This document shows, piece after piece, positions 1-64,000 of a stretch of DNA of 64,000 bases (position 1 is its first letter; each line of letters begins with the position of its first letter). The notes below the pieces were generated by a model, which worked only from the letters and a program-made list of their open reading frames with translations, had not been told where the DNA came from and did no database searches. This DNA comes from Streptomyces bathyalis. GTDB taxonomy: Bacteria > Actinomycetota > Actinomycetes > Streptomycetales > Streptomycetaceae. The position numbers and the translations under genes were made by a program. The DNA is taken from assembly GCF_015910445.1 (NCBI RefSeq), contig NZ_CP048882.1, positions 4,278,001 to 4,342,000 of the forward strand, given 5' to 3'.

Positions 1-819
1 GTCACCGCCGAGCACGGTCAGCTGCCCCACGGCAACTCCCGCCCCGGCCGCCGCCAGCAGGGCGACGGCGGGTGAGACGAGCGGCGGCAGTGGCAGCGCG
101 CGGGCCAGGGCGGCGACTGCCACGGCGGCAGCGCCGGCTGTCACCGCGTCTGCGGACGCCGCGTCGAGAGAGGCGAGGTAGCCGGCCGCGACCACGGTCA
201 GAGCGGTGGAGGTGAACGCGGCCGTCAGCGCGTAGAGCCGCTCGTCGGGGCCGGACTGGTTGCGCAGATGGAGCACGACGGTCAGCACGCACCACAGGCC
301 GAGCGTGCCGATGATCACGGATGGCGCGTGGCCGCTGTCGGCCAGCAGCAGGGAGGCGTCCGTCGCCACCCCCGCGAGGAAGGCGAGCGCGATGCCCTGA
401 CGCGCGGGCCACATCCCGTTCAGACGGAACCACCCCGCCGCCGTCACCGCCTGGAGCAGCGCGACGGCGACGGCCAGCGCGGCCTCGCCGATCTGGGCGG
501 CTCCTGCCACCAGGAGGGCGAGCGCCGTGGTCACGGCCGCGGGCAGCAGCCCGGGAGCGATGAGCGGCGACCCCTTGGAGCGGGTCGCGGGGGCGCCCGT
601 GCGGGCGGCGGCACCTGTGGCGGTGGCCGTGGCGGCGACGGCGGACGGCAGCGGCTGGGACTGCGACCGGGGCTGCGGCTGTGCCTGCGACCGGGACTGG
701 GACCGAAATTGGGGCTGGGACTGGGAGTACGAGCCGGGACGCGGGTGGGGCTGCGGGTGCGGGCGGCCTTGCGGCTGCTGGTGCTGCGCGCCCGTGCGGG
801 AGTGGGAGTTGTCGCTCAC
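1..819 (-). CDS. Integral membrane protein of unknown function (3' end outside window)
   Basis: A minus-strand reading frame starts at GTG (817-819) and runs off the left edge, leaving 273 residues. The first ~60 residues are an unusual Gln/Pro/Ser/Arg-rich tail with repeated Q-P and S-Q steps, which is probably disordered and cytoplasmic. From about residue 75 the chain becomes a series of Ala/Leu/Val-rich hydrophobic segments, several of them long enough to span the membrane. I recognise no catalytic motif. The start overlaps the stop of the upstream MoaD-like gene in a GTGA arrangement, so the two are probably co-transcribed and translationally coupled. The protein lies in the plasma membrane; its role is unknown and the missing C-terminus limits what can be said. 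Confidence 0.75.
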   Translation of the reverse strand, partial: MSDNSHSRTGAQHQQPQGRPHPQPHPRPGSYSQSQPQFRSQSRSQAQPQPRSQSQPLPSAVAATATATGAAARTGAPATRSKGSPLIAPGLLPAAVTTALALLVAGAAQIGEAALAVAVALLQAVTAAGWFRLNGMWPARQGIALAFLAGVATDASLLLADSGHAPSVIIGTLGLWCVLTVVLHLRNQSGPDERLYALTAAFTSTALTVVAAGYLASLDAASADAVTAGAAAVAVAALARALPLPPLVSPAVALLAAAGAGVAVGQLTVLGGD

Positions 820-1082
820 GCGGCACCCCCGGCGAACGGCGGGAGCACCTCGACGGTGCCGCCGTCGCTCAGCACCACCGCGTCGTGTGCGCGCTTGCCG
901 ACGGACCGGCCGTCCACGAGAAAGGAGCAGCGCAGCAGTACGCGGGCGAAGTCCGGGCTCTCGGTGTGACGTTCGCGGGCGCTGTCCAGCGCGTCGGCGA
1001 GCGTCCCCGCCTCGTAGTGCTCCTCGGCCGTACCGGCCGCGGCTTTCGCCGCCGCCCAGTAACGGATCGTGCCACTCGCCAT
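816..1082 (-). CDS. MoaD/ThiS-family ubiquitin-like sulfur carrier protein
   Basis: This 88-residue protein has the size and end of a beta-grasp sulfur carrier. It finishes V-E-V-L-P-P-F-A-G-G-A-A, with the Gly-Gly that family members use for C-terminal adenylation and thiocarboxylate formation, here followed by two extra alanines. The family feeds sulfur to molybdopterin, thiamine or cysteine synthesis; which of these applies is not shown by the neighbours, because no moaE, thiG or cysM is adjacent. The extra residues after Gly-Gly would have to be trimmed, or may mark a divergent member. The stop overlaps the start of the downstream membrane-protein gene. The ATG at 1080-1082 fits the family start (M-A-S-G-T-I-R-Y-W). 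Confidence 0.85.
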   Translation of the reverse strand: MASGTIRYWAAAKAAAGTAEEHYEAGTLADALDSARERHTESPDFARVLLRCSFLVDGRSVGKRAHDAVVLSDGGTVEVLPPFAGGAA

Positions 1083-1230
1083 CGTGGGTCCTGCCCTCTC
1101 AGCCTGTCCGTCCCGCGGGACCGCGCCGTGCTGCCGTCCCGTCCGTCCCTGCCGGACCGCGTCCTGCCGTCGGCCGAACGGGACGGTCGGACGGTCCGTT
1201 CGTACGGATCGCGCGTTGTTGCGCGACCCA

Positions 1231-2181
1231 TCATGCCGGGCCGGCGGAGGGATCCGGCCACCGATGGCCGACCCAGCTGCCGATCCGGTGCAGGAGTTCG
1301 GGCTCCGCGGCGTTCTCGGCGTGACCGAAGCCCTCGACGAGCCACAGCTCGGTGCACTCCGGATCGCCCGCCGCGGCAAGGGAGTTGGGGTGGTCGACGG
1401 GGAAGTACGGGTCCTGGTCGCCATGGACGACGAGCAGGGGGGTCGGCGCGAGCAGCGGTGCGGCGGCCACGGGGGAGAGCGGCACCGGGTCCCAGTCGCG
1501 GGGGTGGATGCGCGTGCGAAGCCCGTAGCGGGAGACGAGCCGCCCCACGGGCCTCTGGATCACCCAGTGCAGCCGCCGCATCGGAGCGGTCCCCTTGTAG
1601 TACCAGCGTGCCGGTGCGCTCACGGCCACCACCGCGTCGGAGTGCTCGGCCGCACCGGGCCGCCCGGCGCCGGCGGGCTCCGTGCCGGATCGTGCGCCTG
1701 TGCGCCCCTCGTGCTCCTCGGGACGGTGGAGCGCCCCGTGCCGGACGACGACGGAGCCGCCCATCGAGAAGCCGACCGTCGCCACCCGGGCGTGACCGAG
1801 GGAGCGGGCCCAGGCCACCGCCGCCGCAAGATCGAGGACCTCGAGATCGCCGACCGTCGAGTGACCGCCGGAGCCGCCGTGCCCGCGGAACGAGAAGGTG
1901 ATCACCGCTGCGTACTGCGTGAACACCTGGACGGCCCGGCGGACGGCCGGCCGGTCGACCGAACCGCTGAAGCCGTGCGCCAGCACGATCGCACCCGGGG
2001 CCTGTGCGCTTCCGCCGGGGCCCGCGCCGCCTGCGTACGGGTCGTACGCGGCCTCGATCCGCACCCCGTCGGAGGTCCGCAGCACGGCGTGCCGGCGTAC
2101 GTCCGGAACGCCGACGGCGTCACCCACGGTGCGGGCATCGGCACCGGAGCGAGCGAACTCACACTCCGCATCGTCACCCAT
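1231..2181 (-). CDS. Alpha/beta hydrolase, lysophospholipase/esterase-like
   Basis: A 316-residue cytoplasmic alpha/beta-hydrolase fold protein. The oxyanion strand reads L-A-H-G-F-S-G-S, the nucleophile elbow is G-F-S-M-G-G, the acid probably lies in H-G-D-Q-D-P-Y-F-P, and the last His in E-G-F-G-H-A-E, so the Ser-Asp-His triad appears complete. An Ala/Gly-rich insertion after the nucleophile helix looks like a lid. The ATG at 2179-2181 is chosen because the sequence before it is Arg-rich and lacks fold features. The substrate cannot be read from sequence. The gene is divergent from glnR, with about 155 bp between their starts, so their promoters share this space. Confidence 0.85.
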   Translation of the reverse strand: MGDDAECEFARSGADARTVGDAVGVPDVRRHAVLRTSDGVRIEAAYDPYAGGAGPGGSAQAPGAIVLAHGFSGSVDRPAVRRAVQVFTQYAAVITFSFRGHGGSGGHSTVGDLEVLDLAAAVAWARSLGHARVATVGFSMGGSVVVRHGALHRPEEHEGRTGARSGTEPAGAGRPGAAEHSDAVVAVSAPARWYYKGTAPMRRLHWVIQRPVGRLVSRYGLRTRIHPRDWDPVPLSPVAAAPLLAPTPLLVVHGDQDPYFPVDHPNSLAAAGDPECTELWLVEGFGHAENAAEPELLHRIGSWVGHRWPDPSAGPA

Positions 2182-2336
2182 GTCCGCTATTCTGCTTGGA
2201 GTGAAGGATCCGGGCAGCGCCGCCCCCGGGTCCTTTTGTGCTTTCCGGAGCGCCAGTGGCTTCAGGAGCGCATACGTACGAAGCAGTGCCGAGCCGTACC
2301 GAAGTCCCTCCGGGACCGAGGAAGGATCTGACTGAC

Positions 2337-3116
2337 GTGAGTTCGCTACTCCTGCTGACGAACGCCCTCCAGCCCTCCACCGAAGTGCTCCCCGCGCTCG
2401 GTCTGCTGCTGCACAACGTGCGCGTGGCACCCGCCGAGGGACCGACTCTCGTGAACACCCCCGGCGCCGACGCCATCCTCATCGACGGCCGCCGCGACCT
2501 GCCGCAGGTGCGCTCGCTGTGCCAGCTGCTGCAGCAGACGGGCCCCGGCTGTCCGCTGATCCTCATCGTCACCGAGGGCGGTCTCGCCGCCGTGACCGCG
2601 GACTGGGGCGTCGACGACGTGCTCCTGGAGAGCGCCGGCCCCGCCGAGGTCGAGGCAAGGCTGCGTCTGGGCATCGGCCGCTTGCAGGGCAGCGCGGACG
2701 ACGAGCCGACCGAGATCCGCAACGGCGACCTCTCCGTCGACGAGGCCACCTACAGCGCGAAGCTGAAGGGACGGGTCCTGGACCTGACCTTCAAGGAGTT
2801 CGAGCTGCTGAAGTACCTGGCGCAGCACCCGGGCCGCGTCTTCACCCGTGCCCAGCTGCTCCAGGAGGTGTGGGGCTACGACTACTTCGGCGGCACCCGC
2901 ACCGTGGACGTCCACGTACGGAGGCTGCGCGCGAAGCTCGGCCCCGAGCACGAGTCGCTGATCGGCACCGTCCGCAACGTCGGCTACCGCTTCGTCTCCC
3001 CGGAGAAGGACGCGAAGAAGACGCCGCAGGAGAAGCAGGCGAAGGCCGACGCACGCGCCGTCACCGACGAGGCCACCCGTCTCGTGCGCGAGGCCGCGGG
3101 GGACGGTGCCGGCTGA
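2337..3116 (+). CDS. glnR: GlnR, nitrogen-assimilation transcriptional regulator (orphan OmpR-type)
   Basis: A 259-residue OmpR/PhoB-type regulator with no partner kinase. The N-terminal domain (about 1-115) begins [16 protein letters not shown] and carries the I-D-G-R-R-D-L-P signature I recognise from Streptomyces GlnR. D50 sits at the receiver aspartate position, but the usual acidic pocket is missing, consistent with the established view that GlnR works without Asp phosphorylation. The winged helix (about 140-230) contains [13 protein letters not shown] and ends V-G-Y-R-F-V. GlnR controls glnA, glnII, amtB and other ammonium genes, none of which is in this window. The GTG at 2337 gives the family N-terminus. 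A charged Lys/Glu tail follows the DNA-binding domain. Confidence 0.95.
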
Positions 3117-3284
3117 CGGGCGGCTGAGCCCGCCGGGGGGAGCGGGCGGAGTGCCCGTGTGCCGGCCCCGCCGAGGACCTGCGGGCGCACCTGCGAAGCA
3201 GCCGGTGGGCGGGCTCCCGGGGCGGCCGGGGCCGGAACCATGAGGCCCCTGAAGCGCCAAATGCTTCCCGCGTAGACTGCCCGG

Positions 3285-4322
3285 GTGGCCAGGGTGACGC
3301 GGGACGATGTGGCAAGGCTTGCGGGTACGTCGACCGCGGTTGTCAGCTATGTGATCAACAACGGGCCGAGACCCGTCGCACCGGCCACGCGTGAGCGCGT
3401 GCTGGCAGCCATCAAGGAGCTCGGCTACCGGCCGGACAGGGTCGCGCAGGCGATGGCCTCGCGCCGCACCGACCTCATAGGTCTCATCGTCCCCGACGCC
3501 CGGCAGCCCTTCTTCGCCGAGCTCGCACACGCCGTCGAGCAGGCCGCCGCCGAGCGCGGAAAGATGGTCCTCGTCGGCAACTCCGACTACCTCGACGAGC
3601 GCGAGGTGCACTACCTGCGGGCCTTCCTGGGGATGCGCGTCTCCGGCCTGATCCTCATCAGCCAGGGTCCCAGCGAGCACGCCGCGGTGGAGATCGACGC
3701 CTGGGACGCCCGCGTCGTGCTGCTGCACCGCCGCCCCGAGGCCATCGACGACGTGGCGGTCGTGCTCGACGACGTCGGCGGTGCGCAGCTCGCCACCCGC
3801 CATCTGCTGGAACACGGCCACGAGTACGTGGCCTGTCTGGGCGGCATCGACTCGACGCCCGAATCCGGCGACCCGGTCACCGACCACGTCGAGGGCTGGT
3901 CCCGTGCCATGGAGGAGGCCGGCCGTTCCGTCGAGGGCCGCCTCTTCCAGGCCCCGTACAACCGCTACGACACCTACCGGCTGGCGCTGGAGCTGCTGGG
4001 CCGCCCCGACCGTCCCACCGCCGTCTTCTGCGCCACCGACGACCAGGCGTTCGGCGTGCTGCGCGCGGCGCGCGAACTCGGCCTGGACGTTCCGCAGGAC
4101 CTGGCGGTCGCCGGCTTCGACGACGTGAAGGAGGCGGGTCTGACGGACCCACCCCTCACCACTGTCGGCTCCGACCGCGAGGGCATGGCGAAGGCCGCCG
4201 TCGACCTGGTGCTGGACGACGGGCTGCGAGTCGCCGGATCCCAGCGGCAGCGGGTTCGGCAGTTCCCGGCCGGGCTCGTCGTGCGGCGCTCGTGCGGGTG
4301 CGGGGAACCCCCGCGCCGCTGA
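3285..4322 (+). CDS. LacI-family transcriptional repressor
   Basis: This 345-residue protein opens with a LacI helix-turn-helix ([20 protein letters not shown]) and the hinge-helix region [13 protein letters not shown]. It continues as a periplasmic-binding-protein-like effector domain to about residue 330, with V-A-G-F-D-D near residue 275. It should bind a palindromic operator and release it on binding a sugar or similar ligand. No sugar transport or catabolic operon is adjacent, so the target is unknown and may be distant. Its C-terminus has a Cys-X-Cys (S-C-G-C-G) whose meaning is unclear. The GTG at 3285 is the only start that keeps a complete HTH. Confidence 0.9.
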
Positions 4323-4437
4323 CAGCTCCCTCACCGCTTCCCCGGCTCTCCGCTTCCCCGCGCCACTTCCGCGCACCGCTCCTTCAGCCCTCCGGCCCGC
4401 ACGCCTGCCCTGTGACACGACTGACACGGCTTCCGCG

Positions 4438-4452
4438 CTCGCACAGTGCGAG
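4438..4452. promoter_or_regulatory. Palindrome just upstream of the response-regulator gene
   Basis: The sequence CTCGCAC-A-GTGCGAG is a perfect 7-bp inverted repeat around one base. It ends 10 bp before the ATG of the response-regulator gene at 4463, so it overlaps the start region. A bound protein, or a short hairpin in the mRNA leader, could act here. Which of these applies, and whether it is autoregulatory, is inference. Confidence 0.35.
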
Positions 4453-4462
4453 GCTTGAGCGC

Positions 4463-5221
4463 ATGGTGGCCATGAAGGTGCTGATCGTCGACGACGAGCC
4501 GGCCGTCCGGGACGCGCTGCGCCGCAGCCTCACCTTCGAGGGCTACGGGACCGAACTCGCCGGGGACGGACTCGAGGCCCTGGAGAAGACGGCGTCCTAC
4601 GAACCGGACCTGATCCTGCTCGACGTGCTGATGCCGCGCATGGACGGGCTGACCGTCGCCCGCCGACTGCGCGACGGGGGCAGGCGCACGCCGATCCTGA
4701 TGCTGACGGCCAGGGACACGGTCGGCGACCGCGTCACGGGCCTCGACGCCGGAGCGGACGACTATCTCGTCAAGCCCTTCGAGCTGGACGAGCTGCTGGC
4801 GCGCATACGGGCGCTGCTGCGGCGCACCTCGTACGCGCAGCAGCAGGCCGGTGCGGGCACCGGGGCCGACGGAGGACCGGGCGCGAGCGGTGCTTCCCCC
4901 GGCCGTGCCGGCACCGAGTCCCTGGCCTTCGGCGATCTGCGCATGGACCTCGGAACGATGGAGGTGACGAGGGGCCCGCGCACGGTCGAGCTGAGCCGCA
5001 CCGAGTACACGCTGCTGGAGATGTTCCTCGCTCACCCGCGCCAGGTGCTCACGCGCGAACAGATCCTGAAGTCGGTCTGGGGCTTCGACTTCGAACCGTC
5101 GTCCAACTCCCTGGACGTGTACGTGATGTATCTGCGCCGCAAGACCGAGGCCGGGGGTGAGTCCCGCCTCGTGCACACGGTGCGCGGCGTCGGCTACGTC
5201 CTCAAGGACGACGCGGCGTGA
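4463..5221 (+). CDS. OmpR-family response regulator
   Basis: A 252-residue DNA-binding response regulator. The receiver domain (about 4-118) has the acidic pair in I-V-D-D-E-P, the phospho-acceptor D54 in L-L-D-V-L-M-P, the Thr in M-L-T-A-R and Lys in V-K-P-F. An Ala/Gly linker of about 30 residues leads to a winged helix (about 155-248) ending R-G-V-G-Y-V-L. Its stop overlaps the GTG of the kinase that follows (GTGA), so the pair is translated together and surely works together. ATG 4463 is used; ATG 4472 (M-K-V-L-I-V) is a close alternative. Output genes are unknown, although the repeat at 6694-6710 is a candidate site. Confidence 0.93.
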
Positions 5222-6705
5222 GGCAGCCGCGTGCGGCGGGAGCGAAACGCAGGCCCCGGCTCCCGGCTCCGGCGCTGCGCTCCCGGCTGGCCATGCTCGC
5301 GGCGGTCACGGTGGCGCTCGCCGTGGCGGCGTGCGCGACGGCCTGCTGGTTCCTCGTACGGGCGCAGCTGGTCGGTTCGCTGGACGAGTCGCTGCGCAGC
5401 AACAGCCGCGTCGACCCCAGCTTCGTCGTCGGCCAGCTCAGCTCCGGGCAGTGCTCCCCGGCCGACGAGCGTGCCCCGAACCCCTTCGACGCGACGGTCC
5501 AGGTCGTCGACCGGCACGGGAAGAGCTGCGTCATCGTGGGCAGCAGGGTCGAGGTCTCGCGGGGCGACGAACGCGTGGCGGAGCACCGGCAGGACGAGTC
5601 GGTGCACACCGCCCGCAGCGAGGACGGCTCCGGGCCCGACTACCGGGTGCTGACCACGCCCGTCGAGGGCACCGACGTGGCCGTCTCGGTGGCGCGGCCG
5701 CTGACGGAGACCGACAGGTCGCTTCGGAACCTCGCCCTGATCCTCGCGCTGGTCGGCGGCACCGGCGTGCTCGCGGCCGCGGGTGCGGGCGTCGTGCTGG
5801 CGCGGGCGGGGCTGCGGCCCGTGGACCGGCTCACGGGTGCCGTCGAGCACATCGCCCGCACGGAGGACCTCGGCGTGAGCATCCCCGCCGAGGGCGACGA
5901 CGAGATCGCCCGGCTGTCCCGCTCGTTCAACTCGATGACCGAGGCGCTGGCCTCCTCGCGCGAGCTCCAGCAGCAGCTGATCGCCGACGCGGGGCACGAA
6001 CTGCGCACGCCGCTGACCTCGCTGCGTACCAACATCGAACTGCTCGTACGGAGCGAGGAGACGGGCCGCTCGCTGCCCGGGGAGGACCGCCGGGCGCTGC
6101 TGGAGTCCGTCAGGGCGCAGATGAGTGAACTGGCCGCGCTCGTCGGTGACTTGCAGGAACTCTCGCGTGAGATGCCGCCCTTCGGCGGCCCCGTCGCGGG
6201 CATCGCGCTGCACGACATCACCGAACGGGCCGCGGAACGCGTGCGGCTGCGCAGCGCCGGCATCACCGTCACGGTGCGCACGGAGCCCTGGTACGTGCGC
6301 GGCGAGCCGGCGGCGCTGGAGCGTTCCGTGGTCAACCTGCTCGACAACGCGGTGAAGTTCAGCCCGGAGGGCGGCAGCGTCGAGGCCGTACTGAGCGGGG
6401 GCAGGCTGTGGGTGCGCGATCACGGTCCGGGCGTCGCGGACGACGAACTCCCTTATGTCTTCGACCGGTTCTGGCGCTCGCCGTCGGCGCGGAGCCTGCC
6501 CGGGTCTGGGCTCGGGCTGTCCATCGTGGCGCGTACGGCGAGGCAGTCGGGCGGTGAGGTCGCGCTGGAGCCGGCGGAGGGCGGCGGCACGGTGGCCGTG
6601 CTGGACCTGCCCGGATCGCCGGAGCCGGAATCCGAGGACGAGGCCGATCAGGAGGACGGTGGCGGCACGGGACCGCCCGGAGGGTCAAGCTTGACTTCAA
6701 CTTAA
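5218..6705 (+). CDS. Membrane sensor histidine kinase
   Basis: A 495-residue sensor kinase. One membrane segment lies near residues 22-48 and a second near 172-197, enclosing an extracellular sensor of about 120 residues that contains two cysteines (near 79 and 104) which could pair. A HAMP linker follows, then the HisKA box [12 protein letters not shown] with H260 as the phosphorylation site, the N box N-L-L-D-N-A-V-K, and G boxes D-H-G-P-G-V and G-S-G-L-G-L-S-I-V. It phosphorylates the regulator encoded just upstream. The stimulus cannot be deduced. The C-terminal 30 residues are acidic and low complexity. Confidence 0.93.
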
Positions 6706-6710
6706 CTTCA
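6694..6710 (+). promoter_or_regulatory. 11-bp-period direct repeat, possible OmpR-type operator
   Basis: ACTTCA-ACTTA-ACTTCA places two identical hexamers exactly 11 bp apart. They overlap the kinase stop codon and lie about 90 bp ahead of the reductase start. OmpR-type regulators typically bind direct repeats with this helical period, so the preceding regulator is a candidate ligand. The AT-rich stretch also stands out against its GC-rich surroundings. Function is inferred. Confidence 0.35.
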
Positions 6711-6796
6711 TGTCTGAGCCTGGGTCTGTCACTCGCGGCAGCCGCACGTCACGGCGTGCGCGTCCGGAGCCGCGTCCGAGAAGAGGGAGCAGACCC

Positions 6797-7534
6797 ATGC
6801 CAGGCACAGCAGCAAATGCGGCGAGCGCGGCAAAGACGGCGAGCACGGCAATGACGGCGAGCACGGCCGACGCGTCGGGCGGGACGGAAACCGAGGAAGG
6901 AACGGTAGGCACCCCCGGCGGGCCGGAGCGGACCGGCGGACCGCTGCGCCTGGCCGTCATCGTCGGCAGCGTCAGGGCCGGCCGGTTCGGACCGGTGGTC
7001 TCGGCATGGTTCGCCGAGGAGGCGCGCAAGTACGGCGCCTACGACGTCGACGTCATCGACCTCGCCGAGGCGGAACACGAACTGCCCGTCGCCTTCCCGG
7101 AGTTCGGCGAACCGCTGCCGCCCGCGGTGAAGGCCGTGCACAGCGGGCTGTCCCGCAGGCTCGCAGCCGCGGACGTCTTCGTGATCGTCACTCCCGAGTA
7201 CAACCACAGCTTCCCGGCCCCGCTGAAGAACACCATCGACTGGTTCCGCGACGAGTGGCAGGCCAAGCCGGCCGGGTTCGTCTCGTACGGCGGAATGGCG
7301 GGCGGCCAGCGTGCAGTGGAGCATCTGCGGCCGGTCTTCGCCGAACTGCACGCCGTCACCGTCCGCGAGACGCTCAGCTTCCACATGGCCTGGGAACGAT
7401 TCGACAAGGACGGCCGCCCCCGCGACGAGGAGGGCAGCACGGCCGCCGCCAAGGGGATGCTGCGGCAGCTGGAGTGGTGGGGGAGCGCGTTGCGTGAGGC
7501 CCGCGCCAAGTTCCCCTACGGATCCGCTGCTTGA
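6797..7534 (+). CDS. NADPH-dependent FMN reductase (flavodoxin-fold quinone reductase)
   Basis: A 245-residue protein whose core (from about residue 50) is a flavodoxin-like NAD(P)H:FMN/quinone reductase. The phosphate loop region reads V-I-V-G-S-V-R-A-G-R-F-G, and the flavin contact region T-P-E-Y-N-H-S-F-P-A-P-L-K-N is diagnostic of the family. It probably reduces quinones or flavins in the cytoplasm. The first ~45 residues are Ala/Thr/Ser-rich and disordered. ATG 6797 is preferred because an AGAAGAGGGAG ribosome-binding site lies just upstream; an in-frame start at 6710 would overlap the repeat element. It follows a two-component pair and may be one of its targets. Confidence 0.88.
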   Translation: MPGTAANAASAAKTASTAMTASTADASGGTETEEGTVGTPGGPERTGGPLRLAVIVGSVRAGRFGPVVSAWFAEEARKYGAYDVDVIDLAEAEHELPVAFPEFGEPLPPAVKAVHSGLSRRLAAADVFVIVTPEYNHSFPAPLKNTIDWFRDEWQAKPAGFVSYGGMAGGQRAVEHLRPVFAELHAVTVRETLSFHMAWERFDKDGRPRDEEGSTAAAKGMLRQLEWWGSALREARAKFPYGSAA

Positions 7535-7549
7535 CGTCGGCCGCGGCCC

Positions 7550-7636
7550 CTTCACCTCCCGCCCGTCACGGACCGGACATCGATCCGGACACGGTTCCGG
7601 CGTTACCGCCGAGTTCGTGACGGGCGGGAGGTGAAG
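7550..7636. terminator. Long inverted repeat with perfect 21-bp arms between the reductase gene and mshD
   Basis: Bases 7550-7570 are the exact reverse complement of 7616-7636, separated by a 45-base spacer that contains its own short inverted pieces around ATCGAT. It lies just after the reductase stop and about 30 bp before mshD, so it probably ends the upstream transcript. The long perfect arms and long loop are unusual for a plain terminator, and a small mobile or regulatory element is possible. Confidence 0.55.
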
Positions 7637-7666
7637 CGCCGCTCGCGTCTCGTAGGGTCGTGTCCC

Positions 7667-8584
7667 ATGAGCGACGTGGTGGTAGTGGACGAGGCGTCGG
7701 CGGAGCTCGTGCGGGACGCGCAGTCGCTGATCGACGAGTCGGCCCGTACGGACGGTCAGTCCCCTCTCTCCGAGCAGGGCAGGCTCCAGCTGCGCGGCGG
7801 ACGGCGCGCCGGCGTGCGGCATCTTCTGCTGCGACAGGACGGCGAACTCGTCGGCTACGCACAGCTCGAGGACACCGACCCCGTCGAGCCGCCCACCGGA
7901 GAGTTCGCGGTGCACCCCTCGCACCGCGGCCGCGGCTACGGGCGTCAGCTCGGGCAGGCGCTGCTGAAGGAGTCCGGCAAGCGGCTGCGCGTGTGGGCGC
8001 ACGGCGGCCACCCCGCCGCACGCCATCTGGCGCAGGTGCTCGGGCTCAGCCTCTTCCGCGAACTGCGCCAGATGCGGCGGCCGTTGAGCGCGGGCGTCGA
8101 CGAAGCCGCTGCTCCCGAGCTGCCGGAGCCGGTGCTCCCTCGGGGGGTCACGCTGCGCACCTTCCGTCCCGGCGAGGACGACGCGGCGTGGCTGGCGCTG
8201 AACGCCTCGTCCTTCGCGCACCACCCCGAGCAGGGCAGCCTCACCCAGCGCGACCTGGACGACAGGAAGGCCGAGCCCTGGTTCGACCCGTACGGGTTCT
8301 TCCTGGCGGAGCGGGAGGGTGCGCTGGTCGGCTTCCACTGGACGAAGGTGCACAGCGCGGAGCAGCTCGGCGAGGTCTACGTGCTGGGCGTGGCCCCCGA
8401 GGCCCAGGGCACCGGGCTGGGCAAGGCGCTCACCGCCGTCGGTCTGCGCCATCTGGAGCGTGACAGGGGGCTGCCCACGGCGATGCTCTACGTGGACGCG
8501 GACAATTTCGCGGCGGTCAGCGTCTACGAACGGCTGGGGTTCACGACGTACGAGACGGATCTGATGTACCGCACGGAGAGCTGA
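7667..8584 (+). CDS. mshD: Mycothiol synthase MshD (tandem GNAT acetyltransferase)
   Basis: A 305-residue protein of two GNAT domains, the standard MshD architecture. It transfers acetyl from acetyl-CoA to Cys-GlcN-Ins, the last step of mycothiol synthesis in the cytoplasm. The N-terminal domain (about 1-145) has V-H-P-S-H-R-G-R-G-Y-G-R-Q-L-G. The C-terminal domain (about 155-305) has V-A-P-E-A-Q-G-T-G-L-G-K-A-L and ends with the familiar N-F-A-A-V-S-V-Y-E-R-L-G-F. The length matches the family. The start is ATG 7667; the upstream hairpin lies within about 30 bp and leaves little promoter space, so transcription may begin inside it or read through. mshA lies about 7 kb downstream. Confidence 0.93.
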   Translation: MSDVVVVDEASAELVRDAQSLIDESARTDGQSPLSEQGRLQLRGGRRAGVRHLLLRQDGELVGYAQLEDTDPVEPPTGEFAVHPSHRGRGYGRQLGQALLKESGKRLRVWAHGGHPAARHLAQVLGLSLFRELRQMRRPLSAGVDEAAAPELPEPVLPRGVTLRTFRPGEDDAAWLALNASSFAHHPEQGSLTQRDLDDRKAEPWFDPYGFFLAEREGALVGFHWTKVHSAEQLGEVYVLGVAPEAQGTGLGKALTAVGLRHLERDRGLPTAMLYVDADNFAAVSVYERLGFTTYETDLMYRTES

Positions 8585-8846
8585 GCGCTTCCCCTGGCCC
8601 CGGTGGCGGCCGGGAGCCCCTTCGCGGCTGTCCCGGCGCCGCGTTCCCGGCGCCGCGGTGACCTGCCGGATCCCGGTGCGGGAGCCGCGACGCCCCGCGG
8701 ATTGTGCCGGTGGTGTGCCGCTCGCCCAGCGGCCATGTGCGCGTAACCGCTGATTAAGACTGGCTTGTGAGCATCACGGAATGCAGCTCCCCGGCCGTCG
8801 CTTCCGCGCCCCTACCGCAGTCGCCGGTGCGGGGAACAATGGAGTG

Positions 8847-11156
8847 ATGAGCGAGCCCACCTCGCACGCCGCATCCGAATCCCCCGCCTCGTTCGAGCAT
8901 CGTCCCGAGGTTCTCCCGGACGGCGACGACGACGCCCGCCACGACGTCGCGTACGCCGTCACGCCCACCGTGCCCGCAGGCCGCACCGGCGGCACGCTCC
9001 CCGACCTCGGTCCGGACCTCGACTCCGACCCGGACGTCTACCCGGCGGACGCCTCGTCCGGGCAGGCGGACGGCGGGGCGGACGATCTGCCCCACGACCG
9101 GTTCCTCGACCGCGAGCGCAGCTGGCTCGCCTTCAACGAACGCGTGCTGGAGCTCGCCGAGGACGAGGAAGTGCCGCTCCTGGAGCGTGCCAACTTCCTC
9201 GCGATCTTCGCCAGCAATCTGGACGAGTTCTTCATGGTCCGCGTCGCCGGTCTCAAGCGCCGCATCGCGACCGGGGTCGCCACCCGCTCCGCCTCCGGAC
9301 TGCAGCCGCGCGAGGTCCTGGACCAGATCTGGACGCGCTCGCGCGAGCTGATGGCCCGGCACGCAGGCTGCTACCAGCAGGTCATCGCCCCGGCGCTCGC
9401 CGAGGAGGACCTGCACCTGATCCGCTGGGACGGGCTCACCGAGAAGGAGCAGGCCCGCCTCTTCACCCTCTTCCGGCAGCGGATCTACCCGGTGCTCACT
9501 CCGCTGGCTGTCGACCCCGCCCACCCCTTCCCGTACATCTCCGGGCTCTCACTCAACCTCGCCGTCGTCGTGCGCAACCCGGTCACCGGGCACCAGCACT
9601 TCGCACGCGTGAAGGTTCCCCCGCTGCTCTCGCGCTTCCTGGAGGCCTCGCCGCACCGGTACGTACCCGTCGAGGACGTCATCGCCGCGCACCTCGAGGA
9701 GCTCTTCCCCGGCATGGAGGTGCTGGGGCACCACATGTTCCGCGTGACGCGCAACGAGGACCTGGAGGTCGAGGAGGACGACGTCGAGAACCTCCTCCAG
9801 GCGCTGGAGAAGGAACTGCTGCGCCGCCGCTTCGGGCCTCCGGTGCGCCTGGAGGTCGAGGAGTCCATCGACCCGTACGTGCTGGACCTGCTCGTGCGGG
9901 AGCTGAACGTCTCCGACGCCGAGGTGTGCCCGCTGCCGGGGCCGCTGGACCTGACGGGGCTGTCCGGGATCGTGGACGCCATGGACCGGCCGGACCTGAA
10001 GTACCCGAAGTTCGTCGCCGGCACGCAGCGCGATCTGGCCCAGGTGGAGTCGGCACAGCCGCCGGACATCTTCGCCGCGCTGCGCGAGCGCGACGTGCTG
10101 CTGCACCACCCCTACGACTCCTTCTCCACCTCCGTGCAGGCGTTCCTGGAGCAGGCCGCCACCGATCCGGACGTACTGGCGATCAAGCAGACGCTGTACC
10201 GCACCTCCGGTGACTCCCCGATCGTGGACGCCTTGATAGACGCGGCCGAGTCCGGCAAGCAGGTGCTGGTGCTCGTCGAGATCAAGGCGCGCTTCGACGA
10301 GCAGGCCAACATCAAGTGGGCGCGGAAGCTGGAGGAGTCGGGTTGCCACGTCGTGCACGGGCTGGTCGGGCTCAAGACGCACGGCAAGTTCTCGCTGGTG
10401 GTGCGGCAGGAGGGGGAGACGCTGCGGCGCTACGCACATGTCGGCACCGGCAACTACCACCCCAAGACGGCACGCCTCTACGAGGACCTGGGGCTGCTGA
10501 CCGCGGACCAGAACGTCGCCGCGGATCTGTCCGACCTGTTCAACCGGCTGTCCGGTTACTCGCGACGCGAGTCCTACCGGAGGCTGCTCGTGGCGCCCAC
10601 CTCGCTGCGGGACGGGCTGATCTCACGCATCCAGCGGGAGATCCACCGGCACGAGGCGGGAGAGCCGGCGTACGTGCGTTTCAAGGTCAACTCCATCGTC
10701 GACGAAGCCGTGGTCGACGCGCTCTACCGGGCCTCGCGTGCGGGCGTCCCCGTGGACCTGTGGGTGCGCGGGATCTGCACGCTGCGTCCCGGCGTTCCGG
10801 GCCTGAGCGAGACGGTGCGGGTGCGCAGCGTCCTCGGACGGTTCCTGGAGCACTCGCGGATCTTCGCTTTCGGGAACGGCGGCGACCCCGAAGTGTGGCT
10901 CGGCAGCGCCGACATGATGCACCGCAACCTCGACCGCCGTATCGAGGCGATCGTGCGCGTACCCGATCCGGCGCACCGGGCGACGCTGGCGAAGCTGCTG
11001 GAGACCGGAATGTCCGACGACACCACTTCGTGGCACTTGGGCCCGGACGGCGAGTGGACGCGGCACGCACACGACGCGGAGGGCCGTCCGTTGCGCAACA
11101 TCCAGGAATCGACGATCGAGCGCCGAAGGCGCCGGCGCGGACCGGCGCCCGGCTGA
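8847..11156 (+). CDS. ppk: Polyphosphate kinase 1
   Basis: A 769-residue PPK1, which reversibly polymerises the gamma-phosphate of ATP into inorganic polyphosphate. The first ~85 residues are an acidic, Asp/Gly-rich extension. The PPK core starts at [15 protein letters not shown]. The two catalytic histidines can be placed in [12 protein letters not shown] (autophosphorylated His) and [10 protein letters not shown], with the conserved [13 protein letters not shown] motif. ATG 8847 follows a GGAG site. A CHAD-domain gene follows 46 bp after the stop, so the two probably form one transcript. In Streptomyces ppk is typically under PhoP control; I could not point to a convincing PHO box in the 260 bp upstream. 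Confidence 0.95.
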
Positions 11157-11202
11157 CGGACCACGGAGTTTCGGAACGACGGGGTGAGGGGGTGACGCAA
11201 CC

Positions 11203-12300
11203 GTGACGGGACAGGTGGGCGGGCTCGCCGTGTCCGCGGCGCTGGAGAGCGCGGACCCGGCCGAGGTGCTCAGCCGGAGTCTGCACGCCCGGGCGGCCGA
11301 CTTCCTGCGCAGCCTGCGCATGCACCAGGAGAGCGCGGGCAGCGCGCAGACGGCCGCCGCGGCGGAAGAAGCGGTTCGCCAGCTGCGGCGTGCGTCCCGG
11401 CGGATCGGCTCCGCCCTCCTCACCTACCGGCCGCTCGTCGACGCCGCCTGGGCGGACGAGCTGAGCGGTGAGCTGCGGCATCTGTCGGGCACGCTCGCCC
11501 GCGAGTACAGGTGCTCGGCACGCCAGGCCCGGCTGCTCGCCGCGCTGCACCGGCTGGCGGTGGAGGGGGTCGGCGGGGACCGGGCGGCGGCGCTGTTGGA
11601 GCGGCAGCACACCCTGGCCCGCAGCCGCGCGCACTCGGCCGCGCTGGAGACCCTGGTGTCCTCCCGCTTCCACGCTGTCGCGGACGCCGTGGCGGTGCTG
11701 GCCTACGAGGTGCCGCTGGCGCCGGGCGCCGAACAGGGCAGTGCGGCTGCCGTGCTCGTACCGCTGGCGGAACGCGCGAGGGAGCGTCTCGTCCGCGCGG
11801 TCGAGGCACTGCCGCCGCCCGCACGGGTGGCTGCGCGGCCGCAGGACGGACAGGAAGGTCACGAGGTTCCGCAGGCGCGGGGCGGCCACGACCTGCAGAA
11901 CAGGCAGGACACCGCATGGTTCGAGGTGCGGATCCTGCTGCGGCACCACCGCTACGCGCAGGAGGTGCTGTACGCGGCCGGTGCCCCATCGGAAGACGTC
12001 CGTCCCGGCGGAGAGCAGCAGGGGGCCACGGGCACGCACGGCCCGGACCAGCTGCTCCGGGCGGCGAGCGCTGCGCTCGACCGGTACCGCGACTCGGTGG
12101 AGGCGGCCGAAGCGGCTGCCGCCGCCGCCCGCACACCCCGCATCGCGCCCGCCACGGCGTACGCGCTCGGCGTGCTCCACGCCGGCCAGCGTCAGGAGGC
12201 CGAGGTGGCCCGGCGCGAGTTCGGCACGTTGTGGCAGCAGGTGATCAAGGACGAGCGGACGGCCGGGCAGAAGCGGGAAGCCGCACAGCAGGCCGTCTGA
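11203..12300 (+). CDS. CHAD-domain protein, probable polyphosphate-binding partner of PPK
   Basis: A 365-residue, mainly helical protein. The CHAD domain begins near residue 30 (L-H-A-R-A-A-D-F-L-R-S-L-R-M-H) and carries the regularly spaced basic residues and histidines expected of the family (V-R-Q-L-R-R-A-S-R-R-I-G; later L-L-R-H-H-R-Y-A-Q-E-V-L). CHAD proteins are known to bind polyphosphate through a positively charged groove and often sit beside ppk, as here. An Ala/Gln/Gly-rich insertion (about 205-265) splits the domain and the C-terminus is Arg/Lys/Glu-rich. It starts at GTG 11203, 46 bp after ppk. It could tether polyphosphate or modulate its length; it has no visible catalytic motif. 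Confidence 0.88.
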   Translation: MTGQVGGLAVSAALESADPAEVLSRSLHARAADFLRSLRMHQESAGSAQTAAAAEEAVRQLRRASRRIGSALLTYRPLVDAAWADELSGELRHLSGTLAREYRCSARQARLLAALHRLAVEGVGGDRAAALLERQHTLARSRAHSAALETLVSSRFHAVADAVAVLAYEVPLAPGAEQGSAAAVLVPLAERARERLVRAVEALPPPARVAARPQDGQEGHEVPQARGGHDLQNRQDTAWFEVRILLRHHRYAQEVLYAAGAPSEDVRPGGEQQGATGTHGPDQLLRAASAALDRYRDSVEAAEAAAAAARTPRIAPATAYALGVLHAGQRQEAEVARREFGTLWQQVIKDERTAGQKREAAQQAV

Positions 12301-12316
12301 CCTGGTCAGGGGACTA

Positions 12317-12393
12317 CTTGAGTCTGCGGTTGTCAACTTTCCTCGGGTTGGTGTATATAACAAAGCACATGGCATCGCACGTAGTGCAATCCA
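12317..12393 (+). promoter_or_regulatory. Promoter and possible stress operators of the small heat-shock gene
   Basis: TTGTCA (12330-12335) and TATATA (12354-12359) lie 18 bp apart and make a good vegetative-type promoter. CTTGAGT at 12317-12323 followed after 7 bp by TGTCAAC matches one half of the HspR (HAIR) operator exactly and the other in 4 of 7 positions. In the leader, TGGCATCGCAC (12370-12380) faces GTGCAATCCA (12384-12393) as an imperfect palindrome just ahead of the GGAAGGAG ribosome-binding site. Heat-shock control by either element is inferred. Confidence 0.4.
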
Positions 12394-12411
12394 CGGAAGG
12401 AGATGACCGTG

Positions 12412-12837
12412 ATGCTCATGCGTACCGACCCGTTCCGGGAGCTCGACCGCCTCACCCAGCAGGCCTTCGGAACCCCGTCACGCCCGGCAGGGATGCCGAT
12501 GGAGGCGTACCGCTCCGGCGACGAGTTCGTGATCCACTTCGACCTCCCGGGCGTCGCCCCCGAGACCATCGATCTCGACGTCGAGCGGAACGTGCTCACC
12601 GTCCATGCCGAGCGCCGCTCACCGGCACCGGAGGACGCGGAACTGATCGCCGGCGAGCGTCCCGTGGGCAAGTTCAGCCGCCAGGTCTTTCTCGGGGACA
12701 CCCTGGACTCCGAGCGGATCGACGCGACCTACGACGCCGGCGTGCTGACCCTGCGCATCCCGGTCGCCGAGCAGGCGAAGCCCCGCAAGATCGAGATCAG
12801 CGGCGGCAGTTCGACCCCCCGGCAGCTCTCCGGCTGA
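12412..12837 (+). CDS. Small heat-shock protein Hsp20 (alpha-crystallin family)
   Basis: A 141-residue cytoplasmic holdase chaperone. It opens [14 protein letters not shown], the usual Streptomyces Hsp18-like start. The alpha-crystallin domain (about 33-130) contains F-D-L-P-G-V and V-L-T-V-H-A-E-R and the closing [11 protein letters not shown] motif. It binds unfolding proteins in large oligomers. The start is ATG 12412, about 10 bp after GGAAGGAG; an upstream in-frame ATG at 12403 abuts that site and is less likely. The promoter region carries candidate heat-shock operators. A hairpin at 12880-12911 ends the unit. Confidence 0.93.
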
Positions 12838-12879
12838 GACCTGACTCTCATGTGATCTCCGACTCTGTCGCACATTCCC

Positions 12880-12911
12880 GGCCGCTCTCCTGGGCACAAC
12901 GGAGAGCGGCC
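12880..12911 (+). terminator. Hairpin terminator after the hsp20 gene
   Basis: GGCCGCTCTCC (12880-12890) pairs perfectly with GGAGAGCGGCC (12901-12911) around a 10-base loop. It lies between the hsp20 stop and the DUF2267 gene. No U-run follows, which is normal for Streptomyces terminators. Confidence 0.7.
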
Positions 12912-12952
12912 GCCCAGGTCAGCCGAACGAGAAGGGAAAGGGACGGACAGGT

Positions 12953-13351
12953 ATGCAGTGGAACGAACTCGTGGCCCGGATCCGTGAGCACGGCCGGTAC
13001 ACGACGGACGCGGAGAGCAAGCAGGTCGCCCGGCTGGTTCTCTCGGCTCTCGGTGGCCACCTGAGCGACGACGTGCGTGAGCGGGTCGCGGAACAGCTGC
13101 CCGCGACCGCCGCCGAGTCGCTGAGGTACCAGCTGCCCGCGACGAAGCCGCTCACCGGCCCGGAGTTCGTGGACACGGTCGCACGGCGCCTGCAGGACGC
13201 GACGTCCGCGACGGCCCGCTGGGACGTCAGCTCGGTGCTGGCGGTACTGGCGGAGGTGTGCGGCGACGACCTCACCGATCAGGTGATAGCCGATCTGCCG
13301 CCGGGCTACGCCCTGCTCTTCGGGCGCGCCGAGCTGCTGAGCGTCGCCTGA
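12953..13351 (+). CDS. DUF2267 protein
   Basis: A 132-residue soluble protein matching the DUF2267 pattern: M-Q-W-N-E-L-V-A-R-I, then an A-R-L-V-L-S-A-L-G-G-H-L-S motif and E-R-V-A-E-Q-L-P, repeated in a second half (A-V-L-A-E-V-C-G-D-D-L-T-D-Q-V-I-A-D-L-P). The two similar halves suggest an internal duplication, the second resembling the first. Its function is unknown; family members often sit near stress proteins, and here it follows an Hsp20 gene, separated by a strong hairpin. The ATG at 12953 follows a GAAGGGAAAGGGACGG purine-rich stretch. Confidence 0.8.
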   Translation: MQWNELVARIREHGRYTTDAESKQVARLVLSALGGHLSDDVRERVAEQLPATAAESLRYQLPATKPLTGPEFVDTVARRLQDATSATARWDVSSVLAVLAEVCGDDLTDQVIADLPPGYALLFGRAELLSVA

Positions 13352-13394
13352 AGGGCGGCACCCCCGGATCCCTCGGTGAAGCGCTGGGCTGCCG

Positions 13395-14234
13395 TCAGCC
13401 GCCGCGCGGGGCGAGGGCCCGCCAGCCGACGGTGACCTCGCCCTGCCGCCAGCGGTGCGGCCCGTCCCTCACCGGCCACTCCCCGGCCAGCGCCCGCACC
13501 GCACGTATCCAGCGCTGCCGGGCGCTCAGCGCACCGTAGGGGGCAGCGGTCGCCCAGGCGCGGTCGAAGTCGCGCAGGAAGGCGTGGACGGGTTCCCCTG
13601 GAACGTTGCGGTGGATGAGCGCCTTCGGCAGACGCTCCGCCAGATCGGACGGCACCGTCAGTGACGCCAGCCGCGTGGCGAAGGTGACCGTGCGCGCGCC
13701 CTCAGGCCCCAGCGCCACCCATACATGACGACGTCCGATCTCGTCGCAGGTGCCGTCGATGAGAAGGCCGTCCGGCGTCGCCAGCCGCTCGCACAGCCTG
13801 GCCCACACCGGGGCGACCTCGGCCTCCTCGTACTGGCGCAGCACGTTCGCGGCCCGGATCAGTACGGGGCGCGCGCCGCCCGGCAGCGGCACCTCGAAGC
13901 CGCCGCGAACGAAGCTCAGCCCGTCGCGCTCGTACGGGCGCGCGTTGGCGACCCGCTCCGGATCGATCTCGACCCCCACGACGCGCACGTCCGCGCGGAC
14001 CTTGCGCAGCCGCTGCATCAGCTCGACCGCCGTCCACGGAGCGGACCCGAATCCCAGGTCGACCGCGACGGGCGGCCGGTGACCGCTCCCGGGCCGCGAG
14101 CCGTCCGGGACGGAGCGCCGAAGCACCGGGGCGTGGACGGCGGCGATCCACCTGTCCATGCGGCGCAGCCGGTTGGGGCTGGTGGTCCCGCGCGTCACGT
14201 TCCCGACGGAACGGGGCGTGGGGCGGGCTGTCAT
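13395..14234 (-). CDS. Class I SAM-dependent methyltransferase-like protein
   Basis: A 279-residue cytoplasmic protein. The SAM-binding loop reads V-A-V-D-L-G-F-G-S-A-P-W-T (about residues 56-68), followed by an acidic residue at the end of strand 2 (V-V-G-V-E-I-D-P-E-R) and a strand 4 region L-L-I-D-G-T-C-D-E-I-G-R. This is a Rossmann-type methyltransferase core, but no substrate motif is recognisable. Actinobacteria carry a conserved homologue next to mshA, as here, divergently transcribed across 364 bp. A role in mycothiol metabolism is only suggested by position. The ATG at 14232-14234 gives a basic N-terminus. Confidence 0.8.
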   Translation of the reverse strand: MTARPTPRSVGNVTRGTTSPNRLRRMDRWIAAVHAPVLRRSVPDGSRPGSGHRPPVAVDLGFGSAPWTAVELMQRLRKVRADVRVVGVEIDPERVANARPYERDGLSFVRGGFEVPLPGGARPVLIRAANVLRQYEEAEVAPVWARLCERLATPDGLLIDGTCDEIGRRHVWVALGPEGARTVTFATRLASLTVPSDLAERLPKALIHRNVPGEPVHAFLRDFDRAWATAAPYGALSARQRWIRAVRALAGEWPVRDGPHRWRQGEVTVGWRALAPRGG

Positions 14235-14598
14235 GCCATGAGCGTACGGGGCGGTGAACGGGCGGCAGGGCGGCGGTGACCGCTCGTCCGGCGCTCCGGA
14301 GCAGGTCGCTCGGGCGGCCCCCGAGGCCGGGCACGGGGCCGATGCGGCGCCTCGGTGAACGGGCTCGCCGTGCGGTGACCTCCCGCGTCGCGTTCGGGCG
14401 GAATTGCGATCTCACGATTCGGAACGGACGCGTTGTCACGATTCGGCAAAGCCGAAATGGGAACCAGCCCCTCCGGTGTTCTCGCTGAGAGGGCCTAAGG
14501 CTCTGCGTACGCATGCCCGCCGCACGGGTGTGCCGCAGCGTCCCCGGCACCGGGCTGCACCTGCAGCGGCAGGCACGCATACGAGGAGGCATTCGTCC
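14235..14598. promoter_or_regulatory. Divergent intergenic region upstream of mshA
   Basis: This 364-bp gap between the methyltransferase gene and mshA must hold both promoters. It is less GC-rich near 14400-14460. CACGATTCGG occurs at 14413-14422 and again at 14437-14446. The second copy runs into a perfect inverted repeat TTCGGC-AAA-GCCGAA (14442-14456). Streptomyces mshA is known to be induced through SigR, but I could not place a GGAAT/GTT SigR promoter at correct spacing. A GAGGAGG ribosome-binding site (14583-14589) precedes mshA. Confidence 0.45.
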
Positions 14599-15960
14599 GT
14601 GAGCCAGTACATGGCGCGGCTCGGCCAGCTCCGCACAAGGCTGCCCCAACAGCAGCGGCCGCGGCTGCGGCTCGGTGCGGCACGGCGGCCCCGCCGGGTC
14701 GCCATGCTGAGCGTGCACACCTCCCCGCTGCACCAGCCGGGCACGGGGGACGCGGGCGGCATGAACGTCTACATCGTCGAACTCGCCAAGCAGCTCGCCG
14801 CGCACGGCACCCAGGTGGAGATCTTCACGCGCTCGACGGCCGCAGCCCTGCCGCCCAGCGTCGAACTGGCCCCCGGCGTCCTCGTCCGGCACATCGACGC
14901 GGGCCCGTACGAGGGCCTGGCGAAGGAGGAACTGCCCGCGCAGCTCTGCGCCTTCACGCACGGCGTGATGCAGGCGTGGGCGGGACACAGGCCCGGCCAC
15001 TACGACCTGGTGCACTCCCACTACTGGCTTTCCGGGCACGTGGGCTGGCTCGCCGCCCAGCGCTGGGGCGTTCCGCTCGTCAACGCCATGCACACCATGG
15101 CGAAGGTGAAGAACGCCGCCCTCGCCGAGGGCGACACCCCGGAGCCGTCCGCCCGCGTCATCGGTGAGACGCAGATCGTGCGCGCCGCCGACAGGCTCAT
15201 CGCCAACACCGCCGAGGAGGCCGACGAGCTGCTCCGGCACTACGAGGCCGACCCTGCCCGTACCGCTGTCGTGCACCCGGGCGTCAACCTGGAACGCTTC
15301 CGGCCCGCCGACGGACGCACCGCGGCCCGCGCCCGTCTGGGGCTGCCGCAGGACGCCGTCATCCCGCTCTTCGCGGGACGCATTCAGCCGCTGAAGGCCC
15401 CCGAGATCCTGCTGCGCGCCGCCGCGCTGCTCGTACGGGACGAGCCTTCGCTGCGCCGCCGGCTGCTGGTCCCGGTCGTGGGCGGTCCGAGCGGCAGCGG
15501 ACTGGCCAAGCCGGAGCGGCTGCACAAGCTCGCCGCGAAGCTCGGCATCTCGGACATCGTGCGCTTCCATCCGCCGGTGGGGCAGGAGGAGTTGGCGGAC
15601 TGGTACCGGGCCGCCAGCGTCCTCGTCATGCCGTCCTACAGCGAGTCCTTCGGGCTCGTGGCCGTCGAGGCGCAGGCCTGCGGGACGCCCGTGATCGCAG
15701 CGGCGGTCGGAGGGCTGCCGGTCGCGGTGCGGGACGGGGTGAGCGGCTTCCTCGTGGACGGCCACGATCCCCGGGCGTACGCGCGGGCCCTGCGGCACTT
15801 CGTCACGGACGCGGCGGACGGGCCCGCCGAGCGTATGGGCGAGGCCGCGGCGCGGCACGCGGCGGGGTTCGGCTGGGACACGGCCGCGGCAGGCACCCTC
15901 GAGGTCTATGCAGACGCGATGCACGATCAGCGGCGTCGCCTACGATCGGCCCATGGCTGA
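14599..15960 (+). CDS. mshA: MshA, D-inositol-3-phosphate glycosyltransferase (mycothiol step 1)
   Basis: A 453-residue GT-B retaining glycosyltransferase (GT4). It transfers GlcNAc from UDP-GlcNAc to 1L-myo-inositol-1-phosphate, the committed step of mycothiol synthesis. The signature [19 protein letters not shown] begins near residue 37. Mid-protein motifs [10 protein letters not shown] and M-A-K-V-K-N also match MshA. The C-terminal domain has [16 protein letters not shown] (E-X7-E motif). GTG 14599, 9 bp after GAGGAGG, gives the family length. Its last codons overlap the start of the YbjN-like gene. Confidence 0.95.
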
Positions 15961-16561
15961 CGCCGACTCTGATGCGAAGGGCGCCCGTGGCACCGGGGGC
16001 GCCGGATCTGCCGAGGGCACGGACGGTGCGGATACCGGGCGGGACGAGGGCGCGCTGAGCCGTGCCCGCGGCATTGTCGAACAGGCTTTGAGCGAGGCCG
16101 AGTTGGAGTGGGAGAGCCCCGGGGAGGGCACGTACGTCGTCACGCTTCCCGGCACGCGCAAGCTCTCGACGACCTGCTCGCTCGCCGTCGGAAGGCATTC
16201 GCTGTCCGTCAACGCCTTCGTCGTGCGACGCCCGGACGAGAACCACGCGGCCGTGCACCGCTGGCTGCTGGAGCGCAACACCCGCCTCTTCGGGGTGAGT
16301 TACGCCCTGGACAAGCTCGGCGACATCTATCTGACGGGCCGGCTGCCGCTGAGCGCGGTCACGCCGGAAGAGGTGGACCGGCTGCTGGGGGCGGTGCTGG
16401 AGAACGCCGACGGTGCCTTCAACACCCTTCTGGAGATGGGTTTCGCGTCGGCCATCCGCCGCGAGTACGACTGGCGCACCTCGCGCGGCGAGTCGACGCG
16501 CAACCTCGACGCCTTCACGCATCTGACGGGAGGCACGCCGGACGGCGGCAAACGCGGCTGA
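15953..16561 (+). CDS. YbjN-domain protein
   Basis: A 202-residue soluble protein. After a Gly/Ala/Asp-rich disordered N-terminus (about 40 residues) comes a YbjN/type III chaperone-like fold: the segment from [14 protein letters not shown], through [16 protein letters not shown], to [16 protein letters not shown]. In Actinobacteria this gene is regularly found directly behind mshA, and here the ATG overlaps the mshA stop, so the two are translationally coupled. Its biochemical role is unknown; a chaperone or adaptor function is suggested only by the fold. Confidence 0.85.
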
Positions 16562-16683
16562 CGGCCGGCGGGGCGCGCCCGGTCCGTCATGCGTCGCCCG
16601 GCGTGCGACCCGGGGTCGATTCGGGAGGATCGAGGGTTCGGGGGAGAGGGTCGGGGACGTTCAGGAGACAGGGGCCGGGGCGT

Positions 16684-17103
16684 TCAGGAGACCTCGCCCG
16701 TGTCCTGCTCCGAACCCTCCACCTCGAAGGTGACGTCGCCCTTGTTCTGCTCTGCGTTCAGGTCCCCGGTCGTGATCGGCTCGTTCTGGGTCTGCATGTC
16801 GATCGCGCCGGAGTTGCTGCCCACCTCGTGGGCCGAGGAGTCGCCAGGACCTTGCTCGCTGATGACCCGGCCGTCGTGGAGCACGTAGTAGATGTTCACG
16901 GTGACGGGGCGATTGGAGGCCAGAGCATCCTTGACGGCCTTGGATCCGGCCGATGCCGAGGCCTTCTTGGCGGGCGCCGAGGACTGGGCCGCCGCGGCGG
17001 TCTTCCCGGCTTCCCTGACCACGGCCGAGGCCGAGGGTACGGCGACGAGTGAGACCGCGAGTGCGACACCGGCAGTGGTTATCGCGCGTGCGAGGTTGAT
17101 CAT
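16684..17103 (-). CDS. Small secreted protein of unknown function
   Basis: A 139-residue protein with a clear Sec signal peptide (positive start, hydrophobic core to about residue 22, then P-S-A-S-A). The mature part is Ala/Lys/Ser-rich at first, followed by a more folded-looking segment (P-V-T-V-N-I-Y-Y-V-L-H-D-G-R-V-I) and an acidic C-terminus. No cysteine or catalytic motif is visible. ATG at 17101-17103 is preferred to upstream in-frame starts because GAAGGGAAG lies just before it and the signal peptide begins immediately. The gene is convergent with the YbjN-like gene. Confidence 0.7.
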   Translation of the reverse strand: MINLARAITTAGVALAVSLVAVPSASAVVREAGKTAAAAQSSAPAKKASASAGSKAVKDALASNRPVTVNIYYVLHDGRVISEQGPGDSSAHEVGSNSGAIDMQTQNEPITTGDLNAEQNKGDVTFEVEGSEQDTGEVS

Positions 17104-17383
17104 CTGCTTCCCTTCCGAGGTTGCCTGCACGTGGATGACGTCCGCACGGCGCGGGCGCCGGTTCCATCGTGTGAGGCGCAACTCCGCAATGCCTCCGCGG
17201 AAAGCTCCGCCGCCCTTCCCCGCACCCGGCATCGGGCGCGTGGAGAGGCGTGAACAGGGGCTTACGGACTCGGAGATGCGTGCTCCCCCAGAGGTGTGAG
17301 CGGGCCGGTGCGCACGGGCGCCGGGTGCCGGAGCGCACCGGCTCACCTCCGGGGGAACACCGGGAACGGGGAGGGACCTGACG

Positions 17384-18421
17384 TCAGCCTCCCAGCCCCC
17401 AGTCAGCGGTGATGTGCTTGGTCGAGCAGATCGTGTCGAGGAAGTTCTTACCGGCCTTTCCGCAGTCCTCGTCCGGTTTCACGGGGGTGCCGTGCGGCAT
17501 GCCGTCCACCATGTAGCCGCGCACCACGACGTCGCCGTCCGCGTTCTGGTAGTCGGAACGGGTGGTGCCGCCCTGCAACTTCTCGGTGGCGTCGGCCTTC
17601 TGGTCGGCGCCCAGTACGTCCGTCCACTGCTTGACGGACTCCTCGGCGTTCATCGGTGCCACGGTCGTGTCACCCGTGCCGTGCCAGACCGACACCTTCG
17701 GGCGGGGCCCGGAGTGGTCGGGGGCGCCCTTCCTGACCAGGTCGCCCCACGCCGAGGCCGACTTGGAGACACCCGGGTTCATGCAGGTGAAGGCCTCGGC
17801 GACGCTGTTCGCGCATCCGTGCGGCAGGCCCGCGACGACCGCTCCGCCCTTGAAGACGTCGGGGTAGGCGGCGAGCATCGACGCCGTCATGGCGCCGCCC
17901 GCCGACAGGCCGGTGACGAAGACCCGCGAGGGGTCGGCGTCCAGATCGGCCACCGTCCGGTCCACCATCTGCTTGATCGACAGCGCCTCTCCCTTGCCGC
18001 GGTCGGTGTCGCCGGCCTGGAACCAGTTGAAGCACTTGTTGCTGTTGTTGGACTGTTCCTGCTGGGGCGCGACGACGGAGAAACCCCCGGCGTCGGCGGA
18101 CTTCTGCCAGCCGGCACCCTCGAAGTATGTCGCCGCGTCCTGGGTGCAGCCGTGCAGCACGAGGACCACGGGCGCCTTCGCGGGCAGCCCGTCCGGGGTG
18201 TAGCGGTACATGCTGAGCGCTCCGGGGTTGGAGCCGAAGTCGTCGACCTTCTCCAGGCCGGCGGCCGCGGCTCTCTCCTCGGCCGGGCCCGCCGAGCGCG
18301 AGGCGTCGGCGGGGTCCGCGGCGAAGGAGGTGCCTACGCCGGCCGTCGCGGCGAGCCCCGCGGTGGCGAGTGCGGTCAGTGCGGTCAGCAGCAGAGCGGC
18401 TTTCGAGCGAATTGCTTTCAT
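17384..18421 (-). CDS. Secreted PHB depolymerase-type esterase
   Basis: A 345-residue exported esterase of the PHB-depolymerase/feruloyl-esterase family. A signal peptide covers about residues 1-34 (cleavage near S-F-A-A-D). The oxyanion motif is L-V-L-H-G-C-T-Q, the nucleophile S173 is in G-L-S-A-G-G, and D251 (H-G-T-G-D-T-T-V-A-P) and H310 (G-M-P-H-G-T-P-V) complete the triad. Cysteine pairs suggest extracellular disulfides. It would hydrolyse polyhydroxybutyrate or a related polyester. A divergent 3-hydroxybutyrate dehydrogenase gene directly upstream supports PHB over feruloyl esters. No separate substrate-binding domain is seen, so it may prefer short or amorphous substrates. Confidence 0.85.
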   Translation of the reverse strand: MKAIRSKAALLLTALTALATAGLAATAGVGTSFAADPADASRSAGPAEERAAAAGLEKVDDFGSNPGALSMYRYTPDGLPAKAPVVLVLHGCTQDAATYFEGAGWQKSADAGGFSVVAPQQEQSNNSNKCFNWFQAGDTDRGKGEALSIKQMVDRTVADLDADPSRVFVTGLSAGGAMTASMLAAYPDVFKGGAVVAGLPHGCANSVAEAFTCMNPGVSKSASAWGDLVRKGAPDHSGPRPKVSVWHGTGDTTVAPMNAEESVKQWTDVLGADQKADATEKLQGGTTRSDYQNADGDVVVRGYMVDGMPHGTPVKPDEDCGKAGKNFLDTICSTKHITADWGLGG

Positions 18422-18523
18422 GGCGCTCCTTCCGTGGGGGGTGTCCCCTGAGGGACCTGTCGACCGTAGGGGCGCCGCGACCGGCACCCGAACGTGTCGT
18501 ACGTCCAGCGGTGAGCGGGCGTG

Positions 18524-18542
18524 AATGTGGCGCCACCACATT
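18524..18542. promoter_or_regulatory. Perfect palindrome between the divergent PHB genes
   Basis: AATGTGG-CGCCA-CCACATT is a perfect 7-bp inverted repeat with a 5-bp spacer. It sits 34 bp before the dehydrogenase ATG and about 100 bp before the esterase start. The position and symmetry are those of a dimeric repressor or activator site serving both genes. The cognate protein is not identified. Confidence 0.5.
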
Positions 18543-18576
18543 GGGCGGCCGCCGCACGCGGACCTAGCGTTGCCGC

Positions 18577-19377
18577 ATGACCGAGCAGCTGACACCCGGC
18601 CCGCACTCCGTCGCCCTCGACTTGACCGGCCACACCGTGCTGGTCACCGGTGCCGCGAGCGGCATCGGACGGGCCTGCGCCCTGAGACTGGCCGCGGCGG
18701 GCGCCAAGGTCCGGGTGGTCGACCGCGACGCCGACGGTCTGCGTGCCCTGCAGGACGAGGACGCGGGCGGCTCGGTCCAGCCCCACCCCCTCGACCTCAC
18801 CGACCCGGAAGGGCTCGACGCCGCCGAGAGCCTCGCGGCGGGCACCGACATCCTCGTCAACAACGCGGGCGCCCAACTGGTCCGCCCCATCGAGGAGTTC
18901 CCGCCCGAGGACTTCCGCAGGCTGCTCACGCTGATGCTGGAGGCCCCCTTCCGGCTCGTGCGGGGCGCGCTCCCGCAGATGTACGAGCAGGGCTGGGGCC
19001 GCATCGTGAACATCTCCTCCGTGCACGGGCTGCGCGCCTCGGCGTACAAGTCGGCCTACGTCTCGGCCAAGCACGGTCTGGAGGGCCTGTCGAAGGTCAC
19101 CGCGCTGGAGGGCGCCGAGCGCGGCGTCACGTCCAACTGCGTCAATCCGGCCTACGTCCGTACGCCGCTGGTGGAGCGGCAGATCGCCGACCAGGCTGCG
19201 GCGCACGGCATCTCGGCCGATCGGGTCGTCTCGGAGATCCTGCTGGCCGACTCCGCACTCAAGCGGCTGCTCGAACCCGAGGAGGTCGCCGAATCCGTCG
19301 CCTACCTGTGCACCCCGCAGGCGTCCTTCATCACAGGAGCCTCGCTGCCCCTCGACGGCGGATGGACCGCACACTGA
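18577..19377 (+). CDS. 3-hydroxybutyrate dehydrogenase (short-chain dehydrogenase)
   Basis: A 266-residue classical SDR. The cofactor loop T-G-A-A-S-G-I-G spans residues 24-31, N-N-A-G is at 95-98, and the catalytic set S148, Y161 and K165 is intact. The segments A-Q-L-V-R-P-I-E-E-F-P, V-N-P-A-Y-V-R-T-P-L-V and Q-I-A-D-Q-A-A-A-H-G-I are typical of D-3-hydroxybutyrate dehydrogenases rather than generic SDRs. It would oxidise D-3-hydroxybutyrate to acetoacetate with NAD+. It is divergent from the PHB depolymerase-type esterase, so monomer release outside the cell and oxidation inside form a short pathway. The ATG at 18577 follows the palindrome by 34 bp. Confidence 0.88.
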   Translation: MTEQLTPGPHSVALDLTGHTVLVTGAASGIGRACALRLAAAGAKVRVVDRDADGLRALQDEDAGGSVQPHPLDLTDPEGLDAAESLAAGTDILVNNAGAQLVRPIEEFPPEDFRRLLTLMLEAPFRLVRGALPQMYEQGWGRIVNISSVHGLRASAYKSAYVSAKHGLEGLSKVTALEGAERGVTSNCVNPAYVRTPLVERQIADQAAAHGISADRVVSEILLADSALKRLLEPEEVAESVAYLCTPQASFITGASLPLDGGWTAH

Positions 19378-19497
19378 CGACGGGGCCGTATCAACGGCCG
19401 GGCAGCGCCGGGGGCCGCCCGCCCGGCGGTGCTCCGGCCCCCCTGCGGACCGTCCGCCCCTGGCGTCACGACACCCACCCCGGGTAAGCCTGTGACC

Positions 19498-21384
19498 ATG
19501 CCCGAAGCCCGGCCTTCCGACGCCGCCTACCTGGAACTCCTCTCGCGCCGTGCGCCCGCCGAGGCGTACGACGAACCGCTGGCGCGCGCCCGCGAGGCCG
19601 GCGCACCGTCCGGTGAGCTCGCCGCCCTCGAGAGCGGCAAGCTGCTGGCGCTGCGCATCCGCGCGGAACTGGAGGGGCGGCGCCGCCGTGAGGCCGAGCT
19701 GACCGCGCTCATCGAGACCGTGCACGACCTCGCGGGGCTGCGCGACCTGGACGACGTGCTCCGCGCGATCGTGCAGCGTGCCCGCTCGCTGCTGGGCACC
19801 GAGGTCGCGTACATGACCCTCACGGACCACGAGCGCGGCGACACCTACATGCGGGTCACCGAGGGCTCGGTCTCCGCCCGCTTCCAGCAGGTGCGCCTCG
19901 GCATGGGCGAGGGCCTCGGCGGGCTCGTGGCGCAGACCGCACGCCCCTACGTCACCGACAACTACCCGACGGACGCGCGCTTCCGGCACACCGGCCCCAT
20001 CGACGCCGCGGTCGGCGAGGAGGGCCTGATCGCCATCCTCGGGGTGCCGCTGCTGCTCGGCGGACGCGACGTCATCGGCGTCCTCTACGCCGCCGACCGC
20101 CGCGCGCGCGTCTTCGAACGTGAACAGATCGCGCTGCTCGGCTCGTTCGCGGCCCACGCGGCCGTGGCGATCGACACCGCACGCCTGCTCTCCGAGACCC
20201 GCGACGCGATGGCCGAGCTGGAGAGCGCCAACGAGACGATGAAGCGCGCCAGCGACGTGCACGACAGGCTCACCGAACTCGTGCTGCGCGGCGGCGACGT
20301 GACGGACGTGGCCGCCGCCGTCTCCGAAGTGCTCGCGGGGCGCGTCGAGTTCGTCGAACCGTCCGCCGCGTCCGCGCGTCCCGCGGTGGAACGCTCACGC
20401 AGCGCCGGCCACGCGATGCGGGACCGCGACACCTGGGTCACCGCCGTCTCCGCGAGCGGCGAACTCCTGGGCGCGCTCGCGCTGCACGGTCATCCCGTGC
20501 TCGACCCCGTCGACCAGCGCACCTTCGAGCGCGCCGCCATGGTCACGTCCCTGCTGCTGCTCGCACGCCGCTCCGCCGGCGAGGCCGAGCAGCGCGTACG
20601 CGGCGAACTCCTCGACGACCTCCTGGACTCCACGAGCCACGACCCGCGCCTGCTGCGCGACCGCGCGGCACGGCTGCACGCCGACCTCGACGCACCGCAC
20701 GTACTGCTCAGCGCCCGGCTCGAAGGCCATGGGGACCCCGCGGAGAAGGAGGAGAGCCCCGGCAGGCAGCGCCTGTGGGCCGCCGCCTCCCACCTGGCCG
20801 TCACCCGGCACGGGATGGCCGCCGCCAGGGACGGCGGGATCGTGCTGCTGCTGCCGCTGCGCTCCGACAGCACGCCCTCCCGCATCGCCTGCGAGATCGC
20901 CGCCGAACTCGGGCACTCGGCGGGCGCGCCCGTCACCGTCGGCGCATCGGCGCCCGTGGCCGCGCCCGCCGCCGAGTCCGGAGCCGTCGCCGCGGCCTAC
21001 CCGGAGGCGCGGCGCTGCGTGGACGCTCTGCGGCTGCTCGGGCGCTCCGGTCAGGGCGCGGCGGCCGAGGACTTCGGCTTCATCGGCATGCTGCTGACCG
21101 ACAGCCGCGACGTGGGCAGCTTCGTACGCCGCACGCTCGGGCCCGTACTGGACTACGACGCACGACGCGGCACCGACCTGGTGGCCACCATGGACGCCTA
21201 CTTCGCGTGCGGGATGAGCCCCGCACGCGCGAAGGACGAACTGCACGTGCACGTCAACACCGTCGCCCAGCGCCTGGAGCGTGTGGCCAGGCTGCTGGGC
21301 GACGACTGGCAGTCCCCGGAACGTGCCCTCGAGACGCAGCTCGCGCTACGGCTGCACCGACTCGCGGGAGCGGTCGGACGGTGA
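19498..21384 (+). CDS. GAF-domain transcriptional regulator with PucR-type C-terminal HTH
   Basis: A 628-residue cytoplasmic regulator. An N-terminal coiled region leads to a GAF domain (about 70-230: L-R-A-I-V-Q-R-A-R-S-L-L-G-T-E through V-P-L-L-L-G-G-R-D-V-I-G-V-L-Y-A-A-D-R-R). A second region resembles the PucR/CdaR central domain. The C-terminus (about 560-625) has the PucR HTH pattern Y-F-A-C-G-M-S-P-A-R-A-K-D-E-L-H-V-H-V-N-T-V. It follows the dehydrogenase gene on the same strand after 120 bp and is the obvious candidate regulator of the PHB module. Its last 39 bp overlap the end of the convergent transporter gene. The ligand is unknown. Confidence 0.88.
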   Translation: MPEARPSDAAYLELLSRRAPAEAYDEPLARAREAGAPSGELAALESGKLLALRIRAELEGRRRREAELTALIETVHDLAGLRDLDDVLRAIVQRARSLLGTEVAYMTLTDHERGDTYMRVTEGSVSARFQQVRLGMGEGLGGLVAQTARPYVTDNYPTDARFRHTGPIDAAVGEEGLIAILGVPLLLGGRDVIGVLYAADRRARVFEREQIALLGSFAAHAAVAIDTARLLSETRDAMAELESANETMKRASDVHDRLTELVLRGGDVTDVAAAVSEVLAGRVEFVEPSAASARPAVERSRSAGHAMRDRDTWVTAVSASGELLGALALHGHPVLDPVDQRTFERAAMVTSLLLLARRSAGEAEQRVRGELLDDLLDSTSHDPRLLRDRAARLHADLDAPHVLLSARLEGHGDPAEKEESPGRQRLWAAASHLAVTRHGMAAARDGGIVLLLPLRSDSTPSRIACEIAAELGHSAGAPVTVGASAPVAAPAAESGAVAAAYPEARRCVDALRLLGRSGQGAAAEDFGFIGMLLTDSRDVGSFVRRTLGPVLDYDARRGTDLVATMDAYFACGMSPARAKDELHVHVNTVAQRLERVARLLGDDWQSPERALETQLALRLHRLAGAVGR

Positions 21385-22857
21385 ACTCGGCGTCCGCGGG
21401 CCGGCCTTGGGGGAGCCCGCCCGCTTGCCGTCGACGCTGTCGTCCTCGCCGATCTGCGTCAGGTCGCGCTTGCTGGTCTCCTTCGCACACGCGATTGCGA
21501 GGATGGTCAGCAGAGCGGCGCCGATGACGTACAGCGCGATCGGTGTCGAGCTGCCGTAGTCCGCCAGCAGCGCCGTGGCGATCAGCGGCGCCGGCGCACC
21601 CGCCGCCACGGACGAGAACTGCGCACCGATGGACGCACCGGAGTAGCGCAGCCTCGTGGCGAACAGCTCGGAGAAGAAGGCCGCCTGAGGCGCGTACATC
21701 GCACCGTGCAGGATCAGGCCGACCATCACCGCGAGCACCATCGCACCGAAGCTCTTGGTGTTCAGCAGCTCGAAGAACGGGAAGACCCACAGGCCGGTCC
21801 CGATGGCGCCCAGCATGTAGACCGGACGGCGTCCGAGCCGGTCGGAGAGCGCACCCCACGCGGGGATCACCGCGAAGTGCACCGCGGAGGAGATGAGCAC
21901 CGCGTTGAGAGCCGTCTGCTGCGAGAGGCCCAGCTCCTTGGTGACGTAGACGAGGATGAACGCGGTGATGACGTAGAAGGCGATGTTCTCCGCCATGCGC
22001 GCGCCCATCGCGATGAGCACGTCCTTCCAGTGGAAGCGCAGCACGGCGATCAGCGGCATCCGCTCCACCTGCGCGTCCCCGCCGCTCATCGCGGCCTCCG
22101 CCTTGCGGGCCTCGGCGCGTTCGCGGGCCTCCTTGAAGACCGGCGTCTCGTCGACCGCGAGCCGGATCCACATGCCGACGCCGACCAGCACGGCCGAGAG
22201 CAGGAACGGCACCCGCCAGCCCCAGCTCAGGAAGGCCTCCTCCGACAGCAGCGCCGTCAGCACCGCCAGCACGGCCACGCCCAGCAACTGCCCCGCGGGC
22301 GCGCCCGTCTGCGGCCAGGAGGCCCAGAACCCGCGGCGCTTCGCGTCCCCGTGCTCGGAGACCAGCAGCACCGCGCCGCCCCACTCGCCGCCGAGCGCGA
22401 AGCCCTGGATGAGGCGCAGGACCGTCAGCAGCACGGGTGCGAGCGAGCCGACAGCGGCATGCGTGGGCAGCAGCCCGATCGCGAACGTCGCCCCGCCCAT
22501 CATCAGCAGGCTCAGCACGAGCAGCTTCTTGCGGCCGATCCGGTCGCCGTAGTGCCCGAAGACGAGCGCCCCGATGGGACGGGCGGCGAAGCCGACGGCG
22601 AGGGTGAGGAAGGCCAGCAGCGTGCCGACCAGCGGGTCGGAGCTCGGGAAGAAGAGCTTGTCGAAGACGAGGGCTGCGGCCGAACCGTAGAGGAAGAAGT
22701 CGTACCACTCGATCGTCGTGCCGACGAGGCTGGCGGCGACGATGCGCTTCAGCGACGACGACGCGGGCGAGGAGGACGACGGTGCCGGGGAGGCCGGCTT
22801 CGGCGACGCGGGATCAGGCGTCGGGCTCTTGTCAGCTGCGGGATTCTCGGGGGTCAT
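21346..22857 (-). CDS. MHS-family MFS transporter (metabolite:proton symporter)
   Basis: A 503-residue 12-helix permease. A Ser/Pro-rich N-terminal tail of about 35 residues precedes the MHS start ([16 protein letters not shown]). The loop 2-3 MFS motif is [11 protein letters not shown], and [11 protein letters not shown] and [10 protein letters not shown] also fit the ProP/ShiA/KgtP group. It should import a small carboxylate or zwitterion with protons. Next to a 3-hydroxybutyrate dehydrogenase and its likely regulator, 3-hydroxybutyrate is a reasonable substrate guess. It is convergent with the regulator, overlapping by 39 bp, and divergent from gpmA. Confidence 0.85.
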
Positions 22858-22970
22858 GGCGTGACCGTAGGGACGAACCGGCCGCCGACACATGTGCGCG
22901 GGAGCCACACCGCCGTGAGCGGATATCGCCTCCGAACACACCGCCGGACACACCCAGTAGGGTGCTCCGC

Positions 22971-23729
22971 ATGGCCGACGCACCGTACAAGCTGATCCTC
23001 CTCCGGCACGGAGAGAGCGATTGGAACGCTAAGAACCTGTTCACCGGCTGGGTGGACGTGAACCTCACCGAGAAGGGCGAGAAGGAGGCGGTCCGCGGCG
23101 GCGAGTTGATCAAGGACGCCGGACTGCTCCCCGACGTGCTGCACACCTCCGTGCAGAAGCGGGCGATCCGCACCGCGCAGCTCGCACTGGAGTCCGCCGA
23201 CCGGCTCTGGATCCCGGTCCGCCGCTCCTGGCGGCTCAACGAGCGGCACTACGGAGCCCTGCAGGGCAAGGACAAGGCGCAGATCCGTGAGGAGTTCGGC
23301 GAGGAGCAGTTCATGCTCTGGCGCCGCTCGTACGACACCCCGCCGCCCGAACTGCCCGACGGCGCCGAGTACTCGCAGAGCGACGACCCGCGCTACGCCG
23401 GAGTTCCGAGCGAGCTGCGCCCGCGCACCGAGTGCCTCAAGGACGTCGTGGGAAGGATGCTGCCGTACTGGTTCGACGGCATCATCCCGGACCTTCTCGC
23501 GGGGCGCACCGTCCTGGTCGCCGCGCACGGCAACTCCCTGCGGGCCCTCGTGAAGCACCTCGACGGCGTCTCCGACGAGGACATCGCGGGCCTGAACATC
23601 CCTACCGGTATCCCGCTCAGCTACGAACTGGACGCCGATTTCCACCCGGTGGTCCGCGGCGGCACCTACCTCGACCCCGAGGCGGCGAAGGCCGCGATCG
23701 AGGCCGTGAAGAACCAGGGCAAGAAGTAG
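22971..23729 (+). CDS. gpmA: 2,3-bisphosphoglycerate-dependent phosphoglycerate mutase
   Basis: A 252-residue glycolytic enzyme interconverting 3- and 2-phosphoglycerate in the cytoplasm. The phosphohistidine is H13 in [32 protein letters not shown] and the second catalytic His in [10 protein letters not shown] all match dPGM closely, and the length is normal. ATG 22971 is the start. The gene ends in a strong hairpin at 23745-23783, so it is probably monocistronic. Its promoter region is shared with the divergent MHS transporter gene. Confidence 0.95.
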
Positions 23730-23744
23730 CACCACGACTCGAAG

Positions 23745-23783
23745 AAGCCCCCTGCCTGCGGTTGTCCCGCGAGCAGGGGGCTT
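23745..23783 (+). terminator. Terminator of gpmA
   Basis: AAGCCCCCTGC (23745-23755) pairs perfectly with GCAGGGGGCTT (23773-23783) around a 17-base loop, 16 bp after the gpmA stop. A T-containing tail (GCTTCTG) follows. Confidence 0.85.
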
Positions 23784-24142
23784 GCTTCTGACGGCGGCCA
23801 CCGCCTCCCGGGTGTCCCGCCGGCCGACCCCCGTGGGTGGTCGGTGGTCTGCGCGACGAGGACGATGCAGCGGATGCCGCCCCCGGCACCGGCCTGTCCG
23901 CCGGTGATGCTCATCCGGGTCAGGTCGAGACTGCCGAGGCCTCTCGATTTCGACAATGCGGAAACTGCCGGTGACGGCGAGGCGCCCACCGCTCTTCACG
24001 GCCCCTGTCGGCGGTTTCGCCAGGTGGGGAGCGTCGCCGTGCCCGCCGCCGTCCGGCCGCCGAAATGTTGCCGGAGCGGTGCGCGCGCCGGAGGCTGAGC
24101 GCAACCTCCGCAACCCCGCCTCCCCCACAAGGAGTCAGCGCA
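23784..24142. other. Intergenic region without a recognisable gene
   Basis: About 360 bp between the gpmA terminator and the next gene. I see no frame with convincing coding character and no tRNA. The last 15 bp hold the AAGGAG ribosome-binding site of the following gene, whose promoter must lie here. Confidence 0.5.
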
Positions 24143-24433
24143 ATGAGGATGATGCTCAGAGCCCTCATGGACACCGAGAAGTCGAACAAGGCGATTGAGA
24201 ACGGCCAGATGCAGAAGATGATGGACGCGCTCACGGACCAGCTCAAACCGGAAGCGGCGTACTACAGCCCGCACGCCGGCAAGCGCTCCTGCATCATGAT
24301 CTTCGACATGAAGGAGAGCTCTCAGCTGCCGCCCATCGTCGAGATGCTGTTCCAGACGATGGGTGCGGAGGTCGAGATCCAGCCCGTGATGAACCGTGAG
24401 GAGCTGCACAAGGGCCTGGCGGCAATCGCCTGA
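24143..24433 (+). CDS. Small conserved-looking protein of unknown function
   Basis: A 96-residue soluble protein starting at ATG 24143, 8 bp after AAGGAG. It is Met-rich (M-R-M-M-L-R-A-L-M-D at the start; N-G-Q-M-Q-K-M-M-D-A-L) and forms an alpha/beta pattern with a central strand S-C-I-M-I-F-D-M-K and a later I-V-E-M-L-F-Q-T-M-G-A-E-V-E-I. This resembles a dimeric alpha-beta barrel (ferredoxin-like) fold as in DUF3303-type proteins, which is a guess from pattern. No catalytic residue is obvious. It stands alone, followed by a tandem repeat and a strong terminator. Confidence 0.75.
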   Translation: MRMMLRALMDTEKSNKAIENGQMQKMMDALTDQLKPEAAYYSPHAGKRSCIMIFDMKESSQLPPIVEMLFQTMGAEVEIQPVMNREELHKGLAAIA

Positions 24434-24438
24434 GCGGA

Positions 24439-24471
24439 CTCCAGGCACGAACTGCCTCCAGGCACGAACTG
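24439..24471. repeat. Tandem 16-bp direct repeat after a stop codon
   Basis: CTCCAGGCACGAACTG occurs at 24439-24454 and again at 24456-24471, starting 5 bp after the stop of the small gene. The second copy runs into the terminator stem. It is one of several short tandem duplications at gene ends in this window. Confidence 0.8.
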
Positions 24472-24506
24472 AGGGCCCTGCCTCGTCGAACCGGGCAGGG
24501 CCCTCA
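24470..24506. terminator. Bidirectional terminator between convergent small genes
   Basis: TGAGGGCCCTGC (24470-24481) pairs perfectly with GCAGGGCCCTCA (24495-24506) around a 13-base loop. It lies between the plus-strand small gene and the minus-strand Cys-rich gene and can serve both. Confidence 0.85.
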
Positions 24507-24520
24507 GCGGCAGTACCCCG

Positions 24521-24670
24521 TCAGCCGCAGCAACCGCCGCACTGACACGGGCCGCCGGACTGGCATCCGCACCCGCATCCCGGGCCGCACCCGCACGCCC
24601 CCAGTACGTGCAGGGACGGCCTCTCCTCCGACCGCGCGGGGGACAGGGCCGGATCGTTGTGATCAGCCAT
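24521..24670 (-). CDS. 49-residue cysteine-rich peptide, possible metal-binding (metallothionein-like)
   Basis: A short gene with an unusually strong ribosome-binding site: GGAGAAGGAGGGAACTC directly precedes the ATG at 24668-24670. The N-terminal half (about 24 residues) is ordinary and polar. The C-terminal half packs nine cysteines into about 24 residues separated mostly by glycine (C-G-C-G-P-G-C-G-C-G-C, then P-C-Q-C-G-G-C-C-G). There is no signal peptide. Such spacing suits cluster-type binding of Zn, Cu or another thiophilic metal, or iron-sulfur storage; this is inferred from composition. It lies between phoU and a convergent small gene, separated from both by terminator or spacer. Confidence 0.75.
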   Translation of the reverse strand: MADHNDPALSPARSEERPSLHVLGACGCGPGCGCGCQSGGPCQCGGCCG

Positions 24671-24793
24671 GAGTTCCCTCCTTCTCCTCCCCGGTCCACT
24701 CCCACCCTCCGGCCCGCCCCCACGGGCGCGCAAAGAGCGCGTAGGTGCACGAAAAGGCCGGGCGTGCCCCCGACGCCGTGCGGCCGCAGGCGC

Positions 24794-25495
24794 TCAGGAG
24801 CTCTCGACCGGTGCGGTGCCGTCGCCGGCCGCCGCGGCCGCCGGGTCCAGCTCGTCCGCGTAGTCGCCGGTGACCAGATAGACGACGCGACGGGCCACGG
24901 AGACCGCGTGGTCCGCGAAGCGCTCGTAGTAGCGCCCGAGCAGCGTCACGTCGACAGCCGTCTCGATGCCGTGGTGCCAGCGGTCGTCCATCAGGTGCTG
25001 GAAGAGCGTGCGGTGCAGGTCGTCCATCGCGTCGTCGTCCTGCTCCAGCTGCATCGCCAGATCGACGTCCTTGGTGATGATCACCTCTGCGGCCTTCGCC
25101 ATCAGCCGCTGCGCCAGCTGCCCCATCTCCAGCAGCGTCGCCTGCAGATCACTCGGTACGGCCGAGTTGGGGAAACGCAGCCGCGCCACCTTCGCGACGT
25201 GCTGCGCCAGGTCGCCGGAGCGCTCCAGATCGGCGCTCATCCGCAGCGAGGTGACGACTATCCGCAGATCGGTCGCGACGGGCTGCTGGCGCGCGAGCAG
25301 CTGGATGGCTCGGCTCTCCAGATCGCGCTGGATGTCGTCGACCTTCTCGTCCGCGGCGATGACGCTCTCGGCCAGCTTCAGGTCCGCGTCCAGCATCGCC
25401 GTCGTGGCGCGGCCGATCGCAGAGCCGACGAACCGGGCCATGTCGACCAGGCTGTCGCTGATCGAGTCCAGCTCCTCGTGGTACGCGTCACGCAT
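24794..25495 (-). CDS. phoU: PhoU, phosphate transport/signalling regulator
   Basis: A 233-residue all-helical protein with the two PhoU three-helix repeats: M-R-D-A-Y-H-E-E-L-D-S-I-S at the start, A-I-Q-L-L-A-R-Q-Q-P-V-A-T-D-L-R and D-L-E-R-S-G-D-L-A-Q-H-V-A-K in the first repeat, and Y-Y-E-R-F-A-D-H-A-V-S-V-A-R-R-V in the second. The acidic metal-binding motifs E-X3-D are present. PhoU restrains PhoR signalling and Pst transport when phosphate is plentiful. The gene is divergent from phoR-phoP across 201 bp containing an inferred PHO box oriented toward phoU. The C-terminal tail is Ala/Asp-rich. Confidence 0.95.
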   Translation of the reverse strand: MRDAYHEELDSISDSLVDMARFVGSAIGRATTAMLDADLKLAESVIAADEKVDDIQRDLESRAIQLLARQQPVATDLRIVVTSLRMSADLERSGDLAQHVAKVARLRFPNSAVPSDLQATLLEMGQLAQRLMAKAAEVIITKDVDLAMQLEQDDDAMDDLHRTLFQHLMDDRWHHGIETAVDVTLLGRYYERFADHAVSVARRVVYLVTGDYADELDPAAAAAGDGTAPVESS

Positions 25496-25591
25496 GGCTG
25501 TCCTTCCCTCGCATGTTCTCTCGACAGAGGGGCCCCGGAGGACCGGCCTCAGGTTCCCACGCTCCGTCCGGAATGCGTCTGTCGCCGACCC

Positions 25592-25624
25592 CCCGGATGA
25601 ATCGACCGCGACCTCAAGGTGAAC
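25592..25624 (-). promoter_or_regulatory. Inferred PHO box (PhoP-binding direct repeats) upstream of phoU
   Basis: Read on the minus strand, three contiguous 11-bp units occur: GTTCACCTTGA, GGTCGCGGTCG and ATTCATCCGGG. The first matches the Streptomyces PHO-box unit (GTTCACC plus 4) exactly in its heptamer, and the third in 5 of 7 positions. They lie about 100-130 bp upstream of phoU and about 75 bp before phoR. The location matches the known PhoP-controlled phoU/phoRP intergenic region of Streptomyces. Confidence 0.65.
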
Positions 25625-25696
25625 TCTGGGAGACGAGTGTTCGAGGTCCCCTTCTTCCCCTGGGGCGGTACCGACGAGCACGCATAGCCTTGAGGC

Positions 25697-27292
25697 ATGA
25701 ACGTGAACGCGGCGGTCGCCGCAGCGGCGGCGATCGCCGGAGTACTGACCGGCGTGATCGCGATGCTGGCGTTCCGCTGGAGCGAGCGCGACCAGGCCCG
25801 TCCCACGCGCTCCTCGCTGCACACCGAGGCCGTTCTGCCGCCCGGTGTGGACACCGTGCTGTCCGTGCTGCGCTCCTCCGCCGTCGTCCTGGACGAGGCG
25901 GACGAGGTGGTCAAGGCGAGCTCCGCCGCGTACGCCCTGGGGCTGGTGCGTGGCGGCCGGCTGGCCGTCGAGCCGATGCTGAAGATGGCCCGCGAGACGA
26001 GGCGGGACGGAGAGATACGGCAGGTCGACCTGGATCTCCCGCGGCGCGGTACGGGCCGGGGCGACGCCCTCGCCGTGTCCGCCCGCGTGGCACCGCTCGG
26101 CTCCCGTCTCGTACTGCTGCTCGTCGAGGACATGACGGAGGCCCGCCGCATAGAGGCCGTGCGCCGTGACTTCGTGGCGAACGTCAGCCATGAGCTGAAG
26201 ACCCCGGTCGGCGCGCTGTCCCTGCTCTCCGAGGCGGTACTGGACGCGGCGGACGACCCCGAGGCGGTCGAGCGCTTCGCCGGGCGCATGCAGTACGAGG
26301 CGACGCGGCTGACAAGCCTCGTCCAGGAGCTGATCGACCTCTCGCGCGTGCAGAACGACGACCCGCTGGGCGATTCCGAGCAGGTCGGCGTGGACGAGCT
26401 GATGGGCGAGGCGATCGACCGCTGCCGCCAGTCCGCGGGCAGCAAGCAGATCACGCTCGTCGCGGGCCGTACGAGCGTCGGCGGCACGTCCACGAGCGGC
26501 ACCGCCGACGGCGGGCTCCATGTGTGGGGCAACCGCAGCCAGCTCGCGGCCGCCCTCGGCAACCTCGTCGAGAACGCCGTGAACTACTCGCCCGCCCGCA
26601 CCCGCGTCGGCATCGCCGGGCGCCGGGTGGCGGCCCCCGGCGGGGACTTCATCGAGATATCGGTCAGCGACCAGGGCATCGGCATCTCCGAGCGGGACAA
26701 GGAGCGGGTCTTCGAGCGGTTCTACCGTGTGGACCCGGCCCGCTCCCGTGCCACCGGCGGCACCGGCCTGGGACTGGCCATCGTCAAGCATGTGGCAGCG
26801 TCGCACGGCGGCGAGGTCACCGTGTGGAGCGCCGAAGGACAGGGCTCCACGTTCACGCTCCGGCTGCCGGAGGGCGGACCCGGACGGAGCGGCGCGGAGT
26901 CGCAGGAGCGCCGCGGCGGAAGCCCGTCCGAGGACGTCGACGAGGAGCTGGAGGACTTCGAGGAGGCGGCGGACTCCCTGGACGAGGCCGGCGAGGCCGA
27001 CCCGGCCGATCACGCCGCTCAGGCCGGCCCGGGCGAACCCACCGGCCCGGCGGAGCCCGCGGATCCGGACCAGCACCGGCACCGCCGCGGCTCCTCCGAG
27101 CCCGGGGACTCCGCTTCCGCGACCCGCTCGGGCGAACCCCCACCGGCTTCCCGTGCCACCCCCGCTACCCCTTCCTCCCTTTCCCCTTCTTCTCCCTCTC
27201 CCACTTCCTTTTCCAGTCCCTCCCCATCTCCGTTCACAACGCCGCGCGGTCTGCTGCGCGCCCCTGAAACCGCCCCGGAGGTCCTCCCGTGA
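25697..27292 (+). CDS. phoR: PhoR, phosphate-sensing histidine kinase
   Basis: A 531-residue SenX3/PhoR-type kinase. One N-terminal membrane helix (about 5-27) and no extracellular domain; a degenerate PAS-like region follows. HisKA carries H165 in N-V-S-H-E-L-K-T-P-V-G. N box N-L-V-E-N-A-V-N-Y-S, then D-Q-G-I-G-I, F-E-R-F-Y-R-V-D and G-T-G-L-G-L-A-I-V-K-H are intact. It phosphorylates PhoP at low phosphate. The C-terminus is odd: about 130 residues beyond the kinase domain are Glu/Ala/Pro- then Ser/Pro-rich low complexity, much longer than usual. Its stop overlaps the phoP GTG, so the pair is coupled. Confidence 0.94.
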   Translation: MNVNAAVAAAAAIAGVLTGVIAMLAFRWSERDQARPTRSSLHTEAVLPPGVDTVLSVLRSSAVVLDEADEVVKASSAAYALGLVRGGRLAVEPMLKMARETRRDGEIRQVDLDLPRRGTGRGDALAVSARVAPLGSRLVLLLVEDMTEARRIEAVRRDFVANVSHELKTPVGALSLLSEAVLDAADDPEAVERFAGRMQYEATRLTSLVQELIDLSRVQNDDPLGDSEQVGVDELMGEAIDRCRQSAGSKQITLVAGRTSVGGTSTSGTADGGLHVWGNRSQLAAALGNLVENAVNYSPARTRVGIAGRRVAAPGGDFIEISVSDQGIGISERDKERVFERFYRVDPARSRATGGTGLGLAIVKHVAASHGGEVTVWSAEGQGSTFTLRLPEGGPGRSGAESQERRGGSPSEDVDEELEDFEEAADSLDEAGEADPADHAAQAGPGEPTGPAEPADPDQHRHRRGSSEPGDSASATRSGEPPPASRATPATPSSLSPSSPSPTSFSSPSPSPFTTPRGLLRAPETAPEVLP

Positions 27293-27969
27293 CCCGAGTG
27301 CTCGTCGTCGAGGACGAAGAATCGTTCAGCGACGCACTGTCGTACATGCTGCGCAAGGAAGGCTTCGAGGTAGCCGTCGCATCCACCGGCCCCGACGGGC
27401 TGGACGAGTTCGAACGCAACGGCGCCGACCTGGTGCTGCTCGACCTGATGCTGCCGGGGCTGCCCGGCACCGAGGTGTGCCGCCAGCTGCGCGGCCGCTC
27501 CAACGTTCCGGTGATCATGGTCACCGCCAAGGACAGCGAGATCGACAAGGTCGTCGGCCTGGAGATAGGAGCCGACGACTACGTGACCAAGCCCTTCTCC
27601 TCGCGCGAACTGGTCGCGCGTGTCCGGGCCGTGCTGCGCCGTCAGGGCGAGCCGGAAGAGGTCACCCCGGCGGCCCTGGAGGCCGGCCCCGTCCGCATGG
27701 ACGTGGACAGGCACGTCGTCACCGTGGCCGGCAGCAAGATCGACCTCCCGCTGAAGGAGTTCGACCTGCTGGAGATGCTGCTGCGCAACGCGGGCCGGGT
27801 GCTCACGCGGATGCAGCTGATCGACCGGGTCTGGGGCGCCGACTACGTGGGCGACACCAAGACCCTCGACGTCCACGTCAAGCGCCTCCGCGCCAAGATC
27901 GAGCCCGACCCGGGCGCCCCGCGTTACCTGGTGACGGTGCGGGGCCTGGGCTACAAGTTCGAGCCCTAG
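27289..27969 (+). CDS. phoP: PhoP, phosphate-starvation response regulator
   Basis: A 226-residue OmpR-type regulator. Receiver: V-E-D-E-E-S-F at the start, phospho-acceptor D52 in L-L-D-L-M-L-P-G-L-P-G, T in V-T-A-K, K in T-K-P-F. The C-terminal winged helix runs from about residue 130 to 226 and ends V-R-G-L-G-Y-K-F-E-P. The length fits Streptomyces PhoP. It activates phosphate-scavenging genes by binding 11-bp direct repeats and represses nitrogen genes in competition with GlnR, also encoded in this window. GTG 27289 overlaps the phoR stop. A strong hairpin at 27989-28030 terminates the operon. Confidence 0.95.
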   Translation: MTRVLVVEDEESFSDALSYMLRKEGFEVAVASTGPDGLDEFERNGADLVLLDLMLPGLPGTEVCRQLRGRSNVPVIMVTAKDSEIDKVVGLEIGADDYVTKPFSSRELVARVRAVLRRQGEPEEVTPAALEAGPVRMDVDRHVVTVAGSKIDLPLKEFDLLEMLLRNAGRVLTRMQLIDRVWGADYVGDTKTLDVHVKRLRAKIEPDPGAPRYLVTVRGLGYKFEP

Positions 27970-27988
27970 AGAGCGCAGGCACGAAACG

Positions 27989-28030
27989 CCTGAGGCCCCG
28001 CCCGTACGAGCTGTACGGCGGGGCCTCAGG
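27989..28030. terminator. Bidirectional terminator after phoP
   Basis: A 14-bp perfect stem, CCTGAGGCCCCGCC (27989-28002) with GGCGGGGCCTCAGG (28017-28030), has an inner GTAC/GTAC pairing in its loop. It lies between the convergent phoP and lipoprotein genes. Confidence 0.88.
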
Positions 28031-28058
28031 TGTGTGTGCTGCGGGTGTAGCGGGCGGC

Positions 28059-28763
28059 TCAGTGCCCCGCGGCGTGGCCCTCGGCCTCGTGCTCGGCCTC
28101 CTCCTCCGCGGCGTCTTCATCGGGGGCCGGCGACCCGGACTGCTTGGCGTCCTCCGACGGGCTCTCGGACGAGGATTCCGACGGCGAGGCCGACTCCGAA
28201 CCGGGCGAAGGCGAGCCGGACGGCGTGCCCGAGGAAGTGCTGGGCGACGGGGCGACCGTCGGGCCGAACTTCGCGTAGTCGCCGTGCGCGGGCACGACCG
28301 TCGCCCGCAGCGAGATCTTGCCGGTGCGGCTCAGGTCGAACGAGACGGGCTGGGCGTTGCCGTCCCGCATGGTGCCCGACGTGGACTCGGGCAGCACGGC
28401 CGAGGCGTTGCCCTTGCCGCCCAGCGCGAGCGAACCGCCGGCCGGCACCGTGAGGTCCTTCTCGCCCTTCGCCGGGCGGAGCTTCACGCGGGCACCGGCA
28501 CCCTTGACGGTGATCTCCGCCAGGGTCTCGTCCTTGGAGCCCTGGTTGAAGATGCGGCCCGTCACCGCAGAGGGGCCCTGCCCGCTGTCCGGTGTGACGA
28601 TGGCGACATTCTGGACCTTGATGGAGCCTTCGGAGGTCGCGGCATTGTCCGGCTTGACCTCCAGCGTCTGAGCGTCGTGCCCCGCGGCGCACGCGGACAG
28701 TGTGACGACGGCGAGCGCGAGGGCTGTGGCGGCAAGGGTGCCGCGTCGAATGCTGCTGCTCAC
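28059..28763 (-). CDS. Lipoprotein of unknown function with His/Glu-rich tail
   Basis: A 234-residue lipoprotein. The signal ends in a lipobox V-T-L-S-A-C, with C25 the predicted acylated residue. The central domain (about 40-160) is beta-rich, resembles the DUF461/PCuAC-like copper-chaperone fold seen in actinobacterial lipoproteins, and contains I-F-N-Q-G-S-K-D-E-T-L. After it comes a Ser/Pro-rich linker and a very acidic end with three histidines (E-A-E-H-E-A-E-G-H-A-A-G-H). The tail could bind metal; that is inference, and the core lacks an obvious Met/His copper motif. The start is GTG 28761-28763. It is divergent from carD across 534 bp. Confidence 0.8.
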   Translation of the reverse strand: MSSSIRRGTLAATALALAVVTLSACAAGHDAQTLEVKPDNAATSEGSIKVQNVAIVTPDSGQGPSAVTGRIFNQGSKDETLAEITVKGAGARVKLRPAKGEKDLTVPAGGSLALGGKGNASAVLPESTSGTMRDGNAQPVSFDLSRTGKISLRATVVPAHGDYAKFGPTVAPSPSTSSGTPSGSPSPGSESASPSESSSESPSEDAKQSGSPAPDEDAAEEEAEHEAEGHAAGH

Positions 28764-29297
28764 GGCGGCGGCAACTCCTGGGCGAGCTCTGGCGGCCGAA
28801 CTACGGGACGGCTGCGGGCGGATACTTTGATCTGTGGCGCGGCCAGATTACCGAGCGCTTCGCGGACCCCCGCACCCGGCCCTCCTGCCGCGCGCCGTAC
28901 GGGCCGGTGCGTACGCGGGAGCGCGCGTGGGCTGCGCGCCGGGTGAGGACGTTTCCGGGGAAAGAATGCGAACGGCTTGTGAATTGATCAGCGGAACTGC
29001 TGATCAATTCTTGGGAAAGTCCGTGAAGCGGTGAAGAGGGCCGAACGGGCGACGACTTACAGCAGGACAAAACGGACGGCTGATGCTTTCTGAAGCACCC
29101 TCTTCAGACGTGTCCGTTGTGTTTCGATGCCCGTTCAGAAGTGCCCCGACCTGCGAATACCTGTTCCAGATGACTGGCCGCAGCACGTAACAGGGCCGCT
29201 TGTCAAGCCCCGAGATGCGGCCTGACCTGCGAAAACGCCATTCAGAAGAGCCCGATTCCGTGTTACTCTGGATAGCCACGGAAGGGGTACCTGACAC
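28764..29297. promoter_or_regulatory. Repeat-rich divergent region upstream of carD
   Basis: This 534-bp gap holds no convincing gene but several symmetric elements. GAATTGATCAGC (28981-28992) and GCTGATCAATTC (28999-29010) form a perfect 12-bp, AT-rich inverted repeat with a 6-base loop. TCTGAAG (29089-29095) and CTTCAGA (29102-29108) form a second one. TTCAGAAG recurs at 29134-29141 and 29241-29248, and GACCTGCGAA at 29148-29157 and 29224-29233, nested inside the TTCAGAAG pair. The carD promoter probably lies near 29260 (TTACTCT). The arrangement suggests multi-site regulation. Confidence 0.5.
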
Positions 29298-29780
29298 ATG
29301 ACGTTCAAGGTTGGCGACACCGTGGTCTATCCCCATCACGGGGCCGCGCTGATCGAGGCTATCGAAACTCGCCAGATCAAAGGCGTGGACAAGACCTACT
29401 TGGTTCTGAAGGTTGCGCAGGGCGACTTGACGGTTCGTGTGCCAGCGGACAATGCGGAGTTCGTGGGCGTACGAGATGTGGTCGGTTCGGACGGGCTGGA
29501 CAGGGTCTTCGAGGTGCTCCGCGCACCGTATGCCGAGGAGCCGACCAACTGGTCCCGGCGCTACAAGGCGAATCTCGAGAAGCTGGCGTCCGGCGACGTG
29601 ATCAAGGTGGCGGAGGTCGTGCGCGACCTGTGGCGCCGTGAGCGTGAGCGCGGACTCTCCGCCGGCGAGAAGAGGATGCTCGCCAAGGCCCGCCAGATTC
29701 TGGTGAGCGAGCTGGCTCTCGCGGAGAACACGAACGAGGACAAGGCAGAGGCACTGCTCGACGAAGTTCTCGCGTCCTGA
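29298..29780 (+). CDS. carD: CarD/CdnL-family RNA polymerase-binding regulator
   Basis: A 160-residue CdnL-type protein. The N-terminal Tudor-like RNA polymerase-interaction domain is obvious ([17 protein letters not shown]). The C-terminal helical domain includes [13 protein letters not shown] and [19 protein letters not shown], with the Trp that wedges the upstream promoter bubble edge in characterised homologues. It stabilises open complexes, especially at rRNA promoters, and is essential in mycobacteria. ATG 29298 follows GGAAGGGG at 10-14 bp. ispD and ispF follow downstream after a 387-bp gap with a hairpin. Confidence 0.95.
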
Positions 29781-30167
29781 CCGCGCGAGCGACGAAGAGG
29801 GACGGCGCGCAGCCGGCCTCCCAGCACGAGTGAGCAAGCCCAGTAGTCAGTAAGTCTGAGCAGCAGTAGAGCAAGGCTGTGCCGCAGTGCCCGAGTGACG
29901 ACGTCAGTCGCCGGGCGCTGCGGCATGTCTACGCTATGCAAGCGGCCCCCGACAGCGTTCAGTAACCTCACTACTGCTCGCCGTGCCGGACGCCCGGCAC
30001 GGTCTCGACGCCTGTCAAAGGCGTGCCGGGCCCGGGCAATCGCCTCGACCGGAAATCACGGAAGGGCCGGTCAAGGCTTCGCGCCCGGCACGCCCCCGAC
30101 CTGCGTCGGGGGGTACGCCCAGGCCATACCCACACCGGCTGAGGACACAAACCTGAACGTGCAACCG
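29781..30167. other. carD-ispD intergenic region with hairpin
   Basis: CCGTGCCGG (29981-29989) pairs with CCGGCACGG (29994-30002) around a 4-base loop and may terminate carD transcription. The rest of the 387 bp shows no gene. A GAGGACA stretch at 30141-30147 is the likely ribosome-binding site for ispD. Confidence 0.5.
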
Positions 30168-31079
30168 ATGTCAATCCAATCCGCGGGCGAGTCGCGTTCC
30201 GGCCGCCCGGACGGAGCAAGCCACGACTCAGAGCAGGCAGCGCAGGCCGAACAGCCCGGCAGGACTCCGGCCGCCCGGCCCGCGTCCGACCGCGCCGCCG
30301 ACCGCGCCGCCGACCCCGCGACCGACCCCGCTGCCGGGCGGCCAGGGCACCGCACCGCCGCCGTCATCCCGGCCGCCGGGCGCGGGCTCCGCCTCGGCCC
30401 GGGCGCCCCGAAGGCACTGCGTGCGCTGAGTGGGACGCCGATGCTGGTGCACGCCGTGCGTGCCATGGCCCGCTCGCGTGCCGTCTCCCTCGTCGTCGTG
30501 GTCGCACCGCCCGACGGCGCCGACGAGGTCCGGCGCCTCCTGGACGAGCACAACGCCGCAGGGGAGACCGCGACCGATGTCGTGGTCGTCCCCGGCGGTG
30601 AGACCCGTCAGGACTCGGTGCGCCTGGGCCTCGCGGCTCTCCCCGATGGCGTCGATTCCGTGCTCGTGCACGACGCTGCCCGTCCGCTGGTGCCGGTCGA
30701 GACCGTGGAGGCCGTGGCGGCGGCCGTGCGGGAGGGGGCGCCCGCCGTCGTGCCCGCGCTGCCCGTCCCTGACACGGTCAAGGAGGTCCAGGTCCGCACC
30801 GGCGGCGAACCCGAGCCGGTGACGGGCACTCCCGAGCGTTCGCGGCTGAGGGCCGTACAGACCCCGCAGGGCTTCGAGCTGAAGGTGCTCGCCGCGGCGC
30901 ACGCCCAGGTGGCCCGCGAGGGCGACGGCGCGACGGACGACGCCGGCATGGTCGAGCGCCTCGGCGTCGAGGTCGTGGTGGTTCCGGGTCACGACGAGGC
31001 GTTCAAGGTGACGCGGCCGCTGGACCTGGTGCTCGCCGAGGCCGTCCTGGCGAGGAGGCGTGCGACCGATGGCTTCTGA
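30168..31079 (+). CDS. ispD: IspD, 2-C-methyl-D-erythritol 4-phosphate cytidylyltransferase
   Basis: A protein of about 303 residues. The catalytic domain starts near residue 63 with [14 protein letters not shown], the nucleotide-binding loop, and continues with [22 protein letters not shown] and Q-T-P-Q-G-F, all diagnostic. It makes CDP-ME in the MEP isoprenoid pathway. The ~60-residue Ala/Arg/Asp-rich N-terminal extension, with repeats of A-A-D-R/A-T-D-P, is not part of the fold. The start is uncertain: ATG 30168 is annotated, but GTG 30159 is better spaced from GAGGACA, and an internal start would remove the extension. ispF overlaps its 3' end. Confidence 0.9.
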
Positions 31080-31578
31080 GCGACAGGCACCCGCCCTCCC
31101 ACTGGTCGGCATCGGCACGGATGTGCACGCCTTCGAGGAGGGGCGCGAACTGTGGTGCGCCGGTCTGCTCTGGGAGGGGGAGCGTTACGGCCTCGCCGGG
31201 CACTCCGACGGCGACGTCGCCGCGCACGCGGCATGCGACGCCCTCTTCTCCGCGGCCGGCCTCGGTGACCTCGGTGCCCACTTCGGCACCGGCCGCCCGG
31301 AGTGGGCCGGTGCGTCAGGCGTCAGTCTGCTCACGGAGGCCGCGCGGATCGTGCGTGCGGAGGGCTTCACCATCGGCAACGTGGCGATCCAGGTCATCGG
31401 CGTGCGGCCCAAGATCGGCAAGCGGCGCGACGAGGCCCGGCGTGCCCTGTCCGCCGCGGTCGGCGCCCCGGTCTCCGTCTCCGGTACGACGACGGACGGG
31501 CTGGGCCTGACCGGTCGCGGCGAGGGTCTCGCGGCCCTGGCGACCGCCCTGGTGCTGCCGCCTCCCGCAGCCGACTGA
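31069..31578 (+). CDS. ispF: IspF, 2-C-methyl-D-erythritol 2,4-cyclodiphosphate synthase
   Basis: A 169-residue trimeric enzyme that cyclises CDP-ME 2-phosphate to MEcPP in the MEP pathway. The zinc ligands are in G-T-D-V-H-A-F (Asp and His) and the His of [23 protein letters not shown] and the C-terminal [16 protein letters not shown] motif are as expected. ATG 31069 follows GAGGAGG and overlaps the ispD stop by 11 bp, so ispD and ispF are translated together. A G/C hairpin at 31607-31630 follows. Confidence 0.95.
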
Positions 31579-31606
31579 GGCCCAGGCCCACAGGAGTGAC
31601 GCTGAG

Positions 31607-31630
31607 CGGGGCCCGGAACACCGGGCCCCG
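31607..31630 (+). terminator. Terminator of the ispD-ispF unit
   Basis: CGGGGCCCGG (31607-31616) and CCGGGCCCCG (31621-31630) form a perfect 10-bp stem with an AACA loop, 28 bp after ispF. Confidence 0.8.
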
Positions 31631-31725
31631 GATGCCCGTTGCAGGTGACACGGACGTGGCACGCCTTGTACGTGACACGGCACATGCCGCAGACAGCGAC
31701 GATCCTCCGAGAGAAGGCGACCCCA

Positions 31726-32133
31726 GTGGCAGCAGCACAGATCTCCGACGGCCTCAAGCAGGTTCTGGACTCTCCCGTCTTCGTCGACCTGGCGACGATC
31801 CAGCCCGACGGAAGCCCGCAGGTGTCACCGGTATGGGTGAAGCGCGACGGGGACGAATTGCTGATCTCCACCACGACCGACCGCCGCAAGACCCTGAACC
31901 TCCGGCGGGACCCCCGGGTCAGCGTCATGGTGCAGCCCGCTGACAACCCGTACACGTACGCGGAGATCCGCGGCACCGCCACTGTCACCACCGAGGGCGG
32001 CCCGGAGCTGATCGACGAACTGGCCCAGAAGTACACGGGGAAGAACTACGCCGATTTCAACCCGCGTTGGACGCAGGACGCCGAGAGGGTCGTCGTGCGC
32101 GTCACGCCCAGGAAGATCACCGGACGCCTCTGA
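31726..32133 (+). CDS. PPOX-class F420-dependent oxidoreductase
   Basis: A 135-residue split-barrel flavin/deazaflavin enzyme. [21 protein letters not shown] near the start and [21 protein letters not shown] match the PPOX family that uses F420 in Actinobacteria. It likely reduces a small unsaturated or quinone-like compound in the cytoplasm; no specific substrate is indicated. GTG 31726 lies 8 bp after GAGAAGG and gives the usual length. In the promoter area, GTGACACGG occurs at 31645-31653 and 31672-31680. cysS follows after about 100 bp. Confidence 0.85.
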
Positions 32134-32237
32134 CAGACCTGACACCCGGCTCCCGGCATTCCCTCACGTATGCCAGGGGTCTGCCGCGAGCCCGGTGTGC
32201 GGGACGGCCGCCCTCACGGGCCCACTACCCTGGTCGC

Positions 32238-33653
<1,416 letters not shown>

Positions 33654-33694
33654 AACCGTGATCGCGGCCGCCGAACCGCGGCCGTGAGAGGGGA

Positions 33695-33724
33695 GCCCAC
33701 CGTTGATCCACTTCTTCGGTGGGC
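33695..33724 (+). terminator. Hairpin after cysS
   Basis: GCCCACCG (33695-33702) pairs with CGGTGGGC (33717-33724) around a 14-base loop, about 40 bp after cysS and 145 bp before rlmB. Confidence 0.65.
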
Positions 33725-33869
33725 CCTGTCCTCCTGAATAATGGCGGGAGGCGGCGGCCTCCGCGCCCCGCGAGCGTGCGTTGCCCGCCGCCACGGCAGA
33801 CGGCCGGCAGCAGCCGCCGGGAATCCGGCAGACGAATCAGCAGCAGACCAGCAGAGAAGCAGGTGCCCG

Positions 33870-34817
33870 ATGGCCGGGAACAGCCAGCGCCCCAACCGGC
33901 GTACGTCCAACAAGAAGGGCGCGCAGGTCGGCAGCGGCGGCCAGCGGCGCCGCGGGCTCGAAGGCAAGGGCCCCACGCCGCCCGCCGAGATGCGCAAGGG
34001 GCACGCCAAGCAGCGCGCGGCGCAGGCCAAGGCCCGGCGCGCGCAGGGCCGTCCGCGCAAGGCCAGCGGCAAGAGCGCCTCGGAACTGGTCGTCGGCCGC
34101 AACTCGGTGGTCGAGGCGCTGCGCGAGCACGTACCGGCGTCGACGCTGTACGTGCAGCAGTTCATCGACAACGACGAACGGGTCCGCGAGGCGGTGCGGC
34201 TGGCCGGCGAGGACGGCGGCATCAACCTCATGGAGGCGCCCAGGCCCGAACTGGACCGCATGACAAGGGGCCTGCACCACCAGGGACTTGTGCTCCAGGT
34301 GCCGGAGTACGAGTACGCGCACCCGGACGATCTGGCGGCCGCCGCCTACGACGAGGGCGAGGACCCGCTGATCGTCGCGCTGGACGGGATCACCGATCCG
34401 CGCAATCTCGGCGCGGTCGTGCGCTCCGCCTCGGCCTTCGGCGGGCACGGCGTCGTCGTGCCGGAGCGCCGGGCCGCCGGGATGACGGCCGGGGCGTGGA
34501 AGACCTCCGCGGGCACGGCGGCGCACACTCCGGTCGCGCGCGCCGCCAACCTCACGCGTGCGCTGGAGAGTTACCAGAAGGCCGGAATGATGGTGGTGGG
34601 CCTCGCGGCGGACGGCGACGTCGAACTCCCGGAACTGGACGTGCTGGAGGGGCCGGTCGTGGTCGTCGTCGGGAGCGAGGGCAAGGGCCTGTCCCGGCTG
34701 GTCGGCGAGACCTGTGACGTACGCGTGCGGATCCCGATGCCGGGCGGCGCCGAGTCGCTGAACGCAGGCGTCGCCGCGGGCGTGGTGCTCTACGAGGCGG
34801 CGCGGCGCAGGGGTTGA
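33870..34817 (+). CDS. rlmB: 23S rRNA (guanosine-2'-O-)-methyltransferase RlmB (SpoU family)
   Basis: A 315-residue SPOUT methyltransferase. The first ~75 residues are strongly basic (K/R-rich, with R-R-T-S-N-K-K-G-A) and probably contact RNA. A substrate-binding domain starts at [13 protein letters not shown]. The trefoil-knot domain has motif 1 [13 protein letters not shown], motif 2 V-G-S-E-G-K-G-L-S and motif 3 [15 protein letters not shown]. Motif 3 with S-L-N-A-G/S supports RlmB/TrmH-type 2'-O methylation. It follows cysS with a hairpin between. The ATG at 33870 lies downstream of AGAGAAGCAGG. Confidence 0.9.
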
Positions 34818-34986
34818 CGACGGCGGGACCCGAACCGGCCGCCTGGGGACGGGAGTCGGGGCCGAGCCTCCCGCTCGAAGGCGCCACGGGCTCGCGGTCG
34901 CGGCAGCTCGACGGCCTTGACGGGCCTCGGACAGATCGGGGCGGTCAAGGCAGTGTCTTAAGCGTCCGTCACTCGGTTAGTGGAGT

Positions 34987-36801
34987 GTGGACACCAGAAC
35001 ACCCCGCACGCCCGACCCCTCGGGCCGGCGTCCTGGGGACACCCAACAGGGCGGCCCGAGCGGTTTCTTCGACGACGACACCGGCCTGAGCACGGTCAAG
35101 GTCCCCTCCGATCCGGCAGAGGTCGTCGTCACTCACGCGAGCTTCCGGGTGCAGCTCGCGCCGCCCGCCGCCGACCCCGTCACCACCGGCTCCGTCCCTG
35201 CCGTGTCCGGAATTCACGCCTCCGGAACGGTCCCGGGCGCGGTTCCGGGATCGTTCTCCGCCAACGGGCCCGGGACGGCGGGCGCGTCGCCGGGCACGTC
35301 CGGAACGTCCGTCGTCTGGGGCGTGCACACGGACGCCGACGACACCGCCGCGACCCGGCTGTCCCACGTCGCGCGCCCCGGCCACCGCGGGCCCGCGGAG
35401 ACCGCCGCCTCCACGACCCAGGTGCTGCCGCGGATCGACGAGGACGCCATCGCCCCGCCGGCGGTCATCGGCCAGCGCGGGGCGCGCCCGCCCGAGACGA
35501 CACAGCCGCAGTCCCTGCTGCACGGAGTACGCCCCACACGCGGAGCCTTCGACGGTCCGGAACCCGGCGCCTACGACCCGTACGTCGAATACGACGAGAG
35601 CGGCGAGAACGGGGACTTCGGCGAGTACGCCGGGTTCTCCGAGTACGGGGAGAGCGGCGCGTACAACCGCCGGGGCAGGCAGCCCCTCGCGCACGCAGAC
35701 CCCGAGGACGCCGACCGCACCGGCTCCCAGGCCCCGGCAGCCGCCGGAGCACGCCGCCAGGCGTACTATCCCGGCCGCCGCATGAACCTCGGCGTCGTGC
35801 TGCTGCCCATGCGGATCTTCCTCGGCTTCATCTCGGTCTACGCCGGCATGGGCAAGCTGTGCGACCCGGTCTACTTCGACGGCGACGCCCGCGGCTCCAT
35901 GGTGACGTGGCTGCGGTCGCTCGAACCCTGGGCCATCGCCTCCCCGCTGCGGGACTTCGCGCTGGCACACCCCGTCGGCTCCGGGCTGACGGTCGCCTTC
36001 CTCCAGATCATCATCGGCGTGCTGACGGTGTGCGGGCTCTGGCAGCGCCTCGCCGCGGCGCTCGGCGCGCTGCTGTCCGCGGCGCTGCTGATGACGGTGA
36101 GCTGGAGCTCGGGACCCGCGTACGAGGCGCCGGACATCATTCTCCTCGCCGCGTGGAGCCCGCTGCTCATCGCGGGCGCGCCCGTCTACTCCGTCGACGG
36201 CAGGCTCGCCGCCGACGCGTGGCGGAAGCTCGGCCCGCGCGCCGAACTGCGCGACCTGCGCATGAGAGTGCTGCGCCGTGGCGCCGTGATCGCGTCCGTC
36301 GTCGCCGGGATCGCGATGCTGACCGGCTCGATGCTGGGCGGTGCCGTACGTTCCGCGCACACGGCCAAGGTGCCCGAGCCCGGCGGCCCGCCCGTCAACC
36401 AGCTGCCCGGCTCGCCCCTCCCCACGGACCCGGACGACCGGACCGACAGCGGGCGTCCCGCCGGCGGGCACTCACGGGGCGCCGATGCGGACAGCGGCCG
36501 TTCCGGCAGCCCGTCCTCCTCGGCCTCGGCCGACGACCGGCGCGGGGACACGTCCAGTCCCAGCCAGCGCGAGACCGTGCAGGTGCCGAGGGAGACCGTC
36601 CCCGGTGCGCAGCCACCGCGGCAGTCGGCGCCCGGCGCACAAGCCACGCAGGGCGGCAGCTCGACTTCGGGCGGCGGCACCGGCGGCGGTGCGCAGGGCG
36701 GATCCAACTCCGGTGGCGGCGGCGGGGGTTCGTCGTCCGGCGGCGGTGGCGGATCGTCCTCCGGCGGTAGCGGGGGAGGCCTGGGCGGCCTCCTGGGCTG
36801 A
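34987..36801 (+). CDS. DoxX-family membrane protein with long disordered tails
   Basis: A 604-residue protein with a compact membrane core. Residues 1 to about 260 are polar and low complexity, with Gly/Thr/Asp- and Glu/Tyr-rich stretches (Y-D-P-Y-V-E-Y-D-E-S-G-E). The DoxX core (about 265-400) carries four hydrophobic segments with R-I-F-L-G-F-I-S-V-Y-A-G-M-G-K-L at the first. A further membrane helix lies near 430-452. The C-terminus is Gly/Ser-rich, nearly pure G/S at the end. DoxX proteins are linked to thiol/redox homeostasis in Actinobacteria, but this member's role is unknown. GTG 34987 is the start, with a GTCCGTCAC-rich promoter region just upstream. Confidence 0.85.
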   Translation: MDTRTPRTPDPSGRRPGDTQQGGPSGFFDDDTGLSTVKVPSDPAEVVVTHASFRVQLAPPAADPVTTGSVPAVSGIHASGTVPGAVPGSFSANGPGTAGASPGTSGTSVVWGVHTDADDTAATRLSHVARPGHRGPAETAASTTQVLPRIDEDAIAPPAVIGQRGARPPETTQPQSLLHGVRPTRGAFDGPEPGAYDPYVEYDESGENGDFGEYAGFSEYGESGAYNRRGRQPLAHADPEDADRTGSQAPAAAGARRQAYYPGRRMNLGVVLLPMRIFLGFISVYAGMGKLCDPVYFDGDARGSMVTWLRSLEPWAIASPLRDFALAHPVGSGLTVAFLQIIIGVLTVCGLWQRLAAALGALLSAALLMTVSWSSGPAYEAPDIILLAAWSPLLIAGAPVYSVDGRLAADAWRKLGPRAELRDLRMRVLRRGAVIASVVAGIAMLTGSMLGGAVRSAHTAKVPEPGGPPVNQLPGSPLPTDPDDRTDSGRPAGGHSRGADADSGRSGSPSSSASADDRRGDTSSPSQRETVQVPRETVPGAQPPRQSAPGAQATQGGSSTSGGGTGGGAQGGSNSGGGGGGSSSGGGGGSSSGGSGGGLGGLLG

Positions 36802-36898
36802 CCGCGCGCCCGGGCCGGCGTACGAGGCACCTGGCCCGGGCCGACGGGAACACGGCAAAACGGCCCGCCGCGACGAGCGCGAACAACGCAGGGAGCCC

Positions 36899-37651
36899 TC
36901 ACTGCTTCTGGGGGGCTCCCTGCGCGTTCCTCAACTCCTTTGCTGCTTCTTCCAGATCCTTGGCGGTGTCGATGGCCCGCCAGTAGGCACCTTGCGGCAA
37001 CTGGAAGCCCGCGAGCAGGCGTTCGCGGGCGAGCCGAGGGAACGTCGTACGTTCATGGTCGCCGCGCTCCGGCAGCAGCCCGGCGAAGGACGAAGAGAAC
37101 ACGTACACACCGGCGTTGACGAGGTACGGCGACGGGGGAGCTTCGATGAAGTCGAGGACATGGCCGAAGGGATCCGTCTCCACCGCTCCCCACGGGATGC
37201 GCGGACGGGCCAGGGCGAGCGTCGCGGCGGCGTCCCGCTCCCCGTGGAACGCGGCCATCTCCCGCAGCGCGAAGCGTGTCCAGATGTCCCCGTTGGTGGC
37301 GTACCAGGGCTCGTCGGGCCGGGGCAGCGAGGCGGCCGCGTATTTGAGTCCGCCTCCGCGGCCCAGCGGCTTGTCCTCCACAACGACCGTCGTCCGGAGG
37401 GGACTTCGTCCCGAGGGCACCGGAATCTCGGCCTTCGCCAGCCAGTCGTCCAGCACATCGGCCAAGTGGCCGCAGGAGACGACGACATCGGTGACGCCCT
37501 CGGTCGCCAGCCAGGCCAACTGGTGCCCGATGATGGGGATTCCGGTGCCGGGGATCTCGACCATCGGCTTGGGACGGTCGTCGGTGTACGGACGAAGCCG
37601 CGTCCCCTGGCCACCGGCCAGGATCACGGCTTGCGTGGGGAGCTGCATCAT
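36899..37651 (-). CDS. Sugar-phosphate nucleotidyltransferase
   Basis: A 250-residue NTP-transferase. The nucleotide loop is A-V-I-L-A-G-G-Q-G-T-R-L-R-P-Y-T (about 8-23), followed by K-P-M-V-E-I-P-G-T-G-I-P-I and the metal-binding Asp in Y-A-T-N-G-D-I-W. It is the short, single-domain form, like glucose- or mannose-1-phosphate nucleotidyltransferases that make NDP-sugars for cell-surface glycans. The sugar is not determined. ATG 37651 and 37648 are adjacent Met codons; the first is annotated. It is convergent with the DoxX gene and downstream of a small membrane-protein gene. Confidence 0.88.
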   Translation of the reverse strand: MMQLPTQAVILAGGQGTRLRPYTDDRPKPMVEIPGTGIPIIGHQLAWLATEGVTDVVVSCGHLADVLDDWLAKAEIPVPSGRSPLRTTVVVEDKPLGRGGGLKYAAASLPRPDEPWYATNGDIWTRFALREMAAFHGERDAAATLALARPRIPWGAVETDPFGHVLDFIEAPPSPYLVNAGVYVFSSSFAGLLPERGDHERTTFPRLARERLLAGFQLPQGAYWRAIDTAKDLEEAAKELRNAQGAPQKQ

Positions 37652-37715
37652 GCAGCGCACCCTATGCGGGGCGCCCGCTCTGCCGTCGTCGGCAGGCGGG
37701 CGGTCAGCACATCGG

Positions 37716-37760
37716 TTGTTCCGCGCCTCAGCGCATTGCTTGTTCCGCGCCTCAGCGCAT
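37716..37760. repeat. Tandem duplication across the stop codon of a small gene
   Basis: A 21-bp sequence at 37716-37736 is repeated exactly at 37740-37760 (period 24). The second copy includes the last codons and stop of the minus-strand gene that ends at 37752, so a short 3' piece of that gene is duplicated downstream. Confidence 0.85.
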
Positions 37761-38165
37761 CCGGGACGCGCCGGTGGCGAAGGACGTGTCGCAGACGGGA
37801 CGCGAGTAGCGGCTGGCGCGCTGCACGCTGCCGTACTTCTGCACGGCCGCACGCCCGAGCGCCCTGGCGATCGACGTGCAGTGCCTGGCCAGCGACGGGC
37901 GCTGCGCCATCTCCTGCTGGAGGCCGGTCAGCGCCACTCCCGGGTCCTTCTCCTGCAGCTCGGCGACGAGGCGGTCGCGCAGCACGTCCTGGGGGGCACG
38001 GGAGGTCGCCTTCGTGGACGCCCTGTGCTCGGAAGCCGTGAGCATCTGCGTGCCGGAGGACGAACTCCACGGGACGCGGGCGACGGCGAGTGTCCCGGAC
38101 AGGACGAGTACGACAGGAAGAACGAGAGCTAGAGATCGGCCGATTCGGCGGGCTGCGTGGTTCAC
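37752..38165 (-). CDS. Small membrane-anchored or secreted protein
   Basis: A 137-residue protein with a basic start (N-H-A-A-R-R-I-G-R-S) and one hydrophobic segment (about 11-30) with no clear cleavage site, so it is probably anchored with the rest outside the cell. The outside part is helical-looking and has two cysteines (in R-H-C-T-S-I and R-P-V-C-D-T), which could form a disulfide. No family is recognised. The start is GTG at 38163-38165. The gene lies between msiK and the nucleotidyltransferase gene on the same strand. Its stop region is tandemly duplicated. Confidence 0.7.
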   Translation of the reverse strand: MNHAARRIGRSLALVLPVVLVLSGTLAVARVPWSSSSGTQMLTASEHRASTKATSRAPQDVLRDRLVAELQEKDPGVALTGLQQEMAQRPSLARHCTSIARALGRAAVQKYGSVQRASRYSRPVCDTSFATGASRMR

Positions 38166-38292
38166 GCCAGCGATCGTAGCGAAGAGTGGTGATTTGGCGA
38201 CATTCGGTCACTCTGCTGAGCGACGGCGCACAGGCGCGTTATCAACGGGTGTTGACGCACGGAGCGGTATCGCCCGGAAAGAGCCGAAAAGA

Positions 38293-38327
38293 GGCCGCAC
38301 GCCCGGCTGTTGCCGAGGCGTGCGGCC
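38293..38327 (-). terminator. Terminator of msiK
   Basis: GGCCGCACGC (38293-38302) pairs perfectly with GCGTGCGGCC (38318-38327) around a 15-base loop, about 45 bp beyond the msiK stop on the minus strand. Confidence 0.8.
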
Positions 38328-38373
38328 CCCTTGGTTGCGCTGAGGTGCGTGCGGGTGCGCGCGGGTGCGTGCG

Positions 38374-39498
<1,125 letters not shown>

Positions 39499-39683
39499 GA
39501 TGCTGTCTCCTTCACCGGCAGGTACGTGCCGGACGATCCGTCGTAAAGGGAGTACGTTTCACTGCTGTGAACGTGCGGTGACGCTAACCCGCCGGTGTGT
39601 GTCTTGTCAGCCCTCGAGCAGCAACGAAACCGCATCGCGGACGGCCGTCACGGGGTGGGTACACTGCACGGGCACGCCAGCCC

Positions 39684-39760
39684 GCCGCCTTAGCTCAGCT
39701 GGTTAGAGCATCTGTCTTGTAAACAGAAGGTCGTCGGTTCGAATCCGACAGGCGGCTCCA
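39684..39760 (+). tRNA. tRNA-Thr (anticodon TGT), CCA encoded
   Basis: A complete cloverleaf is readable. The acceptor GCCGCCT pairs with AGGCGGC, the D arm contains AGCTCAGCTGGTTAGAGC, the anticodon stem TCTGT/ACAGA encloses loop CTTGTAA with anticodon TGT, and the T arm is TCGG-TTCGAAT-CCGA. TCCA ends the gene. It reads ACA threonine codons. Its 3' half is copied imperfectly at 47347-47389, suggesting use as an integration site. Confidence 0.95.
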
Positions 39761-39775
39761 GAGAAATACAAGTTC

Positions 39776-39807
39776 AGAGGCCGGTTCCGATCTTGGAACC
39801 GGCCTCT
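39776..39807 (+). terminator. Terminator after tRNA-Thr
   Basis: AGAGGCCGGTTCC (39776-39788) pairs perfectly with GGAACCGGCCTCT (39795-39807) around a 6-base loop and is followed by TTGACCTTTCC. It begins 16 bp past the tRNA. Confidence 0.9.
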
Positions 39808-39818
39808 TTGACCTTTCC

Positions 39819-40050
39819 TCACGTGCCGTCGGCCGCCCACCTGCGCAGACGGATGCGAATGCCCTTCCAGGAGCCGAACTTCTCGGGCAGGTCCATCCAT
39901 GCGCATCCGGTGCGGTACTTGAAGGCGATCGCGTCGAATCACCTGTCGGTGATCACGCCACCGTCCACCCCGCCTCGGCGAACGGGCGGGCAGCAACGGC
40001 CCAATTCCCGCCCACTGCACGTCAGTTGACGGCACACCCGCCCAGACCAT
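39819..40050 (-). pseudogene. Remnant of an IS5-type transposase N-terminus
   Basis: On the minus strand one frame gives D-V-Q-W-A-G-I-G-P-L-L-P-A-R-S and G-G-R-W-R-D-H-R-Q-V-I. The next frame then continues D-A-I-A-F-K-Y-R-T-G and M-D-L-P-E-K-F-G-S-W-K-G, ending R-R-W-A-A-D-G-T at a stop codon. Joined, these match the N-terminal DNA-binding part of IS5-family (insertion-sequence) transposases. A frameshift near 39943, an in-frame TGA and loss of the catalytic DDE part show it is dead. No terminal inverted repeats were found. It lies directly behind tRNA-Thr, marking old mobile-element activity. Confidence 0.75.
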
Positions 40051-40125
40051 CGATCAGATTATCCGGAGAAACGGCCTAGACTTCGCGGCCGGCGATGGGG
40101 GCTGACTGAGGGGTGGGGGGCGGAT

Positions 40126-43100
40126 GTGGCCGGTTCTGTGAGCGTGATCATGGGGGAACTCTCAGCGGCCTTAGGGCGGTTGAAGCGGCTGGGGTCGAGC
40201 GGGGCAGCGTCCTGGCTGGTGTCCTGCCTGGCGTGCTGGGGCGTCTTCCTGCCGTTTCTGGGGCCCTGGCTGGCGCTGTGCGGGCTGCTGATCCCCATCA
40301 CCGTCTTCTTTCCCTTCCCCTCGACCGCGGTCCTGTGGGGTTGGAGGAAGATCCGCGTCACCTACGGGTGGTCGTGGGGGCGGCTGCTGCGCGTGGAGAC
40401 GGTCGCGCTTCCTGTGGCGCTGGTGGCCCTCGGCGGCGTGGCGCTCCTGGCGACGTCGTCGCGGTGGCCGGTTCTCTGGTGGCTCATGGCCGTGCTGCTG
40501 CCCATGGGGATCGCCGCCTGCCTCGTGGCCGCCGCCGTCGAGGTCCGTCCCGCCGCCGTCGAGATCCGTCCCGCGGACGTCCCCGACGGGCCGGGGGAGG
40601 CGGGCACGGCGGCGGGCACGGTGCCGGGCGGGACGGCGCTGCGCGGGCGGGTGCTGTCGGTGCCGGCGCTTGCCGCCAGGGCGGCGCTCATCGCCGTCCT
40701 GTCCGGGCTGTACGTGTGGGCGCTGGGCTGGGCGGCGCGCGGTGTGGGCACCGGGAACCGGCAGCCGGCCACGGCTCGGATCGAGAAGGGCGTGCGGTGG
40801 GCCGACGCGCAGCTCGCCTCCAGCCTGTTCGGCCCCACGTACGACCGGCAGTGGTATTGGGCCTTCCTCGTCGGCGCCGCCGCGCTGCTGGCCGCCGGCT
40901 GCGCCCTTCTGATGCGGAACGCGCTGCGGCGTACCGCGGCGGCGACGGACCCGTTCGAGGCCGCCGCAGGTACGTACGAGGCGCCCGCCGGGCCCACCGG
41001 CAAGGTCTTCCTCAGCTACTCCCGCAAGGACACCGACTTCGCCCGCAGGCTCTCCCCGGGCCTTCAGGAGCGGCTGGGCGAGCTGTGGGTGGACTGGCAG
41101 GCGATCAACCCGTCGGAGGAGTGGCGCGAATCCATCGCGCGGGCCGTCCGCACCTCCGACGCGTTCGTCGTACTGCTGAGCCGGGAGGCCCTGTCGTCCA
41201 CGCACTGCTGGGACGAGTGCCGACAGGCGATGGAGCTGCGCAAGCGCATCCTCCCCGTGGTGATCGACCCGGAGCTGGAGCGCAGCAGCACCAGCGGACT
41301 GATGCGGGAGCGCGGCTGGGGCGAGCTGACGGCGTACCAGAAGCTGCCGCTGGTGGAGCCCGACGAGGAGGAACTCGCCCAGGGCGTCGCCGACATCGCC
41401 GACTTCGTACACCAGCAACACCGGTGGGTGGCCTTCCACTCGCGGCTGACGAACCTGGCGCACCAGTGGTGGGAGAGCGGCCGCGCCGAGGGGCTGCTGC
41501 TGCGGTCCGAGGAGCTGTCCGTCGCCGAGGCGTGGCAGCAGCACGCCCCGGACGAGGCGGACTTCCACACCGGGCTCACCGAGAAGCAGCGGCGTTATCT
41601 GGACGAGAGCCGCCGGTCCGTGAGGCGTCGGACGCTGCGTGCCCGGTCGCTTCTGGCGGCGGGCACGGCGGTGGTCGTCGCCCTGTCCGGGCTCGTTGCC
41701 GCAGGGCAGGCGGGTGCGGAGAACCAGTACCGGACGGCGCTGTCCCGGAAGCTGGCGGCCCTCTCCGGGGACGTTGCCGGGACCGACCCGGAGAAGTCGC
41801 TCCAGTACGCGCTGGCCGCCCGCGGCCAGGCGGACACCGCCGAGGCGCGGAGCGCGATAGCCGAGCGGCTGGACGCGTACGACGCGGTGCGCACCGTCAT
41901 CGCACCGCGCGGCGCACCGGTGCAGGACGTGGCCCTCAGCAGGAAGGGAGACCTCCTCATCATCGACCGGGGAGAGACCACCGAGGTCTGGGACGTGAAG
42001 CGGGCGCGGAGCCGGGGGCTGCTGGAGGGCAGCCTGCTCCACTCCGGGGACGGAGGCCACACCGCTCTGTCGGGGGACGGCCGGACGGTGGCGCTGCAGT
42101 CGAACGACAGGCGGCGCGTCGACCTGGTCGACACCGCGAAGCTGACCGTCAAGGACCGCTTCTCGACAGCGGAGGCGGGCGTCTCCTTCGGGCAGATCAC
42201 GGACGGACAGCTGAGTCCCGACGGCAAGCGCCTGCTGCTCAGCGGATGGTCCAGCTCCGCGAACGAGTCCGACGAGGTCGTCTGGGACGTGCGCCGCCAC
42301 CGCCTCGCCGATCAGTCCGGCTGCTTCGGGACCATGTCGCCCTCGGGGCGCAGCGTCCTGTGCGAGGACGGCGATGACTTCGTGCTTCGGCATCTCACCG
42401 ACTCCGGCGCCGAAGAGGAGGGCGGCAGCACCGAATTGGACGCCGATGCCGACAGCGCCAGCTTCGTGGCCTTCACCACCCGGGACGGAGCGCTCTTCAA
42501 CGTCGACGGCGAGGCCCGCGTCTACGAGCCGGGCGAGGCGAAGCCACGCGTGCCGGTGCCCGGCAAGGCCGTGGCGTCCTGGCAGCGGGCGGGCGGCCCC
42601 GCCGTGTTCGACGGGCGCTACGCGGTGCTCGCCGAGGACGGCAAGGAGCCCTTCGAGATGTGGGACCTGCTGGAGAACCGCCGTATCGCGTCCGCGAGCA
42701 ACGTCGAGAAGGCGATAGAGGAGGGCAGGGACGGGAGGGCACCGAAGTTCGAACCGGCCTGGTCCAACGCCCGGTCGGCGACCCCGGACGGCTCGCTGCA
42801 CGCGTCGGCGGCCGCCGACGGATCCGTGGTGCTCTGGGGCGAGGACGGTCCTGGCCGGGTCAGCAGAAAGCTGCCGGTCCCGGGGAAGGACGACCCCTAC
42901 GCGATCAGTCCCGACGCTCGCACCGTCGCTTCGGCCACCGGCGAGTCCGTGAGCACTTGGGACACGCGTGCAGGCCGCCGCACCGGCTCGTTCCAGCTCG
43001 ACGGCATCAAGGGCGCGCTCGCGTTCGACCGGAGCGGCTCGCTGCTCGCGGTGGCCGTGATGCACGCGCCGGCAGACCGGGACCACGATGAGCCGTCGGA

Positions 43101-43884
43101 GCTCAGCGTCGAGGTCTTCCGCACACGGGACGGCAAGCGAGTCGCCCGGCTCGACGCGGGCGAGGATTCCAGGAACCACGTCGGGGATCTGATGTTCTCC
43201 CCCGGGGGCAAGAAGCTCTACGGTGCGCTCACCGGCGCGTACAAGGTCGTCGAGTGGGACCTGGCCGACTCCGGCGAGAAGCCCCGTACGGTCGCGAAGA
43301 CCGACGGCTACGCCGACCACGCCGTGCTCAGCGAGGACGGCACGAAGCTCGCCACCGTGAGCCGCCAGGGCACGGTCGGCGTGTGGGACACGGACTCCGG
43401 CGACCGGCTGCGCACCTTCCACGAGGCGTACGGCGCGGCCTTCAGCCCGGACGGCAGGACGCTGGCCACGACGCACGGAGGCCGTTCCGTCTCCCTGTGG
43501 AACCTGCGCAGCGGCAAGAGGAGCGGGAGCGAGTTCGTGCCCGAAGGAGGCGCGGGCGACGTGCAGTTCAGCCCCGACGGGCGACGGCTCGCGGTCGTGG
43601 GCAGTCCCGACGGCGGGCTCGCCGGCGAGCTGCCCGTGACGCTGTGGGATCTGAGCAGCCGCAGGCCGGTCGGCCCCCGACTCGCCACTGTGCACAACCG
43701 GGGAGCCGTACGCATCGCGCCGGACGGCGACACCCTCGTGACGGCCGGGCGCTTCGGCACCTCCGTCGTCGACGTCACGCCGGGCGGACGGGTCGCCTCG
43801 CTGTGCGGCATGGTCACGCGCAAGATCAGCGAGCGGGACTGGCAGGAGGTCGCGCCGGGGGAGCGGCTGCGCTGGCCGTGCTGA
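40126..43884 (+). CDS. Membrane TIR-domain/beta-propeller (WD40) protein
   Basis: A 1252-residue protein. Residues 26-65, 90-110, 113-138, 178-205 and 243-266 are hydrophobic membrane segments. A TIR domain spans about 292-385: K-V-F-L-S-Y-S-R-K-D at the start, then V-D-W-Q-A-I-N-P-S-E-E-W, V-V-L-L-S-R-E-A-L and C-W-D-E-C, with E364 at the catalytic position of NADase TIRs. A helical connector (E-K-Q-R-R-Y-L-D-E-S) and a membrane helix near 506-527 follow. Residues ~590-1252 form WD40-like blades (A-F-S-P-D-G-R-T-L-A-T) ending in the R-D-W-Q-E-V-A-P-G-E-R-L-R-W-P-C tail seen in actinobacterial STAND/WD40 receptors. No NACHT ATPase lies between TIR and propeller. The likely role is a membrane sensor that depletes or converts NAD+. 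It is convergent with a DUF4231 gene, 27 bp away. GTG 40126 is the start. Confidence 0.85.
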   Translation: MAGSVSVIMGELSAALGRLKRLGSSGAASWLVSCLACWGVFLPFLGPWLALCGLLIPITVFFPFPSTAVLWGWRKIRVTYGWSWGRLLRVETVALPVALVALGGVALLATSSRWPVLWWLMAVLLPMGIAACLVAAAVEVRPAAVEIRPADVPDGPGEAGTAAGTVPGGTALRGRVLSVPALAARAALIAVLSGLYVWALGWAARGVGTGNRQPATARIEKGVRWADAQLASSLFGPTYDRQWYWAFLVGAAALLAAGCALLMRNALRRTAAATDPFEAAAGTYEAPAGPTGKVFLSYSRKDTDFARRLSPGLQERLGELWVDWQAINPSEEWRESIARAVRTSDAFVVLLSREALSSTHCWDECRQAMELRKRILPVVIDPELERSSTSGLMRERGWGELTAYQKLPLVEPDEEELAQGVADIADFVHQQHRWVAFHSRLTNLAHQWWESGRAEGLLLRSEELSVAEAWQQHAPDEADFHTGLTEKQRRYLDESRRSVRRRTLRARSLLAAGTAVVVALSGLVAAGQAGAENQYRTALSRKLAALSGDVAGTDPEKSLQYALAARGQADTAEARSAIAERLDAYDAVRTVIAPRGAPVQDVALSRKGDLLIIDRGETTEVWDVKRARSRGLLEGSLLHSGDGGHTALSGDGRTVALQSNDRRRVDLVDTAKLTVKDRFSTAEAGVSFGQITDGQLSPDGKRLLLSGWSSSANESDEVVWDVRRHRLADQSGCFGTMSPSGRSVLCEDGDDFVLRHLTDSGAEEEGGSTELDADADSASFVAFTTRDGALFNVDGEARVYEPGEAKPRVPVPGKAVASWQRAGGPAVFDGRYAVLAEDGKEPFEMWDLLENRRIASASNVEKAIEEGRDGRAPKFEPAWSNARSATPDGSLHASAAADGSVVLWGEDGPGRVSRKLPVPGKDDPYAISPDARTVASATGESVSTWDTRAGRRTGSFQLDGIKGALAFDRSGSLLAVAVMHAPADRDHDEPSELSVEVFRTRDGKRVARLDAGEDSRNHVGDLMFSPGGKKLYGALTGAYKVVEWDLADSGEKPRTVAKTDGYADHAVLSEDGTKLATVSRQGTVGVWDTDSGDRLRTFHEAYGAAFSPDGRTLATTHGGRSVSLWNLRSGKRSGSEFVPEGGAGDVQFSPDGRRLAVVGSPDGGLAGELPVTLWDLSSRRPVGPRLATVHNRGAVRIAPDGDTLVTAGRFGTSVVDVTPGGRVASLCGMVTRKISERDWQEVAPGERLRWPC

Positions 43885-43911
43885 GTGGGCCGCGCTGTGC
43901 GCGAGAGGGCC

Positions 43912-44802
43912 TCAGCTGACCGTCCAGCGGATCATCCAGGCCTCGTTCTGCACCGAGATCACGTGCTCGCACTCCGCGACGAACCGGTCGGCGGCCTCCG
44001 GCTCCGCCTCCGGGCCGTCCTGCCATCGCGCCAGCAGCCGCTCCAGTTCCTCCGCGGTGCGTGTGAACTCCAGCTGCTGGTAGGCGTACCGCTGTGCCAG
44101 CGCGTGCGCCGTCACCGCCACCCCGACCGACGCCGCGACCGCGACCCATGCCGCGATCTCCTCCACGCTCCACGTCGCCGCGACCGCCGCCAGCACCGCC
44201 CCGAACCCTCCCAGCGCGAATTCGGTCCGCTCGTGCAGTCGCACCTTGCGCTGCATGTACGCGGCCCGCGGCCGGTAGTACCCCTCCAACTGCCGCCGCA
44301 GCCGCAGCTCCACGTACGACCGCGTGTCCCGCACCTCGGGCAGCGGGCGGCGCACGGGCGTGATGCCGGTGGTGTGCCGCAGCAGGTCGCCGCCGTCCGC
44401 GACGAACCTCTGGGCGCGCTCGCGCAGCAGCCGGCCGCCCTCGCCGTTGTCCCGGTACGCGCCGGCTCCGGCGAGCGCGACGTACGACTCGGCCTTGAGC
44501 GCCTCGGAGACGGCACGCAGCCTCGTCCAGTCGCTGACCTTGTCCGGTCCGCCGTGCCTTGCCGTCAGCGGCGCGCATCCGGCGGCGAAGGCCGAGGCGA
44601 AGGCCAGCGCCCTGCCGCCCGCCTCGCTCTCCCCCATCACCTGCGACGCCGCCGTCCCCAGTGCCGCGGCCACCAGCCCGAGCACCAGCGCGGCCACCCT
44701 TGCCCGCGACACCTGCTCCTTGAGCTGCCCGGCAGCCTGGGACCACACGCTCTGCTGATCCCATACGGCGACCACCGCCGCATGCTCCAAGACCCCCGCC
44801 AT
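43912..44802 (-). CDS. DUF4231/SLATT-like multi-pass membrane protein
   Basis: A 296-residue protein with two paired-helix units. The first has hydrophobic segments at about 35-57 and 64-82; the second, within about 195-240 (F-A-L-G-G-F-G-A-V-L-A-A-V-A-A, then I-A-A-W-V-A-V-A-A-S-V-G-V), is preceded by Y-Y-R-P-R-A-A-Y-M-Q-R-K-V and followed by a helical A-Y-Q-Q-L-E-F-T-R-T-A-E-E-L. This fits DUF4231, a SLATT-class two-helix membrane domain proposed as a pore-forming effector in nucleotide-based conflict systems. It ends 27 bp from the convergent TIR/WD40 gene. Family assignment rests on pattern only. The start is ATG 44800-44802; no good ribosome-binding site precedes it. Confidence 0.65.
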   Translation of the reverse strand: MAGVLEHAAVVAVWDQQSVWSQAAGQLKEQVSRARVAALVLGLVAAALGTAASQVMGESEAGGRALAFASAFAAGCAPLTARHGGPDKVSDWTRLRAVSEALKAESYVALAGAGAYRDNGEGGRLLRERAQRFVADGGDLLRHTTGITPVRRPLPEVRDTRSYVELRLRRQLEGYYRPRAAYMQRKVRLHERTEFALGGFGAVLAAVAATWSVEEIAAWVAVAASVGVAVTAHALAQRYAYQQLEFTRTAEELERLLARWQDGPEAEPEAADRFVAECEHVISVQNEAWMIRWTVS

Positions 44803-44940
44803 AGGAGGATCATGACAGGGGGCGACGGCACCGCCAAGGCGGGAGTCACAGGGGACTCAGCAGCGTGAGAACGGTCTTGTTGCGGGGCCGGCGGCCGGTG
44901 CGATGCTGGCCGGGCGTGCCATAGGTCGGGACCGGCGGAG

Positions 44941-45381
44941 GTGTGTCAAGGAGCGGTTCGTCACCGAGCACACTCCATACGTTTCGAAGAGATCTGTGAT
45001 CTCTACGGAGCCGGCCCCGGCCAAGTGCGCGCATACACAGAGAGTGACTGGAAAGAGTCGGTCAGCCTCACGGCAGGGGAGCGGGGGGCCTGGGGAGTCG
45101 TGCTGGATGCCTTCGCGAGCGCCGTGCTGAACGAGGAGCCTGACAAGGGCGAGAAGGGCGAAGAGGATCAGCAGATCAGCCTCATCGCGGGCGAAGTGCC
45201 GGTGCGGACACCGGCGGTCGAAGGCGAACTCCGACGGACCACTCGACGGACTCATCGAGGTCCGAAGCGGGTTGACCGAGGTTCACGAACCCATGTGGTC
45301 GACCTGACAGGGATGAGGCTCGAACCTGTTCCAGGCGGGGGCGCCGCCCAATCGGTGGGCGACGCCCCGTCGTCGGCTTGA
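44941..45381 (+). CDS. Hypothetical protein, possibly frameshifted near its start
   Basis: The frame from GTG 44941 gives 146 residues. The part from about residue 14 to 100 (I-R-F-E-E-I-C-D-L-Y-G-A-G-P-G-Q-V, then A-Y-T-E-S-D-W-K-E-S-V-S-L-T and a helical A-W-G-V-V-L-D-A-F-A-S-A-V-L-N-E-E-P) has clear G/C-biased third positions and looks real. The first 13 residues and the tail after about residue 110 do not. In another frame just upstream, V-T-E-H-T-P-Y follows AAGGAG, which suggests the true start was separated by a one-base shift. It may therefore be a decayed gene. No family recognised. Confidence 0.4.
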   Translation: MCQGAVRHRAHSIRFEEICDLYGAGPGQVRAYTESDWKESVSLTAGERGAWGVVLDAFASAVLNEEPDKGEKGEEDQQISLIAGEVPVRTPAVEGELRRTTRRTHRGPKRVDRGSRTHVVDLTGMRLEPVPGGGAAQSVGDAPSSA

Positions 45382-45515
45382 CTCGGCCATTGAGATTCCA
45401 GCCAAAGCCGCTGCAATGACCTCGTGCGCGGGGCCTGCTCGGTTGTCGGCCGATTCAAAAGGCCGCGATTGCCTGGGCTTTCGCCATGGCCTTTCAGCTG
45501 TCGCAGGCCACCGCC

Positions 45516-45815
45516 TCACGCAGCGGCGATGGCCGCGTCGCCGCCGTTGGCGTCACCGGAGCTCTGCTCGTTGCCGCTGATGCCGGCGCCGCAGTTGTTC
45601 TGCAGGTTGCGGGAGTCAGCGTTGCCGCCGCCGCCGGTGAGTGCGGGGAGGGCCCCCAGGCCGGTGTCGCCTTCGGTGTCACCGTTCGACTGGGTGCAGG
45701 TGATGTTCGGGAGTTGCGTGTCCTCCCAGCTGCCGGCGGACGCGACCCCGGCACCGACCATGCCGACGCCACCGAGAATGGCGGCTACTACGGCAGCTCC
45801 GCGAAACTTGCGCAT
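45516..45815 (-). CDS. Small secreted Gly/Asn-rich protein
   Basis: A 99-residue exported protein. The signal peptide is M-R-K-F-R-G followed by a hydrophobic Ala/Val/Gly core to about residue 27 (A-S-A-G). The mature ~70 residues are Gly, Asn, Asp and Ser-rich with two cysteines (T-C-T-Q-S-N and N-N-C-G-A-G), suitable for one disulfide. The composition recalls Streptomyces cell-surface proteins, but the chaplin consensus is absent. ATG 45813-45815 follows GGAGAAGTC. A lower-GC stretch just upstream (CAGTAGCTATTTCATGAAAAG) probably holds its promoter. It is orphaned among accessory genes. Confidence 0.75.
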   Translation of the reverse strand: MRKFRGAAVVAAILGGVGMVGAGVASAGSWEDTQLPNITCTQSNGDTEGDTGLGALPALTGGGGNADSRNLQNNCGAGISGNEQSSGDANGGDAAIAAA

Positions 45816-46386
45816 GACTTCTCCACTTCATGATGCAGTGAACACGATCCGTAGGACCGCGAAGGAATAGCAGTAGCTATTTCATGAAAAGGGCGTCATT
45901 TCAGCCCCAACACGCCACCGTTACCTGAGTGGCCGTCAGGCAGCGGTTCCGGCGCGTTCGCAGCGAGACGGTCCTCCGTGCCACACGCGTGTCTGACAAG
46001 GCGGGGAGGAACTGCGTGGAATCGGTCGGCGGGAGCCCCTCACGGAGGTGACGGTCCCATGAGGGGCTCTCGTCACGGCCAAGCCACCAACGCGCAAAGT
46101 AGCAGGGTGGACCCTTCGATCGAGCACACCGCAGTTCCGCGTTCTCTTCAACCGTGCCTGTCACCCAAGCGGTTAGGACCAAAGGGCCGTGCTCAGGTCG
46201 CTCGCACAGCCGCAGATTGCTGAGGTGCTCGCGGCCTGCTCCCGATTCGGCGCCGCTCTGCCTCCGGAAGGTGTGTCAGATCTTTCGGAGTTCGGCGGTC
46301 TGCGGATGTCGAGAAGGGGCCACCGGCTCCGTCCCAGGGACATCAGCGGCCACCACCGGCTGCACGAGGAAGAAGGAGAAACCGGC
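45816..46386. other. Intergenic region, no clear gene, one hairpin
   Basis: About 570 bp. GAGCCCCTC (46033-46041) pairs with GAGGGGCTC (46061-46069) around 19 bases. The stretch 46189-46300 has weak coding character in the plus frame feeding the VOC gene but no convincing start. I see no RNA gene. Confidence 0.45.
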
Positions 46387-46827
46387 ATGGCGATTCAGCG
46401 GATGGACAACGTCGGCATCGTCGTCGAGGACATGGACGCAGCCATCGCGTTCTTCGTGGAACTCGGCATGGAGCTGGAGGGCAGGGCGGAGGTCGGGGGC
46501 CTCGTCGCCGATCAGTGCACCGGACTCGACGGCGTCCGCTGTGACATCGCGATGGTCCGGACCCCGGACGGTCACAGCCGGCTCGAGCTGGCGAAGTACC
46601 GCAGCCCCGCGGTGATCAGCGCCGGGCCGCGCAACCGGCCGCACAACATTCTGGGCACGCACCGCGTCATGTTCGCCGTCGACGACCTCGAGGACACCGT
46701 TGCCCGCCTGCGCCCCTACGGCGCCGAACTCGTCGGCGAGATCGCGCGGTTCGAGGACAGCTATCTGCTCTGCTACGTCCGCGGCCCGGAGGGCATCATC
46801 GTCGGGCTGGCCGAGCAACTGCGCTGA
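46387..46827 (+). CDS. VOC-family (glyoxalase/bleomycin-resistance fold) protein
   Basis: A 146-residue protein with two beta-alpha-beta-beta-beta modules. The first begins M-D-N-V-G-I-V-V-E-D-M-D-A-A-I-A-F-F and the second H-R-V-M-F-A-V-D-D-L-E-D-T-V-A-R-L-R, ending R-G-P-E-G-I-I-V-G-L-A-E. Family members bind a metal and act as lyases, dioxygenases, epimerases or antibiotic binders. Potential metal ligands (His in H-R-V-M, Glu in P-E-G-I) are present, but the substrate is unknown. ATG 46387 follows GAAGGAGAAA. No operon partner. Confidence 0.88.
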   Translation: MAIQRMDNVGIVVEDMDAAIAFFVELGMELEGRAEVGGLVADQCTGLDGVRCDIAMVRTPDGHSRLELAKYRSPAVISAGPRNRPHNILGTHRVMFAVDDLEDTVARLRPYGAELVGEIARFEDSYLLCYVRGPEGIIVGLAEQLR

Positions 46828-46891
46828 GAATGAGGAGACCGCAGCTCGTCCCCGCCAAGAGATCACGGCAATGAGCGGGCCAGTGGACGGT

Positions 46892-47221
46892 TCAGTCCTG
46901 CCACGGTTTCGGCCCGATGCCGGTGAGGACGAATTCGTACGAGCCGTCGGCCGTGGCCCTGATATCGGACACCACGACAGCGGCGTCCACGTCACCGTCG
47001 ATCGAGAGCCGGAGTGTCTGATAGCGGGGCGGGGCGCCCTCGAACATGACGAGAAGCTCGGCCCCGGCGTATTTGGCCACTCCGGTCCAGCCGGACATCA
47101 GGGCGTGTGACCGGTCGCCCGGGAGGTCTACTTCCCATGCGATGAGCACTACCTCGCTCACTGGGAATTCGCCGCCGTGGTGAACAAGCGTGGCCCGCTC
47201 GGCGTGGTAGCTACTGCTCAT
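46892..47221 (-). CDS. Hypothetical soluble protein
   Basis: A 109-residue protein predicted to be mostly beta strand (V-V-L-I-A-W-E-V-D-L-P-G, A-E-L-L-V-M-F-E-G-A-P-P, Y-E-F-V-L-T-G-I-G-P). It has no signal, membrane segment or cysteine. Third-position G/C bias is moderate but consistent, and the ATG at 47219-47221 is the first in the frame. I do not recognise a family. It is convergent with the VOC gene, 64 bp away. Confidence 0.6.
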   Translation of the reverse strand: MSSSYHAERATLVHHGGEFPVSEVVLIAWEVDLPGDRSHALMSGWTGVAKYAGAELLVMFEGAPPRYQTLRLSIDGDVDAAVVVSDIRATADGSYEFVLTGIGPKPWQD

Positions 47222-47737
47222 GATGTCGGGAGCTTAATTCACTCGTGACCATCGACGGCGGACCCGCGAGGCCGGTGAGCAGCGACCAAGCCCTTCCAGC
47301 GCCTCCTGCGTGCCGCTCCGACCGTGGATGTCCGAGCTGTCCGCAGCTTGCGAACAGAGGGTCGTCGGTTTCGAATCCGACGGCTCCCAGGTTGATCTCG
47401 GTTGCTGATCAGTTGCTCATGCGAGGCTCCGGTCACGACGCTCCGCCAGCCGTGCTGGGCCGAGCGCCAGGGTTACCCGGCCGGCGGGGCCGCCCGCATC
47501 GCCGCTACGGCGGCGGCCGGGTCGTAGTTCTCGGCCTGACAGGTAAGCCGGTCCCGGGAGAGATCTGTTTCGGCGGTGGTGGGTTCGTTTACGCTGTCGC
47601 TCGCTCGAACGGTGAGCGGCTCCCGACGGGGGTAGCTGGGGGGCGGGGGAGAAGGCTTGTGACCGTCCGGGGCACCCCTGTGTCGGGCAGTGGACGGTGC
47701 GTCATGGGTTGCAGACCCGGCAAGGGGGAGAGTCGGC
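47222..47737. other. Intergenic region carrying a tRNA-Thr fragment
   Basis: About 515 bp with no confident gene. Its notable content is the tRNA-like segment at 47347-47389. A minus-strand stretch near 47473-47550 (C-Q-A-E-N-Y-D-P-A-A-A-V) has coding-like composition but no context and may be a gene remnant. Confidence 0.5.
47347..47389 (+). repeat. Degenerate copy of the tRNA-Thr 3' half (possible att remnant)
   Basis: From CTTGCGAACAGA through GGTCGTCGGTT and CGAATCCGAC to GGCTCCCA, this segment follows tRNA-Thr from the anticodon loop to its 3' end, with a few substitutions, one extra T and a short deletion near the acceptor. No 5' half of a tRNA precedes it. It lies 7.6 kb from tRNA-Thr in the same orientation, as expected of the far attachment site of an element integrated in that tRNA. 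Confidence 0.7.
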
Positions 47738-49975
47738 ATGTCCCGACCGGACTTTGGTCGACCCGAAGTCCCGCCGACGGGTGGGGGACAAGAAGCGGAG
47801 TTGCCCGCAACTCCTCCGCCGCATCGCGCACTTGGGCCTGGCGATCCTTCCCGGGTGGGCCCGTACCGGCTGGAGGCGGTTCTCGGCGCGGGCGGAATGG
47901 GCCGCGTCTATCTGGGACGTACGCCCGCCGGAAGCGCGGTCGCGGTCAAAGTCGTGCACCGCGAGTACGCGGGCGATGTGTCCTTCCGCAAGCGCTTCGA
48001 GCAGGAAGTGGCCGCAGCCAGGCGAGTTCAAGGCCTCTACACCGTGCCCGTCGTTGACGCGGACCTTCAGGCCGATGAGCCGTGGCTGGCCACGGCGTAC
48101 ATTCCCGGACCCTCCCTTCAGCACGCGGTGAGCGAAGGCGGACCGTTGCCGGTCGAGGCGGCGTTGGCACTGGTCGCCAGGGTGGCTGAGGCCTTGCAGT
48201 CCATCCACGCCGCGGACGTGATCCACCGCGACCTCAAACCGTCCAACATCCTCCTCACCGGCGACGGCCCCAAGGTCATCGACTTCGGCATCGCCCGCGC
48301 AGCGGACGTCACGTCGGTGACCGGTACCGGGATGCGTACGGGAACGCCTGCCTACATGGCGCCCGAATACATCAGGGGGCAGAGCGTCACCGAAGCCGGC
48401 GATGTCTTCGCGCTGGGAGTGGTGGCCCACTTCGCCGCCACCGGACGGCTCGCTTTCGGCGGCGGCAGTCACTACAGCGTGACCTACCGCGTCCTGGAGC
48501 AGGCTCCCGAACTCGACGGCTGCCCCGAACCCGTGCGCGCCATCGCCGCAGCCTGTCTGGAGAAGGACCCCGACCAGCGGCCGACCCCTGCCGAAGTCAT
48601 CGAGCAGTGCCTCCGGACCTCCACCACGGGCGTCGCCGACGACGACACACTCACCGCCGCCTCCACGCCGACGTCCCAACCCGTCTCCGAACCCGTCCCC
48701 GCACCCGGACCACCCGCCGCACCGGGCCCACCGGCGGCACCGGGCCCAGCCGCCGCACCGGGCTCGCCCGATGCCGCCACAGCGCCGGCACCGTCGCCGA
48801 CAGCACTGCGGACCGTGCGGGACCCGGCACGGGCCACCGCCCCTGAGACGCCCGCGACCCCACCGGGCCCGAACACGCCGCCGGACTCCACGAGTACGTA
48901 CGCCGATACCTCCCTCGCTGTGCCACTACCCGTACTGATGGCCGGACTTGGGATCGGCGTCCTCGTCCTCGTCACCGTCCTGATCGCCGTCTACCTGCCG
49001 TCCACGTCCTCCCGCCGACCCGGCATTCCCTACCCGTCGTTCAAGCCCGAGGCTTCTCTCACCACCAAGGGCTCATCCAACTCGTCCACAGACGTGGCGT
49101 TCAGCCCGGACGGCGAGGTCCTTGCCACCAGCGGGTCCGACGGCAGTGTGCAGCTCTGGGACGTTTCCCGCCGCAAGCCGGCCACCACCCTCACCACACC
49201 CGAGGGCCTCTCACACGTGCCCGCCGTCGCCAGCCTGGCGTTCAGCCCCGACGGCAAGTTCCTCGCCACCGGGGGCGACGGCAAGGTGGGACTGTGGGAC
49301 GTGGCCAAGCGCCGGCAGGTCCGCGTCTTCGACGAACTGGGTGCGGTCAGGAGCGTGGCGTTCAGTCCGGACGGCAAGACACTCGCCACCGGCAATGAGT
49401 TCGGCGAGGCGAAGCTGTGGGACACCGACAGCGGCAAGGACGAGGAACTCGCCGTCCTCGACCACAAGACGGACATCGTCAACGCGGTGGCGTTCAGTCC
49501 GGACGGCAGGACACTCGCCTCCGCGGGCAGCAATTCCCGAGGCAACACCGATGGCACGGCGAGGCTTTGGGATGTGAAGAGCCGCAAATCACGCGCCACT
49601 CTCCGCCCCGGCGGATCACTCTCGACCGTGGCGTTCAGTCCGGACGGCAAGACACTCGCCACCGCCGGCATCGCGGAAAAGGTGAGGCTGTGGAATGTGG
49701 CAAGCGGCCGCCAGAAGGCCTCACTTGACGACGCCTACGCCGGATCGTCGGGTGAAGACATGGCGTTCAGCCCGGACGGCAAGACGCTCGCCACGCCCGC
49801 CTACAACGGAGTGTGGCTCTGGAACGTGGCCGGTCGCGAACCACGCGCCCGCCTGTCGAGCAGGACGGACTCGACCAAGACGAACGGCGCAGAAGACGTC
49901 GCCTTCAGCCCTGGCGGCCGGCTCATCGCAGGCACCGGCATCAAACGCCCGGTACAGCTGTGGAAAACCCCCTGA
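47738..49975 (+). CDS. Membrane Ser/Thr protein kinase with WD40 sensor
   Basis: A 745-residue receptor-type kinase. The kinase domain (about 42-290) has the Gly loop L-G-A-G-G-M-G-R-V-Y-L-G, K71 in A-V-K-V-V, catalytic D165 in H-R-D-L-K-P-S-N, D-F-G at 182-184 and A-P-E, so it should be active. A Pro/Ala-rich linker leads to one membrane helix (about 396-420). The extracellular part (about 445-745) is a WD40 propeller with repeats of V-A-F-S-P-D-G-K-T-L-A-T and L-W-D-V. Several blades are nearly identical at DNA level. ATG 47738 follows GGGGGAGAG. It probably reads an external signal and phosphorylates cytoplasmic targets. Confidence 0.92.
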   Translation: MSRPDFGRPEVPPTGGGQEAELPATPPPHRALGPGDPSRVGPYRLEAVLGAGGMGRVYLGRTPAGSAVAVKVVHREYAGDVSFRKRFEQEVAAARRVQGLYTVPVVDADLQADEPWLATAYIPGPSLQHAVSEGGPLPVEAALALVARVAEALQSIHAADVIHRDLKPSNILLTGDGPKVIDFGIARAADVTSVTGTGMRTGTPAYMAPEYIRGQSVTEAGDVFALGVVAHFAATGRLAFGGGSHYSVTYRVLEQAPELDGCPEPVRAIAAACLEKDPDQRPTPAEVIEQCLRTSTTGVADDDTLTAASTPTSQPVSEPVPAPGPPAAPGPPAAPGPAAAPGSPDAATAPAPSPTALRTVRDPARATAPETPATPPGPNTPPDSTSTYADTSLAVPLPVLMAGLGIGVLVLVTVLIAVYLPSTSSRRPGIPYPSFKPEASLTTKGSSNSSTDVAFSPDGEVLATSGSDGSVQLWDVSRRKPATTLTTPEGLSHVPAVASLAFSPDGKFLATGGDGKVGLWDVAKRRQVRVFDELGAVRSVAFSPDGKTLATGNEFGEAKLWDTDSGKDEELAVLDHKTDIVNAVAFSPDGRTLASAGSNSRGNTDGTARLWDVKSRKSRATLRPGGSLSTVAFSPDGKTLATAGIAEKVRLWNVASGRQKASLDDAYAGSSGEDMAFSPDGKTLATPAYNGVWLWNVAGREPRARLSSRTDSTKTNGAEDVAFSPGGRLIAGTGIKRPVQLWKTP

Positions 49976-50073
49976 GACGATGTCGCTGCGGCTAGGTGTA
50001 TTGACCTGATGCCCGCTCGGTGATGTCCGAGGCGGCCGACGAGCCGGCGGCGATCGCCCCGCACGCCAGCACG

Positions 50074-50133
50074 CGGCCCGTCACGTCTCGGTCTTGAACC
50101 GGCCCGTCACGTCGCACTCTTGAACCGGCCCGT
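50074..50133. repeat. 26-bp tandem repeat between convergent genes
   Basis: A 26-bp unit starting CGGCCCGTCACGTC and ending CTTGAAC spans 50074-50099, repeats with four changes at 50100-50125, and a third copy starts at 50126 (CGGCCCGT). It lies just downstream of the FAD-enzyme stop (50141) and 100 bp after the kinase gene. Confidence 0.8.
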
Positions 50134-50140
50134 GGTGAGG

Positions 50141-51298
50141 TCACTTGGGGGTGGGGTCGGGGAAGGACCTGTCGCCGAAGAGGACCCGGCTTGCCGCGGC
50201 CTTTCCGAACGGGGTGCGTAGCAGTGTGAACGCCGCTGCCGCTGTGGTCGGCGTCCGGACCTGGGCCAACCCCCGGCGCAGCATGAGCCGTCCGCGGAAC
50301 CGGGTGCGGAGTGCGGCTCCGTCGTAGTTGGCCAAGGTGTCTGAATCTCCGCTGCGCAGAGCGTCGTTGAGCACGTCGGCTGCGAGTTCCGACTGCCGCA
50401 GGCACGGGTCCAGGCCGCCGGCGGTGAGTGGGGAGACCGCGCCTGCCGCGTCGCCCACCAGAAGCCCGTCGGCGCAGCTGATCCGGCGCAGCAGGCCGCC
50501 GACCGGGATGGGACCTCCCCGTCGTTCCACCGTTCCGGGACGTTCGACGCCGCTCAGCCCGGGGGCCGAGCCGCTGAAACGCTCCACGGCCCGGCGGAGA
50601 CCGTCCGGATAGCGGTCGGCATAGCCCGCGACACCGACATGGGCGTGCTGCCCGTCGTTGACCACCCAGGCCAGGTAGCCGGGGGCCAGCGAGGGATCGA
50701 GTACGCAGTGGAAGGTCGGTGGCTCGTGGCTTCCCGCCAGTTCGAAGACCTCTTCGGCGCCGACGATCAGATGGCGGTTCCGGTCGAGAGCGAGGTCGCG
50801 GGCCACTCGTGAGCGGGCGCCGTCCGCGCCGACGACGAAGCGGGCACGGACCGCGGTCGGCTCGTCTCGACCTGCCAGGTGGAACGTGTTGCCCTGCCGG
50901 CCGGCATAGCGAGTGCCCAGTGCTATGCGTACGCCGGCGGCGGCCGCGGCGGCGGCCGACGCTTCGTAGAGCGGCGCCATGTCGCCCACCCGGTACTCGT
51001 CGCGGGGGCTGGTGAGGCTGACCGGGCGGCGCAGGTCAGGGGGATAGAGGACCACGCGCCGGATCGGTGGTCCGAGGCAGTCGGGGGGCAGAGGGAAGTC
51101 GTCGAGTGTCTTCCGTACGAAGATTCCAGTGGTGCGGATCGCGGCGGCGAGATTGGTCCGGCGTTCGACCACGAGCACGTCGTGGCCTTGCCGGGCGAGG
51201 AGCGTGGCGGTGTTCAAACCGGCCAGTCCCGCCCCGACGACCAATACGTCGGCACTGTCTGCGGCCCCGAGACGGTAGGAGCGGTCGGCTGTCGTCAT
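50141..51298 (-). CDS. FAD-dependent oxidoreductase, geranylgeranyl reductase-like
   Basis: A 385-residue flavoprotein of the PHBH/geranylgeranyl-reductase superfamily. The FAD Rossmann motif is V-V-G-A-G-L-A-G (about 20-27), the mid-protein motif is V-G-A-D-G-A-R-S-R-V-A, and the second FAD motif is L-L-V-G-D-A-A-G-A-V-S-P-L-T-A-G-G-L. The last pattern is typical of prenyl reductases and related enzymes that sit near membranes. The substrate is unknown and no isoprenoid or polyketide genes adjoin. The ATG at 51296-51298 is the start. A 26-bp tandem repeat follows the stop. Confidence 0.85.
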   Translation of the reverse strand: MTTADRSYRLGAADSADVLVVGAGLAGLNTATLLARQGHDVLVVERRTNLAAAIRTTGIFVRKTLDDFPLPPDCLGPPIRRVVLYPPDLRRPVSLTSPRDEYRVGDMAPLYEASAAAAAAAGVRIALGTRYAGRQGNTFHLAGRDEPTAVRARFVVGADGARSRVARDLALDRNRHLIVGAEEVFELAGSHEPPTFHCVLDPSLAPGYLAWVVNDGQHAHVGVAGYADRYPDGLRRAVERFSGSAPGLSGVERPGTVERRGGPIPVGGLLRRISCADGLLVGDAAGAVSPLTAGGLDPCLRQSELAADVLNDALRSGDSDTLANYDGAALRTRFRGRLMLRRGLAQVRTPTTAAAAFTLLRTPFGKAAASRVLFGDRSFPDPTPK

Positions 51299-51462
51299 GG
51301 TGTGCCCTGTTCCTGTTGGGGTCCGTCATCGGAGCGCGGCAGGCCCCGGCCGGCTGCGGGCGGTGCGGCGACGGCCAGAGTCGCGAGGGTGAGTCGTGCG
51401 GACGTCACGGGCCGGTGTCCTGACCGGTGATCGTGTGCAGGGGCCGGCAACCGCGGCCGCGG

Positions 51463-51747
51463 TCACCAGGGCGAGGATCCGGTCGGGACGGATTCCCCGG
51501 ATTCGTGCGTGGCCCGGTGGTTGCCCTCGGGGCCCCCGGCGTCCTCGGGCTCCCAGCGCAGCAGGTCTCCGGGCTGACACTCGAGCGCTTCGCACAGCGC
51601 GGCGAGCGTGGTGAAGCGCACCGCCTTGGCGCGGCCGTTCTTGAGCACCGCCAGGTTGGCGGGCGTGATCCCCACCCGGTCCGCCAGTTCGCCCACGGAC
51701 ATCTTCCGCTTGGCCATCATCACGTCGATGTCGACGATGATCGGCAT
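51463..51747 (-). CDS. Cro/CI-type (YozG-like) transcriptional regulator
   Basis: A 94-residue DNA-binding protein. The N-terminal 65 residues, M-P-I-I-V-D-I-D-V-M-M-A-K-R-K-M-S-V then L-A-D-R-V-G-I-T-P-A-N-L-A-V-L-K-N-G and L-E-C-Q-P-G-D-L-L, match the compact YozG group of XRE regulators. The remaining tail is polar. The ATG overlaps the stop of the DUF2975 gene (ATGA), and such pairs are common in bacteria. It probably represses its own operon through the AT-rich repeats at 52261-52287. Confidence 0.9.
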   Translation of the reverse strand: MPIIVDIDVMMAKRKMSVGELADRVGITPANLAVLKNGRAKAVRFTTLAALCEALECQPGDLLRWEPEDAGGPEGNHRATHESGESVPTGSSPW

Positions 51748-52238
51748 CAGATCACCTCGGCCAGCTCGGCCCCCAGCCGCGACGCTTCGACGTCGCGTGC
51801 GAGGGCCTGTGCGAGCAGCATCCGCAGTACGAGCACGATGAGCGCGATCCCGAAGATCGCCAGGGAAACCCCGCCCAGCAGGGCCACGACACCCGGAGGT
51901 ACGGCCTCGCCCGGCGCCAGGACCACCCCGAGGGCGAACACCAGGAGCGCGGCCGCCACGAACGCGCCGATCACGAGGTGGACGTAGCGGAACGCGGCGT
52001 GGGAGAAGACCGTGCCGCGTCGCACCATCGTCACCAGCCGCCACACGCCGAACAGGACGATCTGAACCGTGACGACGACCAGGATCGTGATCACGAGGGC
52101 CGGAGTGCGGTGGTCCGACAGAACGCTCTCCTCCACGGCGCCGCCCAGCATCGCCACCATCACCGCCTGGACGAACAGCGATCCGGCGAGCAGCGCCACC
52201 ATCACGGCGCGCAGCGCAAGCACCGTCAGCTTCCCCAT
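51747..52238 (-). CDS. DUF2975 four-helix membrane protein
   Basis: A 163-residue integral membrane protein with four hydrophobic helices (about 4-30, 45-68, 85-108 and 115-140), matching DUF2975. Its function is unknown; it is regularly paired with a YozG-type regulator, as here, and may sense a membrane signal for it. ATG 52236-52238 follows AAGGGAGGGGC. The gene starts just after a strongly AT-rich operator-like region. Confidence 0.88.
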   Translation of the reverse strand: MGKLTVLALRAVMVALLAGSLFVQAVMVAMLGGAVEESVLSDHRTPALVITILVVVTVQIVLFGVWRLVTMVRRGTVFSHAAFRYVHLVIGAFVAAALLVFALGVVLAPGEAVPPGVVALLGGVSLAIFGIALIVLVLRMLLAQALARDVEASRLGAELAEVI

Positions 52239-52260
52239 CGCCCCTCCCTTGGTCGACTAG

Positions 52261-52287
52261 CAATAGAAATCTATTGATTATCGATAG
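52261..52287 (-). promoter_or_regulatory. AT-rich operator-like repeats upstream of the DUF2975/YozG pair
   Basis: CAATAG-AAAT-CTATTG (52261-52276) is a perfect inverted repeat, followed after 5 bp by a third half-site-like CGATAG (52282-52287). It lies 23 bp before the DUF2975 start and is the most AT-rich spot in the neighbourhood. Autorepression by the XRE regulator is the natural inference; the site may also contain the promoter -10 region. Confidence 0.55.
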
Positions 52288-52856
52288 GAATGGCAAGTGC
52301 GGGTTCACTGAGGGGACATGACTGCTCGTCCTCGGCCCTGTGGGAAGGACCCGTGGGTGGAGGCGCTGGGGCTCGCGCCGCCGGGCCGACTCTGCTGCCT
52401 CCGGTCCGCTCCCGGCCGGGCGGTGGCGCCGAATGGCGACGCCCGAGTTGCGCCGCCGTCGCATCAAGGTGCGGCCGGGCGTCGACCGCTTGAACGAGCC
52501 ACCTCCCCCGTCCGAGGGAGCAACAACGTGGAGCCCCGCGAATGCCTCGCGGAACGTGCCCGGGGTGCTGCGGGGGCAGGTACGAGCTGGGCTCTGGGCT
52601 GCTCAAGTCGGCCGGCCAGATCCGACGGCCACCCGCACCTCCTCAGCGGCAGTCGGTGGTGACAGCAGCACCTTCGGGCGACGGCGGTGGGCCCAGAGCT
52701 TGCAGGGGCGGGGCCGTTCGGCGGTAGGCCAGGTGAGGCCGCTGTGGCTGCGGTTACGGATGATTTGTCATCTCATCAGTCCGACCGGCCGGCAGGCCGC
52801 TTGGTGCCGTGCAGATGACGTGCCGTTTCACTCTCAGCGCTGAGGAAGGCGTAGCC
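52288..52856. other. Intergenic region with no recognisable gene
   Basis: About 570 bp between the DUF2975 operon promoter and the beta-helix gene. Several open frames exist because of high GC, but none has convincing start, composition or motif. The AGGAAGG ribosome-binding site of the next gene is at 52842-52849. Confidence 0.45.
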
Positions 52857-53912
52857 ATGAAGATCATCTTGCGGTCCGGTGCCGTCGCGGCCGCGTTCGG
52901 TGTGGGACTCTCCCTTGCGGTCCTGCCGACCGGGCCTGCCAGTGCCGCCGGGGGGACTCATGTGCGGTGCAACGACATCACCGGCCTGGTGAACGCGATC
53001 AACCGGGCCAACGCCAGCGCCAATGCTGGCCGCATCACGCTCGCGTCCCACTGCACCTACAACCTGACCACCCCCAACAATGCGGACGACGGGCTTCCGG
53101 AGATCACCGGGAACGTGACGATCTCCGGCCGTGACACGACCATCCGGCGTGCCCCGAGTGCGACGCAGGACTTCCGTATCTTCCACGTCGCGACCGGCGG
53201 CACCCTCAACCTGAACTCGCTCACCGTCAGCAACGGCCGCGTGGGCAACGCCCTGTCCGGCGGCGGCATCGCGAACAGCAGCGGAACGCTGAACCTGAAC
53301 CGCACGATCGTGAGGAACAATCTCGCCGGTGACGGTGGTGGCATCGCCAACACCGGTGGACGGACCAACCTCGACCGCAGCACCGTCGAGCGCAACACCG
53401 CAAACGGCTTCGGCGGCGGGATCATCAACGCGGGCAACGGCACGTTGAGGATGGAGGGCGGGTCCCTGCTCAGGAACCGCGCGCTCGAAATCGGCGGGGG
53501 TCTGGAGAACATCGGGGGCACCGCGTCTCTGGAGTCCGTATCGGTCAGGGGCAACACCGCCCAGCTGGGTGGCGGCCTCCGCAACGTGAACGGTTCCACC
53601 CTGCGCCTGAGGTCGACCACTGTCAGGGACAACATCGCTGTGAACGGTGCGGGCATCTCGAACGGGGGGACCGGAAGTACCGTCACGCTGTTCCGGAGCC
53701 TGGTCACGCGCAACACGGCGATCACCGCCGGGGGCGGGATCCTCAATCAAGGAGGCCAAGTCACGCTCACCGAGAGCAGGGTCATCCGCAACACCCCGGA
53801 CAACTGCAGCCCCGAAGGCAGCGTCCCCGGATGCACCAACCCCGGAAGCACGGTGGCCCCGCCGACCGCGAAGCTTCCCCCGGCTGCCGACGTCAAGAAA
53901 TCCCGCAAGTGA
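52857..53912 (+). CDS. Secreted right-handed beta-helix protein
   Basis: A 351-residue exported protein. A signal peptide occupies about residues 1-30 (ending P-A-S-A). The rest is a run of about 22-residue coils with alternating G-G-G-I-A-N, N-L-N-R-T-I-V-R-N-N and related patterns, the hallmark of a parallel beta-helix (pectate-lyase/adhesin-like, as in polymorphic outer-membrane repeats). Two cysteine pairs lie near the two ends. No catalytic residues of pectinases can be identified, so binding or adhesion is as likely as polysaccharide cleavage. The last 30 residues are Pro/Lys-rich. ATG 52857 follows AGGAAGG. A strong terminator follows. Confidence 0.85.
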   Translation: MKIILRSGAVAAAFGVGLSLAVLPTGPASAAGGTHVRCNDITGLVNAINRANASANAGRITLASHCTYNLTTPNNADDGLPEITGNVTISGRDTTIRRAPSATQDFRIFHVATGGTLNLNSLTVSNGRVGNALSGGGIANSSGTLNLNRTIVRNNLAGDGGGIANTGGRTNLDRSTVERNTANGFGGGIINAGNGTLRMEGGSLLRNRALEIGGGLENIGGTASLESVSVRGNTAQLGGGLRNVNGSTLRLRSTTVRDNIAVNGAGISNGGTGSTVTLFRSLVTRNTAITAGGGILNQGGQVTLTESRVIRNTPDNCSPEGSVPGCTNPGSTVAPPTAKLPPAADVKKSRK

Positions 53913-54332
53913 GTCGCGCGAGCTGAACCGTGGTCACGCGCCTGTGACTTCGGTACGGGCTGAGGGCTGAGGCTCGTCGCGCACAGTGGTGAACGACGAC
54001 GCATGGCGGGACCCACTCGCTGGGTCCCGCCATGCGAGTACTCGTCATGCGAGCACCTGCGGGGAGCGCACGGGCCGGTAAGACCTTGTGGCCGGAGTGG
54101 ACGGTTCAGACCCCTCTCGGCAGGCCCTCAGCGGGGCTGTGAGTCAGGCGGAACACACTCAGAGCGTGGCGGTGGCAGTGACTGCCTGGGATCTGCCGTC
54201 GTCCCACGGCACGCTCGTCGGCCTGATGCCCCCGGCCGTTCTGCCAACGTCCCTGTCGAGGGTGGGATTGCCCCGACCGGCGGGTTCCGCCGTGATCCGG
54301 ACGGGGGGACGCGGTCCTGGCAGGATGGCGGC
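53913..54332. other. Intergenic region between beta-helix and VOC genes
   Basis: About 420 bp. Apart from the terminator at 54001-54035 I see no gene or RNA. Short direct repeats GGGCTGAGG (53957-53973) are present. Confidence 0.45.
54001..54035 (+). terminator. Strong terminator after the beta-helix gene
   Basis: GCATGGCGGGACCCA (54001-54015) pairs perfectly with TGGGTCCCGCCATGC (54021-54035) around a CTCGC loop: a 15-bp stem about 90 bp after the stop codon. Confidence 0.88.
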
Positions 54333-54686
54333 ATGGAACGTGTGCTTGGAATCGGTGGGTACTTCATGCGTGCCGCCGACCCGAAGGCCCTGAGCGCCTG
54401 GTACCGCGACTGTCTCGGCCTGGACGCCGATGAGCACGGCCTTTGGCATCAGGACGTCGGGCCCACGGTGTTCGCGACGTTCGAGTCCGAGACCGACTAC
54501 TTCGGGTCCCGCGCCCAGCAGTCCATGCTCAACTTCCGGGTCCGCGACCTGGACGCGATACTCGCGCAGTTGCGCGCCAAGGGAGCGGACGTGGACGAGG
54601 AAACGCAGGACATGGAGGGGGTCGGCCGGTTCGGCTGGGTCACCGATCCCGAGGGCAACCGGGTCGAACTGTGGCAGCCTGCCTGA
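54333..54686 (+). CDS. VOC-family protein (glyoxalase fold), second copy in window
   Basis: A 117-residue protein. It starts M-E-R-V-L-G-I-G-G-Y-F-M-R-A, followed by the helix D-P-K-A-L-S-A-W-Y-R-D-C-L-G-L. The second module holds F-R-V-R-D-L-D-A-I-L-A-Q-L-R and ends G-R-F-G-W-V-T-D-P-E-G-N-R-V-E-L-W-Q-P, a common form of small VOC proteins. Metal binding by the Glu of V-E-L-W is likely. The substrate is unknown. It is unrelated at sequence level to the VOC gene at 46.4 kb beyond the fold. ATG 54333 lacks a strong ribosome-binding site. Confidence 0.88.
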   Translation: MERVLGIGGYFMRAADPKALSAWYRDCLGLDADEHGLWHQDVGPTVFATFESETDYFGSRAQQSMLNFRVRDLDAILAQLRAKGADVDEETQDMEGVGRFGWVTDPEGNRVELWQPA

Positions 54687-54931
54687 CCGTTGAGGAAGCG
54701 TCGGCATCGGGTTCGTAGCGTTGCCACCCTCAGTGGCGACGGGCCACGTGCCCGCCTCGACGCCGAGCTGCGGCTGCCGAAAACAGGTTGAGGGCTGCTG
54801 ACCGGACGGCGAATCTGGCGCACATGCCATACGCCGCCGTCCATCGCCGTAGTCGGCGCGATCACTCTTTCTCCCCGGACGGCATGCCGTTCTTTGGCGT
54901 GAGCGGGCACACCCTCATCGCCCATCCGAGG

Positions 54932-56230
54932 ATGCCTGCCGGACGAGCCGTGGCCGTTCGCACCCCGCGCAGAGCGCCCCGCCGACTCGCCCCGTACGCG
55001 CGGCTGTTCGCTGTTCCGGGAACTCGCGCCTTCACCGCGGGGAACCTGCTTGCCCGGCTCCCCATGGGGATGTTCGGTGTTTCCGCGGTCATCATGATCG
55101 CGAGCGCGCGCGACTCGTATGCGCTGGCAGGTGCCGTGACAGCAACGGGACTGGCTGCCACGGGTGTTGTGGGTCCGTTGACGGCCCGGCTGATCGACCG
55201 GCACGGGCAGGCGCGGGTCGCGCTGCCCGCGACACTCGTCGCAGTGGCGGGAGCGGTGTCGCTGACCGCATGCATGCGGTTCGGTGCGCCGGACTGGACG
55301 CTCTTCGCCTCGTACGCGGCAACTGCCACCACACCGAACACCGGTGGCATGTCGCGGGCCCGTTGGGCGCATCTCTTCCGTCGGGATCCCGCCGCCCGGC
55401 ACACCGCGAACTCCTTCGAGCAGGCCGCCGACGAGCTGTGCTTCATGTCGGGCCCACCCCTTGCCGCACTGCTGTGCACCCAGCTCTTCCCGGAATCAGG
55501 AACGTTGGCCGGAGCGGTACTTCTGCTCCTGGGGATGCTCATCTTCACAGGGCAACGCGGCACCGAGCCCCCGGTGGCGCCCCGGAAACCCGGCCTCGCC
55601 GCTTCGCCTCTGCGACTGCGCGCACTGACACCGTTGCTGGTGACATTTCTGTGCACCGGAGCCGTGTTCGGCGCGTTGGAGGTCGCGACGATCGCATTCG
55701 CCGACGAGCGCGGGCAGCAAGCGGCAGCGGGGGCGGTGCTCGCCTGCCAGGCACTGGGGTCGGCCGCGGCCGGCCTGCTCGTCGGCACACTCAGGGTGCC
55801 CACCACACCGCTCATCCGCCGCTTCACGCTGTGCGTCGCTGTGATGGCAGTCCTGGCATGGCTGCCACTCACCGCCGCGGCGACCGGGAGCCTGCCGCTC
55901 CTCGCAGTGGCGCTGCTCGTCGCCGGCATGGGCACCGCGCCGACGATGGTGACGGGCATGACGCTGATCCAGGAGACCGTCCCGGCAGCACGGTTGAACG
56001 AGGGCATGACGTATGCCGTGACCGCCCTTCTGACCGGCGTCGCCACCGGGTCGGCAGCCGGGGGCCGGGTGGCCGACCACGCCCGGCACCTCGACTGGCC
56101 CGTCACGTTCACAGTGCCGACCGCGGCCGCGCTGCTCGCCGCGGCCGCGGCCTCTTCGACGTTCGTCCTGTCCATGTGGCGGGGGCGGACGCGGCTCAGC
56201 GGTCAGGTACAGCAACGCCGCGGGCCGTGA
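54932..56230 (+). CDS. MFS transporter (start uncertain)
   Basis: A 12-helix-type permease of about 432 residues. The first helix begins near A-R-L-F-A-V-P-G-T-R-A-F-T-A-G-N-L-L-A-R-L-P-M. The loop 2-3 region is L-I-D-R-H-G-Q-A-R, a weak form of the MFS motif. The second half begins after R-L-R-A-L-T-P-L-L-V-T-F. The group is common in Streptomyces next to unrelated genes and is usually guessed to export small molecules. Upstream in-frame ATGs at 54824, 54884 and elsewhere exist but add Arg/His-rich sequence, so a start between 54932 and the first helix is preferred. Its 3' end overlaps a convergent pseudogene. Confidence 0.8.
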   Translation: MPAGRAVAVRTPRRAPRRLAPYARLFAVPGTRAFTAGNLLARLPMGMFGVSAVIMIASARDSYALAGAVTATGLAATGVVGPLTARLIDRHGQARVALPATLVAVAGAVSLTACMRFGAPDWTLFASYAATATTPNTGGMSRARWAHLFRRDPAARHTANSFEQAADELCFMSGPPLAALLCTQLFPESGTLAGAVLLLLGMLIFTGQRGTEPPVAPRKPGLAASPLRLRALTPLLVTFLCTGAVFGALEVATIAFADERGQQAAAGAVLACQALGSAAAGLLVGTLRVPTTPLIRRFTLCVAVMAVLAWLPLTAAATGSLPLLAVALLVAGMGTAPTMVTGMTLIQETVPAARLNEGMTYAVTALLTGVATGSAAGGRVADHARHLDWPVTFTVPTAAALLAAAAASSTFVLSMWRGRTRLSGQVQQRRGP

Positions 56231-56475
56231 CCTCCGCCGCGCCTCGGCCCTCCGAGGGGCTTGAACGCGGCCCAGGCCCGCGCCACTTCTCGCCGGAGAA
56301 GTGCTCCCACGCCGACTGGCGGGTGGTTCCGAGAGCTTCGCCGGTCCTGGCTCAGGAGACGCCGCGGCGGCGCAGTTCCTGAACCCACGAGTGGAGGTCC
56401 GCCTCCGCCTGGTCGATGTGTGCGGCGACGCGCGGGATGTGGCTGAGCATCTCCCCGTCCGTCAGGGCGTGCCAA
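56196..56475 (-). pseudogene. Small HTH-like protein gene interrupted by an in-frame TGA
   Basis: The minus strand reads H-A-L-T-D-G-E-M-L-S-H-I-P-R-V-A-A-H-I and Q-E-L-R-R-R-G-V-S, then TGA (56352-56354). The same frame then continues T-G-E-A-L-G-T-T-R-Q-S-A-W-E-H-F-S-G-E-K to a stop at 56196. Related small actinobacterial proteins have Trp where the TGA is (G-V-S-W), so TGG to TGA is the likely lesion. The motif resembles a short helix-turn-helix. No start codon lies between it and the end of the GT39 gene, so its 5' end is also lost. Confidence 0.65.
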
Positions 56476-58632
56476 TTACAAGGGCTGCCTCCGGTCGTTG
56501 TCCGACTTCTGCTTCTTCTCCGTCAGGTCGTAGAGGGTGGTCCGGCCGGACTTCTCCTTGGCGAAGTGCTTCTCGACCCAGTCAGAGATCTCGGTGGAGT
56601 TGCCCTGCCGGCCGCCCGGACCGCCCGGACCGCCGCTGATGAAGTAGTGGATCTCGCCTGCTTCCACGTACTTCTTGAACTGGGCCAGTGTGGGAGCCGG
56701 GTCGGTGCCGTTGAAGCCTCCGATGGACATCACCGGCTGTTCGGCGGCCAGTTGGTAACTCGCACCGTTCATCGCGCCGATGGTGGCGGCCACCCAGGTG
56801 TAGTCGGCGGCGTCCTCGGTGAGCTTCGCCTTGGTGGCCCTGCCGACCTGCTGCCCGTCGAGCAGTCCGCCCATGCCGCCCCGGGGCATCCGCTCCGGGT
56901 TCCTGCCATCGAGGGTCCGGCCGGGCAGGCCGTCGTCCGGCTTGCCACCCTGCCCGGGACGGCCGGATCCGCCGACGGCACCGGGCGGGAACTGCTCGAT
57001 GGGGCCTGCCTGTTGGCCTCCGCCGGCCGCCGGACCGGGGAAGCTCCCGCGACCCTCCCCGCCCCCCGGCCCGGCGACGCGGGCTCCGCCGGGTCCGCCG
57101 AGGCGTGCCGACGCGGGCCCGGCCGTCACGATGGCTCCGGAGTGCGGGGTGTGGACGGTGCTCAGCGTGTACGCCAGGGGCCCTGCAAGCGACGCCGCCA
57201 GGCCCAGCCCGGCGATGACTGCCACGACGGTCTTCCCCGCGACCCGCTTCGGCAGCACCGCCGTTGCCAGGATGCCGAGCGCGGCTGCCGTTCCCCCGGC
57301 GAGGACCGCCCACTTGAGCCACGGCAGCCAGTCAGCAGCCCGGTCGAGCAGGACGTACGACCACGCAGCTGTCACTGCCACCGCGCCTGCCAGTGTCACG
57401 GTGGCGGCACGCCGCGCACGGCTCTGCCACAGCATGACCGTCCCGATGGCCACGACTGCGGCGACGTACGGGGCGAGCGCAACGGTGTAGTACTCGTGGA
57501 AGATCCCCGACATCAGGCTGAAGACCGCAACGGTCATCAGGAGCGAGCCGCCCCATGCCAGAAGTGCCGCACGCCGCATGTCGGTTCGTGCGGCCCGGCG
57601 AGTCAGCACCAGCCCCGCGACGAGGAGGAGAAGGGCCGCGGGCAGCAGCCAGGAGATCTGCCCCCCGACCGTCTGGTTGAACATCCGTCCGACGCCGCTC
57701 TCGCCGAACATGCCGCCGCCCGGACCACCACCCGGACCGCCGGATCCTCCGCCGCGTCCCGCCCCCGGCCCGACGCTTCCGACCTCGTTGCCGGTGATAC
57801 GGCCCAACCCGTTGTAGCCGAGAGTCAGTTCGAGAAAGCTGTTGTTCTGCGAGCCCCCCACGTACGGGCGGGAGCCTGCCGGCCACAGCTCGACGAGGGC
57901 GACCCACCAGCCGCAGCTCGCCAGCATCGCCAGCCCGGCGAGCAGCAGCCGCCCGGCGCGGCGCGGCAGCGACGGCTGTGCGCAGACCAGATAGACCAGG
58001 GCCAGCGGCGGAACGATCAGCCAGGCCTGAAGTGTCTTGACGAGAAATCCCAGTCCCAGAGCGGCGCCGCACAGGAGCAGCCACCTCATGCGGGTGTCCT
58101 CGACGGCACGCAGCAGGCAGTACACCGCGCACACCGACAGCAAACACAGCAGGGCGTCCGGGTTGTTGAACCGGAACATCAGCGCCGCGACGGGTGTCAG
58201 TGCCGTCAGTCCGCCCGTCAGCAGGCCCGCCGCCGGCCCGAACCAGCGCCGTACGGACGCGTGGAGGACGGCGACGGTGGCGACGCCTGCCAGCGCTTGC
58301 GGTACCAGGATCTGCCAGGTGCCCAGCCCGAACAGCCGCACGGACAGCGCCATCGGCCACAGTGCGGCGGGCGGCTTGTCGACCGTGATCACGTTGCCGG
58401 AGTCGAGCGAGCCGAAGAGGAACGCCTTCCAGCTCTCGCTGCCCGCCTGGGCGGCCGCGGAGTAAAAGGAGTTGGCGTAGCCCGAGGCGCCCAGCCCGTA
58501 CAGGAAGAGGACCGCCGTGACGGCGAGCAGCGCCCAGTAGGCGGGTCGTTCCCATCGGGGACGTGCGGCGCGGGCGTTCGTTCGCGCGGCGAGGCGGGTG
58601 GTGGGGACGAGGGAGCGGGCGAGGCCGGTCAT
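56476..58632 (-). CDS. GT39-family membrane glycosyltransferase (YkcB-like)
   Basis: A 718-residue polytopic membrane protein. The N-terminal half has the ArnT/PMT-like fold with the YkcB signature L-G-A-S-G-Y-A-N-S-F-Y-S-A-A and a first-loop acidic site around D-K-P-P-A-A-L-W-P. About 10-12 hydrophobic helices follow. A Gly-rich loop lies near 295-325, and a long outside Gly/Pro-rich linker (about 520-600) leads to a C-terminal domain (G-G-F-N-G-T-D-P-A-P-T). It should transfer a sugar from a polyprenyl-phosphate carrier to an envelope acceptor. Its ATG overlaps the stop of the GT2-GtrA gene (ATGA), which likely makes that donor. Confidence 0.88.
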   Translation of the reverse strand: MTGLARSLVPTTRLAARTNARAARPRWERPAYWALLAVTAVLFLYGLGASGYANSFYSAAAQAGSESWKAFLFGSLDSGNVITVDKPPAALWPMALSVRLFGLGTWQILVPQALAGVATVAVLHASVRRWFGPAAGLLTGGLTALTPVAALMFRFNNPDALLCLLSVCAVYCLLRAVEDTRMRWLLLCGAALGLGFLVKTLQAWLIVPPLALVYLVCAQPSLPRRAGRLLLAGLAMLASCGWWVALVELWPAGSRPYVGGSQNNSFLELTLGYNGLGRITGNEVGSVGPGAGRGGGSGGPGGGPGGGMFGESGVGRMFNQTVGGQISWLLPAALLLLVAGLVLTRRAARTDMRRAALLAWGGSLLMTVAVFSLMSGIFHEYYTVALAPYVAAVVAIGTVMLWQSRARRAATVTLAGAVAVTAAWSYVLLDRAADWLPWLKWAVLAGGTAAALGILATAVLPKRVAGKTVVAVIAGLGLAASLAGPLAYTLSTVHTPHSGAIVTAGPASARLGGPGGARVAGPGGGEGRGSFPGPAAGGGQQAGPIEQFPPGAVGGSGRPGQGGKPDDGLPGRTLDGRNPERMPRGGMGGLLDGQQVGRATKAKLTEDAADYTWVAATIGAMNGASYQLAAEQPVMSIGGFNGTDPAPTLAQFKKYVEAGEIHYFISGGPGGPGGRQGNSTEISDWVEKHFAKEKSGRTTLYDLTEKKQKSDNDRRQPL

Positions 58633-60110
58633 GCGGAGGTCCGTTCCGTGAAGGTGTCGTGGTCGCCGCGGGTGTCGCCGTGCGCGCCCCAGGCGTTCAG
58701 GGCGGCTTCACCGGCTTCACCGGCTTCACCGGCTTCACCGGCTCCACCGGCTCCACCGGCTTCTCCGGGTTGTCCGGCTCGACCGGCTTCAACTGGCCGG
58801 TCGTCGTGGGCTCTTCCGCCGTCCTCCTCGGCTCTGACCTCCGGGGACTCACCGGCGAAGACCCAGGTGCGGAAGAGCAGGAAGCGCAGCAGTGTCGCGG
58901 CCAGGTTGGCGACGATCAGGACCGTGAGCTCCGTGCTGCGCGACGGGTGCGCGTCCGCGGTCTCCAGCGCGGCGAGCGAGCCGCTGGTGAGCGCCAGTCC
59001 GATCCCGAAGACCAGCAGGCCCTGCGCGTGGCTGCGTACGAGGCCCGCCCGTCCGCGGACCCGGAAGGTGTGACGGCGGTTGGCGGCCGTGTTGCCGAGC
59101 GCGGTGAGCAGCAGCGCAAGGGCGTTGGCGTACTGCGGTCCCACTCCGAGGCGCAGCAGCGAGTAGAGCGCCAGATAGGCGAGGGTGCTGACGGCGCCGA
59201 CGACGCAGAAGCTCGCCAGTTGGCGGACGAGTCCGTTCGGGACTCCTCGCAGCGCGCGGTCCCGCGGATCGTCCCCGAAGGGGCGCCGGAGGCGTCCGAG
59301 CGGCAGTGCGCCGGTGGCCAGTCCGCGTCCCACGCGCCATACGCCACGCATGTCGGCGAGGGCCGTGCGGAAGAGCTCGACCCGGCTGTCCGGGTCGTCG
59401 ACCCAGTCGACCGGCACCTCGTGGATCCGCAGTCCGGCACGCTCGGCGAGCACGAGCAGCTCGGTGTCGAAGAACCAGCCCGTGTCCTGAACGAGCGGCA
59501 GCAGCCGGTCCGCCACATCTCCGCGGACGGCCTTGAAGCCGCACTGCGCGTCGGAGAAGCGGGCCGAGAGCGAGCCGCGGAGGATCAGGTTGTACGCGCG
59601 GGAGATCAGCTCCCTCTTCGGGCCGCGCACCACCCGGGCGCCCCCTGCCAGCCGGGTCCCTATGGCGATGTCGGAGTGTCCCGAGATCAGCGGCGCGACG
59701 AGGGGGAGGAGGGCGTTGAGGTCGGTGGAGAGATCCACGTCCAGGTATGTGCGCACCGGCGCGTCCGAACGGCTCCACACCACGTGCAGGGCGCGGCCGC
59801 GTCCCTTCTCCTCCAGGCGTACGGCGACGACACCGCTCAGTTCGAGCGCGAGCCGGGTGGCGATCCGCTGTGTCCCGTCGGTGCTGGCGTTGTCGGCGAT
59901 GGTGATGCGGAAGCCGTACGGGAAGTGGCTGTCGAGGTAGCCGTGCAGGCGCCGGACCGAACTCTCAAGGGTGCGCTCCTCGTTGTGCACGGGCACGACC
60001 ACGTCGAGCACCGTCGGGGCGGTCTCGTTCCGTGGCTCCGGCAGCGCCAGCGGGCTACGGACGGGCAGGCGCTCTGTGGAGGGCTCTGCCGCTGGGGTGT
60101 GTGTTCGCAT
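58629..60110 (-). CDS. Polyprenyl-phosphate glycosyltransferase (GT2) fused to GtrA membrane domain
   Basis: A 493-residue fusion. The GT2 domain (about 33-275) has V-D-V-V-V-P-V-H-N-E-E-R, D-N-A-S-T-D-G-T, and Y-L-D-V-D-L-S-T-D-L for metal/nucleotide binding. The GtrA part (about 290-415) has four helices starting Q-L-A-S-F-C-V-V-G-A-V-S-T. It would load a sugar on undecaprenyl phosphate and help flip it for the coupled GT39 enzyme. The C-terminus is a repeat tail of G-E-A / G-G-A triplets made by 9-bp DNA repeats. ATG at 60108-60110. Confidence 0.9.
   Translation of the reverse strand: MRTHTPAAEPSTERLPVRSPLALPEPRNETAPTVLDVVVPVHNEERTLESSVRRLHGYLDSHFPYGFRITIADNASTDGTQRIATRLALELSGVVAVRLEEKGRGRALHVVWSRSDAPVRTYLDVDLSTDLNALLPLVAPLISGHSDIAIGTRLAGGARVVRGPKRELISRAYNLILRGSLSARFSDAQCGFKAVRGDVADRLLPLVQDTGWFFDTELLVLAERAGLRIHEVPVDWVDDPDSRVELFRTALADMRGVWRVGRGLATGALPLGRLRRPFGDDPRDRALRGVPNGLVRQLASFCVVGAVSTLAYLALYSLLRLGVGPQYANALALLLTALGNTAANRRHTFRVRGRAGLVRSHAQGLLVFGIGLALTSGSLAALETADAHPSRSTELTVLIVANLAATLLRFLLFRTWVFAGESPEVRAEEDGGRAHDDRPVEAGRAGQPGEAGGAGGAGEAGEAGEAGEAALNAWGAHGDTRGDHDTFTERTSA
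58704..58766. repeat. 9-bp minisatellite in the GT2-GtrA C-terminal tail
   Basis: Seven head-to-tail 9-bp units: four identical GGCTTCACC, two GGCTCCACC and one GGCTTCTCC. In the gene's sense they encode G-E-A and G-G-A triplets. Unit number could vary between strains without breaking the frame. Confidence 0.9.
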
Positions 60111-60204
60111 GCCCGGAACAGTCGTCGGCCGCCCTGTCAGGACCGTGTGCCGAGCCTGTGCGCCGGCTGTGAATCGGAAGGTGTGCAGGCCGGAGGCGGT
60201 CCGG

Positions 60205-60248
60205 CCGTCCTGAACGCTGCCTCAGTGCCGTCCTGAACGCTGCCTCAG
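60205..60248. repeat. Tandem duplication across the stop of the GNAT gene
   Basis: A 21-bp sequence (CCGTCCTGAACGCTGCCTCA plus G) occurs at 60205-60225 and 60228-60248 (period 23). The second copy includes the stop codon of the minus-strand acetyltransferase gene (60245-60247). Confidence 0.85.
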
Positions 60249-60781
60249 GGAAGGAAGCGCTGCATCCACAGCGAGCTGATGTACTGCCCGTGCTTCACCG
60301 CGTACTCGCGGAAGACGCCCACGTCCGTGAAGCCGAACTTACGGTGCAGTGCGATCGATGCGTCATTGGGCAGGGCGATGCCTGAGACGACGACGTGGAC
60401 CGGCTCGCCGGCGAGACTGTCGAACAGCGCGCTGTAGAGCATGGTTCCGATGCCCCGGCTCCGGGCGGCGGCGTTGAGCGCGATGCTCACCTCGACGGTC
60501 TCCCGGAAGGCTTCGTGGGCCCTGTACGGCTGGGTGCAGGCGTAGCCCAGGACCTTGTCGCCGTCTCTCGCGACGAACGCGCGGTAGGGGCCCGTCGGGG
60601 CGAAGTGCCGGAACCAGTCCCGCCGTTCGGCCACGGTGATCGGGCGGGTGTCGAAGGTGGCGATCGAATTCTCGGCCGTGAAGTTCATGATGCCGACGAT
60701 GGTGGGAAGGTCGTCCTCCGTCGCCGGCCGGATCACGATGCCGCCGAAGGACGACGAGCCGGCGTCACTTCTGCGGCCCAT
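60245..60781 (-). CDS. GNAT N-acetyltransferase, phosphinothricin-acetyltransferase-like
   Basis: A 178-residue acetyltransferase. The core starts I-V-I-R-P-A-T-E-D-D-L-P. T-F-D-T-R-P-I-T-V-A-E-R-R-D-W-F and the acetyl-CoA loop A-R-S-R-G-I-G-T-M-L resemble the Pat/Bar branch, whose members acetylate small amines, including methionine derivatives. The actual substrate is unknown. The start region overlaps the last 17 bp of the histidine-kinase gene, so the gene belongs to the same minus-strand transcript. ATG 60779-60781 is annotated; the first ~13 residues are not part of the fold and a later start is possible. Confidence 0.85.
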   Translation of the reverse strand: MGRRSDAGSSSFGGIVIRPATEDDLPTIVGIMNFTAENSIATFDTRPITVAERRDWFRHFAPTGPYRAFVARDGDKVLGYACTQPYRAHEAFRETVEVSIALNAAARSRGIGTMLYSALFDSLAGEPVHVVVSGIALPNDASIALHRKFGFTDVGVFREYAVKHGQYISSLWMQRFLP

Positions 60782-62711
60782 GACCGGACTCCTTCGTCTC
60801 CTGGTCAGGAAGACCCGCCCACGGCACGGGAGTTGGTGCGGGTCGTGCTGTTTCCGCTGCCAGGGTAGGCGCAGCCGCGTGGCCGTTGTCTCCGGCCGCC
60901 GAGGCGGAAGCCGGGGCTGCCGCGTCGTCGCCGGCGCCCTCGTCGTCCACGTCGTCCACGTCGTCCACGTCGTCCACGTCGTCCACGTCGTCAGTGGTGG
61001 GCCGGGGGCCCGGCACGCCGTCCGTGGCCTCGTCGCTGCCCGCGCGATCCGCAGGTGGTGTCCGGTACGCCATGGCCGCCGCGGGGAGCCGTACGGCGAA
61101 GACCGTACGTCCCGGCCCGCTCGCCACGGTCACCCGGCCGTGGTGCGCGGTGACGACGGCTTCCACGATGGCCAGACCGAGTCCTGTGCTTCCGTGGGCA
61201 CGCGAGCGCGTGGCGTCGCCGCGCGCGAACCGCTCGAAGATGTGCGGCAGTACGTCCGGCGCAATGCCCGGTCCGTCGTCCTCGACCTCCACGACGACCT
61301 CGCCGCGGGCGGGCACGGGCCGCACGCGCGCGGTGACCGTCGAACCGGCGGGCGTGTGCGTACGGGCGTTGGCGAGCAGGTTGATCAGGACCTGCTGCAA
61401 CCGCTCGGCGTCGCCGTGCACTTCGACGGGTTCGGCGGGCAGTTCGAGCCGCCACACGTGGTGCGGCCCGGCCACGCGTGCGTCGCTGACCGCGTCGACG
61501 ACGAGCGAGGACAGGCCCACGCCCGTGCGCTCCAGCGGTCTCCCCGCGTCCAGCCGGGCGAGCAGGAGCAGGTCCTCCACGAGGTCCGACATCCGTGTCG
61601 CCTCCGACTCGATCCGCTCGAGTGCGTGCCGGGTGCTCGGCAGGCCGTCGGCGGCCGGCGGGCCCGACCCGGCAGGCAGGGCGCCGGCTTGGGGCCGGTC
61701 CCCGCTGCTGCTTCCGTGCGAGCCTGCACGTTCTTGCCCGTCGGCGTCCGGGGCGGCGGTGCTGTCCGTGCCCGCGGAGACCCGCCGGGTCAGCTCCGCG
61801 TAGCCGCGGATGGAGGCCAGCGGAGTGCGCAGTTCGTGGCTGGCGTCCGCGACGAACCTGCGGAGCCGCATCTCGCTCTGCTGCCGGGCCTCCAGGGCCG
61901 AACTGACGTGTCCGAGCAGCTTGTTGAGCGCGGCGCCGACCTGCCCCGCCTCGGTGCGGGAGTCCGTGTCGCGCTCCGAGACCCGGTGCGGCAGCGTCAC
62001 GACGCCGCTGTGCAGGGGCAGTTCGGTGACGTGGGTCGCGGTGGCGGCGACGCGGCGCAGAGGGCGCAGCGCGATGCGCACCATCGCCGCGCCCGCGAGG
62101 CCCGCGGCGATCAGGCCGGCGGCCGATACGCAGATCTCGACCACGACGAGGGTCCTCAGCGTCGACTGGACGCCGCTCATCGGCAGGCCTAGCAGCAGTC
62201 CGTCCACCTGGCCGCCCAGCTCTTCCGGCAGCCCGCCGGACTGGACGCGGTAGTCGCCCAGGCCCGGCAGTGACACCGTGTGCGGACGGCCGTCGCGCGG
62301 CACATCGTCGAGCGCCGCGCGCTGGTCGGCCGTCAGCCTGGTGAGCCGGTCCAACTGGTCGGTGCCGGGGCCGCCGCCGGGGTCCGTGCTTCGCGCGGCG
62401 CTGGTGAGCCGGCCGTCGTCGCTCGTGCGAGCCCCGACGGTGCCGATGGGCTGTCCGGGGATGGCGACGAACCGTACGTCGTCAGGTTGCGGGAGGGCGG
62501 CGCCCGGGGGCCCGTACGAACGCTGCACCGAAGCACGCAGTTCGTCGTCAAGACGCGATTCGAGCGAGGAGTTGACGGCGACGGCGGTGACCGTGCCGAT
62601 CACCGCGCACACGACGGCGATCAGCGTCACGGCGGCGACGACGAGCTGAGTGCGCAGCGACCAGCGCCCGGACGTCCCGGCCGGACGTCGCGACGGCTGC
62701 CGCCGTATCAC
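60765..62711 (-). CDS. Membrane sensor histidine kinase
   Basis: A 648-residue kinase. Two membrane helices (about 22-47 and 186-212) enclose an extracellular domain of about 140 residues. A HAMP linker follows. HisKA carries H292 in D-A-S-H-E-L-R-T-P-L-A. After a long Gly/Ala/Asp-rich insert (about 310-365) come N-L-L-A-N-A-R-T-H-T, D-D-G-P-G-I-A and S-T-G-L-G-L-A-I-V. This resembles the TrcS/TcrY group. The C-terminal tail (about 560-648) includes D-D-V repeats encoded by a 9-bp minisatellite. GTG 62711 overlaps the regulator stop (GTGA). The regulator gene is transcribed first. Confidence 0.93.
   Translation of the reverse strand: MIRRQPSRRPAGTSGRWSLRTQLVVAAVTLIAVVCAVIGTVTAVAVNSSLESRLDDELRASVQRSYGPPGAALPQPDDVRFVAIPGQPIGTVGARTSDDGRLTSAARSTDPGGGPGTDQLDRLTRLTADQRAALDDVPRDGRPHTVSLPGLGDYRVQSGGLPEELGGQVDGLLLGLPMSGVQSTLRTLVVVEICVSAAGLIAAGLAGAAMVRIALRPLRRVAATATHVTELPLHSGVVTLPHRVSERDTDSRTEAGQVGAALNKLLGHVSSALEARQQSEMRLRRFVADASHELRTPLASIRGYAELTRRVSAGTDSTAAPDADGQERAGSHGSSSGDRPQAGALPAGSGPPAADGLPSTRHALERIESEATRMSDLVEDLLLLARLDAGRPLERTGVGLSSLVVDAVSDARVAGPHHVWRLELPAEPVEVHGDAERLQQVLINLLANARTHTPAGSTVTARVRPVPARGEVVVEVEDDGPGIAPDVLPHIFERFARGDATRSRAHGSTGLGLAIVEAVVTAHHGRVTVASGPGRTVFAVRLPAAAMAYRTPPADRAGSDEATDGVPGPRPTTDDVDDVDDVDDVDDVDDEGAGDDAAAPASASAAGDNGHAAAPTLAAETARPAPTPVPWAGLPDQETKESGHGPQK
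60942..60986. repeat. 9-bp minisatellite in the histidine-kinase C-terminal tail
   Basis: Five perfect tandem units of GTCGTCCAC, followed by a partial sixth. They encode alternating D-D-V residues in the disordered tail beyond the ATPase domain. Confidence 0.9.
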
Positions 62712-63562
62712 GGCCGTTCGCCTCCGCCGGAGCGGCCGGAGGCACCGGAGCCCCCGAAGCCGGAGCCGCCGCAGCCGACGATGTGCCGGGCGGACGCGTC
62801 CGGTTCGCCGCCGACGGGGGCTTGCGGGGCGGCACCCGGGGACTGCTCGTCGGACGGGGGCTTGATGAGATACCCCGCGCCCCGGCGGGTGTGGATCAGC
62901 GGCGTCCGTCCGGCGTCGATCTTCCGTCGCAGATACGAGATGTAGAGCTCGACGACGTTGGCCCGGCCGCCGAAGTCGTAGCTCCACACCCGGTCGAGTA
63001 TCTGCGCCTTGCTCAGCACCCGGCGCGGGTTCCGCATGAGGTAGCGCAGCAGCTCGAACTCCGTCGCGGTGAGCTGGACCTCGGTGTCTCCCCGGGTCAC
63101 TTCGTGGCTCTCCTCGTCGAGCGTGAGGTCGCCGACCTGGAGCACCGACTCCGGGCGTCCCGTGAGCGCCCCCGATCTGCGCAGCAGCCCGCGCAGCCGT
63201 GCCACGAGCTCCTCGAGCGAGAACGGTTTGGTGACGTAGTCGTCGCCGCCGGCCGTCAGTCCGGCGATGCGGTCCTCCACGGCGTCCTTGGCCGTGAGGA
63301 ACAGCACCGGGACCTCGGGCAGTTCGCGCCGCAGTCCGCCGAGCACGGTCAGTCCGTCCATGTCGGGCAGCATCACGTCGAGGACGACGGCGTCCGGCCG
63401 CCATGCCCGAGCGGTGCGCAGCGCCGAGGTGCCGTCGCCCTCCGCGCGGGTCTCCCAGCCCTCGTAGCGAAGGGCCATGGAGAGCAGATCGGCGAGCGCG
63501 TCCTCGTCGTCGACCACGAGGACCCGGGACGGGCGGCCGCAGGACGCGGCGTTGTCGTTCAT
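62708..63562 (-). CDS. OmpR-family response regulator
   Basis: A 284-residue regulator. Receiver: L-V-V-D-D-E-D-A at the start, D62 in V-L-D-V-M-L-P-D-M-D-G, L-T-A-K and T-K-P-F. A winged helix (about 145-240) has A-T-E-F-E-L-L-R-Y-L-M-R-N and G-A-G-Y-L-I-K-P. It has an extra Gly/Ser/Pro-rich tail of about 40 residues. It probably controls the operon it heads (kinase, acetyltransferase and perhaps the two glycosyltransferases), binding the 11-bp repeats 35-66 bp upstream. ATG 63560-63562 is chosen because M-N-D-N begins just before the receiver fold. Confidence 0.92.
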   Translation of the reverse strand: MNDNAASCGRPSRVLVVDDEDALADLLSMALRYEGWETRAEGDGTSALRTARAWRPDAVVLDVMLPDMDGLTVLGGLRRELPEVPVLFLTAKDAVEDRIAGLTAGGDDYVTKPFSLEELVARLRGLLRRSGALTGRPESVLQVGDLTLDEESHEVTRGDTEVQLTATEFELLRYLMRNPRRVLSKAQILDRVWSYDFGGRANVVELYISYLRRKIDAGRTPLIHTRRGAGYLIKPPSDEQSPGAAPQAPVGGEPDASARHIVGCGGSGFGGSGASGRSGGGERP

Positions 63563-63595
63563 CGGCACAGCATGTGGCTCTTTCCTGAGTACTGC

Positions 63596-63628
63596 CTGTG
63601 AGTTCGCTGTGAGAACGCTGAGAGCGCC
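63596..63628 (-). promoter_or_regulatory. Three 11-bp direct repeats upstream of the response-regulator gene
   Basis: On the plus strand CTGTGAGTTCG, CTGTGAGAACG and CTGAGAGCGCC follow one another without gaps (63596-63628). The 11-bp period is typical of OmpR-type regulator sites. They begin 34 bp upstream of the start, so autoregulation is the simplest inference. Confidence 0.55.
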
Positions 63629-63847
63629 CGCTTCGCGCCGGGGCGCCCGACCGGGTACGAGGCCCGCGTACGCGGTGGCCCTACGGGAGGTCTGGCCGTT
63701 CACCGGGACGAGGGGGCGCGGCAGCGGCCACGGTCGCGCACCGGCACCCCTTGTGGAACAGACGGCGGTCACGAGAGGTTCCGGAGGTTCCCGGTCTCTG
63801 ACGTCCCTCCGGCCGGTGGGCCGAGGTCCGGAGCCCTCGCCACACAG

Positions 63848-63888
63848 CCCTGCGCCCCGCGGCCGGGTTCCGGCCGCGGGGCGCAGGG
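63848..63888 (-). terminator. Very strong hairpin terminator
   Basis: A 19-bp perfect stem (63848-63866 with 63870-63888) with a 3-base GTT loop. It lies 18 bp beyond the stop of the partial gene at the right edge and probably terminates that minus-strand gene. Confidence 0.9.
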
Positions 63889-63906
63889 TTCAAGCGGTGC
63901 TACCGG

Positions 63907-64000
63907 TCAGCGGCGGCCGTAGCGGCCCCACGCCTTGGTGTCGATCCAGCGGCCGTCGTCGTCGCGGAGGGTGGCGGCGTCGCGGCTGTCCCACACCGAG
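63907..64000 (-). CDS. C-terminal end of an unidentified protein (5' part outside window)
   Basis: Only about 30 residues are visible on the minus strand, ending R-W-I-D-T-K-A-W-G-R-Y-G-R-R at TGA (63907-63909). Third positions are G/C-rich and a 19-bp hairpin follows directly, so this is a genuine gene end. The piece is polar and basic at the end; no family can be assigned. Confidence 0.6.
   Translation of the reverse strand, partial: SVWDSRDAATLRDDDGRWIDTKAWGRYGRR

Follow-up and report, generated by a model that had tools for sequence, protein, structure and literature searches.

The window, a 64,000-nt stretch of Streptomyces bathyalis DNA, contains on the minus strand a short open reading frame (24521..24670) that starts with ATG at 24670, ends with TGA and encodes a 49-residue peptide (MADHNDPALSPARSEERPSLHVLGACGCGPGCGCGCQSGGPCQCGGCCG). 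Nine of these residues are cysteines, all located within a 23-residue segment (residues 26–48). The Shine-Dalgarno (SD) site GGAGAAGGAGGG (24676..24687, minus strand) ends 5 nt ahead of the start codon. The calculated SD/anti-SD duplex energy is −13.7 kcal/mol, the second strongest of 36 compared and surpassed by only one of the 35 long genes in the window. The preliminary description, made from the sequence alone, gave the peptide as a nine-Cys, 49-residue product that lacks an export signal and whose gene has a very strong ribosome-binding site, and all of this was read correctly. A longer, 70-residue frame starting at TTG was rejected as the gene, since relatives begin at the same ATG behind the SD site. 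The cysteine density (9 in 24 residues) is higher than in any of 30 windows simulated with matching local composition, where the maximum is 5–7. A second stretch of the window (CSGSTTRTPCCVCCRCARCTACCV, near 58178, minus strand) likewise has nine Cys in 24 codons and is probably an antisense frame with no gene. Because this frame also reaches nine, cysteine density alone is no proof of a gene.

The ORF lies immediately 3′ of the co-directional phoU gene (24794..25495, minus strand; TIGR02135, E = 2.4e-56; PF01895) and is divergent from phoR–phoP. PHO-box-like direct repeats (GTTCACCTTGA, GGTCGCGGTCG and ATTCATCCGGG; 25592..25624, minus strand) are positioned between phoU and phoR, and a GTTCACC motif is conserved there in most relatives. 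In the interval between phoU and the ORF, a consensus scan marks a weak terminator-like hairpin (24757..24774, minus strand) that would fit partial read-through from phoU. The stop codon is followed by a perfect 13-bp inverted repeat, TGAGGGCCCTGCC...GGCAGGGCCCTCA (24470..24506), a probable bidirectional terminator. Beyond it, a convergent gene for a 96-aa DUF3303-like protein (24143..24433, plus strand; PF11746, E = 0.024, below the cut-off) bounds the unit. This gene was not found next to mtpA in any other locus examined. The downstream gene is convergent in most of the relatives examined as well as in the window. The convergent neighbor and the inverted repeat together indicate that the ORF ends the phoU transcription unit and is not a leader for another gene. 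Rfam models give no match in this region.

The gene is mtpA, the orthologue of SCO4227, and has already been named; in that sense the observation is not new and the finding is an ordinary one. The identity with MtpA of S. coelicolor and S. lividans is based on synteny and family alignment: in those species the gene is also directly 3′ of phoU and divergent from phoR–phoP, is called a metallothionein and is expressed in low phosphate. The window gene differs from its relatives in carrying nine cysteines where most have seven or eight, and in the decay of its own promoter element. The original transcription study of mtpA in S. coelicolor and S. lividans is reportedly that of Ghorbel et al. 2006 (J Bacteriol 188:677). 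In S. coelicolor, the entry for SCO4227 reads ‘Metallothionein protein (mtpA)’ and its neighbor SCO4228 is phoU (PMC2267785), contrary to the suggestion that so short a gene would be missed by annotation. The proximity to phoU and a possible phosphate link, both pointed out in the preliminary description, are likewise in the literature: phosphate limitation induces mtpA, and PhoP is not needed for this (PMC3282765). Strain WAC07094 has the same arrangement, with mtpA immediately 3′ of phoU and divergent from phoRP, and its mtpA is transcribed chiefly from its own promoter with an additional contribution from phoU read-through (PMC11019849). Deleting mtpA together with phoU–phoRP in that strain leaves a magnesium effect unchanged (PMC11019849).

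Conservation establishes the ORF as a genuine gene under strong purifying selection. A protein search finds a match in all 199 of 199 Streptomyces genomes, the weakest matches being individually not significant, and in a wider sample of the genus 134 of 137 members are matched by a profile built from 22 orthologues (alignment A1). Across 98 distinct core DNA sequences, variation is far greater at the third codon position than at the other two, with an omega-like ratio (nonsynonymous to synonymous, from single-base codon differences) of ~0.04. Seven cysteines, several glycines and one glutamine are invariant in these cores, and between the cysteines the positions occupied by Gly, Gln and Pro are kept at the protein level. 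The absence of such conservation had been named beforehand as what would count against the gene, and the result is strongly the opposite. Many matches contain an in-frame TGA; recoding to selenocysteine was considered and rejected, and such orthologues simply end after Cys 7.

The linkage to phoU is nearly as constant as the gene itself: of the 97 mtpA copies whose stretch includes phoU, 96 have it upstream in the same orientation. Orthologues located away from phoU also exist, which argues that PhoU is not a required partner. In the genus sample a few Streptomyces lack mtpA, indicating that the gene is not essential. Three loci have no mtpA 3′ of phoU (L120, L124 and L125, from genomes G232, G322 and G177, respectively), and in L125 an SCO4226-like nickel-responsive protein (PF14026) takes its place. 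No match to mtpA was found among 72,556 plasmid records.

The peptide is composed of two parts: an N-terminal segment of 25 residues that varies freely among the aligned relatives and a Cys-rich domain (residues 26–48, CGCGPGCGCGCQSGGPCQCGGCC; 24527..24595, minus strand), delimited by alignment A1 and the 98 distinct cores. The first seven cysteines of the domain are invariant and follow the spacing C-x-C-x3-C-x-C-x-C-x5-C-x-C, after which up to two further, lineage-specific cysteines occur. Counted from the core to the stop codon in 110 copies, there are seven cysteines in 41, eight in 50 and nine in 19. The alignment thus places the predicted functional core in the seven cysteines; the C-terminal pair of the window protein is not conserved. 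No His or aromatic residue is present in the Cys domain of any of the 110 copies, as would be expected for a flexible metal-thiolate cluster. At four loci (L089, L090, L121 and L123), the phoU-linked orthologue consists of the bare core (MSGCQCGPGCSCGCQNGGSCQCGGSCS), 27 residues long and preceded by its own SD site. These leaderless forms indicate that the N-terminal part is dispensable, and they count against any role of this part as signal peptide, RiPP leader or membrane anchor; a secreted or exported peptide was rejected on the same grounds. The MtpA profile matches no solved structure at E ≤ 10. The fold of MtpA would depend on bound metal.

The region upstream of mtpA contains an element, GCGCC-N-TTGATGCGCC (consensus GCGCC-N-TTGAYGCGCC), that is present in nearly invariant form in most Streptomyces (e.g. 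loci L006, L013 and L075). It occurs exactly in 67 of 104 mtpA upstream regions and with at most one mismatch in 84 of them, and it can be read as an 11-bp-spaced direct repeat, TGCGCC-N-TTGA-TGCGCC, usually followed ~15 nt downstream by TGCAAT. The element overlaps a likely −35 region. A whole-genome search of 16 genomes found it in 14, each time as a single copy at mtpA apart from one extra copy in one genome; looser matches elsewhere in the genome are no commoner than those of a reversed-pattern control. The letters of the element do not occur in any relevant context in the papers searched, and the element is the only part of the present finding that may be new. It is conceivable, though somewhat speculative, that an undescribed regulator is dedicated to this single metallothionein gene and gives the PhoP-independent response to low phosphate (or to metal); an element with a single genomic site provides a handle on such a regulator. 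In the window the corresponding copy, GCGCTCTTTGCGCGCC (24725..24740, minus strand), is decayed. It was located by positional alignment with three near relatives in which the element is intact (GCGCCCTTGATGCGCC; L075, L082 and L085), and with four mismatches it would on its own be at chance level. As a result of this decay, read-through from phoU may account for a larger share of mtpA expression in the window. At L124, one of the loci that has lost mtpA, a one-mismatch relic of the element remains after phoU.

MtpA has the general anatomy of a metallothionein, with low molecular weight, a high cysteine content, C-x-C motifs and a Cys domain free of aromatic residues. On this basis it is metallothionein-like, as it is named in the literature, and a putative metal-binding peptide. 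None of the Pfam or NCBIfam metallothionein models reaches its cut-off for the window protein, and NCBIfam as a whole gives no match to it. Weak matches to PF02067 (Metallothio_5) are seen in 3 of the 22 members of the alignment (best E = 0.0097), the window protein not among them, and these probably stem from composition. The bacterial SmtA/BmtA/PflQ2 proteins (PF02069) are similar in being small, in having nine or so cysteines and in their expected metal-thiolate cluster (Zn3Cys9His in PflQ2). They differ in using His ligands and a zinc-finger fold, whereas the MtpA Cys domain has no His and none of the 22 members matches PF02069 at E ≤ 1. A further comparison is with MymT, the Cu(I) metallothionein of Mycobacterium tuberculosis, likewise a small, cytosolic, Cys-rich actinobacterial peptide and one that was first found as an unannotated ORF. 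The gene neighborhood of MymT is different from that of mtpA, and copper, the metal of MymT, is only a candidate for MtpA.

We consider it probable that the window gene, as the phoU-linked Streptomyces metallothionein mtpA, acts as a cytosolic metal-thiolate buffer used mainly in phosphate limitation, with Zn(II) favored over Cu(I). The preliminary description included such a reading, and a putative cytosolic, translated, thiol-rich and phosphate-linked metal buffer is still the best one and agrees with the published view; a sulfur store and a bound (Fe–S) cluster, for which it had also left room, find no support here. In the proposed mechanism, the rigidly spaced Cys domain that follows the variable, dispensable N-terminus of this short cytosolic peptide would wrap its thiolates around two or three Zn(II) ions, or several Cu(I) ions, and so serve as a metal and redox buffer. 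Two sources of transcription, the gene's own promoter and read-through that begins at the PhoP-controlled phoU promoter, would raise the level of MtpA in phosphate limitation. Phosphate and polyphosphate, which otherwise bind metal, would then run low, and buffering by MtpA would be most needed. Since almost every Streptomyces keeps a metallothionein next to phoU, the connection of phosphate starvation with the buffering of metals can be tested directly.

Zinc is, by a modest preference, our choice for the metal. The best hint comes from Streptomyces mashuensis, which has a phoU-linked mtpA copy (L089) and also a second, unlinked MtpA-like gene of the short form (L073, 2463-2566, plus strand; MTVHTPGPTCSAGCTCGPGCSCGCQSGGPCQCGG). 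The neighbors of this paralogue encode an ABC-3 permease (ZnuB), a Fur/Zur-like regulator whose C-terminus carries a CxxC motif (named from its own sequence), a His-rich ORF, a CobW/COG0523 GTPase and an NRAMP transporter. This neighborhood suggests zinc homeostasis or uptake, and a paralogue of mtpA in a zinc cluster points to the metal. Nickel is also possible because SCO4226, the neighbor of mtpA in S. coelicolor, binds nickel (PMC4186839).

The main alternative, which we regard as possible but doubtful, is a Cu(I)-thionein, whose task would be to cap free copper in the cytosol and not to buffer zinc. Such a peptide would be in keeping with the dense C-x-C motifs and the lack of His and aromatic residues, and MymT provides a precedent as a small, Cys-rich actinobacterial Cu(I) protein (PMC7558416). 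In three genomes of the class, from another actinobacterial family (f79; L194, L195 and L197), homologues of the MtpA core adjoin genes for cytochrome bd oxidase, which could also point to copper. Against this, the one clear metal-gene context of an mtpA paralogue is zinc uptake, and no copper genes are linked to phoU–mtpA.

A review proposes that MtpA, together with PhoU, has a role in oxidative stress (PMC7866108), with MtpA as a scavenger of reactive oxygen species or other redox agent, or as a partner of PhoU in oxidative-stress sensing. This we regard as unlikely: in S. coelicolor the transcripts of the SCO4226–SCO4230 block fall under oxidative stress via SenS–SenR (PMC4991794), which weakens a simple role of this kind. 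It is highly improbable that mtpA encodes a RiPP precursor with an N-terminal leader and a C-terminal Cys core that is modified and exported. The variable N-terminus followed by a conserved core, with an L-x-V-L-G-A/C junction that resembles a leader–core boundary, has that appearance, but the phoU-linked orthologues that consist of the 27-residue core alone with their own SD site have no leader to remove, and the downstream neighbors vary, with no modifying enzyme recognized among them. A Cys-sensing leader ORF that attenuates a downstream gene, its peptide having no function of its own, can practically be dismissed: the ORF is short, rich in Cys codons and equipped with a strong SD site, but a co-directional target is missing in the window and most relatives, and the omega-like ratio and the conserved residues between the cysteines reflect selection on the protein.

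Cys modules like that of MtpA are also found outside the actinobacteria. In a Nitrospiraceae MAG (L087, 1553-2707, plus strand), a 384-aa protein ends in approximately four tandem modules of this type (CGPGCGCGCQAGGPCSCG). Its hydrophobic N-terminus is probably a signal peptide, and the protein would then be a secreted, multi-module version.
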